A DNA stretch of 64,000 bases from Spirochaetota bacterium (GTDB lineage Bacteria > Spirochaetota > GWB1-36-13 > JAKPDD01): assembly GCA_029552945.1 (NCBI GenBank), contig JAKPDD010000023.1, forward strand, positions 124,001 to 188,000. Direction: 5' to 3'. Below are positions 1 to 64,000 of the stretch, piece by piece (position 1 is the first letter of the stretch; the number at the start of each line of letters is the position of its first letter). Both the position numbers and the translations under genes were made by a program. The notes under the pieces were generated by a model, which was not told where the DNA came from, ran no database searches, and worked only from the letters and a program-made list of their open reading frames with translations.

Positions 1-876
1 GGAGATGAAGAGGTTTCTATAACATCTGATAATGGGGCTTCAATATTAAAAGAAGCTTTAGAAAATAATAATTTTGAAGTAAAAGAGATAAAATCAACAG
101 AAAAACTGGGAGATTATGATTTATATATAATAGCAGGAGCAAAAAAAGTACTAACTCAGGAAATTATAAACAGCCTTAAAGAAAAACTAAAAAACAAAAA
201 GACTCTTATAGTCTTACAGGACCCACTTATTGATATAGAAGAAACAGGAGTAAATAAAATAATAAAAGAGTATGGTTTTGGGTTTAAAAACTGGATAATG
301 ATAGATGAAAAAAACTCATTTAGAACCCCAATAAATATTTTGCCAGAATATGTTTCTAGTAAGATTACAAGTGCTTTGGAAGCAAAAAAAATACCTGTAG
401 TAATGTCATTGGTCTCATTTATTGATGATATTGAAGTAAAAGATATAGAAAAAGAGAGAGTATTATTATGCTCAAAAGAATCATGTGAAGTTGTAAAAAA
501 TATAAAAAAAGTTGCTCAAAGTGGAATAGAAAAAAAAGATAGAGAAAAAATAACTAAAGAAGCTATAATTGCTGCAATAGGAAAGAATAAATCTAATGAT
601 TCAAAAGTTGTAGTGATAGCAGATAGTGACTTCATAACAAACAACATGATAAATATGGGTGCAAATAAAGACTTTTTTCTAAACCTATTAAATTATGTAT
701 TGGAAAAGAAAAGTCCTCTCTCTATAGAAAAACCTGTTGAGAAAGAAAGAAGAATGATGATAAGTGAAGGTTCAAAAAAGTATTATCTATATTTTTACGT
801 AATATTATTACCACTCCTAGTAGTAGGAACTGGAATTTATATTGGATTAAAAAGAAGAAAACTTAAAACATTATAA
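1..876 (+). CDS. GldG-like ABC auxiliary protein, 3' part (5' end outside window)
   Basis: The frame is open from base 1 with no start in view, giving 291 visible residues, so the gene begins before the window. The visible part has a Rossmann-like stretch with the pattern expected of the GldG/ABC_transp_aux family: 'DLYIIAGAKKVLTQE', then a strand reading 'TLIVLQDPL', then 'YGFGFKNWIMIDEKNSF'. A single C-terminal membrane helix (YYLYFYVILLPLLVVGTGIY) is followed by a short Lys/Arg tail. GldG-type proteins are the extracytoplasmic auxiliary part of a gliding-type ABC system; in non-gliding bacteria the role is unknown. The next gene encodes DUF4340, a common partner. The ABC ATPase and permease would be expected upstream, outside the window. 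Confidence 0.75.
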   Translation, partial: GDEEVSITSDNGASILKEALENNNFEVKEIKSTEKLGDYDLYIIAGAKKVLTQEIINSLKEKLKNKKTLIVLQDPLIDIEETGVNKIIKEYGFGFKNWIMIDEKNSFRTPINILPEYVSSKITSALEAKKIPVVMSLVSFIDDIEVKDIEKERVLLCSKESCEVVKNIKKVAQSGIEKKDREKITKEAIIAAIGKNKSNDSKVVVIADSDFITNNMINMGANKDFFLNLLNYVLEKKSPLSIEKPVEKERRMMISEGSKKYYLYFYVILLPLLVVGTGIYIGLKRRKLKTL

Positions 877-890
877 AAAAGGCAAGAAAA

Positions 891-1802
891 ATGAAAAACA
901 CTATTAAACTAGCAATAATATTTTTTATAATATTAGGCATAGTTATAATTCTCCCTTCCAAAAAAGAAAAAGAAGATAAAAATGATTTTAAAACAGAGCA
1001 ACTTATAAGTTTACCAGAACCAATGCTTGAAAAACTTATTGTATATACAAAAGAAGGTAAAATTGAACTTGTAAAAGAAAATGAAAAATACAAAATAGTA
1101 TCAACAGAATATATTGCAGGCCCTCAAGAATTTTCTCTATTTTTAGGAGATATAAACTCAATAGAGGGATATAAAATAAAAGAAATCAAACAGATAAAAG
1201 AGGAAAAAATATTTATAGAAGCATATCTTAAAAATAATATAAAAAAATATGTAAGTATAGTTGGCAAGTCAGAGTTTGGAAAAGATTCATATTTCTTAAA
1301 AACAGAAAAAGGATTCTATCAAATAGAATCTGAAAAAATAAATAAAGTCCTGGATTATACGATTAAAAAACTAAGAAATCATGCAATCACAGACTTTATT
1401 TCTGATGACATAAAAGAGTTTTGGATAGATAATATTAATTTTTATAAAGATCAGAGTAATAAATGGCTAATAAAAGATTATAAAGAAGAGATTGATGAAA
1501 ATAAGGTTTTTGGTGCTTTTGCCATGGCAACCGGATTAAGAGCAAAGGAATTCACATGTTCAAAAAACTTAAAAGAATATAATCTTGATAAACCAAATCA
1601 TAAACTGGTTATTTATAAAAGTGACGACAATAAAATTGTAATAATATTTTCAAAGAAAAACAATAATTATTATGGTTACAGTGATACAGTAAAAGAAATC
1701 TTTGAAATATATAAAACAGACTGGGATATTTTAGAGAAAAATAAGGATTATTATAAAAAAGAAAAAGAGGATAAAAAAGAAGTAAAAGATAATGAAAAAT
1801 GA
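891..1802 (+). CDS. DUF4340 domain protein, membrane-anchored
   Basis: A 303-residue protein with an N-terminal membrane segment (about residues 5-22, 'LAIIFFIILGIVIILP') and then a charged extracytoplasmic region. The pattern 'KLIVYTKEGKIELVKENEKYKI' followed by repeated beta-rich segments ending in 'YYGYSDTVKEIFEIYKTDWDIL' is typical of DUF4340 proteins, which repeat one small domain. Start and end lie 14 and 18 bases from the neighbours, so it is probably co-transcribed with the GldG-like gene. Family members are routinely found beside GldG, but their biochemical role is not known. The C-terminus is an extremely Lys/Glu-rich tail. Confidence 0.7.
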   Translation: MKNTIKLAIIFFIILGIVIILPSKKEKEDKNDFKTEQLISLPEPMLEKLIVYTKEGKIELVKENEKYKIVSTEYIAGPQEFSLFLGDINSIEGYKIKEIKQIKEEKIFIEAYLKNNIKKYVSIVGKSEFGKDSYFLKTEKGFYQIESEKINKVLDYTIKKLRNHAITDFISDDIKEFWIDNINFYKDQSNKWLIKDYKEEIDENKVFGAFAMATGLRAKEFTCSKNLKEYNLDKPNHKLVIYKSDDNKIVIIFSKKNNNYYGYSDTVKEIFEIYKTDWDILEKNKDYYKKEKEDKKEVKDNEK

Positions 1803-1811
1803 AAGTAGAGG

Positions 1812-1836
1812 ATAAAATTTTTGAGTAAAATTTTAT
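1812..1836 (+). promoter_or_regulatory. Perfect 10-bp hairpin over a TTG start codon
   Basis: Arm ATAAAATTTT (1812-1821), loop TGAGT, arm AAAATTTTAT (1827-1836). The first base of the TTG start (1821-1823) closes the stem and the rest lies in the loop. The Shine-Dalgarno AGAGG lies just upstream. The stem is only A-T, so its stability is modest. It could lower translation of the downstream gene, but similar A/T palindromes are frequent here. Confidence 0.4.
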
Positions 1837-3068
1837 TACTGATCTTTGTTTTTGTTTTATTTACAAATATAAGTGGAATATCATTTGAAAAATGGAGAAT
1901 AGAAACAGATAAAAATGGGCGGGTAGTTATTTTTTATGAAGATATGCCAGTAAATGTAAATGAATCTCCATTTACAAGTTATTTATCAGTTAAACTAGAT
2001 AATGATATTTACAATCTCGGTGATGATATAAGTGCAACCAGTGTTAGTATTGGAGATAAAAGTATAACAACAGTATATAGGATAAACCCAGAAATTATAA
2101 TAGAGTTTGAAACATCTTTTTCAGATAATCCTCTGGTATATGATGATATAGGAATAAAATTTACTATAAGAGTTATAAGCAATTTCTCAACACCAAAAAA
2201 TGTTTATCTAAGGTATATTTTTAATCCTTTTAGCAATGAAGTAAATAAGGTGGGTTTTTCATATTCTGAAGAAACTATTAATAAACCAATATACGAAGAA
2301 GATGAGAAAAATAATCCAAGCAATATTATTTTTTATCCTTTTTTTATAAACTTTAAAACTATACCAACCTCAACTTTTTTGGCAAATTGGAGAAGATTAA
2401 AAGATGATTTTGAACCATCATTAAAAAAATTATTATCATTTAGAGACATAAAGAGAGGGAAATGGGACCCTGCAGTAGGAATATTTTATAATCTTGGTAC
2501 AATAAAAGAATCAACAAATAAAATAGAGTTTTTTCTTGGAAAATGGCAAAAACCAAATAGATTTTATCCAAGAGTCAAAATATTATATTCTAAGTCTCTA
2601 AAAATAGAGGATAATAAAGCTAAACTCCCATTTGTTGTAGAAAATAATGGTGATTTTGACATAGACTATCTTAAACTTACGCTAACATCAGAGAATCTTT
2701 TATCAGATTTTATATATTCAATAAGCGATTTTAAAAAAGGACAAAAAAAAGAATCAGAGATGGAAATAATTCTAAAAAAGATGAGTAAAACTTTAAAAGG
2801 AACAATACTGGCAAGAATGATGATTGGACAAGATTTCTATGAACAAGAGTTTTTTATAGAAACCAATTTAATAACAGATGAAAAAAAACTAAAAATAGAC
2901 TTAAAAGAGGCAGAAAATAAACTTAATAACATAAATAGAATAATAGAAAATATAAATTTATTACTATACTTTGTCAACTTGAGCATAGAAACTAAAAATT
3001 ATTTATCATCTGAAAAAATCATAAAGGCATGTAATGAGTTTAGAGCAAATATTAAAAAAGATAAGTAA
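1821..3068 (+). CDS. Secreted protein of unknown function
   Basis: I do not recognise this 415-residue protein. It starts at TTG, because the residues directly after that codon form a clean signal peptide (KILLLIFVFVLFTNISG); the next in-frame ATG is about 47 codons later. The AGAGG ribosome site lies 8 bases upstream. The mature part looks beta-rich to about residue 340 (many short alternating strands, 'NGDFDIDYLKLTLTSENL'), consistent with Ig-like or sandwich domains. The last 60 residues are a predicted coiled coil ('LKEAENKLNNINRIIENINLLL'). It follows the GldG/DUF4340 pair by 18 bases and overlaps the next gene by 35, so the three extracytoplasmic proteins may form one complex; this is inference only. 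Confidence 0.6.
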   Translation: MSKILLLIFVFVLFTNISGISFEKWRIETDKNGRVVIFYEDMPVNVNESPFTSYLSVKLDNDIYNLGDDISATSVSIGDKSITTVYRINPEIIIEFETSFSDNPLVYDDIGIKFTIRVISNFSTPKNVYLRYIFNPFSNEVNKVGFSYSEETINKPIYEEDEKNNPSNIIFYPFFINFKTIPTSTFLANWRRLKDDFEPSLKKLLSFRDIKRGKWDPAVGIFYNLGTIKESTNKIEFFLGKWQKPNRFYPRVKILYSKSLKIEDNKAKLPFVVENNGDFDIDYLKLTLTSENLLSDFIYSISDFKKGQKKESEMEIILKKMSKTLKGTILARMMIGQDFYEQEFFIETNLITDEKKLKIDLKEAENKLNNINRIIENINLLLYFVNLSIETKNYLSSEKIIKACNEFRANIKKDK

Positions 3069-4110
3069 AATAAACTTACCATATTTTACAAAAGATACAT
3101 CTGAATTAAAATACTTCCTCAATTATAATGGTAGTAATGGATACCTTTTTATAACAAACTCAAATCCATCGTTTATATTTTTTACAGATGCAAGATATTA
3201 TGAAGAATATAGTAATATCTTAGGTAAAGAATATGTATTTCTTCTTGAGAATGGTGTTTATCCTGTATTAAAAGAAAAAATAAATACTTTCAATTTCCAA
3301 TCAATATACATAGATTACAGGTTATTTACTTACAAAGAATACTTGGACCTTAAAAAAAATATAAAACCTATAATAATAAGAGATGTAAAAGATAATATAT
3401 GGAAAATAAGAAAACATAAGAGTAAAGAAGAATTAGAACTTATAAAAAAAGCAGTAAATATTACAGAAGAAACCATGATTTATCTTCTTTCTATCTTAAA
3501 AGAGGGTGTATCTGAAAAAGAAATTGCAATAGAAGCTGAATATTATATTAAAATAAAAGGCGGTGAATTAAGTTTTAAACCTATAGTTCTTTTTGGACCA
3601 AGGACCTCATATCCTCATGGAGAAAGCAATTTCGATACTAAACTAAAAAATAAAAGTGTTGTACTTATAGATATTGGTGCAAAATATAAAAATTATTGTG
3701 CTGATATGACAAGAACAGTGTTTTTTGGAAATGAGCTTGATGAAGATTTTAAAAAATTTTATAATATACTTCTTGATATTCAAAAAAAAGCAATAGAAAA
3801 AATAGAAAACACATTAAAAGGATGTGACTTAGATAACTTTGTAAGAGACTTATTAAAAGATTTTGGGCTTGAAAAATTTTTTGTACACTCATTAGGGCAT
3901 GGAGTTGGAATAGATGTTCATGAACCACCACTTCTATCATATAAAAGAAAAGATGATATAATTTCAAAAAATATGGTATTCACAATAGAGCCAGGTATTT
4001 ATATACCTAGCAAATATGGGATAAGAATAGAAGATATGATATACATAGATGATAAATTCAAAACAGAAATATTAACCACCTTCCCAAAAGAATTACTAAA
4101 AATATGGTAA
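3034..4110 (+). CDS. Xaa-Pro aminopeptidase-like M24B metallopeptidase
   Basis: A 358-residue cytosolic M24B enzyme, which removes an N-terminal residue before proline. The N-terminal creatinase-like domain spans about residues 1-130 and the pita-bread domain about 135-355. The dimetal ligands are visible in order: Asp in 'VVLIDIGAKY', Asp in 'CADMTRTVFFG', His in 'HSLGHGVGIDVHE', Glu in 'FTIEPGIYIP' and Glu in 'GIRIEDM'. The length matches short PepP/PepQ/YpdF proteins. It starts inside the 3' end of the secreted gene (35-base overlap) and overlaps the next gene by 7, so translation may be coupled. Exact substrate class (aminopeptidase or prolidase) cannot be read from the sequence. Confidence 0.85.
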   Translation: MSLEQILKKISKINLPYFTKDTSELKYFLNYNGSNGYLFITNSNPSFIFFTDARYYEEYSNILGKEYVFLLENGVYPVLKEKINTFNFQSIYIDYRLFTYKEYLDLKKNIKPIIIRDVKDNIWKIRKHKSKEELELIKKAVNITEETMIYLLSILKEGVSEKEIAIEAEYYIKIKGGELSFKPIVLFGPRTSYPHGESNFDTKLKNKSVVLIDIGAKYKNYCADMTRTVFFGNELDEDFKKFYNILLDIQKKAIEKIENTLKGCDLDNFVRDLLKDFGLEKFFVHSLGHGVGIDVHEPPLLSYKRKDDIISKNMVFTIEPGIYIPSKYGIRIEDMIYIDDKFKTEILTTFPKELLKIW

Positions 4111-4907
4111 AAATAATAAACTCCAAAATAAACAAAGCAATAAAAAAATTTAATATGTTTACACGTCAGGATAGAATAGCTCTTGCAATATCAGGTGGAA
4201 AAGATAGTATACTCCTTTCATATATACTAAAAAAAATGGGTTTTAATATAGAGCTTATATTTATAAATCTTGGAATAAAATCATCAGAAGAATCATTAAC
4301 AGTAGTCAAAAACTTTTCTGAAAAATACAACCTAAAATTACATATAATCAATACCACAGAAGAATTAGGATTTAGTATAAACGACCTTTATAAAAAATAT
4401 AAAAAATATACATGTAGGCACTGCGGTTCAGTAAAAAGATATTTATTAAACAATTTTGTTTATAAAAATAGATTCGACGTACTTGCTACAGGGCATAATA
4501 TGGATGATGAAATAGAAAACCTTTTAGCAAACAACCTTAGATGGGATATAGAACATTTATATAAAACATACCCTGTACTTGAAATAAAAGAGGGTTTTAT
4601 AAAAAAAGTAAAACCTTTATGTTATCTAAGAAAAAAAGAGATTAATAAAATAGTTGATTTTTTAAAACTTGAATATTACAAAGGCAGCTGTGATTATTCA
4701 TTAGCAGGTTCAAGAATAAAATACAGAAGTATAATAGAAAAAATAGATGGTATAAACCCAAAGTTAGTAATAGACTATTATATAAATTTCCTAAACACAA
4801 GAAATATTTTCGAATACAAGAGAAAAATTAACAGGTGTATATGTGGCAACTATACAACAGGGCTTAAATGTAATATATGTAGAATAAAGAAGGATTTAAA
4901 AAAATAA
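4104..4907 (+). CDS. TtuA/TtcA-type tRNA thiolation ATP-pyrophosphatase
   Basis: 267 residues. The PP-loop SGGKDS is at about 30-35, 'ATGHNMDDEIENLL' at about 128, and three cysteines (C104 and C107 in CRHC, C196 in 'GSCDYS') are placed to hold the [4Fe-4S] cluster used by TtcA/TtuA/Ncs6 enzymes. A C-terminal zinc-binding pair (C245/C247 and C256/C259) is of TtuA type. The usual N-terminal zinc finger of TtuA is absent: the ATG is 7 bases inside the aminopeptidase gene. These enzymes adenylate and thiolate a tRNA uridine or cytidine; which base is modified cannot be told here. No sulphur-carrier gene lies nearby. Confidence 0.75.
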   Translation: MVKIINSKINKAIKKFNMFTRQDRIALAISGGKDSILLSYILKKMGFNIELIFINLGIKSSEESLTVVKNFSEKYNLKLHIINTTEELGFSINDLYKKYKKYTCRHCGSVKRYLLNNFVYKNRFDVLATGHNMDDEIENLLANNLRWDIEHLYKTYPVLEIKEGFIKKVKPLCYLRKKEINKIVDFLKLEYYKGSCDYSLAGSRIKYRSIIEKIDGINPKLVIDYYINFLNTRNIFEYKRKINRCICGNYTTGLKCNICRIKKDLKK

Positions 4908-4926
4908 TCTCCCTTGCTTTAAACTC

Positions 4927-5154
4927 TTATCCTTCTATAAACTTTGAAACATTTCTTTTCAAGAATGGCATAATTATTATAACAACTGGATATCCTATAA
5001 CGAAAGATAAAATCCATGACTTTAACCACTTTATAAATACAAAATTATTTATCCCATTCATAATAACATTATTGGTAAGAGTTACTATGAAAGTCATTAT
5101 CAGAACCATGAAAAGCATAGTAATAAGTGTTATCTTCTTCTCCTTTGTTTTCAT
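4927..5154 (-). CDS. Small two-helix membrane protein, DUF2798-like
   Basis: The 75-residue product has two membrane helices (about 8-27 and 40-62) joined by a short loop. The second helix carries 'WLKSWILSFVIGYPVVIIIMP', close to the WxxxWxxAFxxAxP pattern of DUF2798. The start is placed at 5154 because a strong GGGGG ribosome site lies 5 bases upstream; an in-frame extension to 5211 is possible but lacks one. The function is unknown. It lies convergent to the thiolase gene. Confidence 0.6.
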   Translation of the reverse strand: MKTKEKKITLITMLFMVLIMTFIVTLTNNVIMNGINNFVFIKWLKSWILSFVIGYPVVIIIMPFLKRNVSKFIEG

Positions 5155-5277
5155 ATTGCCCCCTATAATTTTGTTATATATAAATATATAAATATTTGTA
5201 TACAAAGTCAATTTTTTTAACCTGTAAAAAATGAAAAATAATTTTGGGTTATAAGAATAATAAAAGAAAAAATTATT

Positions 5278-5327
5278 GGGAAACTTAATAAAATTTTAAA
5301 GATTAAATTTTAAAAAACTTTAATCCC
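5278..5327 (-). terminator. Possible terminator after the helicase gene
   Basis: On the minus strand an imperfect, mostly A-T hairpin runs from GGGA (overlapping the helicase stop) to TCCC and contains an inner TAAAATTT/AAATTTTA pair (5289-5296 and 5305-5312). A T-rich tract follows. The stem is weak. Confidence 0.3.
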
Positions 5328-6912
5328 ACTCTTCGATAATATACTTATAGCCCTGTTCTGCAAGGAAAAGTTGACGTTTTAAAGAAAACTCTTCTTCAAT
5401 AGAGTCTTTAGTTACTATAGAATAAAAATAAGCAGGATGATCTTTTGGTCTTAAAACTCTTCCCAATCTTTGGGCTTCCTCCTGCCTTGATCCAAAAGAA
5501 CCGGATACCTGAATTGCAACAGAGACATCTGGGATATCTATTGCAAGATTAGCTATCTTTGAAGTTATTAGTATTGAAAACTTACCTTTCCTAAAGTCAT
5601 CATATACTTTATCCCTCTCTCTTTGGCTACTAGATCCTGTAAGAAGAGGGGCTTTTATTTCCTTAGCTATGACTTTCAATTGAGTAAGATACTGTCCTAT
5701 TATAAGAATTTTATCATTTTTGTGTTTTTCAATAATCTCTTTAACAATATGTATTTTATTTTTATTTTCACCTGCTATTCTAACTTTTTCTCTTTTAGTT
5801 GCGATAATATACTCTTTTTTATCATCTTCATTAAAGCTTATTTTGCATTCATGGCATATACCTTTAGCAATATAATTCCTTCTCTCAAGGTCTTTCCATG
5901 GTATATCATACCTTTTTGGCCCTATTAAAGAAAAAACATCTTTCTCTCTTCCATCCTCTCTTATTAAAGTTGCTGTTAAACCTAGTCTTCTTTTAGATTG
6001 AATTTCCGCAGTTATTCTAAAAACAGGTGCAGGCATTATATGGACTTCATCATATATAATAAGTCCCCAATTTTTTTTAGTAAATATATCAAAATGGGCT
6101 TGATTAACAGATATAATATTATAAGTTGCTATTGTTATTGGTTTTATCTCTTTATTAAGAGCTGAATACTCACCTATATCTTCAATTTTAAAATCAGTTT
6201 TTTCAAGGATTTCTCTTTTCCACTGAGTTATTGCGGCATGATGTGGGACAATAATAAGTGTTGATTTCTTAAAAAGCCTTATAACCTCAAGCCCAACTAT
6301 TGTTTTACCAGCACCACAAGGCAGTACAACAACACCATGGCCAGATGAATATATTGTCATTGCAGCGTCTTTCTGATAATCTCTTATTTGCCAGCCATTT
6401 TTAAAATTTATCTTTATATCATCACCATCATCAAAACTTGCAAGGTCTTCTACAGGAAAGGGTGGATCATTATTTATAAGTAATTGTTTAATAAAACCCC
6501 GATGAAGCTTTTTAAAAATAAAACTATTTTCAAACTCATCTTTTATAAGGTTTTTTAAAGACTTTATGTTAAGTAGAACTAACCTTGTATCAGGAGGAAA
6601 CTCTAGCAAAAAGTAGTCTTTATCAAAGTTTTTTATCTTAATTTTACCATATCGTGAATAATACTCTTTAATAAATAGTATAACATTTTCTGGTACTTTA
6701 AACTTAGAATATTTTTCTATCCCCTCAATAATGTATTCAAGTTTAACACCTGAAGCAGCAGCATTCCATAAAGATATTGGCGTTATTGAATATGTATGAA
6801 TATATTCAGGTGATTTTTCAAGCTGAGTAAATTTTGCTAAAAAGTCTCTCTCTTCATCATATGTATTGGTATTTGTCTCTAAAAAAATAGAAAAATCACT
6901 TTGAATTATCAT
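5320..6912 (-). CDS. XPB/Rad25-type DNA helicase (bacterial XPB)
   Basis: 530 residues. The N-terminal part (1-170) matches the XPB-specific damage-recognition/helicase_C_3 region. Superfamily 2 motifs follow: Walker A PCGAGKT at 198-204, DEVH at 288-291, TAT at 313-315, the XPB hallmark RED at 318-320 and motif VI QRLGRVLRP at 481-489. XPB is a 3'-5' ATP-dependent DNA helicase of nucleotide excision repair and transcription in eukaryotes and archaea, and occurs patchily in bacteria. The usual archaeal nuclease partner Bax1 is not adjacent. The start overlaps the end of mtaB by 17 bases, implying a shared transcript. Confidence 0.9.
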   Translation of the reverse strand: MIIQSDFSIFLETNTNTYDEERDFLAKFTQLEKSPEYIHTYSITPISLWNAAASGVKLEYIIEGIEKYSKFKVPENVILFIKEYYSRYGKIKIKNFDKDYFLLEFPPDTRLVLLNIKSLKNLIKDEFENSFIFKKLHRGFIKQLLINNDPPFPVEDLASFDDGDDIKINFKNGWQIRDYQKDAAMTIYSSGHGVVVLPCGAGKTIVGLEVIRLFKKSTLIIVPHHAAITQWKREILEKTDFKIEDIGEYSALNKEIKPITIATYNIISVNQAHFDIFTKKNWGLIIYDEVHIMPAPVFRITAEIQSKRRLGLTATLIREDGREKDVFSLIGPKRYDIPWKDLERRNYIAKGICHECKISFNEDDKKEYIIATKREKVRIAGENKNKIHIVKEIIEKHKNDKILIIGQYLTQLKVIAKEIKAPLLTGSSSQRERDKVYDDFRKGKFSILITSKIANLAIDIPDVSVAIQVSGSFGSRQEEAQRLGRVLRPKDHPAYFYSIVTKDSIEEEFSLKRQLFLAEQGYKYIIEEWD

Positions 6913-8152
6913 TTATTATTTCTCCAATTAAAAGACCATTATTTAAAAAAGTCTTAACTTTATAAAATCTATTAAGATTAAGTTCTCTATTAATGAAAAC
7001 AGGTATATAGTACTCACTTAAACCATAGGAAAAATTATTTTTTATTTCTTCTATTAAAACTCTGGAAATTTTATTAGAAAATTTTTTTAAAATATTATTT
7101 TTTGTTTCATAGGCAACAATATTAAGTTCATTGATTCTTCTTTTCTTAATCTGTTCTTTTACTTTATTACTCATTTTTGATGCTGCTGTTCCTGGTCTAT
7201 CTGAGTATCTAAAAATATGAGAATGATAAAGTTCAATATCTTGGATGCCTTTAACATTTTTATTATGATCATCCTCTGTCTCCGAAGGAAAACCAGATAT
7301 AATATCAGCAGTAAAATTAAAAAGTGGGTCTTGACTTCTTATAAGAGACACCAATTCTAACACCTTTTTGAAATTGTAATTTCTGTTCATTAGCTTTAAT
7401 ATCCTGTCACTACAATGCTGAAGAGAAAGGTGTAAGTGTTTTACCATCTTAGGACTTTTAAAAAGGTTTATAAAATCATTGTCAATAAAATTAGGGTCTA
7501 TTGAAGAAAAATGGATCCTGAAATCAGCATCAATATTTAAAATATGTTCAATAAGAGTAGTAAGGTTATAACCTTTAAAATTATATTTTGCGATATTTAA
7601 ACCAGTAATTACTATCTCTTTAAACCCTTTTTCAATAAGAGTTTTAATCTCATTTTCTATATCCCTTACAGGACGACTCAATGGTTTATCACCTCTAATA
7701 TAAGGCAATATACAGTAAGAACAATAGTTATTACATCCATCCTGTATTTTTACATTTACTCTTGTATTTGAAGTAAAGTATGGAGGTTTATAATCAAATC
7801 GAGATTTTTTCAGTATATCAACATTATTAATTTTATTAAAGTCCTCAATAATTTCAGGTATTTTATATTTAAAGTCATTTGGAACATAAAAAACATTGCC
7901 TTGAAAACTCATATCTTTAGCCATACAACCTGCTATTATAACCTTTGCCCCTCTTTTTAAAAACCTATTTACAAAGTTTCTTGTTTTTGCCTCACTCCTT
8001 TCAGTTATAACACAGGAATTAACTATGTAAATATCTGCATTTTTATTATCTATTTCATATCCTTTTTCTTTAAGAGAAGTTACAACTGAGTCTATTTCGT
8101 AACTATTTAATCTGCAACCTAAAGAGACAACACCTACCTTACTTTTAACCAT
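6896..8152 (-). CDS. mtaB: tRNA t6A37 methylthiotransferase MtaB
   Basis: A 418-residue MiaB-family radical SAM enzyme. The N-terminal UPF0004 domain shows its three cluster cysteines (C13 in 'SLGCRLN', C47 in 'NSCVIT', C76 in 'AGCMAK'). The radical SAM motif is C140-x3-C144-x2-C147 ('GCNNYCSYC'), and a TRAM-like C-terminal region follows. The 'LGCRLN' signature and the 'RGDKPLSRP' region favour MtaB (ms2t6A at position 37) over MiaB or RimO. It probably reads as one transcript with the XPB gene downstream. Confidence 0.85.
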   Translation of the reverse strand: MVKSKVGVVSLGCRLNSYEIDSVVTSLKEKGYEIDNKNADIYIVNSCVITERSEAKTRNFVNRFLKRGAKVIIAGCMAKDMSFQGNVFYVPNDFKYKIPEIIEDFNKINNVDILKKSRFDYKPPYFTSNTRVNVKIQDGCNNYCSYCILPYIRGDKPLSRPVRDIENEIKTLIEKGFKEIVITGLNIAKYNFKGYNLTTLIEHILNIDADFRIHFSSIDPNFIDNDFINLFKSPKMVKHLHLSLQHCSDRILKLMNRNYNFKKVLELVSLIRSQDPLFNFTADIISGFPSETEDDHNKNVKGIQDIELYHSHIFRYSDRPGTAASKMSNKVKEQIKKRRINELNIVAYETKNNILKKFSNKISRVLIEEIKNNFSYGLSEYYIPVFINRELNLNRFYKVKTFLNNGLLIGEIINDNSK

Positions 8153-8177
8153 ATTTTAACCCTGTTCTTATATGAAA

Positions 8178-8849
8178 TTAAAACTTATAAACAAATGAAA
8201 GATATGTAAGTTTTTTAGGATATAAAACTCCTATCTCTAAACCAATTCCAAGCATTGTGGTTTTCTTTTCCCTTGATAATGAACTAATAGAAAATTGATA
8301 CCAGAAACCTGGATAACTTGAATCTGATGTTGAAATATCAGGCAAAAAACCTATATTCCCAAGATAACCTATTTTAAAAAGTATAGAAAATATCCAGGTA
8401 TCTAACTCAAATCCTGATATCAACTTAACACCAGAAAAATAAAAAGGTTTTGATATAAAATTCAAAAAATCTTTATTGACAGGGATCAATTCTGTCATTA
8501 TATCACCCATAATAGGGAAAGAAAAATTAAGCTCATAAGCTATACTTGATACAAAACTCTTATATTTAAAAAACTCATATTTTATTTCAGGGCCAAGACC
8601 AAGTCCAAAAGTTTTTATCCCTATCTCTGTATTATAGCCTATACCCCAACTTGCTTTAACTCCTACTGAGGGAATAAACTCATCACCTATCTGATAATCA
8701 GGGTTAGTTTGGATAGCAGAGATTGAATACTGAAAAAAAGAATCGCCTTTTTCAAGTACAGAAGGAATAGAATGTTCACTTATCCCACATCCAATAATTA
8801 AAATAAAAAATAAAAATAGATATAAAAAATATTTAATTCTTATTTTCAT
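8178..8849 (-). CDS. Lipoprotein with beta-barrel-like body, unknown function
   Basis: 223 residues. An N-terminal hydrophobic segment ends in the lipobox LIIGC, so Cys is probably lipidated. The rest is a series of amphipathic beta strands ('VGVKASWGIGYNTEIGIKTFGLGLG', 'WYQFSISSLS') ending in '...FVYKF', with the C-terminal Phe typical of outer-membrane beta proteins. I do not recognise the family. The ATG at 8849 is preferred to a TTG one codon earlier. It overlaps the short upstream gene by 17 bases. Confidence 0.5.
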   Translation of the reverse strand: MKIRIKYFLYLFLFFILIIGCGISEHSIPSVLEKGDSFFQYSISAIQTNPDYQIGDEFIPSVGVKASWGIGYNTEIGIKTFGLGLGPEIKYEFFKYKSFVSSIAYELNFSFPIMGDIMTELIPVNKDFLNFISKPFYFSGVKLISGFELDTWIFSILFKIGYLGNIGFLPDISTSDSSYPGFWYQFSISSLSREKKTTMLGIGLEIGVLYPKKLTYLSFVYKF

Positions 8850-9015
8850 CAAAGTATTTGTTTAAGATATAAGTAGTAAGCTTTTTATTAGTTTCCAATA
8901 TTTTAACATGCTCTCCTTTTTCTATAATTTCTCTCATTTTTTGAATCATTTCAATACTTTTTTGATATCTTTCATCAAAAGAATTTACTAGTTTTTTTAT
9001 GTTTATTGAATTCAT
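8833..9015 (-). CDS. Small helical protein, unknown
   Basis: 60 residues, very charged and helical ('SFDERYQKSIEMIQKMREIIEKGEHVKILETNKKL'), with no membrane segment. The start is set at 9015 because a GGAGGT ribosome site lies 5 bases upstream. It sits 23 bases downstream of ilvH and overlaps the lipoprotein gene. Its good ribosome site and position in the operon support a real gene, but nothing tells the function. Confidence 0.5.
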   Translation of the reverse strand: MNSINIKKLVNSFDERYQKSIEMIQKMREIIEKGEHVKILETNKKLTTYILNKYFDENKN

Positions 9016-9038
9016 TTTTAACCTCCACATAAAATATT

Positions 9039-9524
9039 TTATTTTTCATCTTCTGCAATTGCAACTATGCCACTTCTTGCTATTTCTATTATACCAAAGT
9101 CAGATACAAGTTTAAGAAACTCATTTACTCTCTTATCAGTATCCACTATTTCAATTGTAATAGTCTTTTTTCCTATATCAACTATTTTTGCTCCAAAAAT
9201 TTGAGATGTCATTATTATATCACTTTTTTCCTTAGTTTTCATATTTAATTTAACATAACAAAGTTCTTTATTTATACAAGACTTTTTAGTAAAATCAATA
9301 ACTTTTATAGTATCAATAAGTTTATTAAGTTGTTTTTTAACCTGTTCTATTATCTTATCATCACCCTCAACTACTATAGTCATTCTTGACACTTCAGGGT
9401 CTTCCGTCTCGCCAACACTTAAACTTAAAATATTGTAACCCCTACTTGCAAAAAGCCCGGATACTTTAGATAAAACACCTGCTTTATTCTCAACCCAAAC
9501 AGAGATTATATGAACATTTTTCAT
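9039..9524 (-). CDS. ilvH: Acetolactate synthase small (regulatory) subunit
   Basis: 161 residues. The N-terminal ACT domain ('HIISVWVENKAGVLSKVSGLFASRGYNI') is followed by a second ACT-like domain from about residue 80, the standard length for IlvH/IlvN. This subunit activates the catalytic subunit and carries valine feedback inhibition, in branched-chain amino-acid synthesis. It lies 12 bases downstream of ilvB. ilvC and ilvD are not in the window. Confidence 0.92.
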   Translation of the reverse strand: MKNVHIISVWVENKAGVLSKVSGLFASRGYNILSLSVGETEDPEVSRMTIVVEGDDKIIEQVKKQLNKLIDTIKVIDFTKKSCINKELCYVKLNMKTKEKSDIIMTSQIFGAKIVDIGKKTITIEIVDTDKRVNEFLKLVSDFGIIEIARSGIVAIAEDEK

Positions 9525-9536
9525 AGCCAGCCCCCT

Positions 9537-11267
9537 TTAATACCTTTCAATTATATTGTTTATTGGATGTCCAGCTGGAACCATTGGCATTACATTTTCT
9601 TCTTTTGATATTATAACATCTATTATTGCAGCTTCCTTATTTTCTATTATAGCCTCTCTTAAAATTCTCTCAACATCTTTCTTATTAGTTATTCTATAGC
9701 CTTTAAGCCCATAAGCCTCAGCAACTTTAACAAAGTCTGGCCAATATTTTTTACACTCTTTACCTTTACACTCTTTAGGGCATGTTATATCTCTTGAAAG
9801 ACAAACTCCAGAATATCTTTTATCATAAAAAAGTTCTTGCCATTGTCTTACCATTCCAAGATATGAATTATTCAAAATTATAACTTTCAAAGGAAGGTTA
9901 TAATTTTTAACAGTCGCCATTTCCTGAATATTCATCTGTAAACTACCATCACCAGCAAAAACAATAACAGTAGCGTCAGGATTAGCAACTTGAGCACCTA
10001 TTCCTGCAGGAAATCCAAAGCCCATTGTACCAAGTCCCCCTGATGTCAAAAACTGTCTTGGTCTTTCAAGCTTTAAGAACTGTGCAGCCCACATTTGGTT
10101 TTGACCAACTTCAGTCGTAAATATTGTATTAATGCCTTTTGTAAGTTCATTTACAACCTCAACAACATACTGTGGTTTTATAGTAATATTATCATCTTTA
10201 TATTTTAAAGGATAATTTTTCTTCCATGAGTCTATTTGATTGATCCATGTTTCAAGATCTAATTTCTCATTAAAATGTTTATTAAGCTCTGCTAAAACAT
10301 TTTTAGCATCACCAACTACAGGTAGGTCAGTATCAATTATCTTCCCTATAGAAGATGGGTCTATATCTATATGTATTATTCTTGCTTTCTTAGCAAACTC
10401 GTCTGTTTTCCCTGTTACCCTATCATCAAATCTTGCTCCAATACATACAATAAGATCAGATTCCATAAGTGTATAATTAGCATATACAGTCCCATGCATA
10501 CCTGGCCATCCAAGATATAAGGGATCATCATGTCTTATAGCTCCCAGCCCCATAAGTGTTGTAGTAACAGGAATTCCAGTTCTTTTTACAAACTCTCGAA
10601 GCTCATCTGAAGCACCACTTGCTATAACCCCACCACCTGCTAAAATCACAGGTCTTTTAGATTCTTTAATCATTTTTACAGCTTTTTCTATCTGTTTAGG
10701 GTTTCCTTGATACGTTGGGTTATAGCTTCTAAGTTTTATTGTTTCAGGATATTCAAATTCAGTCTTCTCATTAAAAACATTTGAAGGTATATCTATTAAA
10801 ACAGGGCCTGGTCTACCATGACTTGCTATATAAAAAGCTTCTTTTATTGTCCTTGCAAGTTTTTTAACATCTTTAACAAGATAATTATGTTTGGTAATAG
10901 GATAAGTAATACCTGTTATATCAGCTTCCTGAAAAGCATCAGTACCAATAAGATTTGTTCTTACCTGCCCTGTAATCGCTACTAAAGGAATAGAATCCAT
11001 ATACGCAGTTGCTATTGCTGTAACAAGGTTAGTTGCCCCTGGTCCACTTGTTGCAACAACAACCCCAACCTTACCAGTAGATCTTGCATATCCATCAGCT
11101 TCATGCCCCCCACCCTGTTCATGCCTTGGGACTATAACCCTTATATCCTTTTCTGAAAAAAGAGCATCAAATAGAGTAATAACCGATCCTCCTGGGTAAC
11201 CAAATATTGTATCAACACTCTCTTTCTTAAGACATTCAATTACTATCTGGGCTCCATTAAGTAACAT
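9537..11267 (-). CDS. ilvB: Acetolactate synthase large (catalytic) subunit
   Basis: A ThDP- and FAD-dependent enzyme that condenses two pyruvates, or pyruvate with 2-oxobutyrate, in valine/isoleucine synthesis. The catalytic Glu is in 'RHEQGG' (about residue 50); the ThDP motif runs from 'GDGSLQMN' to 'LNNSYLGM' (about 439-472). The start at 11267 is chosen because GGGAG lies 7 bases upstream; an in-frame ATG at 11285 has none. The product is 576 residues. An unusual insertion with four cysteines (C489, C496, C500, C505 in 576-residue numbering) sits between 'FYDKRYSG' and 'PDFVKVAEAYG', where E. coli-type enzymes have a short loop. Confidence 0.95.
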   Translation of the reverse strand: MLLNGAQIVIECLKKESVDTIFGYPGGSVITLFDALFSEKDIRVIVPRHEQGGGHEADGYARSTGKVGVVVATSGPGATNLVTAIATAYMDSIPLVAITGQVRTNLIGTDAFQEADITGITYPITKHNYLVKDVKKLARTIKEAFYIASHGRPGPVLIDIPSNVFNEKTEFEYPETIKLRSYNPTYQGNPKQIEKAVKMIKESKRPVILAGGGVIASGASDELREFVKRTGIPVTTTLMGLGAIRHDDPLYLGWPGMHGTVYANYTLMESDLIVCIGARFDDRVTGKTDEFAKKARIIHIDIDPSSIGKIIDTDLPVVGDAKNVLAELNKHFNEKLDLETWINQIDSWKKNYPLKYKDDNITIKPQYVVEVVNELTKGINTIFTTEVGQNQMWAAQFLKLERPRQFLTSGGLGTMGFGFPAGIGAQVANPDATVIVFAGDGSLQMNIQEMATVKNYNLPLKVIILNNSYLGMVRQWQELFYDKRYSGVCLSRDITCPKECKGKECKKYWPDFVKVAEAYGLKGYRITNKKDVERILREAIIENKEAAIIDVIISKEENVMPMVPAGHPINNIIERY

Positions 11268-11302
11268 TATTTTCTCCCATTTCATTAATAAAATATTAAA
11301 GA

Positions 11303-11332
11303 ATTAAAATTTAAATTTACTTAAATTTTAAT
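11303..11332. repeat. 12-bp perfect inverted repeat between ilvB and the ThyX-like gene
   Basis: Arm ATTAAAATTTAA (11303-11314), 6-base loop, arm TTAAATTTTAAT (11321-11332). It lies in the 105-base divergent promoter region, 35 bases from the ilvB start and 40 bases from the TTG start at 11373. It could be an operator or only A/T composition. Confidence 0.4.
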
Positions 11333-11372
11333 CATTATAACTTATTTTTAGCAATCCTATAGAGGTTAAAAA

Positions 11373-12623
11373 TTGAAAATAATTTTAAAGTCCTTTACGC
11401 CCGAGCCAATTGAAATTTCAGCTAAGTCGTCTTATATTTCTCATTCAAGTGATAAAGTAACAAAAATTTTTGAAAAAAATTTTAGCGACCCTCTTGGATA
11501 TATAAAAAAGATAATAACAATGGGCCATCTTTCTGTGCTTGAACATATATATTTTAATTTTTTAATAGAAGATGCTCCATTAATAAATGAAATATTTTTG
11601 ATAAGATTCAGATTAGCTTCATTTACAGTCAAATCAAGAAGATACACAAATGTTATTGAAGATGGATTTTATGAGGATGAATATTATAAAATAGATAACA
11701 ATTTTAAAAAAAAAATAATTAACTTCTATGAGAAAGCTATTATTAATAATATAAACTTAGAAGATGCAAGGTTTGTCCTTCCATTATCTTCCAAAACCAA
11801 TATGGTTTTTTCAGTCAATGCACGGGAATTAGGATATATATTATACTCTGGCTTATATGAAGAAAATCATTCGACTATAAAAAAAATGGCAGAAATGTTA
11901 AGAGAAGAAGCCAATAAAGTATTTCCTATATATTATGACCTTGATTACTTCGCAGTTAAAAAAATGAATATATTTAACGTTAAATCTTCTTTACTAAGAA
12001 TTACAGATAGTGTTGAAATCCTAAATAAAGACGAAATAAAAATAAAAGAATATGAAAATGCTATAGGGTTTACTACTAACAATAATCTATATAGTGAAAA
12101 TCAATTCGATTTAAAAAAAAGCTTACTATTGCCACATAACAGAGCCCTTGAGTTTATAAATATAATAGTGTTTATAAAAAACATTTCAATCCCAGCCCTA
12201 ACTCACCTATTAAGACATAGAATTCAATCAATAATAGTGCCTTATTTTGAAAAAATAAACTCAAATTATCTTATACCTGAATCTTTTGAGATAAAAGGCC
12301 TTACAAATGAATTTCTAGATATAATAATTGAGTCAAAGAAATTAGAGAAAAGTAATATATTAAATAGATTAGTTTCTTCAACATACCCTGTCCTTACAAA
12401 TATTAATGCAAGAGAAATGCTCCACATTATGAGACTTAGACTCTGCAACAGGGCTCAATGGGAAATAAGAAATATATTTACCGATATTTTATTTAAACTC
12501 AGAAAAATCAATCAATTATTCAATTATATAGGCCCAAGTTGCTTTATTTTTGGTTTGTGCCCTGAAGGCAACAAAACATGCAAAAAAATAAAAGAAGTTA
12601 TTAATTTTTTTGAACCTAATTAA
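11373..12623 (+). CDS. Tandem ThyX-like protein (two flavin-dependent thymidylate synthase domains)
   Basis: 416 residues, starting at TTG with AGAGG 8 bases upstream. Both halves resemble ThyX, which methylates dUMP using FAD and methylene-tetrahydrofolate. The N-half (1-200) has 'HLSVLEHIYFNFLIED', then RFR at 78-80 and SRRY at 88-91. The C-half (240-416) has RHR at 281-283 and 'LRLCNRAQWEIR' at about 355-366, then C390, C396 and C403. The RHRxxSxxxxSxRY motif is split: the N-half keeps SxRY but has lost the His, while the C-half keeps RHR but lacks SxRY. A classical single-domain ThyX is about 220-250 residues. Whether it makes dTMP is uncertain. Confidence 0.75.
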   Translation: MKIILKSFTPEPIEISAKSSYISHSSDKVTKIFEKNFSDPLGYIKKIITMGHLSVLEHIYFNFLIEDAPLINEIFLIRFRLASFTVKSRRYTNVIEDGFYEDEYYKIDNNFKKKIINFYEKAIINNINLEDARFVLPLSSKTNMVFSVNARELGYILYSGLYEENHSTIKKMAEMLREEANKVFPIYYDLDYFAVKKMNIFNVKSSLLRITDSVEILNKDEIKIKEYENAIGFTTNNNLYSENQFDLKKSLLLPHNRALEFINIIVFIKNISIPALTHLLRHRIQSIIVPYFEKINSNYLIPESFEIKGLTNEFLDIIIESKKLEKSNILNRLVSSTYPVLTNINAREMLHIMRLRLCNRAQWEIRNIFTDILFKLRKINQLFNYIGPSCFIFGLCPEGNKTCKKIKEVINFFEPN

Positions 12624-12635
12624 AAAGAGAGTATA

Positions 12636-13910
12636 ATGGGTTTATTTGACATACCAGAAAATGTAAGTTTTCTAAAATCCTTACCCTCAGAAATAGATAT
12701 ATCTGAAGAAGTCAATAATATTTTGGAGTTTTTTCTTGATTATCTACAAAAAATTTATGGCTTTGAAGGAATAGGAGTTCAAATTGTTGATTATCATAAT
12801 AAAGTCATAAAATTCTATAAAATATGGATACCATCATACTCTAATGATAGAATAGAAAAACTTAAAAATATAGAAATACCATTAGAAATGTATGGTGGAA
12901 TATGCCCTTTTGTTGTAAAAAATAATTTTATTGTTTATTTTGAAGACTTATCAAGCCTTAATATAGACTTAAATTATATATCAAGTTATGACCTTTTTGC
13001 ACTTAAATTATTAAAACACATATCACACCTTATAATTCCGGTGGATTTTGAAAATAAAGTTGTATTAATAATTCAAATATCAAGTTTTAGCCGTAAAGTA
13101 TTACTTAAAAAAGAAGAGATAGAAAAAATAAAAAAAGTTGCAATAAACATAGGAAGAGTACTTTACAAAACACTTAAGTTTAAAGACTTATATCAGGAAA
13201 ATCAAAAATTAATGATAGATATATTAAATAATAAAAAAGCAAGAGATACCTTCCTGGCAGGAATAAATCACGAGTTTAAAACACCACTAAATGCTATAAT
13301 CGGTTTTTCTGAATACCTTATGAAAACCAAGAATATTGACCTTGAAAAATTACATAACATATCATCTATAATTCATAAAAACGGTGAAGTTTTATTATCA
13401 ATAATTAAGGAAATAATAGAAGTATATAAAATAGACTCTGGCAAAGTTAGCATAGAAAAGATAAAATTTAATATAAAAGATGTTATAGAGGATACAATCT
13501 CTTCTTTATACCCATTATATTCTAAGAAAAAACATAAAATAATAAAAAAATTACAAGATGTAGATATTGAATCAGACAAACAAAAAATATATCAATTGCT
13601 TTATAATATAATTTCAAATGCTATAAAGTATACAAAAGAAAAGGGAAAAATAGAAATCGGGGTTGAAAAAGAAGAAAATTTATGTAAAATATATGTAAAA
13701 GACAATGGGATCGGTATAAGTGAAAGTGATATACCAAATCTTTTTATACCTTTTAAAAGAGGAGCAAACTCCTACTCTATGGAAGAGGGTAGTGGGTTAG
13801 GACTTTTTATCTGTTCTCAGATAATAAAAGTCTTAAAAGGTGATATAAAAGTGGAAAGTACTCTTGGTAAAGGAAGTAAATTTATAATAGAATTACCATA
13901 TAGAATTTAG
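12636..13910 (+). CDS. GAF-like sensor histidine kinase (cytoplasmic)
   Basis: 424 residues without membrane helices. The N-terminal 180 residues look like a GAF sensor domain. HisKA follows with the phospho-accepting His at about 212 ('NHEFKTPLNAIIGFSEYL'). The HATPase domain has N ('NIISNAIKYT'), G1 ('DNGIGI'), and G2 ('GSGLGLFI') boxes. It sits 12 bases after the ThyX-like gene and 8 before a receiver-SpoIIE gene, its likely phospho-partner. It probably senses a cytoplasmic small molecule or redox state. Confidence 0.9.
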   Translation: MGLFDIPENVSFLKSLPSEIDISEEVNNILEFFLDYLQKIYGFEGIGVQIVDYHNKVIKFYKIWIPSYSNDRIEKLKNIEIPLEMYGGICPFVVKNNFIVYFEDLSSLNIDLNYISSYDLFALKLLKHISHLIIPVDFENKVVLIIQISSFSRKVLLKKEEIEKIKKVAINIGRVLYKTLKFKDLYQENQKLMIDILNNKKARDTFLAGINHEFKTPLNAIIGFSEYLMKTKNIDLEKLHNISSIIHKNGEVLLSIIKEIIEVYKIDSGKVSIEKIKFNIKDVIEDTISSLYPLYSKKKHKIIKKLQDVDIESDKQKIYQLLYNIISNAIKYTKEKGKIEIGVEKEENLCKIYVKDNGIGISESDIPNLFIPFKRGANSYSMEEGSGLGLFICSQIIKVLKGDIKVESTLGKGSKFIIELPYRI

Positions 13911-13918
13911 AGGATAGA

Positions 13919-15046
13919 ATGAATTCAAAACCTACTGTTCTTGTAATAGATGACTATAAAATAATTATTGCACTTGTTGAAAAACTTCTAGGTAAAGACT
14001 TTAATTTAATTTCTGCTATGACCGCAAAAGAGGGCTTAAAACTAATAGAAGAAAAATTGCCAGACCTTATTTTACTCGACGTTGATATTCCTGATATGAG
14101 TGGTTTTGAAATAATAAAAATAATAAAAGAAAAGCCTTTTATAAAAGATATACCTGTAATATTTTTAACTGGAAGAACAAAAGCAGAAGATATAATTAGT
14201 GGTTTTGAGTTAGGTGCTGTTGATTATATAAATAAACCATTTAATTTAAAAGAACTTAGACTTAGAGTTGACACACATATAAAACTAAAAAAGTATCAGG
14301 ATATGTTAAAAAAAAGGGCTTTAGAAATAGAAAAAGAGATAAAAATGGCTAAAACTATACAAGCTAAAATAATGCCCTTAACACCACCAAACAAAAAAAT
14401 AAGCTTTTTATATAAGCCAATGTATCTAATAGGAGGCGATTTCTTTGATATAATAGAAATATCAGAAAATATTTATGGAATCTTTATAAGTGATGTCTCA
14501 GGCCATGGAGTACCAGCAGCACTAATAACAAGTATGTTAAAAAGTTTAATAAAAGAGTGTAAAGAACTTAACAACCCCTCAGCTCTTTTAAAATACATAA
14601 ATGACCGTATGTTAGAACTTGCAGCTGGTAATTTTATTACTGCTTTTTATGGAATATTTGACTTCAATAATAAAGTAGTAACATTTTCAAATGCAGGTCA
14701 TCCTGCCCCCTTTATAATAAAAGATGACGTAGATATAGTAAATATCAATAAAAAAGGCTTGCCTTTAGGAATATATAGCAATATAACTCTTTCTACACTA
14801 GGAAAAGAATATGTTAATACTTCAATAAAAATAGATTCTAAGGTCTTATTATACACAGATGGGCTTATTGAAACAATATCTGAAACTGGGGAATACTTTG
14901 AAAGTATTATGCCAGAAGTATTAAAAAAAGCAAAAGACTTGACAACAAAAGATATGATAAGTCATATTTATAACAGCTTAATTAATTTTAGAAAAAATGA
15001 TGAGTTTGATGATGATATATGTATGATAGTAGTAGATTTGTCTTAA
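13919..15046 (+). CDS. Response regulator with SpoIIE/PP2C phosphatase output
   Basis: 375 residues. The receiver domain (1-120) has the acidic pocket 'VIDDY', phospho-Asp at 54 ('LILLDVDIPDMSGF') and Lys in 'YINKPF'. A coiled linker and a SpoIIE-type PPM phosphatase follow (about 155-375), with metal-binding 'GGDFFD', 'SDVSGHGVPAALITSMLK' and 'LYTDGLIE'. Phosphorylation by the adjacent histidine kinase probably turns on dephosphorylation of a STAS protein, as in RsbU/RsbP-type partner switching. Its TAA stop and that of the convergent aminotransferase share the same four bases (TTAA, 15043-15046). Confidence 0.9.
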   Translation: MNSKPTVLVIDDYKIIIALVEKLLGKDFNLISAMTAKEGLKLIEEKLPDLILLDVDIPDMSGFEIIKIIKEKPFIKDIPVIFLTGRTKAEDIISGFELGAVDYINKPFNLKELRLRVDTHIKLKKYQDMLKKRALEIEKEIKMAKTIQAKIMPLTPPNKKISFLYKPMYLIGGDFFDIIEISENIYGIFISDVSGHGVPAALITSMLKSLIKECKELNNPSALLKYINDRMLELAAGNFITAFYGIFDFNNKVVTFSNAGHPAPFIIKDDVDIVNINKKGLPLGIYSNITLSTLGKEYVNTSIKIDSKVLLYTDGLIETISETGEYFESIMPEVLKKAKDLTTKDMISHIYNSLINFRKNDEFDDDICMIVVDLS

Positions 15047-16242
15047 AATTTCTTAAAAAAATTCAAAACATTCTTAACTATAATCTTAAAATCAGTATAA
15101 GATAAGTGTGGATATATAGGTAAAGAAACTTCTCTTAAAAAGTTTATATGTGCAACAGGATAATCCTCAATTTTATACCCTAAATTCTTATATAATGGAT
15201 GAAGCGGTAAAGGTATAAAATGAACATTACATTGAATATTGTTTTTAAACATATAGTTTATAAAATCATCTCTTATTTCCTGTTTTTTTAACCTTAAAGG
15301 ATAAAGATGTGCATTTCCCATTGTATCGGTTGTATCGAGTTCTGGTAAGATAACTTTTTCATTTATACTCGCAAACTCCCTGTTATAACTATTAAAAATC
15401 TCCCTTCTTTTTTTTAACATATTTTCGTATTTACTAAGTTGAGCTATCCCAATAGCAGCCTGAATATCAGTCATATTATATTTGTAACCAGCCTCAAGTA
15501 TTGAATAAAACCATTTATTTTCTTCTCCTTTTATAAAAGCATCCTTTGATTGACCATGTAAAGACATTATTTTAAGCCTCTTGTAAATCTCATCAGCCTT
15601 GAAACCATTAAAACTCTTTATAGTTATAGCCCCACCCTCAGCAGTAGTAATGTTTTTAACAGCATGAAAAGAAAAAACAGTAAAGTCAGCCAAAGTCCCA
15701 ACTTTTTTACTTTTATAAATAGAACCAAAAGAATGTGCTGCATCTCCTATTATTAAAGGCCGCCCTAAAGATTCCTGAAAACTGTTTTTAGGTTTAAAAA
15801 GATATGACTTGGAATTTACAACTGAAAAAATCCTGTCATAATCGCAGGGCTTTCCCCCAAAATCAACTGGTATTATAGCTTTTGTCTTTTCAGTAATTGC
15901 ATCATAAATTTTATCAGGCGATATATTAAAATCATCACCAATGTCAACCAAAACAGGCTTTGCACCAACATGAATAGCAACTGCAGCCGTAGCAGTGAAT
16001 GTATATGGTGTTGTTATAACTTCATCCCCTTCACCTACTCCATATAATCTTAGCACAAGCTCAAGCCCAGCAGTCGCAGAACTTAAACATAAAACTCTCT
16101 CTGCCTGAACATAGTCTTTTAATAATGATTCAAAACTCATCACCATAGGGCCTGTCGTAACCCATCCTGATTTTAAAACTTTTTTTACAAGTCTTATCTC
16201 TTTGCTAGTTATATAAGGCGGGGCAAATAGTATTTTTTTCAT
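15043..16242 (-). CDS. DegT/DnrJ/EryC1/StrS-family PLP aminotransferase
   Basis: 399 residues, the usual length. The PLP lysine is in 'FSFHAVKNITTAEGGAI'. The N-terminus 'GSGWVTTGPMVMSFE' and 'ALCLSSATAGLELVL'-like region ('VLCLSSATAGLELVLRL') are family signatures. These enzymes usually transaminate keto-sugar nucleotides for cell-surface glycans; the sugar cannot be deduced. An insert around residues 145-160 ('SKSYLFKPKNSFQESLGRP') is longer than in many relatives. It is the last gene of a minus-strand run with mutL, pit and DUF47, 5 bases after mutL, with no other sugar genes adjacent. Confidence 0.88.
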   Translation of the reverse strand: MKKILFAPPYITSKEIRLVKKVLKSGWVTTGPMVMSFESLLKDYVQAERVLCLSSATAGLELVLRLYGVGEGDEVITTPYTFTATAAVAIHVGAKPVLVDIGDDFNISPDKIYDAITEKTKAIIPVDFGGKPCDYDRIFSVVNSKSYLFKPKNSFQESLGRPLIIGDAAHSFGSIYKSKKVGTLADFTVFSFHAVKNITTAEGGAITIKSFNGFKADEIYKRLKIMSLHGQSKDAFIKGEENKWFYSILEAGYKYNMTDIQAAIGIAQLSKYENMLKKRREIFNSYNREFASINEKVILPELDTTDTMGNAHLYPLRLKKQEIRDDFINYMFKNNIQCNVHFIPLPLHPLYKNLGYKIEDYPVAHINFLREVSLPIYPHLSYTDFKIIVKNVLNFFKKF

Positions 16243-16247
16243 TTTTA

Positions 16248-17906
16248 TTATCTCAAAAATTTTGTTTTTATTTCTTCTTTCGATAAAATAAAATATAAAG
16301 GCCTACCATGAGGACAGGTAGCTGGAATTTCTTTATTAAGTATCTTTTCTACCAGGGTTTTAGCTTCAAAATCATTTATTTTATCTCCACTCATATATGA
16401 ACCTCTACATGATACAGTCTTTAAATAATTTTCCTTTAGATCTGACTTGCCTATACCAGATTTCTGTAAATTTTCTAAAATATTTAAAAAATCATTTTTC
16501 CACTCATCAGCTTTGTAAAAAGAAGGTATTGTTCTTATAATTATCGTATTTTCACCAAAAAACTCAAAATCAAAACCTATACTATTAATAAAATCCCTAT
16601 TTTCATCAAGAATACTACTTTTTTTATAATCAAGCTCAATAATTTCTGGGATAATAAGCTCTATTTTTTCATTTTTTTCAATACTCTTTTTAAGATCTTC
16701 ATACCTTAACCTTTCATGTGCAGCATGGAAATCTATAAAAATTATACCATTTTCTATTTCAGAAATTATATAAGTGCCCAAAATAACCCCAAAATACTTA
16801 TACCTGGGGCTATCTTTATCATTAAAAAGAGTAACATTTTTATAATCCACAGAGTAATTTTCAATATTTTTTTCATTTTCATTTTTAGAGGTAGAAAAAG
16901 AAAATTCATTAATACTTGTAATTTTTTTATTTTTATCTTCATTTCTAGGCTCAAAAAGATCTTTTATGAGATTATAAAAAGAAGTGAGTATTACACTCTC
17001 ATTATTAATCTTTATATCTTTTTTAGCAGGGTGTATATTTGGGTCTATAAGATAAGGCTCCACATAAAAAAGTATTGCACCACCAGGATATGAGTTCCCA
17101 GGGATAAGGTCTCTTAAGGAGTTCTTTAGTGTACCAAAAAAATTTTTTTTATTAATGTGCCTATTGTTAATATAAAAATATATATTATTTGAGTGCGGAT
17201 AAGTTTCAAATGGAGTAGTTATAATCCCTTTAATAGAAAACTCTTTAAAAGACTTATTAAAAGTCGTATAATTTTTAATAGAAGTTACCGTCAATATTCT
17301 TGTCTCAAGGTCAGATTGTTGTAAAGATAAAACGACTTCATTGTTAATTTTAAGTATAAACTCTATTTCAGGATATGGAATAGACTTTACTCTGACTGCT
17401 TCCTTCAGATTATTTAATTGATTTTTTTTACTTAAAAGGAACTTTTTTCTTACAGGGTAATTATAAAAAAGGTTAGAAACTTCAACAATTGTGCCTTTCT
17501 GTATATTTATAATGCCTTTTTTTATAACTACATCATTTTCAACTACTATATAATGACCAATATCACCCTGACTCGATGATATTTTAAGTTGTGATACCTT
17601 TGATATACTGCTTAAAGCCTCACCTCTAAAACCAAGAGAACTAATTTTAAATATATCCTCAAACTCATTTATTTTTGAAGTTGTATGGGGCAAATAACAG
17701 ATATTAAGGTCATTTTCATCCATCCCAGAGCCATTATCTTTAACAGAAATAATATCTTTTTCTACATCTATATTAATTTCAATTTGGGTTGCCCCAGCAT
17801 CTATACTATTATCTATTAGTTCAGAAACTACCGATGTATAATCTTCAATAACCTCGCCAGCTTTTATTTTTTCATAAACATGCTTAGGAAGTTGTTTTAT
17901 TTTCAT
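16248..17906 (-). CDS. mutL: DNA mismatch repair protein MutL
   Basis: 552 residues. The GHKL ATPase domain shows 'ELIDNSIDAGATQI', 'DNGSGMD', 'TSKI' and 'GFRGEALSSISKV'; the transducer domain has 'HPAKKDIK'. The C-terminal dimerisation domain carries an endonuclease motif of the DQHA(x2)E(x4)E type ('FHAAHERLRYE'), with Phe for Gln, and the accessory 'CPHGRP' motif. This MutL is therefore probably a nicking endonuclease, as in bacteria lacking MutH. MutS is not in the window. It begins 3 bases after pit. Confidence 0.95.
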   Translation of the reverse strand: MKIKQLPKHVYEKIKAGEVIEDYTSVVSELIDNSIDAGATQIEINIDVEKDIISVKDNGSGMDENDLNICYLPHTTSKINEFEDIFKISSLGFRGEALSSISKVSQLKISSSQGDIGHYIVVENDVVIKKGIINIQKGTIVEVSNLFYNYPVRKKFLLSKKNQLNNLKEAVRVKSIPYPEIEFILKINNEVVLSLQQSDLETRILTVTSIKNYTTFNKSFKEFSIKGIITTPFETYPHSNNIYFYINNRHINKKNFFGTLKNSLRDLIPGNSYPGGAILFYVEPYLIDPNIHPAKKDIKINNESVILTSFYNLIKDLFEPRNEDKNKKITSINEFSFSTSKNENEKNIENYSVDYKNVTLFNDKDSPRYKYFGVILGTYIISEIENGIIFIDFHAAHERLRYEDLKKSIEKNEKIELIIPEIIELDYKKSSILDENRDFINSIGFDFEFFGENTIIIRTIPSFYKADEWKNDFLNILENLQKSGIGKSDLKENYLKTVSCRGSYMSGDKINDFEAKTLVEKILNKEIPATCPHGRPLYFILSKEEIKTKFLR

Positions 17907-17909
17907 TTT

Positions 17910-19181
17910 TTAAAATAACGTATTTAGTAATAAAAATGAGAGAGCACTAATTACAGCAGTAAAAGGGAGTGTAATAAACCAGGATGAAAAAATAGATTTA
18001 AGTACATTAATATTAAGTGCTGCTATACCTCTTGTAAAACCTATCCCTATTATAGCACCTACTATTGTATGTGTTGTACTTATTGGCAATCCCAATTTTG
18101 AACCCATAAGTATTGTAAGTGATGCAGCAAGTTCTGCTGAAAATCCTCTTGTTGGTGTTATTTCAGTTATCTTATCCCCTAATGTCTTTACAACTTTATA
18201 ACCATAGGTAATTAGTCCTAAAATTATACCTACAGCCCCTATCATTAAAATCCAATTATATATTTCAATATCCATAGAAATTGCCTTATTATAAAACGCA
18301 TTCATAATTGAAGCAACAGGACCAGTTGCATTTGCAACATCGTTGGCTCCATGAGAAAAAGCCATAAGACATGCAGTTACAGGTTGAAAGTATTTAAATA
18401 CATTTTCTACTATTATATATTGTTGACCGTAGCCTTCACTACTCTCAATATTGTCTCTACTATTTATTTTTTTTATTATATACTTAGTAATGAATATTTT
18501 AGAAAAAAATGCAATAATAAAACTTAATATTGAACCTATTATCAGCGACTCATGAAACAATAGATTTATATGAAGATTTTTAAGCCCTTTAAAAAAAAGA
18601 ACAAGGAAAGATACAAGAGAACCAAAAAATATAATAAATGGAGATATTCTTATAGTTTTTTTTAATGGATTATATGTATCAAGTATCCCATTTCTTATTA
18701 TGATAAATATCAATGCAGCAATAAACCCTCCTATTACTGGTGACAAAATCCAGGTTGTACCAATATTTAATACAACTGGCCAATTAATGCCATTAAAACC
18801 AAGAACAGCGATTCCAAAACCTATCACACCTCCAACAATTGAATGAGTTGTAGACACAGGCAAGCCTAAATATGTAGCCAGATGTAACCATATAGAAGCT
18901 CCAATTAACGCTGCAATCATTCCTTTAATAAGAATCATATAATCTGGTATAAGGTTTATATAAACTATCTTTGATCCTATAGTTGAACTTACATGAGAAC
19001 CAACAAGTATTGAGCCGCTAAACTCAAATATTGCAGCAACTATTATTGCTGTTTTAAAAGATAGAGCATTTGAACCCACTGAGGTCCCAATAGCATTTGC
19101 AACATCATTGGCTCCAATATTATAAGCCATATATAAACCAAATATTACAGTTAAAGAAATAATAACTATTGATATATCCAT
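17910..19181 (-). CDS. pit: PiT-family inorganic phosphate transporter
   Basis: 423 residues, about ten membrane helices in two homologous halves. Each half carries the PiT signature GANDVANA: 'YNIGANDVANAIG' near residue 20 and 'SHGANDVANATGP' near residue 280. The repeated 'LPVSTTHSIVGGVIG' and 'LPISTTHTIVGAIIG' segments are also typical. It imports phosphate with a cation across the inner membrane. It follows its likely partner, a DUF47/PhoU-like protein, by 4 bases. Confidence 0.93.
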   Translation of the reverse strand: MDISIVIISLTVIFGLYMAYNIGANDVANAIGTSVGSNALSFKTAIIVAAIFEFSGSILVGSHVSSTIGSKIVYINLIPDYMILIKGMIAALIGASIWLHLATYLGLPVSTTHSIVGGVIGFGIAVLGFNGINWPVVLNIGTTWILSPVIGGFIAALIFIIIRNGILDTYNPLKKTIRISPFIIFFGSLVSFLVLFFKGLKNLHINLLFHESLIIGSILSFIIAFFSKIFITKYIIKKINSRDNIESSEGYGQQYIIVENVFKYFQPVTACLMAFSHGANDVANATGPVASIMNAFYNKAISMDIEIYNWILMIGAVGIILGLITYGYKVVKTLGDKITEITPTRGFSAELAASLTILMGSKLGLPISTTHTIVGAIIGIGFTRGIAALNINVLKSIFSSWFITLPFTAVISALSFLLLNTLF

Positions 19182-19185
19182 AAAA

Positions 19186-19857
19186 CTACCCTAAAATTAT
19201 AAGCCTTATTTTATTTGCTGCTTTTTCGCTTATATTAGCTATATCACCTATACTCTTGCTTATTTCTGATATTATCATAAAATCTGACTTTGAGAGTCTG
19301 TCTTCAATTTTAAAAAATTCTGATAAAAATATCTTCTCTGCTTTATCAGTTTCATACTCAAGTTTTGCAACATTAACGATCTTATCTCTTATAATCTGTG
19401 CTTGAGGCCCTGCAAAAGTAGCTTCGAGAAGTTCATCAAGACTATCTATTATCTTTTTATAAGCATCAAATGTCTCAATACTCTTTTTAAGTACTATTCT
19501 AATATAAGGAGCAATCTCAGGTGGTATAGTAAAATTTTCCTTTATAATACTTAAAGCTGATATATCTTCTGCAGTATCAGATATTGCATCTTGTGTAGAA
19601 AGCATATCAAGAACAAACTCTTTCTTAACAGGCAACAATATTGATTTCCCAAGACTATCTCTTATCTTATCTTTTATTTTATCAGCCTCATATTCATGCT
19701 TAGATATTTCCTCTCCTATCTTCTTAGCTTTTTCATAATCAAGGCCCAAACAATCTATAAAAGGGATTAAAAGGTCAATACACTTTTTAACCTCTGCAGC
19801 ATGAAGTTGGAAGTCTTTAAAAGGAGAACCTCTTAATATTGAAAATATATTTTTCAT
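19186..19857 (-). CDS. DUF47 (PhoU-like) Pit accessory protein
   Basis: 223 residues, all helical, with the PhoU-like pattern 'EISKHEYEADKIKDKIRDSL' and 'EYETDKAEKIFLSEFF'. It begins 'MKNIFSILRGSPF' at 19857, where GAGG lies a few bases upstream; an upstream in-frame ATG at 19899 lacks a site. DUF47 proteins are regularly encoded with Pit transporters and are thought to regulate phosphate uptake. Confidence 0.88.
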   Translation of the reverse strand: MKNIFSILRGSPFKDFQLHAAEVKKCIDLLIPFIDCLGLDYEKAKKIGEEISKHEYEADKIKDKIRDSLGKSILLPVKKEFVLDMLSTQDAISDTAEDISALSIIKENFTIPPEIAPYIRIVLKKSIETFDAYKKIIDSLDELLEATFAGPQAQIIRDKIVNVAKLEYETDKAEKIFLSEFFKIEDRLSKSDFMIISEISKSIGDIANISEKAANKIRLIILG

Positions 19858-19969
19858 ATCATCCTCTTTATCTTTTCTTTTACATATACATATATACACG
19901 ATAATATTTTTTTTATAGTTTATACTTTAAAATTATTTGCCGTAATATAAATTTAACATCCAGTAAGTA

Positions 19970-19995
19970 TAAAATTTTAAAATCCAAAAATTTTA
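19970..19995. repeat. 9-bp A/T inverted repeat upstream of the DUF815 gene
   Basis: TAAAATTTT (19970-19978) and AAAATTTTA (19987-19995), 8-base loop, ending 14 bases before the ATG at 20010. It may be an operator or compositional. Confidence 0.3.
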
Positions 19996-20009
19996 AAGGT
20001 TGTAATACT

Positions 20010-21269
20010 ATGATAACATCACAAAAACTTATAGATATAAAAGCAAGCTTTCAATTATTGACTCAGTATGGAATTACAAGAAAAAATAATAGAATAGTAA
20101 AAGAGTTTATAAAATCAAACAATTATTCAATAAATGAAACAAAAATAAAAAGGTTATTACTTGAATATTATCTAAAAACTGAATATCCTGATATTAATTC
20201 CCTTATGAACTATTTTATATTCAATGAGTTTATTACCTTAGCACTACCAGAACACATAATATTTAATAAAAAACAGGAACTTCCGGATTTTTTGAAAGAA
20301 GAATATTTTAAAGTAATAAAAGAAGTAAAAAATATTATAGGAAAAAACATATTCAATATTGGTTATAAAAGAGAATTTAATATCCCTTTTATAAAGGAAA
20401 GAGCTGAATTATACAAATCATTTATGGAAAACAGTATTGAAAAAATCTATAATGATTTAAAAACATTTTTTAAAACATTTTATCCTTCAAAAATCTCAAA
20501 TTATTACTATTTCGAGTCTAATGGAGAATACATAGAAGGACTTGCAAATTATAATGAAAAAAAACTTGAATCACTTAAAGGATATGAATTACAAAAGTCA
20601 ATTGTAGTTGAAAATACTAAAAGATTTGTTGAAAACAAAAAATCAAACAATGTCTTTTTATATGGAGCAAGAGGCACGGGTAAAACAAGTCTGGTTAAAG
20701 CACTACTAGAAGAGTTTAAAGAAGAGGGTTTAAGAATAATAAAAGTAAAAAGAGATGATATAGATTACCTTATAAACTATCTTGATATTATAAGAGAAAC
20801 AAATTATAAGTTTATAATAAATATAGATGATATATCTTATGATGAAAATGAACTTATATTCAAAAAACATAAACTAATAATAGACTCATTTTTTGATAGA
20901 ATACCAAAAAATGTAGTGATTTATGCTACATCAAACTCTCAAGATATTGTAAGATTCAAAAGAGATGAATCTTTATATATAGACAGAAGAGATGACGAAG
21001 AAAAAAAACTTGAACCACCACAAAGACAGATATATGATGAAAGAAGGGCTTTTACTGAAAGATTTGGGATTACAGTATTTTTTGGAAAAGTTGAGGAGAA
21101 AGAACTAGTAGAGATTTTGAAATATTATGCTGATTTAAATAATATTAAGGAGAGTATCGATATTCTTTTAAAAGAATATAAAAAGTGGGTTTATTATCAT
21201 GGTAGTATTAATGGAAGAACAATTGAAAACTTCATAAAGTATTATATAGAAAGTTTAAATACTATGTAA
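20010..21269 (+). CDS. DUF815-family P-loop ATPase
   Basis: 419 residues. The N-terminal 180 residues are helical and poorly conserved. The AAA-like ATPase domain has Walker A GARGTGKT at 219-226 and a Walker B-like 'KFIINIDDIS'. 'NVVIYATSNSQDIV' and 'TERFGITVFFGKVEEKE' match DUF815, a family of AAA+-like ATPases of unknown cellular role. It stands alone, divergent from the phosphate genes and followed by 190 bases with no gene (AT-rich, nothing recognisable). Confidence 0.85.
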   Translation: MITSQKLIDIKASFQLLTQYGITRKNNRIVKEFIKSNNYSINETKIKRLLLEYYLKTEYPDINSLMNYFIFNEFITLALPEHIIFNKKQELPDFLKEEYFKVIKEVKNIIGKNIFNIGYKREFNIPFIKERAELYKSFMENSIEKIYNDLKTFFKTFYPSKISNYYYFESNGEYIEGLANYNEKKLESLKGYELQKSIVVENTKRFVENKKSNNVFLYGARGTGKTSLVKALLEEFKEEGLRIIKVKRDDIDYLINYLDIIRETNYKFIINIDDISYDENELIFKKHKLIIDSFFDRIPKNVVIYATSNSQDIVRFKRDESLYIDRRDDEEKKLEPPQRQIYDERRAFTERFGITVFFGKVEEKELVEILKYYADLNNIKESIDILLKEYKKWVYYHGSINGRTIENFIKYYIESLNTM

Positions 21270-21459
21270 TTGGATTCTTTATAGGTTAATTTAAATTTTT
21301 CATAGTAATAAATAGAAAATATATATTATATTTATAATCTAAATAATTAAGTTATTTTTAATCTTTTTCATTAATTATATTTAAATTTTATTAGTCATGG
21401 ATTTTTTAAAAATTATTATAGTTTGAAAATAGTTTTAATCTAAAAATAAAGGAGAAAGT

Positions 21460-21681
21460 ATGTTAGAAGAAAAAGTAAAAAAAATTATTGAGGAGATAAG
21501 ACCATACCTGAAAAGAGATGGAGGAGATATAGAGTTTAAAGGCATTGAAGGTAAAAAAGTTAAAGTCTCATTAAAAGGAGCATGTCAAGGATGCCCAGGA
21601 GCTACTATGACTTTAAAAATGGGTGTTGAAAAATATATAAGAGAGAAACTGCCAGAGATTGAAGGTGTAATAAATGTATAG
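21460..21681 (+). CDS. NifU C-terminal domain (Nfu-type) Fe-S scaffold
   Basis: 73 residues, a complete stand-alone Nfu domain with 'RDGGDIEFKGIEGKKVKVSLKGACQGCPGATMTLK'-type sequence; the CxxC (C38, C41) binds a labile [4Fe-4S] cluster for delivery to target proteins. A good GGAG ribosome site precedes the ATG. It overlaps the next gene by 8 bases. No isc or suf genes are in the window. Confidence 0.9.
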   Translation: MLEEKVKKIIEEIRPYLKRDGGDIEFKGIEGKKVKVSLKGACQGCPGATMTLKMGVEKYIREKLPEIEGVINV

Positions 21682-22057
21682 GATAGTATATCTAATTCTA
21701 TTTATAATATTTTTTTCATCATGTGCCAAAAATATAAAACCAGCATCATATTTTGAAACACCAAAAGAAATATATGAGGAAGGGTTGAAACTTTTATCAG
21801 AAAAAGAATATAATCATGCATTAGAGTATTTTCAATATATTGTTGATAATTTTCCAAATGATGAAAAATATTCAAACTGGTCAATATATGAAATAGGTTT
21901 TATATACTACCTAAAAGGGGATGAAGAAAAAGCTATCTATTATCTAAATAAAGTCTTACAGACATCAAAAATAAAGGGGCCTAGAGTACTTGCAAGCCTT
22001 GTTAAGACAAAAATAGAAAAGAATGAAGGTTATAAAAATACATCTTATAAGGATTAA
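21674..22057 (+). CDS. TPR lipoprotein, BamD/YbgF-like
   Basis: 127 residues. The signal peptide ends in lipobox FFSSC, so Cys17 is likely lipidated. Two tetratricopeptide repeats follow ('YEEGLKLLSEKEYNHALEYFQYIVDNFP' and 'SIYEIGFIYYLKGDEEKAIYYLNKVL'). The 'FPNDEKY' between them is typical of BamD and YbgF/CpoB. At 127 residues it is about half the length of BamD, so it is probably a minimal periplasmic scaffold. It overlaps nfu by 8 bases and precedes purB by 3. Confidence 0.65.
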   Translation: MYRIVYLILFIIFFSSCAKNIKPASYFETPKEIYEEGLKLLSEKEYNHALEYFQYIVDNFPNDEKYSNWSIYEIGFIYYLKGDEEKAIYYLNKVLQTSKIKGPRVLASLVKTKIEKNEGYKNTSYKD

Positions 22058-22060
22058 AAA

Positions 22061-23488
22061 GTGAATATGGAAGGATATGTTAATCCATTAACAACAAGAT
22101 ATGCATCAGATGAAATGATAAAAATATTTTCATCACTAAATAAATATACTATATGGCATGACCTATGGATTGCATTAGCAGAAGCTGAAAAAGAGCTTGG
22201 ATTAAACATAAGTGATGAACAGATAAATGAAATGAAACAAAATAAAGGTAAAATAGATTTTAATAAAATTGCAGAATATGAAAAAGAGACTCGACATGAG
22301 GTTATGGCCCATATAAAAGGATGGGGGGATTTCTGCCCAAAAGCAAGACCCATAATACACTTAGGTGCAACAAGTGCTTATGTAATGGACAATGGTGACC
22401 TAATACAGATGTATCAGGCACTTGAAATAATAAAAAAAAGATTAATCAATCTCCTAAGCATAATGAAGAAGAGGGCTCTTGAATATAAAAGCCTTCCAGT
22501 TTTAGGGTATACCCACTTTCAACCAGCACAACTTACAACACTTGGGAAAAGAATAGCTCTATGGATTCAAGATATTGTAATGGATATTAATGAAATCGAA
22601 TTCAGACTTAATAACAAAAAGTTAAGAGGTGCAAAAGGGACTGTAGGTACCCAAGACAGTTTTATGAAACTCTTTGATAATGACTCTAAAAAAGTAAAAA
22701 AACTTGATTATCTTGTTTGTAAAAAACTTGGTTTTGAACCAATAGAATTATCATCTCAAACCTATACAAGAAAAATAGATTATCAGTTATTATCAACTCT
22801 TTCTGGTATAGCTCAGTCATTACATAAAATAGGCACAGATATAAGGCTTTTACAGGGTTTAGGGGAAATAGAAGAGCCATTTGAAGAAAAACAGGTTGGG
22901 TCATCTGCAATGCCATATAAAAGAAATCCAATGAGAAGTGAAAGAATTTGTTCTCTTACAAGATATGTAATGACAATTTCTCCTCTGGCCGGACAAAACT
23001 ACTCTCTTCAATGGCTTGAAAGAACACTGGATGATTCAGCAAATAGAAGAATAATGATATCGGAAGCATTTTTAGCACTCGATGCTGCAATACTAATTGC
23101 TATAAATGTATTTAAAGGTCTTATTGTAAATAAAAAGATAATAGAAAAAAGAATAAAAGATAACCTACCATTTTTAAGTGCTGAATACGTAATAACAGAA
23201 AGCGTAAAAAAAGGATATGATAGACAGGAAATACACGAGTTATTTAGAGAAACATCTATGGAAGCACTAAAAAAAATAAAAAATGGGGAAAATATTGACC
23301 TTATTAAGATGTTAACTGAATCTAAAAAAATACCTTTGAAAAGTAAAGATATAGAAGAAATACTAACACCTGAAAAAATGACTGGTAGAGCAGAGGAACA
23401 AGTATTAGAATATCTTGATTTTGTAGATAAAATTTTAAATAGAAATAAAATTTTAATAGAAAATTTAAATTTTGACCTAAAAGTTTAA
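22061..23488 (+). CDS. purB: Adenylosuccinate lyase
   Basis: 475 residues of the fumarase/aspartase superfamily. The signature 'GSSAMPYKRNP' (about 281-291) contains the catalytic Ser. 'TRHEVMAHI' and 'GATSAYVMDNGD' are the other two conserved regions. It cleaves SAICAR and adenylosuccinate in purine synthesis, releasing fumarate. The GTG at 22061 is chosen because AAGGA lies 7 bases upstream; an ATG at 22067 is too far from it. The 95 bases after it are A/T-rich and hold no gene. Confidence 0.94.
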   Translation: MNMEGYVNPLTTRYASDEMIKIFSSLNKYTIWHDLWIALAEAEKELGLNISDEQINEMKQNKGKIDFNKIAEYEKETRHEVMAHIKGWGDFCPKARPIIHLGATSAYVMDNGDLIQMYQALEIIKKRLINLLSIMKKRALEYKSLPVLGYTHFQPAQLTTLGKRIALWIQDIVMDINEIEFRLNNKKLRGAKGTVGTQDSFMKLFDNDSKKVKKLDYLVCKKLGFEPIELSSQTYTRKIDYQLLSTLSGIAQSLHKIGTDIRLLQGLGEIEEPFEEKQVGSSAMPYKRNPMRSERICSLTRYVMTISPLAGQNYSLQWLERTLDDSANRRIMISEAFLALDAAILIAINVFKGLIVNKKIIEKRIKDNLPFLSAEYVITESVKKGYDRQEIHELFRETSMEALKKIKNGENIDLIKMLTESKKIPLKSKDIEEILTPEKMTGRAEEQVLEYLDFVDKILNRNKILIENLNFDLKV

Positions 23489-23583
23489 ACTTGTTTTTTG
23501 TTTTTAAGCTTGAAAATTTATAATTTTGATTATAATAATTTATAAATTAGAAATAAATAAAACTTTCATTATAAGAGGGCGAA

Positions 23584-24138
23584 ATGGAACCAGTAAATAT
23601 AAAAGATACCCTTAAAGTCAATCCTAAAAAACTGGAAGGATTTGAATCTGTTGCTATTTTAGAACTTGATGGATATTTAGATACTTATAATTCAAAAAAC
23701 TTCCGACAATATGTTCAAGATATAGTAAATGAAGGCTATAAATATATCATAATAAATTGTGAGAAATTAACTTACGTAAGTAGTACTGGCATCGGTTCTT
23801 TTACCTCTTTCAACAGAATGCTCATACAAAAGGGTGGAGAATTAATACTTATAAATATGATACCAAAAGTATATGAAGTATTTAAGTTGCTAGGATTCCT
23901 ATCATTTTTTAAAATATTTTCTTCACTAGATGAAGCAAAGCAATTTCTGTCAGGCGGTGTTTCCACAACTACAACTGCCACAACCACAAGTCCAACTGGA
24001 ACAAATGTGTTTCCTATTCAGGCTGATTGTCCTCATTGTGGTAAAAAACTTAAGTTCTCCAAAGCAGGAAAGTTTAGATGCCCCAACTGCCAGAATATAA
24101 TAGTGGTAACAGAAAAAGGGGATGTAGAAAAAGGGTGA
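23584..24138 (+). CDS. STAS-domain anti-sigma antagonist-like protein with zinc ribbon
   Basis: 184 residues. The STAS domain (about 22-125) keeps the phosphorylatable Ser context 'YVSSTGIGSF' (probably Ser67). A Thr/Ser linker (127-140) leads to a C-terminal zinc ribbon, C149/C152 and C166/C169. STAS proteins of this type are unphosphorylated binders of anti-sigma kinases. The zinc ribbon on a STAS protein is unusual and may bind nucleic acid or protein. The STAS gene 24145 follows after 6 bases. Confidence 0.85.
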   Translation: MEPVNIKDTLKVNPKKLEGFESVAILELDGYLDTYNSKNFRQYVQDIVNEGYKYIIINCEKLTYVSSTGIGSFTSFNRMLIQKGGELILINMIPKVYEVFKLLGFLSFFKIFSSLDEAKQFLSGGVSTTTTATTTSPTGTNVFPIQADCPHCGKKLKFSKAGKFRCPNCQNIIVVTEKGDVEKG

Positions 24139-24144
24139 TTTTAT

Positions 24145-24678
24145 ATGTATAATGAAAAAGTAATAAAAATTGGTTATGATGAAAAAGGGGTTTATGTTGA
24201 TATTAAAGGCGAAGGGACTTTAAAGCAAAGCCCACAATTAAAAAAGTTTTTTGTAGATGTTATAGATAAATTCAAAGGCATAAATGACGTTAATTTTATA
24301 ATAAATATGGAAGAGTGCCAGTATATAGATTCAACATTTATAGGATTATTATTGATTGTAGATAAAAAATTAAAAGAGATATTAGGTAGACCCTTAAAAG
24401 TATTAAATCCTAACAATTACGCATGGGAAGTTTTAAAACAGATGGGGCTTGAAAACATACTGACAATAGAAAGGGGAGAAATAAAATTTCCTCAAGATAT
24501 GCAGGAGTTAAAAGTTGATAATATAAACAAAATAGAACTTGCTATGATGATGTATATGTCTCATAGTGAACTTGCCAATCTAAATGAAGAAAACAAAAAA
24601 AGATTTGAGTCTGCAATAGAAATGCTTAAAAAAGATATAGAATCTGAAGGTTATAATATAAATAACAATAAAATTTGA
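24145..24678 (+). CDS. STAS-domain protein with helical tail
   Basis: 177 residues. The STAS domain occupies about 5-112, with the conserved Ser context 'YIDSTFIGLL' (Asp62-Ser63), although the following Gly is lost. A helical tail (113-177) holds 'AMMMYMSHSELANLNEENKKRFESAIEML'. It is encoded 6 bases after the zinc-ribbon STAS protein and 15 before the receiver-GGDEF gene. It is probably a partner-switching antagonist or a signalling adaptor; its phosphatase may be one of the two SpoIIE proteins in the window. Confidence 0.82.
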   Translation: MYNEKVIKIGYDEKGVYVDIKGEGTLKQSPQLKKFFVDVIDKFKGINDVNFIINMEECQYIDSTFIGLLLIVDKKLKEILGRPLKVLNPNNYAWEVLKQMGLENILTIERGEIKFPQDMQELKVDNINKIELAMMMYMSHSELANLNEENKKRFESAIEMLKKDIESEGYNINNNKI

Positions 24679-24693
24679 TAAGGATATCCAATT

Positions 24694-25973
24694 ATGATAA
24701 AAAAAAATATTCTTTGTACAAAAAATGAAGAAATAAAAAAAAAATCTCTTCAATAGCAAAATCTCTTAACCAAAATATAGAAATCATAGATAGATTTGTA
24801 AGTTTTGATGATAATTCAATATTATTCATAATTGATGAAAGTATATTAGAATATCCATTAGAAGAAGATACTCCTTATTGGAATCATATAATAATAACAG
24901 ATAAAAAAGAAAATATAAAGAAAAATATAGTAAGTTCTGATAATAAAACATTTATAAAACATGTTATAAAATACCCCTTTTTACTAAAATATAAAAAGGT
25001 CCTTTTATTAGATGATGATAGCCAGGAAACAGCATTAATAAAAGCAGTTTTAAATAACTTAGGCATGCAGGTAAAGTCAGTCTCTAATTTTAAAGAATTA
25101 GAAGATACAATAAAAGAGTTTAAGCCAGATATATTTTTAATAGACTTTTACATTGGAAATGAAAGAGGTGACAAAGTAATAAGAAATATAAAAGATATCC
25201 CTGATTTTATTGAGACCCCAACTGTAATAATATCAGGAAGTGAAAACAAGGATGATATAATAGCATCACTTGAGGCTGGTGCTAATGATTTTATTAAAAA
25301 ACCATTTTTTATCGAAGAACTTATCGCAAGAATATCAGCACAATTAAGAATAAAATATATATACGATGAACTTTTAGAACACCTTAAGAAAGAGGAAGAA
25401 CTTACAAGAAAACTCTCTGATACATTAGAAGAGATAAGAATTAAAAATGAAAAAATCTCTGTAATGAATAAAATGCTGAAAATGCAGGTTATAACTGACC
25501 CTTTAACTGAAGTCTTTAACAGAAGATACCTCTTTGAAATCTTTAAAAGAGAGATTGCAAGGGCTAAAAGATATAATGAACCACTTAGTGTAATAATGAT
25601 GGATATAGACCATTTTAAGAAAATAAATGATACTTATGGTCATATGATAGGAGATAAAATACTAAAAGGTATAGCAAAAGTTATAAAAGAGAGGATTAGA
25701 ACCTCTGATATTATCGCCAGATATGGTGGTGAAGAGTTTGTAATAGTTCTTACAAATGCTAATCTTGAAATAGCCCAAAAAATAGCAGAAGATCTTAGAC
25801 AAAAAGTGGAAAATATTGTATTCAAGATAGAAGAAAAATCTATAAAAGCAACTATAAGCCTTGGAGTTGCCCAATTAAAAGAAGATGATGATGTGGATAC
25901 ATTACTTATAAGAGCTGACGAAAATCTATATACAGCAAAAAATAGAGGAAGAAATGCAGTTGTGGCAGGGTAA
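24694..25973 (+). CDS. Receiver-GGDEF diguanylate cyclase, needs a -1 shift in an A10 run
   Basis: The conserved frame is split. The ATG at 24694 (AAGGA upstream) reads 14 codons to a run of ten A (24735-24744) and then stops at TAG 24754-24756. A -1 shift in the run joins it to a long frame ending at 25973. That frame has a TGA just before the run and no ATG/GTG/TTG before 25065, which lies inside the receiver domain. The joined protein is about 426 residues: an N-terminal receiver-like domain without clear phospho-Asp, a receiver ('VLLLDDD', 'PDIFLIDFYIGNERGD', 'FIKKPF'), a coiled coil and a GGDEF domain with 'RYGGEEF'. It should make cyclic di-GMP. This is slippage, a real inactivating shift, or a homopolymer sequencing error. 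Confidence 0.8.
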
Positions 25974-25976
25974 ATT

Positions 25977-26735
25977 ATGAAAGAGTTTGATAAACTAGTT
26001 AATATTGTCAAAACTTTACGCGGTGAAAATGGATGTGAATGGGATAAAAAACAAACTCTAGAAAGTATGAAAAGATATATCCTAGAAGAGATATATGAGC
26101 TTATAGAATCAATAAATAAAAATGATATTAATGAAATAAAAGAAGAAATAGGTGATATTTTAATGCATATGGTATTTTTATCAAGAATCGCTGAAGAAAA
26201 TGGTTGGTTTGATATAAAAGATGCATTAAACACAATAAATAATAAATTAATTTATAGACACCCACATGTATTTGGTGACAAAAAAGTTGATTCTGTTGAA
26301 GATATATTAAAAAATTGGGAAGAATTAAAAAAACAGCAAAAAAAAGAGAGAGAATACATACTGGATGGTATACCAAATGCAATGCCACCATTAAGAAGAT
26401 CTATAAAAATTCAGGAAAAAATATCAAGGTTAGGTATTGACTTTAAAGATATTTATAGTATTATTAATAAGATAGATGAAGAATTAAATGAAGTCAAGGA
26501 AAGTTTTAAACAGGGAAATAAAGATAGTATAAAAGGCGAGATCGGTGATCTTTTTTTTGTATTAACAAGACTTGCTTTATACTTAGAAATAGACCCTGAA
26601 GACGCTATAGAAAAAACAAATATAAAAGTAATAAAAAGATTTAAATATATAGAGGATAAACTTAAAAAAGAGAACAAGGATATAACAGAAGCAGGATTCG
26701 AAGAATTAAATAAAATTTGGGAAGAATCAAAATAG
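25977..26735 (+). CDS. mazG: MazG nucleoside triphosphate pyrophosphohydrolase
   Basis: 252 residues with two MazG modules. The first has 'NGCEWDKKQTLESMKRYILEE' with the metal motif 'EEIYELIES' and 'EEIGDILMHMVF'; the second has 'DEELNEVKESFKQ' and 'GEIGDLFFVLTRLA'. It hydrolyses NTPs to NMP and pyrophosphate, a housecleaning role and a ppGpp-linked function in E. coli. It begins 3 bases after the GGDEF gene. Confidence 0.92.
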   Translation: MKEFDKLVNIVKTLRGENGCEWDKKQTLESMKRYILEEIYELIESINKNDINEIKEEIGDILMHMVFLSRIAEENGWFDIKDALNTINNKLIYRHPHVFGDKKVDSVEDILKNWEELKKQQKKEREYILDGIPNAMPPLRRSIKIQEKISRLGIDFKDIYSIINKIDEELNEVKESFKQGNKDSIKGEIGDLFFVLTRLALYLEIDPEDAIEKTNIKVIKRFKYIEDKLKKENKDITEAGFEELNKIWEESK

Positions 26736-26737
26736 CT

Positions 26738-27037
26738 ATGGCTACCAGAACCAGTAAAAGAACTAAAATATCAGAGGAGATAAAAGAGCCAAAGCTATAT
26801 AAAGTTATAATGCATAATGATGATATAACTACTATGGATTTTGTAGTAAAGGTATTAATTGAGATATTTAATAAACCACCTTACGAGGCCATAGAGATTA
26901 TGCTTTTCATACATAACAATGGCCAGGCAATTGTTGGAAAATATATATTTGATATTGCAATGACAAAAATAGAAGAAACTCATAATTTAGCAAGAGAAAA
27001 TGGATTTCCTTTGAAATGCACCATAGAAGAAGATTAA
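26738..27037 (+). CDS. clpS: ClpS adaptor protein
   Basis: 99 residues. The core 'YKVIMHNDDITTMDFVVKVL' contains the N-degron recognition Asn-Asp-Asp, and 'MLFIHNNGQAIVGKYIFDIA' matches ClpS. ClpS delivers N-end-rule substrates to ClpAP. The ATG at 26738 lies two bases after the mazG stop; a TTG at 26717 overlapping mazG is less likely. It precedes clpA by 36 bases, the usual arrangement. Confidence 0.93.
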   Translation: MATRTSKRTKISEEIKEPKLYKVIMHNDDITTMDFVVKVLIEIFNKPPYEAIEIMLFIHNNGQAIVGKYIFDIAMTKIEETHNLARENGFPLKCTIEED

Positions 27038-27073
27038 AGTTTTTATCTTATGTTATTTTAGAGGTATAAAAAA

Positions 27074-29314
27074 ATGATAAACGAAGTTTTTAATAATATC
27101 TTAAGAAAAGCAAAAGAACTTGCAGTAAAACTTAACCATGAATATGTTACTCCAGAACATATACTATTCGTAATACTACACGAAAATACAACTTTATTAG
27201 AAGTAAAGAAGATTTTAAATATTACAAATGAAGACTTAGCATTTCTCAGTGTAAATATAGATAATTTTATAAAAAACAATGTGCCTAAAAAACCAATATG
27301 GAAAAAAAGTATCGAAGAATCATGGGGTTTTAAGAGAGTTACCCAAAGAGCAACTGAAATAGCAGAAATGTCGGGTAGGTCAACAGGCGTAAGAGAGATA
27401 TTAATAGCAATACTTGAAAGTCCACACTTTTTCTCATCATATTTCCTTAAAAGAGCTGGTATATCGCTAGAAGACATAAAAAATATGAATGATGACATAA
27501 TATGGATAGAATTTGCATCAAGTAATAATGAAGACAAAGATAACCTTAATAATAAACCAAATCTAGCAAAATATACTGTAAACTTGACAAAAAAAGCAGG
27601 TGAAGAAGAGTTTGACAGAATAATAGAAAGAGACGAAATAATAGCTGATATTATAAGAATACTTCTAAGAAGAAAAAAGAATAACCCCTTATTGGTAGGT
27701 GAACCAGGGGTTGGGAAAACAGCAATAGTCGAATATTTCGCTTATTTAATAAGTAAAGAAAAAGTCCCAACTCACCTTAAGAACATACAGATACTCTTAC
27801 TTGACGTGGGAAAACTTGTTGCTGGTACAAGGTATAGAGGTGATTTTGAAGAAAGGTTAAACAATATAATAACTGAACTTTCAGATCTTAATAATGTTAT
27901 AGTCTTCATAGATGAAATACATACATTGGTTGGAGCAGGTTCTACAAGTGATCAATCACTTGATGCTGCAAATATGTTAAAATCACTGCTTACATTAGGT
28001 AAAGTAAGATTTATTGGGGCTACAACATATGATGACTTCAGGAAATATTTTGAAAAAGATAAAGCACTTAACAGAAGGTTCCAAAAAGTAGATGTACCAG
28101 AACCAACTCCACAGCAAACTTTAAATATATTAAAAGGTATAAAGTCATACTATGAATCTTTTCACGGTGTTACATATACAGAAGCTGCCTTAAAAGCATC
28201 CGTCGATCTTTCAAGCTTTATACATGATAGATTCCTCCCTGATAAAGCAATTGATATAATAGATGAAGCGGGGGCATATTTTAAAATACATTCACCTAAC
28301 AAAAAAATAACACCAAAAGACATAGAAAAGATAGTATCAAACATCACAAGAATGCCTATAATCACTGATATTAAAGGAAGTATGATTAATGTAAAAGAAC
28401 TTGATAAAAAACTTAAAAAAGAGATATTTGGTCAAGATAATGCAATAGAAATTGTAAGTAATGCCATAAAAACTGCTATTGCTGGTTTCAAAGAAGACTT
28501 TAGACCTATATCATCATTATTGTTTGTAGGGCCAACTGGTGTGGGTAAAACTGAACTTGCTATTCAGCTTTCAAAAATACTTGGTATTGAGTTTATAAGA
28601 TTTGACATGAGCGAATACTCTGAAAAACACTCTGTTGCTAAACTTATTGGTGCTCCGCCAGGGTATGTAGGATATGAAGAGGGTGGTTTATTAATAGAAG
28701 AAGTAAGAAAAAAACCTTTCTCTGTAGTATTATTTGATGAAATAGAAAAAGCAGACCCTGCAATATATAATTCATTGCTACAAATAATGGATTATGGACA
28801 GATAAGAGATAATAAAAATAGAATTGCAAGTTTTAACAATACTATTATAATACTTACATCAAATGCTGGTGCAAAAGAAATTAACAAAAAAGAGGTTGGG
28901 TTCGGGAAAGGTGTTTATGGTAATGATGCAATGAAGACAGAAATAAAAAAAATATTCAATCCTGAGTTTATTAACAGGCTTGACGCAATAGTTATGTTTA
29001 ACCACCTTACAAAAGAAGTTGCAAGAAGTATTGTAGTCAAAGAAATTAACATCCTCAAAAATTATGCTAAAAAAAGAAATATAGATATAGTATTCAATGA
29101 ATCTGTAGTAGATTATATAATAGAAAAGGGATTTAATCAGGAGTTTGGAGCAAGAAATATAAAAAGAACTGTAAACGAAGAAATAAAAAAAGAATTGGCA
29201 GAAATAATTATATCAAAAAACATAAACAAAGGCATAATAACAATAGACTTAAAAAACAATAAGCCCTCTTTTGAATATATCGAAACTCAAAAAAAAGAAG
29301 CAACAACTGTATAA
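27074..29314 (+). CDS. clpA: ClpA-type AAA+ unfoldase
   Basis: 746 residues, ClpA length. The N-domain (1-145) is followed by AAA module 1 (Walker A GEPGVGKTA; Walker B 'VIFIDEIHTLVGAG') and module 2 (GPTGVGKTELA; 'SVVLFDEIEKAD'). There is no middle coiled-coil domain between the modules, which rules out ClpB and ClpC. A ClpP-docking loop of the 'IGF/L' type is seen as 'EVGFGKG'. It unfolds proteins for ClpP in the cytosol. clpP is not in the window. A GAGG site lies 8 bases before the ATG. Confidence 0.94.
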   Translation: MINEVFNNILRKAKELAVKLNHEYVTPEHILFVILHENTTLLEVKKILNITNEDLAFLSVNIDNFIKNNVPKKPIWKKSIEESWGFKRVTQRATEIAEMSGRSTGVREILIAILESPHFFSSYFLKRAGISLEDIKNMNDDIIWIEFASSNNEDKDNLNNKPNLAKYTVNLTKKAGEEEFDRIIERDEIIADIIRILLRRKKNNPLLVGEPGVGKTAIVEYFAYLISKEKVPTHLKNIQILLLDVGKLVAGTRYRGDFEERLNNIITELSDLNNVIVFIDEIHTLVGAGSTSDQSLDAANMLKSLLTLGKVRFIGATTYDDFRKYFEKDKALNRRFQKVDVPEPTPQQTLNILKGIKSYYESFHGVTYTEAALKASVDLSSFIHDRFLPDKAIDIIDEAGAYFKIHSPNKKITPKDIEKIVSNITRMPIITDIKGSMINVKELDKKLKKEIFGQDNAIEIVSNAIKTAIAGFKEDFRPISSLLFVGPTGVGKTELAIQLSKILGIEFIRFDMSEYSEKHSVAKLIGAPPGYVGYEEGGLLIEEVRKKPFSVVLFDEIEKADPAIYNSLLQIMDYGQIRDNKNRIASFNNTIIILTSNAGAKEINKKEVGFGKGVYGNDAMKTEIKKIFNPEFINRLDAIVMFNHLTKEVARSIVVKEINILKNYAKKRNIDIVFNESVVDYIIEKGFNQEFGARNIKRTVNEEIKKELAEIIISKNINKGIITIDLKNNKPSFEYIETQKKEATTV

Positions 29315-29339
29315 AACTAAATAAAGAGGTATTTAATCA

Positions 29340-30101
29340 ATGAATAAAGGATTTCTATGTATTGGGCTTGACCCTGATATAAAAAGAATACCAGATAGAT
29401 TTTTAAAAGATATCAATCCTTTATGGGAGTTTAATAAATATATAATAGATGAAACCATTGAATATGCTAAAGCATATAAACCAAACATAGCTTTTTATGA
29501 AGCATATGGGAGTAATGGATTAGAAGCACTTAAAAAAACAATAGAATATGTAAAAAAAATTGATAAAAATATTACTGTAATACTTGATGCTAAAAGAGGA
29601 GATATAGGTAATACAGCAAGCTTTTATGCAGTCTCTATATTTGAAGACTTTAAGGCTGATGGGACAACACTTTCCCCATATATGGGTTTTGATTCAATAG
29701 AGCCATTCTTAAAATATAAGGATAAATATATTTTTATTTTAGGTTTAACAAGTAATCCATCCAATAAAGACTTTCAATTTATAAGAACAGAGGATGGCAA
29801 GTTTTTATATGAAAAAGTAATAGATAAAGTAATAGAATGGAATAAAAAATACTATAATGGTATAGGGCTTGTCATAGGAGCAACAAATAAAGAAATTTCT
29901 GAGTTGAAAAATAAATTAAAAGGGATACCTTTATTAATTCCGGGAATAGGTACTCAGAAAGGCGAAATTGATATATTAAAAGGTATACTTAGCGATAATG
30001 TATTTATTAATGTGGCAAGAGATATTATATATTCTAACTCACCTAAAACTAAAGCAAAGTTTTATTTTGATGAATTAAACAGATTAAACAATTTAATTTA
30101 A
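29340..30101 (+). CDS. pyrF: Orotidine 5'-phosphate decarboxylase, type 2
   Basis: 253 residues. The catalytic tetrad sequence 'LDAKRGDIGNTA' and the N-terminus 'FLCIGLDPD' show the longer subgroup 2 PyrF. It makes UMP from OMP. A GAGG ribosome site precedes the ATG and it lies 25 bases after clpA, possibly co-transcribed. The gene is convergent with gtrA; the 33 bases between contain only a weak GTAGT/ACTAC hairpin before a T-rich run. Confidence 0.93.
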   Translation: MNKGFLCIGLDPDIKRIPDRFLKDINPLWEFNKYIIDETIEYAKAYKPNIAFYEAYGSNGLEALKKTIEYVKKIDKNITVILDAKRGDIGNTASFYAVSIFEDFKADGTTLSPYMGFDSIEPFLKYKDKYIFILGLTSNPSNKDFQFIRTEDGKFLYEKVIDKVIEWNKKYYNGIGLVIGATNKEISELKNKLKGIPLLIPGIGTQKGEIDILKGILSDNVFINVARDIIYSNSPKTKAKFYFDELNRLNNLI

Positions 30102-30134
30102 GTTTAGTAGTACACTTATAATTTTAACTACAAT

Positions 30135-30566
30135 TTATTTTTTGAAGTTCCAGAAATGGTTAAGAGAAAAATTAACCAAAAAACCCAATCCTATACCACA
30201 TAAATTTGCTAAATATTTATTAAAATTTAAATGGGAAACTAAGAAAAGTAAGACAATATAATTTATAAACCCTGCTAAAAATGCAATAAGGTGGAATCTT
30301 AAAAACTTTTTTATAAAACTCTCATTTATTCTATCCCCCCAGGTCCAGTAATAATTCAAGAAAAAGTTTGTTATTATTGAAACTTCTATAGCAATTAAAG
30401 ATGAAATTTTATAATAAAATTTTGCAACTTCATTCAAGACAAAAAAAATACTCATATTAACAAGTATTCCATTAAAACCAACTATTGAAAACTTTATAAA
30501 ACGTTTAATAGGGAAACCACTTTTTTTTTCAACAAGTAGAATTAAGTTTCTGATTATATTTATCAT
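30135..30566 (-). CDS. GtrA-family membrane protein
   Basis: 143 residues with four predicted membrane helices and the GtrA pattern 'FIKFSIVGFNGILVNMSIFF' and 'NFFLNYYWTW'. GtrA proteins are thought to help move or hold polyprenyl-linked sugars in membranes. The start overlaps the glycosyltransferase gene by 4 bases, a very common GT2-GtrA pairing. Confidence 0.88.
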   Translation of the reverse strand: MINIIRNLILLVEKKSGFPIKRFIKFSIVGFNGILVNMSIFFVLNEVAKFYYKISSLIAIEVSIITNFFLNYYWTWGDRINESFIKKFLRFHLIAFLAGFINYIVLLFLVSHLNFNKYLANLCGIGLGFLVNFSLNHFWNFKK

Positions 30567-31288
30567 AAAATATCACTTTTTAAAAACTTTTTACAGTTCA
30601 TAAATCTAAAATGCCATACCTGAATCATTGCCTCAAAAAATATCTTTTTTGACATTTTTGAGGCTCCTTCACGCCTCTCTTCAAATATTATTGGGACCTC
30701 TTTTATCCTAAAACCGTTCTTGTAAAAAATATAGTTAATCTCTATCTGAAAAGAATAGCCCTCTGACTTGATCAATTCAAGGTTTATTTTTTTTAATGTA
30801 GATACCCGAAAACACTTGAAACCACCTGTAACATCCTTTATAGGTAATCCTAGTATTGTCTTTGCATATATATTACCGCCTTTACTTATAAAAAGCCTTT
30901 TTTTACTCCAATTTAAAACCCCCCCACCTTTTATATACCTCGAACCTATAACAAGGTCAGAATCTTTAATATTTTCTATAAAAAGCGGAATATACTTTGG
31001 ATTATGCGAAAAGTCAGCATCCATTTCAAATACAAAATCGTATTCTTTATCTATAGCATACTTAAACCCTTCTATATACGCAGAAGCAAGTCCGAGTTTA
31101 CCCTTTCTCTGAATCAAAAAAATATTACTATATTTTTTTTGAATTTCTTTTACTATTGATGCCGTACCATCCGGAGAATTATCATCTATTATAAGTATAT
31201 CAATATCTATTATACTTTTTATCTCTTCTATTAAAGGTCTTATATTCTCAGACTCATTATAGGTTGGAATAATTATAAGTGTCTTCAA
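30563..31288 (-). CDS. Dolichol-phosphate mannosyltransferase-like GT2 glycosyltransferase
   Basis: 241 residues without C-terminal membrane helices. 'IIPTYNESENIRPLIEEI', 'IDDNSPDGTASIV' and 'MDADFSHNPKYIP' are the nucleotide and metal (DxD) motifs of the DPM1/GtrB-type GT2 group. It probably transfers a sugar from a nucleotide donor to a polyprenyl phosphate on the cytosolic face, working with the GtrA protein encoded next. It lies 18 bases after leuD. Confidence 0.87.
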   Translation of the reverse strand: MKTLIIIPTYNESENIRPLIEEIKSIIDIDILIIDDNSPDGTASIVKEIQKKYSNIFLIQRKGKLGLASAYIEGFKYAIDKEYDFVFEMDADFSHNPKYIPLFIENIKDSDLVIGSRYIKGGGVLNWSKKRLFISKGGNIYAKTILGLPIKDVTGGFKCFRVSTLKKINLELIKSEGYSFQIEINYIFYKNGFRIKEVPIIFEERREGASKMSKKIFFEAMIQVWHFRFMNCKKFLKSDIL

Positions 31289-31306
31289 TTAAATCCCCAA
31301 TTTAAA

Positions 31307-31828
31307 TCAATACTTTTTGTCGACATATCCTATCCAGCCCCCCTCTTTTACTATCTCTTTATAGAGGGGTGATATATCAAACTTTATATTTTCTTCTCCA
31401 TTTTTTGACTTTGCAACTATTATCTGATTGTCTATATCTGCATATATTTCTATATCAGGGTCTTTTTTATATAATTCGATTAATCTATCTACTTTATCTT
31501 TTGGAAGTTCAACAACAAGCAAACCACTGTTATATGCATTCTGTCTAAAAATTCTTGCAAAACCTTCAGCAATAATAAGTTTATAGTCATTTTCTGTAAA
31601 AACCCATACAGCATGTTCCCTTGATGAACCACATCCAAAGTTTTTTCTTGTCAATACTACCTTTTTGTCCTTAGTATCTTTTTTAGGGTCAAAATTATTA
31701 AGTTTAAGGTCTTCAAGTATATACGGGGCAAGATTTTTTTTGTCTACTTCAGTTAAGTATTTTGCTGGTATTATCTCGTCCGTATTTATATCATCTCTAT
31801 CCAGAAGTAAAACTTTACCACCAATCAT
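31307..31828 (-). CDS. leuD: 3-isopropylmalate dehydratase small subunit (LeuD-like)
   Basis: 173 residues. 'VLLLDRDDINTDEIIPAKYL' and 'RKNFGCGSSREHAVW' are the swivelling-domain signatures of LeuD/aconitase small subunits. With LeuC it isomerises 2- to 3-isopropylmalate in leucine synthesis. The ATG at 31828 has AAGGAG close upstream, so an in-frame ATG at 31846 is less likely. leuC is not in the window, so a related dehydratase (homoaconitase, 2,3-dimethylmalate) cannot be excluded. It lies next to surface-glycan genes, not leu genes. Confidence 0.85.
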   Translation of the reverse strand: MIGGKVLLLDRDDINTDEIIPAKYLTEVDKKNLAPYILEDLKLNNFDPKKDTKDKKVVLTRKNFGCGSSREHAVWVFTENDYKLIIAEGFARIFRQNAYNSGLLVVELPKDKVDRLIELYKKDPDIEIYADIDNQIIVAKSKNGEENIKFDISPLYKEIVKEGGWIGYVDKKY

Positions 31829-31857
31829 TATTTCTCCTTTTAACATTCTTTGAGAGT

Positions 31858-31882
31858 ATAAAATTTAATTAAAAAATTTTAT
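31858..31882 (-). terminator. Weak A/T hairpin between porin 1 and leuD
   Basis: ATAAAATTT (31858-31866) and AAATTTTAT (31874-31882), 7-base loop, after the porin stop on the minus strand. The stem is only A-T and no clear T tract follows, so the call is weak. Confidence 0.25.
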
Positions 31883-31912
31883 CTATTATAAACCTTCAAT
31901 TTATAAAATAAG

Positions 31913-33175
31913 TTAAAAATTTACTACCACTCCTAAACCAGCATAGATTGAGTTCTGAATATCTTTTGTACCAAATCCTTTTGTACCAAAAGCACCACCA
32001 GTATTAAGATATGCACCCTCAAAAAGTATCTTGGTGTTTTCTTCTATATTAATTGAGAAAATAAGGTCTATTTCAAATCCTAAGTCTTTTTTGTTATTAG
32101 TATTTGATACCTCCTTCATTAACTGAGCATAACCAAAGTTTAAACCAACTTCAGCAAAATCAATATTATATCCTAGACTGCCCCCGCCAATAATATAACC
32201 ATAATTAAGATATCTTATATTAGCAAAGTCATCATTAGCTATTGTAGAAAATGTTTGTTGGTTTTCAAGTAATAGGAGCCTCCCCTTCACTCCAGATATT
32301 TTGAAAGCATTAAAACCTTCATACTTATCTGGTGTAGCAGAATTATCACCAGAGGTTACTGCAAAAAAAGCTTTTATATTAAAATTATCAGAAAAATTAT
32401 AATTTGCTTCAATATCAACAGCATAACCACTGTATTTTATATTATTACCTTTGTCTTTACTATTACCATATGCAAAAGCAATATTTATGTTTGCTTTTTC
32501 AAGTTCAACTGAAAATAACAAAGAAAAAAGAGATGCCAGATTATTAGCCCATGGAGTATTTGTTATTTCAGATCCACCTTTTATAAAAAAAATAGATGGT
32601 GAAAAAAGTATGTTATTTATTTTAAACCTAAGATCAGTTCCAAACATATTAGCATCATCTCTGTTTGTTCCCGGGGTTTCCTCTTCCATTTTAATATATA
32701 CAAGAGATACATTATTATCACCAAATGTATAGGTAGCCATAAAAAGAGGTGTATTATCAGAAAGCACAAGAGCACCTGGGATCTCATACTCTGCTACACC
32801 ACGTTTGAACGATAAACCATTAATAAATGGGACCTTTATCTCTATATAAGCCTGTTCAATCTTAACAGCATTCTTCACATCAGATCCTATAGGAGCATAA
32901 TCTTCTGATGGTGTAACCCCACTTCCCATAAATTGGTCAATACCTAACTGAAGCTTTCCATTTACATTTTGTGTTGAAAAAGATATATAAGGCCAGAAAC
33001 TGTATGCTGAGAATGTAAGATATCCATCTTTTTCTGTAGTTTTGTATGAAGCCCCGTATACATAAATATCAGCTCCAAAGTCAAACTTTTTGGTAATTGT
33101 TTTTTCACCTTCATTTTCTCCATAAGAAAATATCCCTATTACTAATACAAAAAATAGTGCCAGAAATTTTTTCAT
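31913..33175 (-). CDS. Outer-membrane beta-barrel (porin-like) protein 1
   Basis: 420 residues from 33175, where AAGGAG lies upstream; the in-frame ATG at 33202 has none. A signal peptide ('KKFLALFFVLVIGIFSYG') precedes a long run of amphipathic strands, and the C-terminus ends in Phe ('GLGVVVNF'), as for BAM substrates. It is a clear paralogue of the protein at 58089: shared blocks include 'LTFSAYSFWPY', 'ENQQTFSTIANDDFANIR' and 'AYLNTGGAFGTKGFGTKDIQ'. The family is not one I can name; channel function is inferred. The opposite-strand sensor at 33337 starts 161 bases away. Confidence 0.75.
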   Translation of the reverse strand: MKKFLALFFVLVIGIFSYGENEGEKTITKKFDFGADIYVYGASYKTTEKDGYLTFSAYSFWPYISFSTQNVNGKLQLGIDQFMGSGVTPSEDYAPIGSDVKNAVKIEQAYIEIKVPFINGLSFKRGVAEYEIPGALVLSDNTPLFMATYTFGDNNVSLVYIKMEEETPGTNRDDANMFGTDLRFKINNILFSPSIFFIKGGSEITNTPWANNLASLFSLLFSVELEKANINIAFAYGNSKDKGNNIKYSGYAVDIEANYNFSDNFNIKAFFAVTSGDNSATPDKYEGFNAFKISGVKGRLLLLENQQTFSTIANDDFANIRYLNYGYIIGGGSLGYNIDFAEVGLNFGYAQLMKEVSNTNNKKDLGFEIDLIFSINIEENTKILFEGAYLNTGGAFGTKGFGTKDIQNSIYAGLGVVVNF

Positions 33176-33197
33176 AAAGCTCTCCTTATTCTTTATA

Positions 33198-33242
33198 AAC
33201 AAAAGAAATTTAAAATTCTCTTGTTATTAAATTTCTTTTGTT
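33198..33242. promoter_or_regulatory. 16-bp perfect inverted repeat upstream of porin 1
   Basis: AACAAAAGAAATTTAA (33198-33213), 13-base loop, TTAAATTTCTTTTGTT (33227-33242). It lies 23-67 bases before the porin ATG, within the 161-base divergent region shared with the SpoIIE sensor. It is longer and less A/T-only than the other palindromes in the window. It could be an operator or a 5' leader hairpin. Confidence 0.55.
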
Positions 33243-33336
33243 ATTTTCCCATAAAAATTTAATGTTAATATATTTTATATATTAATGAATTATTTTTATA
33301 AAAAAATTTCAAGTTAAAAAAAAGAGGAATTATACT

Positions 33337-36021
33337 ATGAAAAATACTATTAAAAAACTCAAAAAATATACAAAACTAATAATTCTTACGATCTTACTTA
33401 TCTTAATGGTTATACTCCTGATCTTAAATAAAGAATATATTTTAAACGACTTAAGTAAAAGAGAGGCTATAGAAAATCCTGACAATATATTCATTGACGA
33501 AGCAACAAATATATATTTTTCAGATAAAGAGATGAAAAGAATAACAAAAATCGATATTGATGGCAATGTAAAAATAAAAATAGATGGGGATAAGAGAGAA
33601 AAAGGTTTTTATAGAATATCCGAAATAGTATCAGATAAAGACGGTGATATATTTCTTATAAACTTTGTCTATAGTGAAGAGAATATCTATGTTGATAGGA
33701 CTGAAGTTCAAATGTTTGACCTTAATGGTAACTTTAAAAAAGTTATATTTGATATTACATGTTCAACAGAAGAGGAGAAGGAAGACTATTATAACTCATA
33801 TCCATACTCAATTATGGGGCTTAAAATTATTAACAATAATTTATTTTTTACAAGTTTTGACCTATCTGGGAATATTATAATATGGTATTATGATAAAAAA
33901 TCAGATGTAGTTAAAAAACTCAACTCTTATCCTATCACCAAAGATAATTCAGTAAACAAGGTTTTTATAAGTGAAAGTGGGAATATATATATTATCAAAA
34001 AAGATGGCAACCTTTATAAATACGATAGCAATAAAAACCTTAAAAAGATAGAAACAGGTATAGAAAACCAAAAAATATGGTCAATAACTGAAAGTCAAAC
34101 TAATATTTATATATCTGATATTTTTTCAAGAAAAATATTTTATTTAAATCAAGATAAAAAAACTTTTGAGTTTATAAAAAATTTAAAAGAAAAAGACTTA
34201 TATTATAATATATCAGCAAACCAAAATTATATTGCAGGTGTAAACGATTCTACCAATTCAATCGATATTTTTAATAAAAACGGGAATAAAATAAAAACTA
34301 TTTCTGAGGTTATTTTAACTAAATCAGAGATTTTTACTAAAGTCTTTATATGGATAGTTTCATTAATTTCAGTTATATTACTTATTTATGTAGTATTATA
34401 TATCTATTTAAAAATACTTGATAAGTACCTACCACTTACAATAAAACAAATTATAATTTTTGTACCAATACTTATAATATCTTTATATATCACATCTACA
34501 AGAGTGTATAAATCTCTATTTGAAAAATATGAAAATGAAATAAAAAATGAACTATCTGCTCTTGCTCAACTTGGTGCAAGAATGATAAATTATAAAAATA
34601 TTATAAAAATAAAATCACCATTTGATTATCAAAAAGATGATTATAATAATCTGAAATCTGAACTTACAAGCATACTCAATGAATATCAAGACCCATGGAA
34701 CAAAAATCTTTTTAATACAGTATATGTCCTTAAAAACAATATTTTTTATATAATCTGTAATGATTCAACATACTACGGTACATGGTATCCTTACATAAGA
34801 CACCCTGATATACACTATGAGACATATAAAAATAATGGAGTAAACAGTTCAAAATATTCTGACCAGCATGGTGACTATTTTGTAGGAATATCTGTTATAA
34901 AAGATGAGAATAATAACCCTGTAGCACTATATGAAGTAGGTTTTTACCAAGATTATGCAAATGAGTTTAATAATATATTTAGAAAAAAGTTATTATCATC
35001 AGTTATATTTTCAAGTATTTTATATATATTAATATTTGTAATATCAACTTATTTTATACTTAAGGCACTTTCAATACTTAAAAATGGAGTTAAAAAAATC
35101 ATAAATGGATATTTTGGAGTAGAGATAAAAATAAAAAGAAAAGACGAGCTTGGAGATCTTGCAAACGGATTTAATTACATGTCAAAAAAACTTAAAGATT
35201 ATATTAATGAAATAACAAACTTGAACAAAAACCTGGAGAAAAAAGTTGAAGAGAGGACAGCAGAATTACAAAAAGCATATAAAGAAATAGAAAAACGGAA
35301 TAAACAGATAGAAAACGATATTAAAATGGCTTCAATAATTCAAAAAAACATGTTACCAAAAACTCTACCTCCAAGCCTTAAAACAGGTATTTACACTATA
35401 TATAAACCAATGGAGATGATGGGAGGTGACTTTTATGACTTTGTACCTATAGATGAAGATAAATTAGGTATATTTATATCGGATGTATCAGGGCATGGTG
35501 TGCCCGCAGCATTTATAACAAGCATGATAAAAACACTTATTACAACAATGCCTGATAAAACCATATCCCCAAAAGAGTTTTTAAAGTTTATAAATAACAA
35601 TATTTATAACCAAACAAGTGGGAACTTTATTACTGCTTTTTATGGTATACTGGATCAAAAAAATATGACTCTTAGATACGCTAAAGCATCACACCCAGAA
35701 CCAATATTAATAAAAAATAATGGGCAGATAAGCCTGCTTGAAGGAAAAGGAAACCTCTTAGGTGTATTTGAAGATATAAGTATTGAGGAATATGAAATAA
35801 AATTAGAACCAAAAGATAAAATAATATTTTACACAGATGGACTTATAGAGGCTGTAAATAAATATTTAAATCAATTCGAAAGTGAGTTTTTAAAAATAGT
35901 AGATAAAAATTACAGCTATAATATTCTATCCCTTATAGACACTATAATTGAAGAACTTGAAAAATATTGGGTATCTCAAGAAGATGATGTATGTATAATA
36001 GGAATTGAGATGGGAAAATGA
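33337..36021 (+). CDS. Membrane sensor with extracytoplasmic beta-propeller-like domain and SpoIIE phosphatase
   Basis: 894 residues. A membrane helix (about 12-30) leads to an external region (about 40-325) of repeated 'NIFIDEATNIYFSDKEMKRITKIDIDG'-like blades resembling NHL/propeller repeats. Two helices (about 332-358 and 368-386), a second external segment (about 390-545), a fourth helix (about 548-570), a HAMP-like segment ('KKIINGYFGVEIKIKRKDELGDLANGFNYM'), a coiled coil and a SpoIIE PPM phosphatase (about 680-894) follow. Catalytic motifs are 'GGDFYDF', 'SDVSGHGVPAAFITSM' and 'FYTDGLIEAV'. It probably controls a STAS antagonist in response to an envelope signal. Confidence 0.8.
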   Translation: MKNTIKKLKKYTKLIILTILLILMVILLILNKEYILNDLSKREAIENPDNIFIDEATNIYFSDKEMKRITKIDIDGNVKIKIDGDKREKGFYRISEIVSDKDGDIFLINFVYSEENIYVDRTEVQMFDLNGNFKKVIFDITCSTEEEKEDYYNSYPYSIMGLKIINNNLFFTSFDLSGNIIIWYYDKKSDVVKKLNSYPITKDNSVNKVFISESGNIYIIKKDGNLYKYDSNKNLKKIETGIENQKIWSITESQTNIYISDIFSRKIFYLNQDKKTFEFIKNLKEKDLYYNISANQNYIAGVNDSTNSIDIFNKNGNKIKTISEVILTKSEIFTKVFIWIVSLISVILLIYVVLYIYLKILDKYLPLTIKQIIIFVPILIISLYITSTRVYKSLFEKYENEIKNELSALAQLGARMINYKNIIKIKSPFDYQKDDYNNLKSELTSILNEYQDPWNKNLFNTVYVLKNNIFYIICNDSTYYGTWYPYIRHPDIHYETYKNNGVNSSKYSDQHGDYFVGISVIKDENNNPVALYEVGFYQDYANEFNNIFRKKLLSSVIFSSILYILIFVISTYFILKALSILKNGVKKIINGYFGVEIKIKRKDELGDLANGFNYMSKKLKDYINEITNLNKNLEKKVEERTAELQKAYKEIEKRNKQIENDIKMASIIQKNMLPKTLPPSLKTGIYTIYKPMEMMGGDFYDFVPIDEDKLGIFISDVSGHGVPAAFITSMIKTLITTMPDKTISPKEFLKFINNNIYNQTSGNFITAFYGILDQKNMTLRYAKASHPEPILIKNNGQISLLEGKGNLLGVFEDISIEEYEIKLEPKDKIIFYTDGLIEAVNKYLNQFESEFLKIVDKNYSYNILSLIDTIIEELEKYWVSQEDDVCIIGIEMGK

Positions 36022-36026
36022 AAAAA

Positions 36027-36051
36027 TAAAATTTTTTAGTTTAAAATTTTA
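36027..36051. terminator. A/T hairpin at the convergent end of the SpoIIE sensor and feoB
   Basis: TAAAATTTT (36027-36035) and AAAATTTTA (36043-36051), 7-base loop. It overlaps the feoB stop and lies 6 bases after the sensor stop. Position suggests a shared bidirectional terminator, but the stem is only A-T and no long T tract follows on either strand. Confidence 0.3.
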
Positions 36052-37988
36052 CCTACTTGATAAATAATAGTTGAGAGTAGCCATCCAACAAAAAGAGTAT
36101 AAAATAGAGAGAATATTGCCCATCTTGTCCCTGCTTCTGCCTTTATAACTGATATTGTAGCAATACACGGCATATAAAGAAGAGTCATTATAAGAAAAGA
36201 ATATGCTGAAAGTGGACTAAAATAAAGTTGTAACCTATGTGAAACATCATCTATTCCACCAAAAAAGTTCGTCATAGTGCTTACAACTGTTTCTTTAGCA
36301 AATATACCAAATATAAGTGAAACAGATGCCTGCCAAAAACCAAATCCAGCAGGAATAAATATAAATGATATAACCTTCCCTATCCTGGCAATATATGTAT
36401 CCTCACTTGCATACTCAACATTAAAAGGGAACGATGATAGTGCCCATATTATTATACTACTCAAAAATATTATTGAACCAGCTTTTTTAATATAGATAAG
36501 AGCCCTCTCCCACATGTGTAAAATAAGTTTTTTTATCTGTGGTATTTGATATAAAGGAAGCTCCATAATAAAACCAAACCTTTCTTCATCTTTAAATATT
36601 CTTTTAAAGATGTTTGCAGAGATAATTGCAACTATTATTCCTATAAAATATAAAGAAAATACAACAAGACCCTGTTTTTCTTTAAAAAATATTCCAGTAA
36701 ACATTATATATACGGGTAATCTTGCTGAACAACTCATAAAAGGAGTAATAAGTATTGTTATAAGCCTATCTACTCTTGACTCAATTATTCTTGTCGCCAT
36801 TATAGCAGGTACATTACACCCAAAACCTAAAAACATAGGAATAAACGACTTGCCATGAAGATTAAATCTATGCATAAACGAGTCCATTACAAAAGCAGCT
36901 CTTGCAAGATATCCGCTGTCTTCAAGTATTGACATAAATAAAAACATTAAAACAATATTTGGAAGAAGGACCAATACTGAACCAATACCATTTATAATCC
37001 CACTTGAGAGAAATGACTTTAATACAGGATTTATATCTTTACCATCAATAAACACACCTATTGTCTCAAAAAAACTTTTAAAAAGGCCTGAAATAGGATT
37101 TCCTATCTCAAAAACCAAAAAAAACATAATATACATTATAAAAGCAAAAATTGGAATACCAAAGTATTTATTTGTAACAACCTTATCTATATTGTTTGAA
37201 ATCGCAAGCCTATCTTCAATCGGGATATGCTTTTTTATTACCTCTTTTTCTATACTATATGATATACTATATATAGTTTCAGAAATTATCTCATAAGATG
37301 TTTTCCCAGTATTTTTTTCAATTATATTTTTTAAATAATTTATATTTTCTTTTACCTTTTGATAAATAAACTCTGTTTTAGGGGTAACAACATCTTTTAA
37401 AAATAATATAGAATAAAACTCATTTATCCCCAATTTAGATAATTTCTCTTTATCCACAAATGTTTCTAAATGAGAAAGTACTGAGTTTTTTGTAATATGG
37501 GAAGTTTTTGAAACAAAACTGTTATATATAAAGTCTTGAATAAACTCAAGGTTTTTCTCATCCCTTGCATTGATCTGAAGAATATTTATATTCAGTATTC
37601 TACTTAGACTTTCAATATCAACCTCAATACCCTGTTTTGCAGCAAAATCTTTATAATTAAGTATCAAAGATACTGGTTTACCCAACTGAAGTATATGAAG
37701 TAGTAAATATAAACTCCGCCCAATTTTTGTTGAATCCCCTATATATATAATACCTTCAACCTCATCTATCATAGCATCTATTGCTATCTTAGCTTCCAAT
37801 GAATTATCAAGTTCATAAATACCAGGCAAATCAATTATTTTAAACTCAATACCATTATAAGTAAAAACCCCCTCTTTCTTTTCAACAGTAACACCTGGCC
37901 AGTTACCTACCTTTTGATTAAGTCCAGTAAGATAATTAAAAATAGTAGTTTTACCCACATTAGGGTTTCCTATAATTCCTATCTTCAT
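36036..37988 (-). CDS. feoB: Ferrous iron transporter FeoB
   Basis: 650 residues. The N-terminal G domain has G1 'GNPNVGKTT', G3 'DLPGIYELD' and a G4-like 'LNYKD'; the membrane part holds two Gate (nucleoside recognition) regions with 'GFGCNVPAIMATR' and about eight helices. It imports Fe2+ across the inner membrane, using GTP. The start shares a base with the dtxR stop. Confidence 0.96.
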   Translation of the reverse strand: MKIGIIGNPNVGKTTIFNYLTGLNQKVGNWPGVTVEKKEGVFTYNGIEFKIIDLPGIYELDNSLEAKIAIDAMIDEVEGIIYIGDSTKIGRSLYLLLHILQLGKPVSLILNYKDFAAKQGIEVDIESLSRILNINILQINARDEKNLEFIQDFIYNSFVSKTSHITKNSVLSHLETFVDKEKLSKLGINEFYSILFLKDVVTPKTEFIYQKVKENINYLKNIIEKNTGKTSYEIISETIYSISYSIEKEVIKKHIPIEDRLAISNNIDKVVTNKYFGIPIFAFIMYIMFFLVFEIGNPISGLFKSFFETIGVFIDGKDINPVLKSFLSSGIINGIGSVLVLLPNIVLMFLFMSILEDSGYLARAAFVMDSFMHRFNLHGKSFIPMFLGFGCNVPAIMATRIIESRVDRLITILITPFMSCSARLPVYIMFTGIFFKEKQGLVVFSLYFIGIIVAIISANIFKRIFKDEERFGFIMELPLYQIPQIKKLILHMWERALIYIKKAGSIIFLSSIIIWALSSFPFNVEYASEDTYIARIGKVISFIFIPAGFGFWQASVSLIFGIFAKETVVSTMTNFFGGIDDVSHRLQLYFSPLSAYSFLIMTLLYMPCIATISVIKAEAGTRWAIFSLFYTLFVGWLLSTIIYQVGKILN

Positions 37989-38353
37989 TATTTCTCCTTG
38001 AGTTTTTCTAATATTTTATTTAATGTATCATTACTCAAAAAATGCTCTATAGCACATGCCTCTTTTTCAGCCCTATTTTCGTTAACTCCTATTTTTATAA
38101 GAATCTCTTTTATTATACTATGTTTCATATACACATATTCTGCTCTTTCCCTTCCCGTTTCAGTCAGTTTTACCCTGCCATAAAACTCCTGTTCGACAAG
38201 ATTCATTTTTTTTAATCTTTTTATAGAAGCAACAACACTCGATTTTTTTATCCCAAGCCTGGCTGCAATATCATTTATTTTAACCCCTGCACCTTTGTTT
38301 AATATTAAAATAGTTTCTATATAGTCTTCAAGGGTTACTGTCATTTCTTCCAT
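37988..38353 (-). CDS. DtxR/MntR-family metal-dependent repressor
   Basis: 121 residues, short, with no SH3 domain. Winged helix at about 5-65 ('LEDYIETILILNKGAGVKINDIAARLGIKKSSV'). Metal ligands are mixed: D10/E13 align with MntR, while C100-x2-E103-H104 matches DtxR Cys102-Glu105-His106. It is encoded between feoA and feoB with single-base overlaps, so it probably represses this iron-uptake operon and itself. Iron is more likely than manganese from context; the Asp10 keeps manganese possible. Confidence 0.88.
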   Translation of the reverse strand: MEEMTVTLEDYIETILILNKGAGVKINDIAARLGIKKSSVVASIKRLKKMNLVEQEFYGRVKLTETGRERAEYVYMKHSIIKEILIKIGVNENRAEKEACAIEHFLSNDTLNKILEKLKEK

Positions 38354-38601
38354 CAGTCTTCTCCACTTTTATTACACTCTTCAACAATTATCTTTTTTCC
38401 TGTACCATGCCCCAAAGCAATTTTAATAGAATCTTTTACAATTATTATAGGCCCTTTTCTATTTTGAATTACTTTTACCTTGTCCCCTGATCTTATACCT
38501 AAACTTAGTATTTTAGATATAAACCCTTTGCCACCTATTATCTCTTTTATTACTACCTCAGAACCCTCAGGAACATCAATTATAAACATTTTATACCTCA
38601 A
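38353..38601 (-). CDS. feoA: FeoA small SH3-like protein
   Basis: 82 residues of FeoA type ('LGIRSGDKVKVIQNRKGPIIIVKDSIKIALGHG'). It is the accessory protein of FeoB transport. First gene of the feoA-dtxR-feoB run; GAGG lies 7 bases upstream of the ATG at 38601. Confidence 0.9.
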   Translation of the reverse strand: MRYKMFIIDVPEGSEVVIKEIIGGKGFISKILSLGIRSGDKVKVIQNRKGPIIIVKDSIKIALGHGTGKKIIVEECNKSGED

Positions 38602-38638
38602 AACTTTAATATTAATTAAATCATATTAATTAGATATA

Positions 38639-38673
38639 AATTTAAAAATAAAAGTTAGATTAGTCAAACTTTT
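38639..38673 (-). promoter_or_regulatory. Candidate feo promoter overlapped by a DtxR-type iron box
   Basis: On the plus strand TTAGATTAGTCAAACTTTT (38655-38673) matches 14 of 19 positions of the classical DtxR/IdeR operator TTAGGTTAGCCTAACCTAA. Arms AAAAGTT/AACTTTT (38650-38656 and 38667-38673) also form an inverted repeat. On the minus strand TTGACT (38662-38667) could be a -35 box with TAAATT (38639-38644) 17 bases later. The operator would therefore cover the -35. It lies 54-72 bases before feoA. The call is by eye. Confidence 0.55.
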
Positions 38674-38761
38674 AGTGCAAAAATAAATTTTTAAAAGAAA
38701 CATTTATATTTTCAAGATTAAGTAAACTTTAAAAAAAAATATTAACTAAAAAATTATATAT

Positions 38762-39856
38762 TCAGATTAAACTTACAATCTCTGAAACTATATAATCTAA
38801 AATACACCAACCTTTAAAATTCACAATAAGTCTATTATTTTTCAAATAGCAGTATCCAGATTCTATAAAATATTTAACTTTCTTTAAAGCCCCATCACTT
38901 AAAAAATCAATAGGTATTCCTTCTACTGTTCTTAACCCAAGCATAATCTTTTCAATAATTTTCTTTCTCTCATCTATTAATTCTCTATTTTTAACAGGTA
39001 AAACCCCTTTTTCAAGTTTAGAAATATATCTTTTTATCCTCTCATTAATATATCTATACTCCTTCCCTTTGTAACTAATAAATCCTGATGCCCCGGCACC
39101 AAGGCCTATATAAAAACCTCTCTGCCAATAATTTATATTATGCACCGATTCTTTGCCCTTAAAAGAGTAGTTTGAAACTTCGTAATGTCTATAACCGATT
39201 TTTTTTAAAAATTTATGTATTTCTATAAACTGTCTGTTTAATACCCTATCATTTAATTTAAAACTTTTCCTATTTTTATACAGTAAACTACCTTTAGATA
39301 TTGTAAGGCAATAAACAGAAATATGATGTGGCATTATCTGCTTTATAAAATCAAGCTCTTTTTCAATATCCTGAGCTGGTATGCCGTAAATAAGATCTAT
39401 ACTTACATTATCAAATAAACTCTTTGCTATTTCTATTGCTTGAAGATTTGATTTTAAGTCCGCAAGTCTTCCTATCTTTTTTAAAATAATATCATCAAAA
39501 GACTGTATTCCAATACTTACTCTGTTTATACCTAAACTTTTATATAAAAAAGCCTTATCTCTGGTAAAAGATTCAGGATTAACCTCTATAGTCATCTCTT
39601 TAACATGACCCACATCAAAGACTGATAACCCTTTTATAAGGTTTTCGATCTCACTGTTCATAAGTGATGGGGTCCCACCACCTATATAAACTGTTTTGGC
39701 TTTAATATCACCTAAAATTTTTTTATAAAATTTTATTTCTTTAAGCAGGTAATCAATATAAGCTGGGAAATCAAGGGTAACAGAATAAAAATCACAATAG
39801 TAACACTTTTTTTTACAAAAAGGAAAGTGGACATATATACTAAATCCTTTTTGAAT
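38762..39856 (-). CDS. hemW: HemW-like radical SAM protein, apparent ATT start
   Basis: The reading frame extends 65 codons upstream of its first ATG (39661) and encodes the essential N-terminus: the motif C14-x3-C18-x2-C21 ('VHFPFCKKKCYYCDF') and 'IGGGTPS'. Before that the frame has a TAG stop and no ATG, GTG or TTG in between. The best start is ATT at 39856-39854, 5 bases after GGGGG, giving 364 residues, close to the family length. 'HNINYW' matches the HNxxYW haem-binding motif, which marks HemW (haem chaperone) rather than a HemN oxidase. It overlaps the end of dprA by 17 bases. Confidence 0.82.
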   Translation of the reverse strand: MQKGFSIYVHFPFCKKKCYYCDFYSVTLDFPAYIDYLLKEIKFYKKILGDIKAKTVYIGGGTPSLMNSEIENLIKGLSVFDVGHVKEMTIEVNPESFTRDKAFLYKSLGINRVSIGIQSFDDIILKKIGRLADLKSNLQAIEIAKSLFDNVSIDLIYGIPAQDIEKELDFIKQIMPHHISVYCLTISKGSLLYKNRKSFKLNDRVLNRQFIEIHKFLKKIGYRHYEVSNYSFKGKESVHNINYWQRGFYIGLGAGASGFISYKGKEYRYINERIKRYISKLEKGVLPVKNRELIDERKKIIEKIMLGLRTVEGIPIDFLSDGALKKVKYFIESGYCYLKNNRLIVNFKGWCILDYIVSEIVSLI

Positions 39857-40853
39857 AAAGACCCCCTGTTTCTATCACAAGGTCTTTTATAATAAGACTT
39901 GATATTATTGATAAAACTTTTGATATGCCAAACCCACTCTTATTTATAATAGTCTCAATATCAGTTCCACTTTCTATTATATCATATATTATCTTTTCCT
40001 CATCTCCAAGTTCAATAATCGTTTTTTCATTTCTTCTCAAATTATTTTTTAAAGGTATATCATTTATTATATCATCAACATTTCTTATAAGTATTCCTCC
40101 CTCTCTTATAAGGGTATTATTCCCCAAAAAAGATTCTTTTAGTATAGGGCCTGGAACTGCAAATACAGGTCTGCCCTGTTCAGCCGATATTTTTGCTGTA
40201 ATTAAAGCCCCAGATGATATAGAAGCTTCAATTATTAAAGTTCCCAATGATAATCCACTTATTATTCTATTTCTTGAAGGAAATGTATAGTAAGAAGGTT
40301 TTGTCCCAATCTCAAACTCTGAAATTATTGCTCCACCTTTTTCAAGGATTTTATCAGCTAAAGACCTATTTGAATTAGGATAAATAAGGTCTATACTACT
40401 ACCCAGAACACCTATAGTATAACCATTTGAACTTAAAGCAGCTTTATGTGAAACAGCATCTATTCCTATTGCAAGACCACTTACTATGCCAATCCCTCTT
40501 TCAACTAGAGATGTTACAATATATTCTGATGCTCTAATACCATATAAAGAAGGCTTTCTTGTCCCAACTACTGCAATTAAAGGTATATTAGGTTCTATTT
40601 TACCTATATAATACAAAACTACAGGGGGATCTGCTATATTTTTAAGTGATTCTGGATAATTATCATCAAGCAGTGTTATTGTAGATATATTATTTTTTTC
40701 TATTTTTTCAATTTCTTTCTCAACCTTAATTCTTATATCTTTTATATTAAAATCTATTGTGTCTATTTTCGAGTCTTCTATTAATTTTTTTATTTTTACA
40801 GGACCAAGACCCTTAATAAACTTAAGGTATAAAGCTTTATAAAGATTGTTCAC
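39840..40853 (-). CDS. dprA: DNA processing protein DprA
   Basis: 337 residues. The Rossmann domain has 'AVVGTRKPSLYGIRASEY' and 'GIVSGLAIGIDAVSHKAAL'. The C-terminal winged helix ('IIESGTDIETIINKSGFGISKVLSIISSL') is present and an N-terminal helical part precedes the fold. DprA loads RecA on incoming single-stranded DNA in transformation. It overlaps the TPR gene by 4 bases, so it lies inside the long minus-strand operon. Confidence 0.93.
   Translation of the reverse strand: MNNLYKALYLKFIKGLGPVKIKKLIEDSKIDTIDFNIKDIRIKVEKEIEKIEKNNISTITLLDDNYPESLKNIADPPVVLYYIGKIEPNIPLIAVVGTRKPSLYGIRASEYIVTSLVERGIGIVSGLAIGIDAVSHKAALSSNGYTIGVLGSSIDLIYPNSNRSLADKILEKGGAIISEFEIGTKPSYYTFPSRNRIISGLSLGTLIIEASISSGALITAKISAEQGRPVFAVPGPILKESFLGNNTLIREGGILIRNVDDIINDIPLKNNLRRNEKTIIELGDEEKIIYDIIESGTDIETIINKSGFGISKVLSIISSLIIKDLVIETGGLYSKRI
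39854..39866 (-). promoter_or_regulatory. Ribosome site and ATT start of hemW
   Basis: On the minus strand AGGGGG, then TCTTT, then ATT. The GGGGG (39862-39866) is 5 bases before ATT (39854-39856). No standard start codon lies between the TAG stop and the radical SAM cysteines. Confidence 0.6.
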
Positions 40854-41602
40854 ATACCTTCCTTGATAAGTTTAATCATTTTTAAAGCTTCGTTATATTC
40901 CTGACTATTCTCTTTAGTAATATTTAATATATGATTATAAGCCTGTAATGCTAAACCTTTATTATCCATATTATATAAAATTCTTCCTTTTAAAAAATAT
41001 CCTTTGGGGTCTTGAGGAGAAAGATTAACATATTTATTTATGTATTCAAGAGCCTTGGGTAACTTTGTTACATCTATATTTTTTTCATAGTAATTAAGAT
41101 AAAGCAATGCTAAACCATAATATGACTTTGAAAAGTTTGGTGATGATTCAATCGATCTAAGATAAAAACTTTCTGCCTTTGCCCAATATTCTCTAACTTC
41201 AGAATAATATACAAGCCCCATATTAGAAAGTATAAGCCCCATTTTATAATTAAGATATGGGTCTCTTGGTAATATTTCTATTCCTATTGAATAATTTTTT
41301 AATGCAATATCCCACAACTGTTTTTCATTAAGTATATCACCGGCCTGTTCAAAACTCCTTGCAAGTTCAATTTTTCTCTCTATTCTATCACCTATCTGTT
41401 GTATTTTGTTTTTAAGTTCATCAAGTGTTTTAACATACTTTTTAGTAAGTTCAATTATAGCATCTCTTTCACTAATAAGTTTCTCAATTTTCATATCTTT
41501 CTCAGAAAGTTTAGAGCCTGTGCTTCTATTACAGTTCTTTATTAATATAATCAGGAGTGAAAAAATTATTAATATAAATGCTATACTTTTAAGGTTTTTC
41601 AT
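40850..41602 (-). CDS. TPR protein with N-terminal membrane anchor
   Basis: 250 residues. A membrane helix (about 5-22) and a coiled coil (about 35-80) precede three or four TPR units ('WDIALKNYSIGIEILPRDPYLNYKMGLILSNMG', 'AESFYLRSIESSPNFSKSYYGLALLYLN', 'ALEYINKYVNLSPQDPKGYFLKGRILYNM'). It is probably a membrane-bound scaffold in the periplasm. It overlaps both neighbours by 4 bases. The specific role is unknown. Confidence 0.7.
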   Translation of the reverse strand: MKNLKSIAFILIIFSLLIILIKNCNRSTGSKLSEKDMKIEKLISERDAIIELTKKYVKTLDELKNKIQQIGDRIERKIELARSFEQAGDILNEKQLWDIALKNYSIGIEILPRDPYLNYKMGLILSNMGLVYYSEVREYWAKAESFYLRSIESSPNFSKSYYGLALLYLNYYEKNIDVTKLPKALEYINKYVNLSPQDPKGYFLKGRILYNMDNKGLALQAYNHILNITKENSQEYNEALKMIKLIKEGM

Positions 41603-42402
41603 TTTTTCCCTTTTTTCTTTTCTTCCATATCTTTATTAAGTTTATCTTTCCATACATCTATCTTCTTTTTTACCTCTTCTCCTGCTGCATGCTCATTAAG
41701 CATTGTATGAACCTTTCTTAACTCTTCAAGTATTTTTATAGCCCTGTTCATATCATCAAATTGTTTTGTAGACATCTCATACTTCTGTCTTAACCTATCA
41801 GCCGATTTGTTAAGTAATTCAACTACCATATTTGCCAATATCTCGTTTTCTTCAAAAAACCACTTTCTTGGGTCTCTTGCTGCAAGTTCTTTATAGTTCA
41901 TCGCATTTTTAAAAACCACAGCATATCTAGAAAACATATCTGCAAAAGACCATTTATATTTGGACTTTTCTCCAAAAGATTTTTCAAGTCTATCAAGCAC
42001 AAAACCCATCCTTCTAAAAAATATTATTTTTCTGGCAGGGTCAAAATAAGGTATAGACTCAACTATCTTCTGTATCTCAGTAAAATCAGCATTCACAAAG
42101 TCTGTAAAAACCTTCTCAAGAACAATTAAAGCTTTATAGTATGAACTTCTTCCCTCTGTTAAATAACTTTCGTTCCTTACACCTTTTAACATTTCCATAT
42201 CTTCTGTTATCTGAATATTTATCGTAACAATTGAAATCAATTCATTTGCTATTGCTATCTGTCGATAAGGGTTATAAGGGTCATTTGGATTTGCTGCAAT
42301 CTCATTTTCTCTGTCTTTAATAAATATATTATGTCTTTCAAGTTCTAACTTATATTCTTGTTCTTTTTTAGCAAATAAAGCCTTTGTTTTTGCTGTTACC
42401 AT
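41599..42402 (-). CDS. Cytosolic helical protein of unknown function
   Basis: 267 residues, not recognised. Mostly alpha-helical with a long charged N-terminus ('KKEQEYKLELERHNIFIKDRENEIA'), a central globular part with 'PYFDPARKIIFFRRMGFVLDRLEK' and 'SKYKWSFADMFSRYAVVFKNAMNY', and a Lys-rich C-terminus. There is no signal or membrane segment. The start at 42402 has AGGGT upstream. It overlaps the exported gene by 35 bases and the TPR gene by 4, so translation is probably coupled. Confidence 0.55.
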   Translation of the reverse strand: MVTAKTKALFAKKEQEYKLELERHNIFIKDRENEIAANPNDPYNPYRQIAIANELISIVTINIQITEDMEMLKGVRNESYLTEGRSSYYKALIVLEKVFTDFVNADFTEIQKIVESIPYFDPARKIIFFRRMGFVLDRLEKSFGEKSKYKWSFADMFSRYAVVFKNAMNYKELAARDPRKWFFEENEILANMVVELLNKSADRLRQKYEMSTKQFDDMNRAIKILEELRKVHTMLNEHAAGEEVKKKIDVWKDKLNKDMEEKKKGKK

Positions 42403-43087
42403 TTTTATACCCTAAAAAAATATCTTCATTTACATTTATGTTAATATCGTAATCTTTTAAAAAAAACTCCAAAATTTTTAAGCTATCCTCCTCATAAAAT
42501 AGAACTCTTATTTTTTCTATAACTACATTTTCTCTTATCATATTATATCTTATAAATATTGTTGTAACAAGTTTATTGTCCTTATACTCCTGTACCTTTT
42601 TTATATTAAAAAAATTATCAAAAAATATTTTCAGAAAAGTGCCAACACTCCCTCTTTTTCTAAGTTTAAAACTATCTTCTCTTATATCAAAAATTTCATA
42701 AGTGTTAAAAAAAGTATCTGTATTATTAAATGGCTTTATAAAATCAAAAATTTTTTCCATATAGGAGAACCTGTTTTTAAAAGGATCAATAACACCCTCA
42801 AGAATAACTCTTACACCAAGCTCTTTACTGAAGTATAGTTTTATTTTTAGCATATTTTTATCTATAATTGCCTTTTCTGGTATTTTAGAAATACTCTCTT
42901 TTGTAGTATCGGACTCTATGACTGCTGAAAAACTTTTTGGTATAAGTGAATAAAATTTCTCATCTATTCCTTTTATAATTTCCTCTTTTGTATAAATTTT
43001 TTTATCTTTTTGAATCTCATCGGAGGAAGCAAACCCCAGATTAAAAAAAGATAATAGTATTAACAGAATCAAACTGAGTTTTTCCAT
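42368..43087 (-). CDS. Exported protein of unknown function
   Basis: 239 residues, not recognised. A signal peptide (about 1-20, 'KLSLILLILLSFFNLGFASS') precedes a mixed alpha/beta body with 'KLYFSKELGVRVILEGVIDPFKNRFSYMEKIFDFIKPF' and 'GTFLKIFFDNFFNIKKVQEYKD'. It may be an outer-membrane lipoprotein-sorting (LolA-like) fold by shape, but no motif proves this. It overlaps nrnA by 15-19 bases and the next gene by 35. Confidence 0.5.
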   Translation of the reverse strand: MEKLSLILLILLSFFNLGFASSDEIQKDKKIYTKEEIIKGIDEKFYSLIPKSFSAVIESDTTKESISKIPEKAIIDKNMLKIKLYFSKELGVRVILEGVIDPFKNRFSYMEKIFDFIKPFNNTDTFFNTYEIFDIREDSFKLRKRGSVGTFLKIFFDNFFNIKKVQEYKDNKLVTTIFIRYNMIRENVVIEKIRVLFYEEDSLKILEFFLKDYDININVNEDIFLGYKNGNSKNKGFIC

Positions 43088-44082
43088 TTTTCATATTCCC
43101 CTATTATCATAGGGAGGTAAGACTTTTTAAAATCATTTATACTAATTTTTTCTATTTTTGCCCCAGAAGCTTTTTTATGCCCACCACCATTAAACTTTAA
43201 TGCAACTGCTGCAACATCAAAATCAACTCTGCTCCTGAAACTTAATAAAATGTCTTCTCCCTCTTCTTTTACAAATATAGAAAAATTCACGCCTCTTAGT
43301 GAGTGTGAAATCCTTGGCAACCCTTTTTTATCTTCATCTGTAAGTTTTAAGTCCTTATTAAAATAGATTGGATAATAAGCAACACTAACCTCATTATTAG
43401 AATATAATTCAATACTTTCTATTATTCTGGAAATAAGTTTTTTTCTATCTACAGTCTCATCTTCAAATATTTTATAATAATAATATTCAGGGTCTATATT
43501 TTCAAACTTTTTAAATATTTTTGAAAGTTTAAAAAATAATTCATGGTTTATAAAAGAGAACCTAAGACCCCCCGTATCAAAAATTATACCTGCGTAAAGG
43601 GCAGATGCCATACTAAAATCAAGCGATTCTATTTTCAAGATATCTAAAATAATTTCACTAGTTGAAGAAACTGTAGGTATATTAAGGTTTATCTTACCAA
43701 AAGGCTCAAAGGTATGATGATGGTCTATAACTATCGAGTTTTCTATTTTATCAAAAAAATTTGCAAACTTCCCAAGCATATTTTTTGAAGCTGTATCAAC
43801 TACTACAACATTTTTATAGTTGATAAAGTAGAAATTATCTTTTATTAAATCTTTGTATTCAATACAGTAGTCTGTAAATTCATTTTCAGGCATTACTATT
43901 GAATAAAATCTGTTATATTTCTTATTTTCAACCCCAATTAAAGCCCTCTTGCCCCTTTTTAAAAAAAATTTCAATAAAGAATAAGCAGCACCCATTGCAT
44001 CAAGGTCTGGGTCACTATGCATAAGTATAATTATATTATTTAATTTTTTTAAAATTTTTCTAATTTTTCTAATCTCTTTCAT
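43069..44082 (-). CDS. nrnA: NrnA-type DHH/DHHA1 phosphoesterase
   Basis: 337 residues. The DHH family motifs are 'MHSDPDLDAMGAAYSLLKFF', 'VVVDTASKNMLG' and 'VIDHHHTFEPFG'; the DHHA1 domain has 'GGGHKKASGAK'. NrnA degrades nanoRNA and dephosphorylates pAp; related proteins cleave c-di-AMP products. The ATG at 44082 is preferred; a TTG at 44097 is possible and would add five residues. Lies within the minus-strand operon. Confidence 0.88.
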   Translation of the reverse strand: MKEIRKIRKILKKLNNIIILMHSDPDLDAMGAAYSLLKFFLKRGKRALIGVENKKYNRFYSIVMPENEFTDYCIEYKDLIKDNFYFINYKNVVVVDTASKNMLGKFANFFDKIENSIVIDHHHTFEPFGKINLNIPTVSSTSEIILDILKIESLDFSMASALYAGIIFDTGGLRFSFINHELFFKLSKIFKKFENIDPEYYYYKIFEDETVDRKKLISRIIESIELYSNNEVSVAYYPIYFNKDLKLTDEDKKGLPRISHSLRGVNFSIFVKEEGEDILLSFRSRVDFDVAAVALKFNGGGHKKASGAKIEKISINDFKKSYLPMIIGEYEKWKNSV

Positions 44083-44127
44083 AAAATTTCTTACCAAAAA
44101 TTTTCAAATTAAAAGTTATACTAAGTT

Positions 44128-44808
44128 TTAAATTTTAACCCATGTAAGCCTTATAAGAAAGTTTTGAGACATCAAAAAGGTCATAAGATCACTTGTATTC
44201 TTAATTCTGGCATTCTTATAAGCAATATTAGCATCATTACTATTTTTACACAAAAAGTATATTACAGAAATTCCTATCCCTTCTTTCACTTTAAATACCT
44301 GTTCCTTTGCTCTTTCAATTGAAACCCCAAAATCTTTAGTAATGTTATTTATTTCATTATTATTAAGATCTGACTCTTTTATTATCTCAAGATTAAATTT
44401 TTCAGCATCTTCAATATCTTTGTAAACGACTTTTATTTGCTCCAATATTGGTAACCTCAAGAATCTTAGTATATTCTTTCTATCAACCGGTGTACCCTCT
44501 ATTATATAAGTTGTCTTGCTGTTTAAGTCAAGGTAAATACTTTTTTTATTAAAAAGATTGCTAAAGAATACTTTAACAAGAGTATCAAAATTATCAAAGA
44601 TAAGGTATTCAACAACAGCTTCACTTTCATTAGTTTTAATAGTCTGAACTATATATTTTGATACTACAAAATCATCGATTTTATAATTATCCTTTGTTTC
44701 AGAACTCTTTATCTCCCACCCCTCTGGCAAGTCAACTTTCCCAAGTACTTTACCATAACTTATATTAAGGATAAAGATAAATAAAATACTAGATAAAATT
44801 TTTCTCAT
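44128..44808 (-). CDS. Exported protein of unknown function
   Basis: 226 residues, not recognised. A signal peptide ('RKILSSILFIFILNISYG') precedes 'KVLGKVDLPEGWEIKSSETKDNYKIDDF'. The rest is alpha/beta with 'NNEINNITKDFGVSIERAKEQVFKVKEGIG'. It is secreted or periplasmic. It stands 45 bases before nrnA and 81 bases after the GT2 gene. Confidence 0.5.
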   Translation of the reverse strand: MRKILSSILFIFILNISYGKVLGKVDLPEGWEIKSSETKDNYKIDDFVVSKYIVQTIKTNESEAVVEYLIFDNFDTLVKVFFSNLFNKKSIYLDLNSKTTYIIEGTPVDRKNILRFLRLPILEQIKVVYKDIEDAEKFNLEIIKESDLNNNEINNITKDFGVSIERAKEQVFKVKEGIGISVIYFLCKNSNDANIAYKNARIKNTSDLMTFLMSQNFLIRLTWVKI

Positions 44809-44889
44809 TTTACACCCCTTAATTTTTTACATTATATTTGGAAATTAACTTTAAATATTAATAAAAAATATAAAAAATTTAATTTAAAA

Positions 44890-45744
44890 TTACAAAAAAT
44901 TAATCTTGCTAATGTACATAGACTTATATTTTTTTATAAACCCCTCATAATATTCAGCTACTATAGCTTTATCATGTTTATAAAATCCATTTTTTAATAT
45001 TTCAGCTTTTTTAACAAGATAAAAAAGAGTAAGATCTCTTTCATAAGCTGAAAGATTTTCATATCTGATAGCTTTTTTTAAAGCTCTTACTCTATACATA
45101 TCAATAGCCAGGCTATTTGATAATTGCCCCCTATGCCCACCCCTTTTAACAGTAAGATTTTCCTTAACAAGACTTATATCATAAATACTACTTATTCTAA
45201 GCCACATATCATAATCTTCTGCTACCATCAAACTTTCATCAAACAATCCTACTTTTTCAAAAATACTTTTATGAATTACCACTGATGATGGGCTTACAAT
45301 ACACATTGGCAAGCTATCTACATAAATTCTTCCCTCTTTTTTTTCATGTTTTTTATGTTTATTTATTTTTAATCCGTTTCTTATCCAGATCTCATCAGTA
45401 TGAGACCATAATGTTTTTGTTTCTTTTAACAGATTAATCTGCTTTTCCAACTTACCCTTAAGCCAGTAATCATCTGAGTCAAGAAAAGCCAGAAATTCGC
45501 CTCTAGCCTCACTAATCCCCCTATTTCTTGCTGCTGAAACACCTTTATTAACTTGATAGATATATCTTATCCTTTTATCATAAAATGATAGTACAGTATT
45601 ACGAGTATTGTCGGTTGAACCATCGTCCACAACAATAACTTCAATATCATCAAAATTATCAAGCACAGACTTTAATGCATCTACTATAAAACCAACCCTG
45701 TTATAAGTAGGTATTATAACAGAGATTAAGACCCGTTTACCCAT
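44890..45744 (-). CDS. GT2-family glycosyltransferase
   Basis: 284 residues. GT-A fold motifs are 'SVIIPTYNRVGFIVDALKSVLDNF', 'VVDDGSTDNTRNTV', 'GVSAARNRGISEARGEFLAFLDSDDYW' (DxD). 'AEDYDMWLRISSIYDI' resembles the acceptor loop of surface-glycan GT2 enzymes. Donor and acceptor are unknown. Its start lies 19 bases inside the end of dnaE. Confidence 0.88.
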   Translation of the reverse strand: MGKRVLISVIIPTYNRVGFIVDALKSVLDNFDDIEVIVVDDGSTDNTRNTVLSFYDKRIRYIYQVNKGVSAARNRGISEARGEFLAFLDSDDYWLKGKLEKQINLLKETKTLWSHTDEIWIRNGLKINKHKKHEKKEGRIYVDSLPMCIVSPSSVVIHKSIFEKVGLFDESLMVAEDYDMWLRISSIYDISLVKENLTVKRGGHRGQLSNSLAIDMYRVRALKKAIRYENLSAYERDLTLFYLVKKAEILKNGFYKHDKAIVAEYYEGFIKKYKSMYISKINFL

Positions 45745-48700
45745 ATATCTTCAACAAAGAAAAACTTTTTAATATTATCTATTATGTGAGGTTCATTAGG
45801 TATACAAAACTCATCTGATACTCTTATATTAACTTTTCTTTTATTTTCAAGGTCATATAAATGGAATATTATAGGATTATTTCCAGGATTTCTTTTTATA
45901 AAAGATTTTAACTTATTTATTTCTTCATAATTTATCTTATCTTCTTTAAGTTTTATATTAATTATTTTTGTCTTTTTCTTATCCGGCAAACTATCAAGAG
46001 GGACTATATCATCAACTATGATCTGTGGCTCTTTATCAAAGTCTGGTTTGCCTTTAATAAGTACAATATCTTTTCTTAATTTATCTTTTATCTCTTCAAG
46101 CTTATTAGGGAAAATTACAAACTTTATCTCACCTTCCAAATCTTCAAATACACCTAAGACCATTTTCTGGTCTTTTTTAGTTTTTTTATACTCAATATCT
46201 TCGATTATTCCAGCAATTTCAACAAACTGAGGAATCTCTATTCCAATCTCCCCATTTTCAATCGAAAACTTTATTTCTTTTAATTCAGCAGTAGTTTTTG
46301 TTGAATAAGCATTGATTTTTTCTTCATGTATTGATAATAGATGACCTGTTATATATATACCAGTACTCTCTTTTTCATATTTCAATAATTCATTTTCCTT
46401 AAACTCATCTATTTTTTTGAGATTAAGTAAAATAGTATCAGACTCAAAAAGATTAGATGAATCAGAATCCTTTGAAAGAGAAGAAGAATAATTAACTATT
46501 TTGTCTATATTGTTTATTATTGTAGCTCTGTTTGGTATTATATCATCAAGGGCCCCACATAATGTAAGGCTTTCAATTATCTTTTTATTTGGCTTTGCTC
46601 TCTTAATAAAGTCTTCAAATGATTTAAAATGGCCATTTTTAGACCTTTCTGATATTATTTCAGATATATTATTTTTTCCAACATTTTTTACTGCTGAAAG
46701 GCCAAATCTTATATTATTATTTTCAGGTCTAAACTCTTCATAACTCTTATTAATGTTTGGTGGCAATACATCTATTCCCATAGACTTTGCTTCTTTAATA
46801 TATTTTACTATATCCTCTATTGCTCCACCAACCTCTGAATTAAGAAGTGCAGTCATATATTCAAGAGGATAATACGTTTTAAGATAGGCTGTCTGATACG
46901 TTATAAAAGAATATGCTGCTGAATGTGACTTATTAAACCCATATTCAGCAAACTTCTCCATTTGAGCAAAAAGATCTTCCAAAAAATCTTTTTTATGATT
47001 ATTTTCTAAACCACCTTTTATAAACTTTTCTTTCATTTTTGCCATTACTTCAGGGTTTTTCTTGCCCATTGCTTTTCTTAGGCTATCAGCCTCAGCAAGC
47101 GAAAAATTAGCAATAATTTGAGATATAAGCATTACCTGTTCTTGATAAACAATAACCCCATACGTATCTTTAAGAACTGATTCAAGGGAAGGATGAGGAT
47201 ATTTTAAAAGTGAACTATCATGTTTTCTTTTTATAAACTCCTCAGCCATACCAGAGTTAATAGGCCCTGGTCTGTATAAAGCTATTAAGGCTATAATATC
47301 TTCAAAAGTTGAAGGTTCCATCCTTTTCATAAGTTCTCTTATCCCTTCACTTTCACACTGGAAAATACCAATAGTTTTTCCTTCTCTAAAAAGATCATAA
47401 ACCTTTGGGTCATTAAGATCTATATTGTCTATATCTATTTCAATATTTTTATTTTCTTTTACAAGTTTGAGAGTCTGGTCTATAATTCTAAGATTTTTTA
47501 AACCTAAAATATCCATTTTAAGGAGACCAAACTCTTCAAGAAATTTTCCTTCAAACTGAGTCATAATAATCCCAGAATTAGGATCTTTATAAAGAGGAAT
47601 AATATTATCAAGAGATTCCTTCCCTATTACTATACCAGCAGCATGGGTTGATATATTTCTGGCTATCCCCTCTAATTTCAGAGCGTACTCACTTAATTCT
47701 TTATAACTATCACTTTCAATAATAGACTTAAGTTCTATATCTTCAAACGATTTTTTAAGAGGCTCATTAGGAGAAATCTTCTTAGCTATTATATCAACTT
47801 CATTTAAAGGTATATCAAGCACACGACCAACATCCCTTATTACAGCTCTTGCTTTTAATCTACCAAAAGTTATAATATTTGCAACCTTATCACTACCATA
47901 TTTATTTCTTATGTATTCTATAACCTTTTCACGCCCATCATCACTGAAGTCACTATCTATATCAGGCATTGAAATCCGTTGAGGATTTAAAAACCTTTCA
48001 AAAAGCAATCCATATTTAAGCGGATCAATTCTTGTTATTCCTGTAAGATAGGCTACTATTGAACCTGCAGCACTACCCCTACCAGGCCCTACTCGAACAC
48101 CCATTTCTCTTGATCTATTTATAAAGTCCTGAACTATTAAAAAATAACTTTCAAACCCCATTTTACTAATTACTGAAAGTTCATAATCAAGTCGAGATTT
48201 CACAGTATCTATATTAATAGTAGAATTTTTATATTTTTCTTCAATAGAAGAATAACAAAGATTATAAAGATATTCTTTATAAGAAATACCACCAGTATCA
48301 AAAGAAGGTAAATTAAACTTACCTAATTCTGGATAAAAGTTACATAAGTTAGCAACTTTTTCAGTATTATGAACAGCTTCTAAACTTATATTTTCAAATT
48401 TTGCTTTCATTTCATCATAAGACTTAAAATAAAATTGATCTGTTGGATACATTTTTCTTTTTTTATCTGTTAATTTCTTACCACTTCCTATGCATAAAAA
48501 AACATCATGAGCTCTATAATCATCTTTGCTAATATAATGAACATCATTAGTTGCTATAAGAGGGATTGAAGTATCCTGAGATATTTTAATAAGCATCTCA
48601 TTAACAACTTGTTGCTCTGTTATTCCATGATCCATCAGTTCAAGAAAAAAACCATCAATACCGAAGAGTTCTTTATAGTATAAAGCCCTTTTTTTTGCTT

Positions 48701-49178
48701 CAGCTAATCTATTACTTAAAATAAGTCTGGGTATCTCACCTGCAAGACATGCTGATGATGCCACAAGTCCTTTTGAATATTCCTCTAATATCTTATAATC
48801 TATTCTTGGTTTATAATAAAAACCTTCAATAAAAGACTTTGAAACAATTTTCACAAGATTTTTATAACCTTCATTATTTCGAGCAAATACAATAATATGA
48901 TAGTATTTATTCTCATCGTCTAATCTGGATTTTTTACTTATATCTGAAGTTAAGTATAATTCACATCCAATAATAGGTTTGATTTTATAATTTGATGCCT
49001 TTATAAAAAGTTCAGCTGCTCCAAAAAGATTCCCATGATCAGTTAAAGCAACAGCTCTCATCCTATATTCTTTTGCCTTAGAAAAAAGTGCATCTATTCT
49101 GCAAATAGAATCTCCTATTGAATATTCTGAGTGTGTATGAAGATGTACAAAAGGAACAAGACTAGCAGAGTTTTCCAA
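45726..49178 (-). CDS. dnaE: DNA polymerase III alpha subunit
   Basis: 1150 residues, normal DnaE length. The N-terminal PHP domain ('HLHTHSEYSIGD') precedes the polymerase core with 'GPGRGSAAGSIVAYLTGI' and the catalytic Asp pair in 'PDIDSDFSDDGREKV'. 'GIFQCESEGIRELMKRMEP' and 'NKSHSAAYSFITYQTAYLK' are further family signatures. Near the end lies an OB fold ('VEIAGIIEDIEYKKTKKD'). It copies the chromosome. It overlaps the HIT gene by 17 bases. Confidence 0.96.
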   Translation of the reverse strand: MENSASLVPFVHLHTHSEYSIGDSICRIDALFSKAKEYRMRAVALTDHGNLFGAAELFIKASNYKIKPIIGCELYLTSDISKKSRLDDENKYYHIIVFARNNEGYKNLVKIVSKSFIEGFYYKPRIDYKILEEYSKGLVASSACLAGEIPRLILSNRLAEAKKRALYYKELFGIDGFFLELMDHGITEQQVVNEMLIKISQDTSIPLIATNDVHYISKDDYRAHDVFLCIGSGKKLTDKKRKMYPTDQFYFKSYDEMKAKFENISLEAVHNTEKVANLCNFYPELGKFNLPSFDTGGISYKEYLYNLCYSSIEEKYKNSTINIDTVKSRLDYELSVISKMGFESYFLIVQDFINRSREMGVRVGPGRGSAAGSIVAYLTGITRIDPLKYGLLFERFLNPQRISMPDIDSDFSDDGREKVIEYIRNKYGSDKVANIITFGRLKARAVIRDVGRVLDIPLNEVDIIAKKISPNEPLKKSFEDIELKSIIESDSYKELSEYALKLEGIARNISTHAAGIVIGKESLDNIIPLYKDPNSGIIMTQFEGKFLEEFGLLKMDILGLKNLRIIDQTLKLVKENKNIEIDIDNIDLNDPKVYDLFREGKTIGIFQCESEGIRELMKRMEPSTFEDIIALIALYRPGPINSGMAEEFIKRKHDSSLLKYPHPSLESVLKDTYGVIVYQEQVMLISQIIANFSLAEADSLRKAMGKKNPEVMAKMKEKFIKGGLENNHKKDFLEDLFAQMEKFAEYGFNKSHSAAYSFITYQTAYLKTYYPLEYMTALLNSEVGGAIEDIVKYIKEAKSMGIDVLPPNINKSYEEFRPENNNIRFGLSAVKNVGKNNISEIISERSKNGHFKSFEDFIKRAKPNKKIIESLTLCGALDDIIPNRATIINNIDKIVNYSSSLSKDSDSSNLFESDTILLNLKKIDEFKENELLKYEKESTGIYITGHLLSIHEEKINAYSTKTTAELKEIKFSIENGEIGIEIPQFVEIAGIIEDIEYKKTKKDQKMVLGVFEDLEGEIKFVIFPNKLEEIKDKLRKDIVLIKGKPDFDKEPQIIVDDIVPLDSLPDKKKTKIINIKLKEDKINYEEINKLKSFIKRNPGNNPIIFHLYDLENKRKVNIRVSDEFCIPNEPHIIDNIKKFFFVEDIWVNGS

Positions 49179-49494
49179 GTTTTTGCCCCCCTAATAAATG
49201 AAAATGAAGATGGAATATTTCCTGCCCTGCCTCTTTTCCACTATTTGATACAAGCCTGAAGTCTTTTATACCTTTAATTTTAGCAATCTCTTTAGCTTTG
49301 AAAATTATATCAGATACAATATCCTTATCTTCTTCAGAAATAACTGATAACGATTCAATATGTTTTTTAGGTACTATAAGAACATGGACATTTGCAGCTG
49401 GTTTTATATCATCAAATACTATAATATTCTTATCTTCATATATAATATTGGACTTAATCTCTTTTGAAACTATTTTACAGAAAATACAATCCAT
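49162..49494 (-). CDS. HIT-family nucleotide hydrolase (HINT-like)
   Basis: 110 residues. The histidine triad is H95-x-H97-x-H99 in 'FHLHFHLLGG'; 'CIFCKIVS' at the N-terminus and 'HVLIVPKKHIESL' match HINT/PKCI proteins. These hydrolyse AMP-linked substrates. It overlaps dnaE by 17 bases and is the first gene of the minus-strand operon. Confidence 0.92.
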   Translation of the reverse strand: MDCIFCKIVSKEIKSNIIYEDKNIIVFDDIKPAANVHVLIVPKKHIESLSVISEEDKDIVSDIIFKAKEIAKIKGIKDFRLVSNSGKEAGQEIFHLHFHLLGGQKLGKLC

Positions 49495-49528
49495 TTAATT
49501 CCCCCTTAATATTTAAAATTATTATTAT

Positions 49529-49546
49529 ATTCTTTTCTTAAAGAAT
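49529..49546. repeat. 7-bp inverted repeat in the divergent HIT/lipoprotein region
   Basis: ATTCTTT (49529-49535), loop TCTT, AAAGAAT (49540-49546). It lies between two divergent operons; possible operator. Confidence 0.25.
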
Positions 49547-49623
49547 GATCTAGTTATTTTAAAATTCAATTTATTTAAAATTTTTTACAAAGTTAAATTT
49601 AAAAAATAAATAAAAAAGCGGAT

Positions 49624-50691
49624 ATGAATATGAAAACAAAACTTTTTATAAGTATTATAATTATTATTAATTTATTTTCATGCACAAATCCAGAAGTAGA
49701 GTTCCCAAAAGAAACAAAAATTGAAGAAAAAAAAAGTAATTTAGTTATAAAAAATCCTGTAATATTTCTCTATGATGAGCCACTTAGCCCTTTATCTTTT
49801 TATTACATTATAACAGCTATAAGATCAAATGGATCAAGTGAATCAATGTTAAGACCTGTAAAAATTGATAACCTTATAACAGATATTGAATCAATGTACC
49901 AGTTTTATGGTCTGCCTGTTTCAATAGTATCTTTTGGAAAAGAGATAAAAGAAAAAATAAAAGATGAAAAATATAAAAATTACATAAATAAATATATATA
50001 TGTTGGTAATCCTAAATGTATTAAAGAAGAATATCAGAAAGAAATTGAAATAATAAAATTAGACGAAAAAGAAGAGTGCAAATATGAACCACTTAATTAT
50101 TTGGAAAAACTAAAAGATAGTGAATTTATAAAAAATATAATAAAAAAAATATCTGAAGAAGGGGAAATAACATCAATAGCCTTTAAAGAAGAAGTAATAT
50201 TACTAAAAGGGAAGACATATCCAGAACTGGATATTAATTTAATAAGCCTGGATGAAAACAAACAAGAAAAAGTAATATTTAAAACAAAAAGTGATATAGG
50301 TGGATATTTCGGGCCAATTATATTAACTCCAAAAGAAAAAATAAAGATAAAACTAACAAAACAGGACTTCACTTTTAATATAAGTCTTTTAGGTATCACT
50401 AATTCATATTCATACTTAGAACTATTACCAGAACTTGAATCTGTATATATCAAACTTATATTTAGCAAGTTAAAAACAGATGAAGTTGCCACCTCCTTAA
50501 AAATAAAGTTAAGAGATGAAGATAAAGAATTAAATGTAAATACTATTATCATAAAGACAACAGAAAAGAATGATGAAAGTTATAAAATAGAAAAAAATAT
50601 ATTTTATATATTTAATCCTCAAATTTCTGATATAAATATAAATGGTATTAAAATAGACTTGAAAAATAAAGGAGCATATTATGTCTTCTAA
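49624..50691 (+). CDS. Lipoprotein of unknown function
   Basis: 355 residues, not recognised. The signal peptide ends in LFSC (about residue 20), a lipobox. An acidic/basic stretch follows, then 'PVIFLYDEPLSPLSFYYIITAIRSNG' and an Ig-like or carboxypeptidase-regulatory-like beta region ('SDIGGYFGPIILTPKEKIKIKLTKQDFTFNISLLG'). The start may be 49630, six bases later, which is better spaced from the weak GCGGA site. First gene of an operon with a small coiled protein and an MscS channel. Confidence 0.6.
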   Translation: MNMKTKLFISIIIIINLFSCTNPEVEFPKETKIEEKKSNLVIKNPVIFLYDEPLSPLSFYYIITAIRSNGSSESMLRPVKIDNLITDIESMYQFYGLPVSIVSFGKEIKEKIKDEKYKNYINKYIYVGNPKCIKEEYQKEIEIIKLDEKEECKYEPLNYLEKLKDSEFIKNIIKKISEEGEITSIAFKEEVILLKGKTYPELDINLISLDENKQEKVIFKTKSDIGGYFGPIILTPKEKIKIKLTKQDFTFNISLLGITNSYSYLELLPELESVYIKLIFSKLKTDEVATSLKIKLRDEDKELNVNTIIIKTTEKNDESYKIEKNIFYIFNPQISDININGIKIDLKNKGAYYVF

Positions 50692-51037
50692 AAAAGATAA
50701 AGAATGGGACATAGAAGATTTTATAAAGAGAGAAATGAAAAAACAATTAGACAATCTTTTAATAAAGAAAGAAACTAAAAAATCATTTAGAGAAATTGAA
50801 GAAAAAAATTACGAAGAATACTTTGAAACTATAAAAGATTTAGATCTGCCAAGTCTGGAAATAGAGACACTGAATCTTATATTTAAAGATATTCTGGAAG
50901 ATAAAAAAAATATTATCAACAAACTAGATAATCTAAGTGATGAAAAAAAGAAAATATTAAAAGAGATTACACCTGAAATTTTAAGGAACATAAGTTTTAT
51001 TTATTCATATCTTGTAAAAGGTAAAGAAAATGAATAA
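50681..51037 (+). CDS. Small charged helical protein, unknown
   Basis: 118 residues, not recognised, rich in Glu and Lys, with helical heptad-like runs ('DIEDFIKREMKKQLDNLL' and 'LSDEKKKILKEITPEI'). It overlaps the lipoprotein by 11 and the MscS gene by 8 bases. It could be a cytosolic partner of the channel; this is inference. Confidence 0.5.
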   Translation: MSSKKDKEWDIEDFIKREMKKQLDNLLIKKETKKSFREIEEKNYEEYFETIKDLDLPSLEIETLNLIFKDILEDKKNIINKLDNLSDEKKKILKEITPEILRNISFIYSYLVKGKENE

Positions 51038-52451
51038 TCCATCACTATACACTTTAATAAAAGAAAAAATACTACTTGCTTATTCTGAGTTCTTAAACTC
51101 AGTAGAAAATATAAAAGTAATAGGTATAATAAATATTGGTATTATAATAGTAAGTTCGATAGTATTTTATACATTATCCTCCATCATATTTATTTTACTC
51201 TCAAGAAAATATGAATCATTTAAACAGATAAGTAAGCCACTTAAAAGATTTGTTTTTTATATATTATTTTTCCTTTTATGGGAGGAAATACCTGGTAGTT
51301 TCGCAAGTTTTATGTCAAATCTATCAATTTTTATTGCACTAATCAAGCTAATGAAAATTATGGATTATTTTATAGTTGATGTACTCATGGTAAAACATTA
51401 TAGAACCGACGTACTGCAAATATTTAGAGACATAATAAAAGCTGTCATATGGATAATCATGGGGATGATACTTATTAAAACACTTTTCGGTTTTTCTATT
51501 AAGGATATAGCTATAACATCAGCAGTTGCAACTGCAGCTATAGGTTTTGCTTTCCAGGATACATTGGTAAATCTTATAAGTGGAGTATCAATAATAGCAG
51601 AAAAAAGTTTTAAAATAGGAGATATAATAGAATTAAAAGATGGTGAAATTGGAACAGTACTTCAAATAAACTGGAGAACAACAAGAATAAAAAACAGAAA
51701 AAATCAAGTAATAATAGTACCTAATAAAGAACTTGCATCAGCTAAAATAATCCATTATAATCTAATGCCAAATATTGCTAGAATATTTACAATAGGTTTA
51801 CCATACAATACTGAGCCAGTAGTAATTAAAAAAGAAATCTTAAGTTTTTTAAAAACATATGATGATGTACTAAAAGATCCAGAACCAGAAGTTATACTTA
51901 CAAACTTTAAAGATTATTTTATAGAATATCAAGTAAGATTTTTTACAAACAACATAAAAGATGCTATTTATCTAGAAGACAAAATTAAAACTGGATTATG
52001 GTATATGTTAAAAAGGAAAGGAATAAATATACCATTCCCTATTATAAATGTTATAAATCAGCAAGAATCTAATAATATAGAAAATATCTATGGTTATGGA
52101 GAAAATCTTATAAATTACATAGATAATAATATATTTCTAATAAAAACAGGCTCTATCATACTTTTCAACGAAAAAAATAACAAGGAGATACTTGAGTTTA
52201 AAGAAGGGGAATGCTTAACAATCGAAGATATTACAAAAAAAACTTTAATTGAAAACTTCATTATTCTTACCCCTAGACAGAATTCTGTAATATTAAAGTT
52301 AGAGAACCCTTCAGAAAAACAGACAAACAATGCAAAAAATAATAACATAAGGATTTTAGAAATATTAGACACTCTTTACAAAATAAACCTTCAAAAGGAA
52401 CAAAATCATACATCAAGTTTTATGAATCTTAACTGGGAAAAATGGAAATAA
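51030..52451 (+). CDS. MscS-family channel with a degenerate cNMP-binding-like tail
   Basis: 473 residues. Three or more membrane helices lie before the pore helix (about 160-200, 'TSAVATAAIGFAFQDTLVN'), and 'FKIGDIIELKDGEIGTVLQINWRTTRI' is the MscS beta domain. The cytoplasmic vestibule continues to about 345. The C-terminal segment (about 365-445, 'FLIKTGSIILFNEKNNKEILEFKEGE') looks like a cyclic-nucleotide-binding fold but lacks its phosphate-binding cassette. Probably an osmotic or ligand-modulated channel. Confidence 0.82.
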   Translation: MNNPSLYTLIKEKILLAYSEFLNSVENIKVIGIINIGIIIVSSIVFYTLSSIIFILLSRKYESFKQISKPLKRFVFYILFFLLWEEIPGSFASFMSNLSIFIALIKLMKIMDYFIVDVLMVKHYRTDVLQIFRDIIKAVIWIIMGMILIKTLFGFSIKDIAITSAVATAAIGFAFQDTLVNLISGVSIIAEKSFKIGDIIELKDGEIGTVLQINWRTTRIKNRKNQVIIVPNKELASAKIIHYNLMPNIARIFTIGLPYNTEPVVIKKEILSFLKTYDDVLKDPEPEVILTNFKDYFIEYQVRFFTNNIKDAIYLEDKIKTGLWYMLKRKGINIPFPIINVINQQESNNIENIYGYGENLINYIDNNIFLIKTGSIILFNEKNNKEILEFKEGECLTIEDITKKTLIENFIILTPRQNSVILKLENPSEKQTNNAKNNNIRILEILDTLYKINLQKEQNHTSSFMNLNWEKWK

Positions 52452-52530
52452 AAGAATATAAACAAATTTTTGCTATTTTGAAAAAATTTTGTTATTGTAT
52501 AGATATTAAAGTAATTTAAGGAAGAATAAA

Positions 52531-53712
52531 ATGAAAAAAATTATTATAATTACGTTATTTTTTTTTACTCTTAAAGTCTTCCCTTCAAGTATAACTAAAA
52601 TTAACGTACAGGAGTCTAACAATAATCTTGGATTTAAAATCCTTAATGCTTTAGATAAAGAAAATAAAAAAAGTAGCAAACAAAGTAATATATTTTTTTC
52701 ACCACTGAGTATATATTTTGCAATGTCCATGGTGTATATAGGTGCTAAAAATGATACAAAAAAAGAGTTCCAGAATGTTATGGAAATAAGTGATAGTAAT
52801 GTAGAAGAAATTGAAAAAATTTCAAAAAAAATAACTGATAATGAAGATATAAAACTAGAAATAGCAAATAAAATATGGCCTTCAAAAGATATAAAATTAA
52901 AAAATGAGTATGAAACAGATCTTAAAAAAATATTTGCAGTAGATATTCAGCAGTTAGATTATTCAAAACCAACTGAATCAGCAAATATAATAAACTCTTG
53001 GGTTGCCAGACAAACAAATCAAAAAATAAAAAACCTTATCTCACCTGACATACTCAATCCATTGGTAAAATTGATACTAACAAATGCTATATACTTTAAT
53101 AGTGAGTGGGATAAAAAGTTTGACAAAAATAAAACATACACTGACACATTTTTTGGATACAAAAACAAAAAACAAGATGTAGAATTTATGCTTAAAGAAG
53201 AGAATATCCTATTTTACAACGATAAAGATTTAAGTACTGCCTCAATACCTTATAAAAATAAAAAAATGTCATTCTTTATTATATTGCCAGAAGACATAGA
53301 TAAAATAAACCTTGATTATAGTAAGATAAACAGCTATATTGCTAAAATGCAAGTCCAAAATGTTGAAATACACTTACCAAAGTTTAAAATAGAATATGAA
53401 AATGAGTTTAAACCTATCTTTTTTTCTCTTGGAATTAAAAAAGCATTTACTCCAGGAGAAGCTGACTTTACAGAAATAGCTGAATATCCACCTCTTTATA
53501 TAGAATATATTCTACATAAAGCATTCATAGAAGTAGATGAAAAAGGCACAGAGGCTGCAGCAGCAACAGCAATAATAATGAACACAAAGTCAGTAAAGAT
53601 AGACTTTGATAAAATTATATTTAAAGTTGATAAACCCTTTATATTTTTCATAATAGATAATGACACCAAATCAATACTTTTTTTAGGAAAAGTTTTAAAT
53701 ATTAATAAATAG
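52531..53712 (+). CDS. Secreted serpin (serine protease inhibitor)
   Basis: 393 residues. A signal peptide (about 1-19) precedes a complete serpin fold: 'NIFFSPLSIYFAMSMVYIGA', 'LTNAIYFNSEWDKKFD' and 'PFIFFIIDNDTKSILFLGKV'. The inhibitory hinge GTEAAAATAIIM runs 339-350, with the small residues needed for loop insertion. Counting from the hinge, P1-P1' is Lys353-Ser354, predicting trypsin-like protease targets. This is prediction, not measured. It stands in its own transcription unit after the MscS operon and before DUF3592. Confidence 0.9.
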   Translation: MKKIIIITLFFFTLKVFPSSITKINVQESNNNLGFKILNALDKENKKSSKQSNIFFSPLSIYFAMSMVYIGAKNDTKKEFQNVMEISDSNVEEIEKISKKITDNEDIKLEIANKIWPSKDIKLKNEYETDLKKIFAVDIQQLDYSKPTESANIINSWVARQTNQKIKNLISPDILNPLVKLILTNAIYFNSEWDKKFDKNKTYTDTFFGYKNKKQDVEFMLKEENILFYNDKDLSTASIPYKNKKMSFFIILPEDIDKINLDYSKINSYIAKMQVQNVEIHLPKFKIEYENEFKPIFFSLGIKKAFTPGEADFTEIAEYPPLYIEYILHKAFIEVDEKGTEAAAATAIIMNTKSVKIDFDKIIFKVDKPFIFFIIDNDTKSILFLGKVLNINK

Positions 53713-53740
53713 CAAAAGTTTAATAGACTAGGTTTTATTT

Positions 53741-54196
53741 ATGAAAAAAATAAAAAAATATTTAATTTTAATTTTTCCTTTGTTATCAATTGGACTTATA
53801 TTTAGAAGTATCTATATATATAATAAAGAGAAGCAAGCACTTTCATGGGATGAAACAAATGGAATCATAATTCACTCAGAAATCATAAAAGACTACTCAT
53901 TTGATCCACCTGACTATTATTCAATTGTCAAATATGAATATATTATTCAAAATAAAAAATTTTATTCTGAAAAGATTGCCATTAATAATCCTACAGGTTC
54001 ACCTGAAGAAATAGTAGAAAAATATCCTAAAGGCAAAAAAGTAAAAGTTTATGTTAATCCTAAAAACAGTAACGAATCTGTATTAGAAAAATGTGTAAAA
54101 ACAACAGATTTTATCATTTCTCTATCATTAGGAATATTTTTATTAGTAGGCGGTACAATAATTTCGATCGGCACATTGTATAAAGAAAAAAAATAA
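53741..54196 (+). CDS. DUF3592 membrane protein
   Basis: 151 residues with two membrane helices (about 7-26 and 125-145) around an extracytoplasmic domain of DUF3592 type ('YYSIVKYEYIIQNKKFYSEKIAINN' and 'EIVEKYPKGKKVKVYVNPKNSNESVLE'). The function is unknown. It lies 28 bases after the serpin gene. A 643-base gene-free region follows. Confidence 0.75.
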   Translation: MKKIKKYLILIFPLLSIGLIFRSIYIYNKEKQALSWDETNGIIIHSEIIKDYSFDPPDYYSIVKYEYIIQNKKFYSEKIAINNPTGSPEEIVEKYPKGKKVKVYVNPKNSNESVLEKCVKTTDFIISLSLGIFLLVGGTIISIGTLYKEKK

Positions 54197-54839
54197 GTTG
54201 TATTTTCTTAATCAAAAATAATAAGGGATTAGTGATAAATTATAAAATTAGTAAATAATCAAGAAATTAAGTTTAAAATTCCATGACCTTGATTTAGAAA
54301 AAAGTTTTACAACCAACAATCTCAAACAGAGGTTTTTAATATTTAAAAATTAGTTTATACATAACTTGTTCTAAAAATAAACTTTAAATTACTTTTATTT
54401 TATAAACGCCCTATATAATTAGAGAATTATAAATTTTTTTCAAAAATTCTGTTTTTTATTGATTAATCATAATAATATAATTGAAAATATACCGACTTTT
54501 TTATTAAAAATATCTTTTATATCACCTATGCCAATAAAAATTAGCTTATTAAATAACACAACCATACTTTAATTTTAGCAATACATATCATAAAATCTTT
54601 TTGAGAATATTATTCCCAGGGTTAATATCAAGGCTCTTTTTGTTTTTTAATAATGTAAGGGTAATAGTAAAATAAAAGAAAAAATATATCAGGTCATACA
54701 AAACTTCAAAACTAGGAATAAAACTCTAAATTTTTTATAAATATATTTGAATAAACTATAAGGTTAATTCTTTTGTGTATTTTATTATATTTTATATATA
54801 AGTTAAAAAATAGTAAAAAATTTTTAAAAGGGGTACTAA
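54197..54839. other. 643-base region without a recognisable gene
   Basis: AT-rich, stop-dense in all frames; no RNA gene, repeat or ORF I can support. Its last 120 bases probably hold the promoter of the LivJ-like gene; the AGGGG site lies just before 54840. It could be a decayed gene or a regulatory zone. Confidence 0.4.
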
Positions 54840-55943
54840 ATGAAAAAATATTTTTTATCCTTTCTTGCAGTTCTCTTAATACTTATATTTTTATCAAGTT
54901 GTTCAAAAAACGAAATTACTATTGGTTTTATAGGAAATATTACAGGTAAATTATCTAATTTGGGAATAGATGCAAGGGATGCTATTATATTAGGCATTGA
55001 TGAGATAAACGAAGAAGGGGGTATCAAGGGTAAAAAAATAAATCTTATAATAGAGGATGATGGTTTTGATAAAAATAAGGCTATTGAAGGAATAAATAAA
55101 CTCATTAAAAAAGATCCAGTATTAATAATAGGGCATATAGTAAGTGCTATGTCTGTTGCAACAATCCCAATAATAAATGAAAAAAAAATACTTATGATAA
55201 GTCCAACAACAGTAACTAATGAAATAAATAAAAAAGATGATTATTTTATAAGAGTATCGCCACCAACTAGTTATACAATAAAAATTTTTGCTGAGAAAAT
55301 AATAGAAAGCAATATAAAAGAGTTAAACATAGCATACGATCTTGTAAATAGAGCATATTCTGAGGACTGGTTTAATACATTTAAAAAAGAGTTTGAAGAT
55401 AAAGGGGGAAAAGTTTATCCCTTTTCTTTTGATTCAAGTAAGGAGAAAGTTTCAAAAGAATTTGCAAAAAATATAAGTAACAAAAACATAATAATTGTTG
55501 CAAGCCCTATTATTGCAGGGTTATTAACACAGTATATAAAACAGATTTCCCCAAAGATGAGAATATTCTGTGCTGGCTGGGCAATGGGACCTGAGTTTAT
55601 TGAGAATGCTGGAAATTATAGTGAAAATGTCGTTTTTTCTTACAACTTCGATGAAAATACAAAAAATGAAAATTATATTAAATTTAAAGAAAAGTTTTTT
55701 AAAAGATTTGGGAGGAACCCAAGTTTTACCTCAACCCATGCTTATGAAACTATTATGATAATAAAAGATGCATTGGCAAACATAGATGATTACAGTGCTG
55801 ATTCTATAAAAAAATATATACTTACAAAAAAAGTATTTGATAGCCTACAGGATGAAAAAATAGAGTTTGATGAGTTTGGTGACCCAAAACCAGTACCAGT
55901 ATTTATAAAAATTGAAAACGGTAAGTTTATAAGGGGTTTTTAA
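54840..55943 (+). CDS. LivJ-like periplasmic binding lipoprotein (type 1 fold)
   Basis: 367 residues. The lipobox FLSSC puts lipidated Cys at 21. The type 1 binding fold is clear: 'ITIGFIGNITGKLSNLGIDARDAIILGIDEINEEGGIKGKKINLI', 'VLIIGHIVSAMSVATIPIINE' and 'TSTHAYETIMIIKDAL'. It binds an amino acid or similar small ligand. No ABC permease or ATPase is adjacent; instead the next gene, 1 base later, encodes a histidine kinase. Its role is therefore probably ligand presentation to the kinase. Confidence 0.88.
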   Translation: MKKYFLSFLAVLLILIFLSSCSKNEITIGFIGNITGKLSNLGIDARDAIILGIDEINEEGGIKGKKINLIIEDDGFDKNKAIEGINKLIKKDPVLIIGHIVSAMSVATIPIINEKKILMISPTTVTNEINKKDDYFIRVSPPTSYTIKIFAEKIIESNIKELNIAYDLVNRAYSEDWFNTFKKEFEDKGGKVYPFSFDSSKEKVSKEFAKNISNKNIIIVASPIIAGLLTQYIKQISPKMRIFCAGWAMGPEFIENAGNYSENVVFSYNFDENTKNENYIKFKEKFFKRFGRNPSFTSTHAYETIMIIKDALANIDDYSADSIKKYILTKKVFDSLQDEKIEFDEFGDPKPVPVFIKIENGKFIRGF

Positions 55944-55944
55944 A

Positions 55945-57957
55945 ATGCCTATTAAAATATCTTTAAAAAGACTTCTTCTTGTAAATCTTATAGTCGTCTC
56001 AATATTGCCACTTTTAATATTGTATACTTTCTCAAATGGATGGGTAAAAAAAGACTTAACAGAAGAGGTAAAAATAAAAAATACTACAATAGCATCCATT
56101 CTTGCAAATGATGTAAAAACTTTTTTTAATTTTTTTGTAGATATATTAAACTCACTTACAGAAAGAACAAATGATAATGACATACAAAATTATATAATAA
56201 AAGTTCAAAAAGATATAAAAAATCTATCACAGATATTTATAACTAACAAAGAGGGGAATATAATAAATATTGCCCCTTATGAAACCGACTTTATTGGTCT
56301 TGATATTTCAAAAAAAGATTATTTTTTCAATGCAAATGAAAATAGAGAATACTTTTCAAATGTTGATCTTAATATATTTACAGATGAGCCATCTGTGTAT
56401 ATATCTAAAAAAACAAAAAATAAAAATAGAACTATTATTATAAAAATAAATGTAAACGAAATAAAAAAAATATTTTGTAATAAAGACATAAAATATTTCA
56501 TCACTGATAAAAATAACACAATACTTTTTAGCACTGAACCTGAAGAGGCAATGCAAAGAATAAACGTAAGTTGGTTAAGAAAAAAGATTACTGAAACTTA
56601 CACATCTGAAGTTGTTTTCAAAAATAAAGAATACATATTAACATATATTCCTTTTAATGATATAAACTGGGGTTTTTCAGTCTTATATGAAAAAGATAAA
56701 GCCCTCCTACCAGTTCAAAAAATATCAAACTCAATGTTTGTAATATTATTAATAGTCATAATTTTTTCAATTCTAACATCAAGTCTTATAGCAAGAAAAA
56801 TATTAAAACCCATTGAACATATAAGACAGAAAATAAAATATATATCAAATGGCAACTATACAACAGAAATTGAATCTAATGGAATAATCGAATTAAATGG
56901 TACAATATATGATGTGAAAAGTATGGCAGAAATTATAAAGAATAGAGAAGAGGAACTAAAATACCTTAAAGAAAAATATGAAAAAATAGTAAATACAGTG
57001 CCAGTTTCTGTTATGATGATAGATAAAGACGGGAAAATACTAGAATGGAATAATTATTCTGAAAAACTGTTCGGATGGAGAAAAGAGGAGGTAATAAGAA
57101 AAAAAAGCCCTATAATCCCTGAAGAATTAGAAGAAGAAACAGAAAATATGAGAAAATCTTTAATGAAAGGACAATCAATAATAAATTATGAGACAATAAG
57201 AAATACTAAATGGGGGGAGAAAAAATATCTTATAGGTTCAGCAAGTCCTATAACTATAGGTGATGAAAAAAATATTGTTGTAGCTTATGTAGATGTAACA
57301 GAAAAGAAAGAACTTGAAAAAAGACTTAAAGAGTCTTTAGATGAATCAAACTCTCTGTTAAGAGAAATACATCATAGGATAAAAAATAACCTACAGATAA
57401 TTTCAGGGTTATTATATCTTCAGTCAATATTTATTGAAGACAAAATAGCACTGGCAGCTCTAAGTGAAAGTCAGAAACGTATAAAAACAATGATTACAAT
57501 ACACGAAATGTTATATAAAACAAGAAGGTTATCCCACGTCGACCTTGACATATATATAGAACACCTTGTTAAAACAATATTCGAAGACTTTTTAACAGAA
57601 GAATATAATATAAAGTATTCACTTAATCTTGAAAAGATAAACATAAATGCGGATAAAGCTTCAAACTGTGGTTTAATAATAAATGAAGTAATAAATAACT
57701 CAATAAAACACGCTTTCCCAAAAAAGAAAGGTAAAATAGAGATAACATTAAAAAAAGTAAATAATAATGTAATATTAAAAATAACTGATAATGGTAAGGG
57801 GTTTGATAAAGAGAATATATCAAAAAAAGGAATAGGACTTGAACTTATAAACTCTCTTGTAAACGGTTTAAGAGGTAAACTTACCATAAACTCAGGAAAA
57901 GAAAAAGGAACAGAGTTTATAATTGGTTTTAGTTTATCAGATGAAAATTTCCAATAA
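55945..57957 (+). CDS. Cache-HAMP-PAS sensor histidine kinase, HisKA_2 type
   Basis: 670 residues. Helix 1 (about 10-28), a Cache-like extracytoplasmic domain (30-255), helix 2 (263-282), HAMP (283-335), PAS (343-455), HisKA_2 with the phospho-His in 'REIHHRIKNNLQIISGLLYLQS' (His476 or 477), and an HATPase domain with 'NEVINNSIKHAFP' and 'DNGKGFDKENI'. It begins 1 base after the LivJ-like lipoprotein. No response regulator lies next to it. Confidence 0.92.
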   Translation: MPIKISLKRLLLVNLIVVSILPLLILYTFSNGWVKKDLTEEVKIKNTTIASILANDVKTFFNFFVDILNSLTERTNDNDIQNYIIKVQKDIKNLSQIFITNKEGNIINIAPYETDFIGLDISKKDYFFNANENREYFSNVDLNIFTDEPSVYISKKTKNKNRTIIIKINVNEIKKIFCNKDIKYFITDKNNTILFSTEPEEAMQRINVSWLRKKITETYTSEVVFKNKEYILTYIPFNDINWGFSVLYEKDKALLPVQKISNSMFVILLIVIIFSILTSSLIARKILKPIEHIRQKIKYISNGNYTTEIESNGIIELNGTIYDVKSMAEIIKNREEELKYLKEKYEKIVNTVPVSVMMIDKDGKILEWNNYSEKLFGWRKEEVIRKKSPIIPEELEEETENMRKSLMKGQSIINYETIRNTKWGEKKYLIGSASPITIGDEKNIVVAYVDVTEKKELEKRLKESLDESNSLLREIHHRIKNNLQIISGLLYLQSIFIEDKIALAALSESQKRIKTMITIHEMLYKTRRLSHVDLDIYIEHLVKTIFEDFLTEEYNIKYSLNLEKININADKASNCGLIINEVINNSIKHAFPKKKGKIEITLKKVNNNVILKITDNGKGFDKENISKKGIGLELINSLVNGLRGKLTINSGKEKGTEFIIGFSLSDENFQ

Positions 57958-58088
57958 AAGCACAAATAAATAAATTCAATAAAAAATTTTTATTTAAAAT
58001 TCTTATTCAATTCTAAACATTATTGAAACACTATCTTAACATAAAAACCATAATTTTTTATTACATTATTAAAAAATTGGAGGAAAAG

Positions 58089-59348
58089 ATGAAAAAGATA
58101 ATTACAATTCTAATTACTATCCTATCTATCAACCTTTTTGCTCAGGAAGCAAAAGAGGTAAAAAAAGAGGATAATCCATTCAAGTTCACAGGTCAAGCAT
58201 ATGCATACACTGCAACATATAATACAACTAAAAAAGATGAGAAAATGACATTCTCAGCTTATAGGTTCAGACCATACTTCTCATATATTAAGGAAAACGT
58301 CGAGGCAACCCTTAAACTTGAGTTTGACCAATTTTTCGGCAATGGTGCAAATGAAAAATATGTTAAAGTTGGAGCTGATACAAAAAACGTTGTTGAAGTA
58401 AAAGCAGCATACCTTTTATTCAATAATGTACTTGCGGAAGGAGTTTTTATTAAAGGGGGAGTTGATGATTATAAAACACCGGGTGGGTTCATAGTTGGAA
58501 CAGATGTAGCACTAGGAATTTTAGGATATAAGTGGGAGAAAAATTATATTTCAGCTGTATATGTAAAAATAGAAGAAAGTAATGAAAAATATAATGGTGA
58601 TGATGCTCAGATGTATGGAATTGATATGAGTTTGACTTTGCCTATAATAACAATAAGACCTGCAATATATCTGATACAGGGTGGAAAGGATATAACAAAT
58701 AAACCATGGGCAGACAGTACAGCAATATTACCAGCTTTAACCCTAAGTTTAAAAATAGATAATATTGAAACTGTTATATCAGGCACATATGCTACTGGAA
58801 AAGATAAAGATGCTAATATAAAATACAGCGGTTATGCAACAGACATATTTGTAGGATATAGCATAGATAAAGAGATTAAAATAGGTGGTTTCTTTACAAT
58901 GCTCTCTGGCGATAATCCAGATACAACAGATAAAAAAGAAGGGTTCGCATCATTCCAGTTAAAACATGATGGATTTGGAAGAATGTTCTTATTAGAAAAT
59001 CAGCAAACATTTTCAAACATAGCAGCAGATACTTTTGCTGATATAAGAATGAAAACTCAGGGTTATATGTTATTTGGTATAACAGGTAGTGCAAAGTTCA
59101 ATATAATTGATGTTAAATTTAACATAGGATATGCAAACCTCATGAAAGAAACATCTGCTACAAAAACAAAAAAAGACCTTGGATTTGAAGCAGACCTCTC
59201 GATAGGGCTTGAAGTTCAAAAAAATGCTAAAATAGTTCTTGATCTTGCCTACCTTAACACTGGCAAAGCTTTTGGTACAGAAGGATTTGGTACAAATGAT
59301 ACCCAAAACTCAATGTATACAGGTCTTGGTATGACATTAAAATTCTAA
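58089..59348 (+). CDS. Outer-membrane beta-barrel (porin-like) protein 2
   Basis: 419 residues. The ATG at 58089 has GGAGG 6 bases upstream; an in-frame ATG at 58023 lacks a site and would spoil the signal peptide ('KKIITILITILSINLFAQ'). Repeated amphipathic strands end in Phe ('GLGMTLKF'). It is a paralogue of the protein at 31913: 'MTFSAYRFRPYFSY', 'ENQQTFSNIAADTFADIR' and 'AYLNTGKAFGTEGFGTNDTQ' are shared. It probably forms an outer-membrane channel; the substrate is unknown. It follows the kinase by 131 bases. Confidence 0.75.
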   Translation: MKKIITILITILSINLFAQEAKEVKKEDNPFKFTGQAYAYTATYNTTKKDEKMTFSAYRFRPYFSYIKENVEATLKLEFDQFFGNGANEKYVKVGADTKNVVEVKAAYLLFNNVLAEGVFIKGGVDDYKTPGGFIVGTDVALGILGYKWEKNYISAVYVKIEESNEKYNGDDAQMYGIDMSLTLPIITIRPAIYLIQGGKDITNKPWADSTAILPALTLSLKIDNIETVISGTYATGKDKDANIKYSGYATDIFVGYSIDKEIKIGGFFTMLSGDNPDTTDKKEGFASFQLKHDGFGRMFLLENQQTFSNIAADTFADIRMKTQGYMLFGITGSAKFNIIDVKFNIGYANLMKETSATKTKKDLGFEADLSIGLEVQKNAKIVLDLAYLNTGKAFGTEGFGTNDTQNSMYTGLGMTLKF

Positions 59349-59379
59349 TAAGAAAAACTACTTTTATTCTCTATAACTA

Positions 59380-59424
59380 AATCCCCTTTCTCAAGCCTCA
59401 AGACAACTAGAAAGGGGATTTTTT
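59380..59424 (+). terminator. Rho-independent terminator after porin 2
   Basis: Stem AATCCCCTTTCT (59380-59391) with AGAAAGGGGATT (59409-59420), 17-base loop, then TTTT. The stem has four G-C pairs in a row and a perfect 12-bp match, the best terminator in the window. Confidence 0.85.
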
Positions 59425-59555
59425 AAATAGATATTATCAACCCTATTTAAAAAATGTCTTTAAAATTATCAATTTATAACATATAAATACTTATTAAATA
59501 TTTTTTCATTAAATTTTATTTTATTTCTTCAATAATTCTTTCAGGAGACTATATT

Positions 59556-60269
59556 TTGGAAGTGATAATACTTGCTTCAGGATTAGGAACAAGACTTAAA
59601 AAACTTACCGAAGATAAACCAAAAGCAATGGTTCAAGTAGCTGGCAAACCCCTTATTCAATACTGTATAGACTTTGTAGACCTTGAATCAGTTAAAAAAA
59701 TAAAGATAATTGGTGGTTATAAAATAGAGGTATTAAGAGAATACATAGAAAAACTAAAAAACCCAAAAATAGAAGTTATAGAAAACAATGACTATAAAAG
59801 AGGAAGCACAATAACACTTAGTAAAGGTATTAGTGATAATGACTTTTTACTTATGAATGCAGACCATATATATCCGCCAAAAATGTTTAGCATAATGAAG
59901 CAAAATTTTAGTGATGATAAAATTTTAATAGCAACTGACAAGGATAGAAAGCTTGGGCCTGATGATATGAAAGTTGCTCTAAATGAAGATGGTTCATTAA
60001 AAGCAATAAGTAAAACATTAGATAATTTTTCATTAGGATATATAGGGATGTCGTATATAGGTAAAAACCTATTAAATGATTATAAAAAAGAACTCTACAA
60101 AGTAATTGAAGAAACAGAAGGTAAAGCCAATGTAGAAGCTGTATTAGACAGTTTGTGTAAAAGAATAAAAATTTATCCTGTAGACTTAAGCAATATAGGA
60201 TGGTATGAAGTAGACACACCGGAAGAAAGAGATACGGCAGATAAAGTAATAAGAAATAAAGGGCTATAA
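59556..60269 (+). CDS. Sugar/alcohol-phosphate nucleotidyltransferase
   Basis: 237 residues, starting at TTG with GGAG upstream. The N-terminus 'IILASGLGTRLKKLTEDKPKAMVQVAGKPLIQY' is the NTP_transferase signature with GxGxR and the conserved Lys; 'LLMNADHIYPP' is the DxD-like metal site. It resembles CTP:inositol-1-phosphate or choline-phosphate cytidylyltransferases by size and sequence. It is encoded 4 bases before an UPF0104 membrane protein. Confidence 0.72.
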   Translation: MEVIILASGLGTRLKKLTEDKPKAMVQVAGKPLIQYCIDFVDLESVKKIKIIGGYKIEVLREYIEKLKNPKIEVIENNDYKRGSTITLSKGISDNDFLLMNADHIYPPKMFSIMKQNFSDDKILIATDKDRKLGPDDMKVALNEDGSLKAISKTLDNFSLGYIGMSYIGKNLLNDYKKELYKVIEETEGKANVEAVLDSLCKRIKIYPVDLSNIGWYEVDTPEERDTADKVIRNKGL

Positions 60270-60273
60270 AAAG

Positions 60274-61275
60274 GTGAAAAGAAAGCTTATAAATACCTTA
60301 AGGTTAATATTTTTCATTGTAGGAATAGGGATAATATATCTTATAGGTCAAAAAAGCGGATGGGATAGAATATTTCAAATAGTAAAAACAATAGAGATAT
60401 ATCAGATAATTATAATTCTTTTGCTTCCGATCACATGGACATTTCTCCATTCTCTAGGATGGTTTATATTATTTGATGAAAAGAATAACTTCAAACTTAT
60501 CCATATAATAGGTGCTCAATTATCATCTACAGCTCTATCAGAACTGTTGCCATTAGGTCAAGCAGGTGGAGAACCATATAGAATGTACTTTGTAAGAAAA
60601 TATTATTCAAGGGAAAAAAGTCCAAACATAATTGCCTCAGTCATATTGTACAATACAATACATACAATAGCAACAGGTATAATAATATTTATAGGATTTA
60701 TGTTCTTAATATCCCAGATAAGCATATCTTCAAAAAACAAACATATTTTTCTCCTTTTAGTCGCAATAGGTGCTATACTACTAATTTTTTTCATTCAGAG
60801 ACAAAAAAAAGGATTTATGGGTCCAATTTTTGAACTTTTATCTAGAATAAAAATATTAAAGTCTTTTGCTGAAAAAAAGAAAGAGAAAGCATACACTGTA
60901 GATAGTAAACTAAACAAGTTTTATAAAGAACATAGGTTATTTTTCTATCTATCTACCCTAATATTAATAATAGCAAAACTAATTGGTGTAATTGAAATAT
61001 ACTTAATATTAAACTTTATATATCATCCAACAACAATAGAGAACTCTTTTATAATATTTTCAGCAACCTCTTTTGTCCAGATTATGTTCTTTTTCTTCCC
61101 ATCACAGGTTGGAGCATCAGAAGGTAGTATTGTATATATAACAAAATTACTAGGTGGATCAACAGCAACAGGGATGGCATTAGCGATAATAAGAAGATTA
61201 AGGCTTATAGTATGGACATTAATTGGTTGGATAATAGCTCATATTTATGGCCCAAAAATACATGATATCAAGTAA
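60274..61275 (+). CDS. UPF0104/lysylphosphatidylglycerol synthase TM-region protein
   Basis: 333 residues, starting at GTG. Seven or eight membrane helices and the family blocks 'LLPLGQAGGEPYRMYFVRKYYS' and 'FFFPSQVGASEGSIVYITKLLG' are seen. Members (YbhN, AglD, MprF membrane part) flip or modify lipid-linked compounds. Its link with the nucleotidyltransferase suggests a phospholipid-headgroup or glycolipid pathway. The last 29 bases overlap ribD. Confidence 0.8.
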   Translation: MKRKLINTLRLIFFIVGIGIIYLIGQKSGWDRIFQIVKTIEIYQIIIILLLPITWTFLHSLGWFILFDEKNNFKLIHIIGAQLSSTALSELLPLGQAGGEPYRMYFVRKYYSREKSPNIIASVILYNTIHTIATGIIIFIGFMFLISQISISSKNKHIFLLLVAIGAILLIFFIQRQKKGFMGPIFELLSRIKILKSFAEKKKEKAYTVDSKLNKFYKEHRLFFYLSTLILIIAKLIGVIEIYLILNFIYHPTTIENSFIIFSATSFVQIMFFFFPSQVGASEGSIVYITKLLGGSTATGMALAIIRRLRLIVWTLIGWIIAHIYGPKIHDIK

Positions 61276-62362
61276 TTTTTCAAAAGATGATATAAAATTC
61301 ATGAACTATGCCCTTTATCTTTCATACCTTATAAAAGGTACAACATCACCCAATCCAGCAGTAGGAGCTGTACTAGTAAAAGATGGAAAAATATTATCAA
61401 CAGGTTATACTCAACCCCCTGGTAAATATCATGCTGAAAGAATGGCTTTAATAAACCTATCAACTGAAATTACAAAAGACTCAACGCTTTACGTGACCCT
61501 TGAACCCTGTTGTTTTCATGGACGTACTCCGCCTTGTACTGATATAATAATAGAAAAAAAGATAAAAAGAGTAGTGGTAGCAATAAAAGACCCTAATCCA
61601 AATGTAAATGGCAAAGGGATAAAAATATTAAGAGAGAATGGAATAATTGTTGATGAAGGACTGTTAGAAAACAAGGCATACTATATTAATCAGGACTTTT
61701 TTCTGGCAATCAAAGAAAAAAGACCATTTGTCACAATAAAGTATGCGATGAGTCTTGATGGGAAACTTGCTAACTATGAAGGAAGCTCAAAATGGATAAC
61801 CAATGAAAGGGCAAGAAAAATTACGCACATCTTAAGATACAGGTCTGATGCAATACTTGTAGGTTCCAATACTGTAATAAATGATAATCCAAAGTTAAAT
61901 GCGAGACTTTCAAAATATAAAAGCAAAAACCTTCTTAGAATTATTATAGACCTAGAAGGGAAAATAAAAAATGGCTACGTATTAGAAGATAATATAAAAA
62001 CACTCTTTGTTATAAATGAAAACAAAAAAGCTATTAACAGAATAAAAAGTTATAATAAAGAATTTTATATAAACAGATACGACAAACTTGATATAAAAGA
62101 ATTACTTAGTTTTCTATACACTAATTATCAGATAATAAGTCTCTTTGTAGAAGGAGGGGCTTATACAATATCTGAGTTTATAAAACAAAAATTTTGTGAT
62201 CAAATTTTTTGCTTTATAGGAAATAGGATAATAGGGGAGGGTATATCAATAGGGACAAATATATATAAAAAAGATATTAATGAACCCCCATTTTTATCCG
62301 ATTTTAAGATAAAAAAAATCGGAGATAATATACTCATATATGATAAAGTTAAATGGCAATAA
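61247..62362 (+). CDS. ribD: Bifunctional riboflavin deaminase/reductase
   Basis: 371 residues. Deaminase zinc site: His62-Ala-Glu64 and Cys88/Cys97 ('TLEPCCFHGRTPPCTD'). The reductase domain has 'VTIKYAMSLDGKLA' and 'LFVEGGAYT'. It makes two steps of riboflavin synthesis. The start may be 61262, five codons later; neither has a good ribosome site. ribA/B/E/H are not in the window. The ends overlap the UPF0104 gene (29 bases) and the TPR gene (23). Confidence 0.94.
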   Translation: MAQKYMISSNFSKDDIKFMNYALYLSYLIKGTTSPNPAVGAVLVKDGKILSTGYTQPPGKYHAERMALINLSTEITKDSTLYVTLEPCCFHGRTPPCTDIIIEKKIKRVVVAIKDPNPNVNGKGIKILRENGIIVDEGLLENKAYYINQDFFLAIKEKRPFVTIKYAMSLDGKLANYEGSSKWITNERARKITHILRYRSDAILVGSNTVINDNPKLNARLSKYKSKNLLRIIIDLEGKIKNGYVLEDNIKTLFVINENKKAINRIKSYNKEFYINRYDKLDIKELLSFLYTNYQIISLFVEGGAYTISEFIKQKFCDQIFCFIGNRIIGEGISIGTNIYKKDINEPPFLSDFKIKKIGDNILIYDKVKWQ

Positions 62363-63557
62363 TGCTGGGGAAAAAATATTCCTAGAAGCAAAAAACTTAC
62401 TCAAAAAAGGAAATTTTAAAAAAGCAAAAAAACTATTTGAAATCTCACTTTCTTATAAAATGCCACTCCCCAAAGTACTGCTATATATTGGTATAGTTGA
62501 TTTTTATAGCCTTAATATAGGCGATGCTTTCAGAAACTTTCAAAATGTTATTGGTTCTGGCAATATAATAGGTGATGTCTATTTTTACTTAGGTAAAATA
62601 TTTAGATTGATAAATAATGAAACTGAGTCTATAGAAAACTTTAAAAAGGCAATACTTTTATCTGAATCAGAAATAAATAAATTATTATCTTTTGAAGAAA
62701 TTAAAGAAAAGCTTCCTAAAGAAGAGAAAGAATATTATCTAAACAAAGCAAGGAGTTTTTATCTTGTACGAACAACAATACCAAAAGACGAAGACTTATT
62801 AGTTAAAGCAATAGATTATAGAATAGAAGGAAATTATGAAAAAACAATAGAAGTTCTCAAAGAATTAATAAACTTATATCCAGGATTTTTTCAGGGATAT
62901 ATTGAACTTGCAAAAACTTATGAAATCATTAAAAAACCACATCTATCTTACAAAATATTGAAAGATGTAAAAAAACAGTTTAATGAGATATTAATCTCTA
63001 CAATAATGCCAAAAATAGCATTCAAACTTAGAAAATATAGGGAAAGCCTTTATTATAATATAAAGTTCTTACTTAGGAAAATACCGGAGAATTATAAAAT
63101 TTACCTTAATATTGGTACTTGTTTTGCTTTAATAAATAATGACACTAAAGCACTAAACTTTTTCAAAAAAGCAATAGACTACAATCCATCAGTATTTTAT
63201 CCATATTACAACATAGGTTGTATTTATCAGAAAAATGGTCTTATAGAAGAAGCTTTAGAATATTATAAAGCAGGTTATAACATTTCACCTGAAAACCCTT
63301 TACTCAATTTTAATATAGGTCTTATATATTTTGAAAAGGGTGATTATTTTGAAGCATTATATTTTTTTAATAAAGCTTACGAAAAAGATAATAAGTTTAT
63401 AGAAGCAAAAACAAACTTTGAAGCTGTAAGAATAATAAAAACTGTCGAAAATAATTTTAGCCCTGAGCTTGAGTTTTCACTCCCTTATAAACTTGCAATT
63501 GGATTAAGTATCTTTATGATAGTTTTAAGTTTTATTTATATTATAAAGTGGTTGTAA
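62340..63557 (+). CDS. TPR protein with C-terminal membrane anchor
   Basis: 405 residues. At least six tetratricopeptide repeats ('AKNLLKKGNFKKAKKLFEISL', 'VFYPYYNIGCIYQKNGLIEEALEYYKAGYNISPENP', 'LLNFNIGLIYFEKGDYFEALYFFNKAYEKD') and a C-terminal helix ('LAIGLSIFMIVLSFIYIIKW'). Scaffold role likely; the partner is unknown. Starts 23 bases inside ribD. Confidence 0.75.
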   Translation: MIKLNGNNAGEKIFLEAKNLLKKGNFKKAKKLFEISLSYKMPLPKVLLYIGIVDFYSLNIGDAFRNFQNVIGSGNIIGDVYFYLGKIFRLINNETESIENFKKAILLSESEINKLLSFEEIKEKLPKEEKEYYLNKARSFYLVRTTIPKDEDLLVKAIDYRIEGNYEKTIEVLKELINLYPGFFQGYIELAKTYEIIKKPHLSYKILKDVKKQFNEILISTIMPKIAFKLRKYRESLYYNIKFLLRKIPENYKIYLNIGTCFALINNDTKALNFFKKAIDYNPSVFYPYYNIGCIYQKNGLIEEALEYYKAGYNISPENPLLNFNIGLIYFEKGDYFEALYFFNKAYEKDNKFIEAKTNFEAVRIIKTVENNFSPELEFSLPYKLAIGLSIFMIVLSFIYIIKWL

Positions 63558-63558
63558 A

Positions 63559-64000
63559 ATGGATACTGTACAAAAAGAAAAACTTGAAAAAATAAAAAAA
63601 AATAATGAACTTGAGTTTAAATATCACCTTAGGAACCTTATTAAAAGATGTGAAACAATAGAAGAGTTATGGGAGATTATAATACTATTTAAAATTGAAA
63701 TAAGTCAGGAAAGCTATTTTTATATAGACCAGATAAACAGAATACTGTTTATATATTTATCAGACAATTCTAGAAATATGGATAATGAAAAATATCTTAA
63801 AATAATAAAAATATTAGAGTTTACTGCACCTATTGGCGATAAAGATACAAAAGATATTTTAAATTATATAATAAAAAAATGTCCAAAAGAAAGTAGTTTT
63901 TATCCTTTACTTATGAATCTTTATGCAGAACTTGAACACAGGCTAATGATACTTGAAAAAAAACTCCCAAGTATAAAAATAGCAAAACCAAAAAACATAA
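63559..64000 (+). CDS. Helical protein, N-terminal part (cut by window end)
   Basis: ATG at 63559, 1 base after the TPR stop; the frame stays open to 64000, giving 147 residues. Charged and helical ('KEKLEKIKKNNELEFKYHLRNLIKRCETIEELWEII'), no signal or membrane segment seen. Not recognised; it looks like part of the TPR operon. Confidence 0.55.
   Translation, partial: MDTVQKEKLEKIKKNNELEFKYHLRNLIKRCETIEELWEIIILFKIEISQESYFYIDQINRILFIYLSDNSRNMDNEKYLKIIKILEFTAPIGDKDTKDILNYIIKKCPKESSFYPLLMNLYAELEHRLMILEKKLPSIKIAKPKNI

Follow-up and report, generated by a model that had tools for sequence, protein, structure and literature searches.

In the window analysed here, a stretch of 64,000 nucleotides from a Spirochaetota bacterium, two adjacent genes very probably encode a single transporter-free, two-protein receptor resembling LuxP-LuxQ, made of a LivJ-fold substrate-binding protein (SBP) and a sensor histidine kinase, with a stand-alone receiver of the same genome as its probable output. 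This model starts from the anatomy of the two proteins, the order of their genes, their membership of a conserved clade, and the co-variation between the lipoprotein and the Cache domain of the kinase. Signalling would involve 1) closure of the lipoprotein on a small molecule in the periplasm; 2) docking of the closed lipoprotein onto dCache of the dimeric kinase; 3) a resulting, ligand-dependent change in autophosphorylation at the HisKA_2 histidine; and 4) transfer of the phosphate, probably to the receiver. Conserved gene order, a clade free of transporter links, and the co-variation with Cache lend good support to the original prediction of a lipoprotein that feeds the kinase. We stop short of near-certainty because neighbouring SBPs and kinases may not interact (PMC11113362).

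Results

Anatomy of the locus

The features of the locus are given in Table 1. The lipoprotein has 367 residues, with a signal peptide carrying a lipobox, and the kinase has 670, the two genes being separated by a single base. The open reading frames, the lipobox, and the Peripla_BP_6 score (123.8 bits) all agree with the earlier description of a LivJ-like lipoprotein 1 base from a kinase. Pfam matches of the lipoprotein are restricted to Peripla_BP_6, ANF_receptor, and Peripla_BP_5, with no LuxP-family SBP among them, and its AlphaFold2 model (pLDDT 94.6) has the LivK/LivJ structures 3td9 and 4gnr as best Foldseek matches. A strict lipobox pattern matches 36 of the 61 SBPs of the clade described below, and further putative lipoboxes are visible by eye. 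We propose that this protein is the ligand-binding subunit of the receptor.

Table 1. Coordinates of the features of the locus, in positions of the window.
Feature	Position	Strand	Basis
LivJ-fold (Peripla_BP_6) substrate-binding lipoprotein from the kinase-linked clade	54840..55943	+	Pfam, AlphaFold2, Foldseek, tree
Lipobox LSSC (Cys21), end of signal peptide	54891..54902	+	Sequence; motif picked out by eye
Sensor histidine kinase, put forward as the transmembrane signalling subunit	55945..57957	+	Pfam; ATG one base past lipoprotein stop
Periplasmic dCache domain, where the lipoprotein is proposed to dock	56056..56676	+	dCache_1 (43.9 bits), AlphaFold2, Foldseek, co-variation
Cytoplasmic PAS domain	56971..57309	+	Pfam, 44 bits
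HisKA_2 dimerisation and phosphoacceptor domain	57364..57585	+	Pfam, 83 bits; His477
HATPase_c catalytic domain	57673..57933	+	Pfam, 51 bits
Putative outer-membrane beta-barrel gene, neighbour outside the conserved unit	58089..59348	+	No Pfam/NCBIfam match; distribution

The combination of HisKA_2 (83 bits) and HATPase_c (51 bits) identifies a HisKA_2 kinase, whose His477 is nearly invariant across the family. The dCache_1 match of the periplasmic region lies slightly below the Pfam cut-off of 45 bits. The predicted structure supports a dCache fold: the AlphaFold2 model of residues 30-280 (mean pLDDT 91.7) has dCache domains, e.g., those of PscC, DctB, Mlp24, and PctA, as best solved matches in Foldseek. 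Several Cache residues conserved in the family are lost in the window protein. HAMP is matched by Pfam in 17/43 family proteins and not in the window kinase, where its presence is inferred from position. Of the domains originally assigned to the kinase, PAS and HisKA_2 stand by Pfam and Cache is supported by structure, HAMP being the part left without a Pfam match.

A conserved two-gene unit

We gathered SBPs by SBP sequence alone, from 40 related genomes and from a scan of ~85,000 species genomes, and annotated their neighbouring genes after the collection was made. A scan with a single sequence gave no match; the one that did used an alignment of six family members and one peptide pattern, which misses SBPs lacking the motif. 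The resulting tree has 95 rows and places the window SBP within a clade of 61, with support 100/100. Within this clade, a kinase gene follows directly on the same strand in 52 cases and does not in 9, and 51 of the 52 downstream kinase genes encode a Cache domain. Most of them (42/52) start between -30 and +5 bases from the SBP stop. The exceptions include an SBP that is the first of two in tandem ahead of a kinase (L133), one with a Cache kinase divergently upstream (L159), and one where the contig ends (L150). Outside the clade, a Cache-like gene lies directly downstream of only 3 of 34 SBPs (a chemoreceptor in L103, a cyclase in L119, and SpoIIE in L123). The SBPs linked to Liv genes have the opposite distribution, with none among the 61 and all 21 outside.

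The two-gene order recurs far more often than chance would give, and the first two genes are a conserved unit. The clade has hosts in Spirochaetota, Thermodesulfobacteriota, Pseudomonadota, Nitrospirota, Chloroflexota, and Bacillota, and a close SBP occurs in 16 of 393 scanned Spirochaetota genomes, so that the module is widespread but sparse. Ten of these 16 were new to the collection, and in nine of them a Cache gene lies directly downstream of the SBP, with L218 as the exception. A search of plasmids returned distant matches only.

Several related arrangements were also found. Tandem SBP genes precede one Cache gene at L133:2553-4848 and L217:1501-3703, which hints at a receptor that may be shared by two binding proteins. 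Outside the main clade, a LivJ-like SBP precedes a Cache-HAMP chemoreceptor by three bases (L103:6007-9330, genome G038), a like pairing with chemotaxis output. LivJ-like SBPs are also followed directly by a SpoIIE phosphatase protein (L110:6732-9550, G026) and by a HAMP-guanylate cyclase (L119:2597-5636, G013). One open reading frame (L117:3312-6722, G028) combines Peripla_BP_6 and cyclic-nucleotide-binding domains with a mechanosensitive channel of the MscS type, and is possibly a ligand-gated channel of that type. Another (L121:5216-7396, G026) fuses Peripla_BP_5, of the urea/amide type, to PAS and GGDEF, giving a diguanylate cyclase that senses by a binding protein.

The Cache domain as probable partner of the lipoprotein

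Among 43 downstream proteins of the family, dCache_1 and HATPase_c are each matched by Pfam in 39. The phosphoacceptor domain varies, with HisKA in 24 and HisKA_2 in eight, and receivers are present in 16 and EAL in one. Over 38 pairs, distances between SBPs correlate with distances between Cache domains (Spearman rho 0.78, with 0/2000 permutations as high), compared with rho 0.09 for the kinase cores. Since a mixture of kinase types might flatten the kinase-core value, we repeated the comparison on the 30 HisKA-type pairs only, which gave 0.78 for Cache vs 0.15 for the kinase core. The eight HisKA_2 pairs show no advantage for Cache (0.50 vs 0.65), as expected if these eight were inherited whole, so the window's own subgroup adds nothing to the co-variation argument. 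Taken over the family, the co-variation indicates Cache as the likely partner of the lipoprotein. Genes of one operon are inherited together, and congruence alone is no proof of contact. In a single chain of PDB 5ERE, residues 11-320 match the SBP profile (E 1.5e-14) and residues 328-495 match that of Cache (E 0.0019); its dCache has been placed at 322-562 and is listed with cytosine (PMC8694187). Since 5ERE joins both domains covalently, it supports the association of SBP and Cache.

Replaced residues in the predicted ligand pocket

Pocket positions were read against Escherichia coli LivJ as a ruler. We took as given its sequence and the roles of S79, T102, Y202, E226, and F276 in the branched-chain amino acid pocket. 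Residues S102, V125, S222, G246, W247, and T297 of the window SBP correspond to LivJ S79, T102, Y202, E226, G227, and F276, so that S79 is kept and T102, Y202, E226, and F276 are not. Across the clade, the S79 position is Ser/Thr in all 61 SBPs, that of Y202 is N, S, or G, and that of F276 is occupied by small residues. E226 is replaced in most (G in 28 and E in 14 of the 61), and the position of G227 holds Trp in 59/61. From these residues, an ordinary branched-chain amino acid pocket seems unlikely in the window SBP, and the ligand is probably not a branched-chain amino acid. The amino-acid-like ligand that had been predicted finds no support in the pocket, where several LivJ residues are replaced across the clade. 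Several structural neighbours of the lipoprotein model in Foldseek bind hydroxybenzoates, coumarate, or phenylpyruvate, and a carboxylate-bearing or aromatic ligand is possible, which we offer only as a lead.

With less assurance than for the receptor itself, we lean towards a broader reading in which the clade is a dedicated receptor family. Its LivJ-derived SBP, with a pocket rebuilt around a conserved Trp and mostly without the acidic contact to the amino group, would sense for a partner Cache. The family would span six phyla, with interchangeable outputs behind Cache and an undescribed class of ligand.

Signal output

No response regulator adjoins the pair, and the genome has 31 receiver matches. 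In the family, receivers linked to HisKA_2 kinases are the next gene in L128 and L137 and are fused in L139. All three pick the same protein of the window's own genome, a stand-alone receiver of 120 residues (C20:9034-9396), with 62-66 bits vs 44-46 for the runner-up. This suggests that the kinase probably signals via this receiver. The genome encodes two more HisKA_2 kinases (L023:6215-7759 and L024:5772-7289), both with built-in SBP_bac_3 sensor domains, so that all three HisKA_2 kinases are tied to binding-protein folds. As judged from these sequences, the C20 receiver could serve all three.

Alternative readings of the locus

The lipoprotein might instead be an orphan subunit of a LivHMGF transporter from another locus, its adjacency to the kinase being incidental or serving expression control only. 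The genome, a 1.87 Mb assembly that is 99% complete, offers some ground for this: it has six Peripla_BP_6 matches, several orphan SBPs, a complete LivJHMGF operon at C12, and a LivHMGF set without adjacent SBP at C44. One SBP can also serve a transporter and a receptor simultaneously. Against it, the clade keeps its kinase link across phyla without any Liv-linked member, the SBP co-varies with Cache, and two other SBPs fit the C44 set better. The one at C25 matches at 525 bits an SBP of G001, the sole relative of the same order that was compared, where the copy lies directly beside LivHMGF; the C25 protein can thus serve a Liv set lacking its own SBP. The one at C2 groups with transporter-type SBPs in the tree. 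By sequence, the C44 set seems more likely to use either of these than the window lipoprotein. No Liv genes are linked to the SBP at the window locus or in the clade, and the absence of an ABC permease or ATPase nearby, which had been claimed, is borne out among the open reading frames of 50-64 kb. LivHMGF genes elsewhere that use this binding protein had been named as evidence that would speak against the original prediction. Liv sets do exist (C12 and C44), but other SBPs are their better partners, and we regard the orphan subunit as very improbable. In the same part of the window, a full-length serpin is encoded at 52531-53712 (Pfam 340 bits), with an N-terminal signal-like segment, in this Spirochaetota genome.

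The original prediction had further joined the two genes to a third, encoding a porin under control of the kinase. The gene is present, and a start at 58089, giving 419 aa, suits it better than one at 58023. It follows the kinase gene on the same strand after 131 bases, with no terminator-like site found between them, which is in favour of one module; shuffled sequence gave at least as many promoter-like matches as the surroundings of the site, and these were left unused. Its product has no Pfam or NCBIfam match, so that the name porin is a guess from the look of the protein and from the weak, sub-threshold Alginate_exp match of a paralogue. This paralogue (44% identity) is encoded on the minus strand at 31916-33175 of the window. 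The distribution of the gene decides against the module: relatives occur in just 2/41 genomes, the ortholog of the nearest relative (G001) lies on another contig than its SBP-kinase pair, none of 49 scanned stretches of the own genome and of relatives has a match, and a paralogue exists within the window. We therefore rejected the porin as third member and consider a three-gene module very improbable. The expected order is conserved for SBP and kinase and leaves the putative porin outside, as a neighbour that could be transcribed with them or apart. Another reading, unlikely but deserving more weight, keeps the pair and lets both subunits sense, the Cache domain binding a small ligand of its own and the lipoprotein adding a second signal, with the two cues integrated. 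Small ligands are commonly bound by dCache domains, and that of the fused homologue 5ERE is listed as holding cytosine (PMC8694187). However, the LuxQ Cache is listed as without ligand (PMC8694187), and the Arg of the dCache amino-acid motif (R126 in PctA; PMC10104139) seems not to be conserved, being K124 in the window Cache and Q in 17/24 family members in an alignment made by eye.

Discussion

The transporter-free pairing recurs in many distantly related bacteria, so that a dedicated receptor of two proteins seems a better description of the pair than a stray gene for nutrient uptake. Its closest parallel in arrangement is LuxP-LuxQ, which senses autoinducer-2 in Vibrio, and where a binding protein likewise adjoins a kinase with a tandem-PAS/dCache periplasmic part. 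There, the ligand is held by the binding protein and not by the kinase, as we propose here. Three hallmarks of such systems are present, namely adjacency of SBP and kinase (a 1-base gap here, and 52/61 clade members), a periplasmic sensor domain for docking (dCache, in 39/43 family proteins by Pfam), and co-evolution of SBP and sensor domain (seen over the 38 pairs, though not within the eight HisKA_2 pairs). The window pair differs in its LivJ-fold lipoprotein, LuxP being of another SBP family, in its HisKA_2 kinase, and in having no adjacent response regulator. The window pair also shares its arrangement, an SBP paired with a kinase sensor domain, with TorT-TorS and XylFII-LytS, whose SBPs are of different families and whose kinases have different sensor domains. 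Solved complexes reported for both systems have the SBP bound to that domain (PMC6321045).

Work cited in PMC11113362 puts the binding-protein/kinase couples characterised up to 2021 at only about eleven. Of 11 such couples, 10 are gene neighbours (PMC11113362). Adjacency alone can mislead: SBP genes likewise lie near the sensor kinases AgtS and AruS of Pseudomonas aeruginosa, and the SBPs tested there did not bind those kinases (PMC11113362). Our search of the open-access literature found no description of the LivJ-type/dCache clade. Because this clade keeps the kinase link, never has the transporter link, and co-varies with Cache, it supplies tens of pairs for tests. Annotation pipelines would label such binding proteins ABC transporter subunits, and the Trp at LivJ position 227 is a sequence signature by which those dedicated to sensing might be called.

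Dret_0059 of Desulfohalobium retbaense (PDB 5ERE) also combines a LivJ-like SBP with dCache, and differs in that it is a covalent fusion, is more distant in sequence, and has a dCache listed with cytosine. The branched-chain amino acid SBPs LivJ and LivK share the fold of the window SBP, 3td9 and 4gnr being the closest solved structures. Unlike them, the window SBP has no transporter partner in its operon, has replaced the residues equivalent to Y202, E226, and F276, and carries a Trp at the position of G227.
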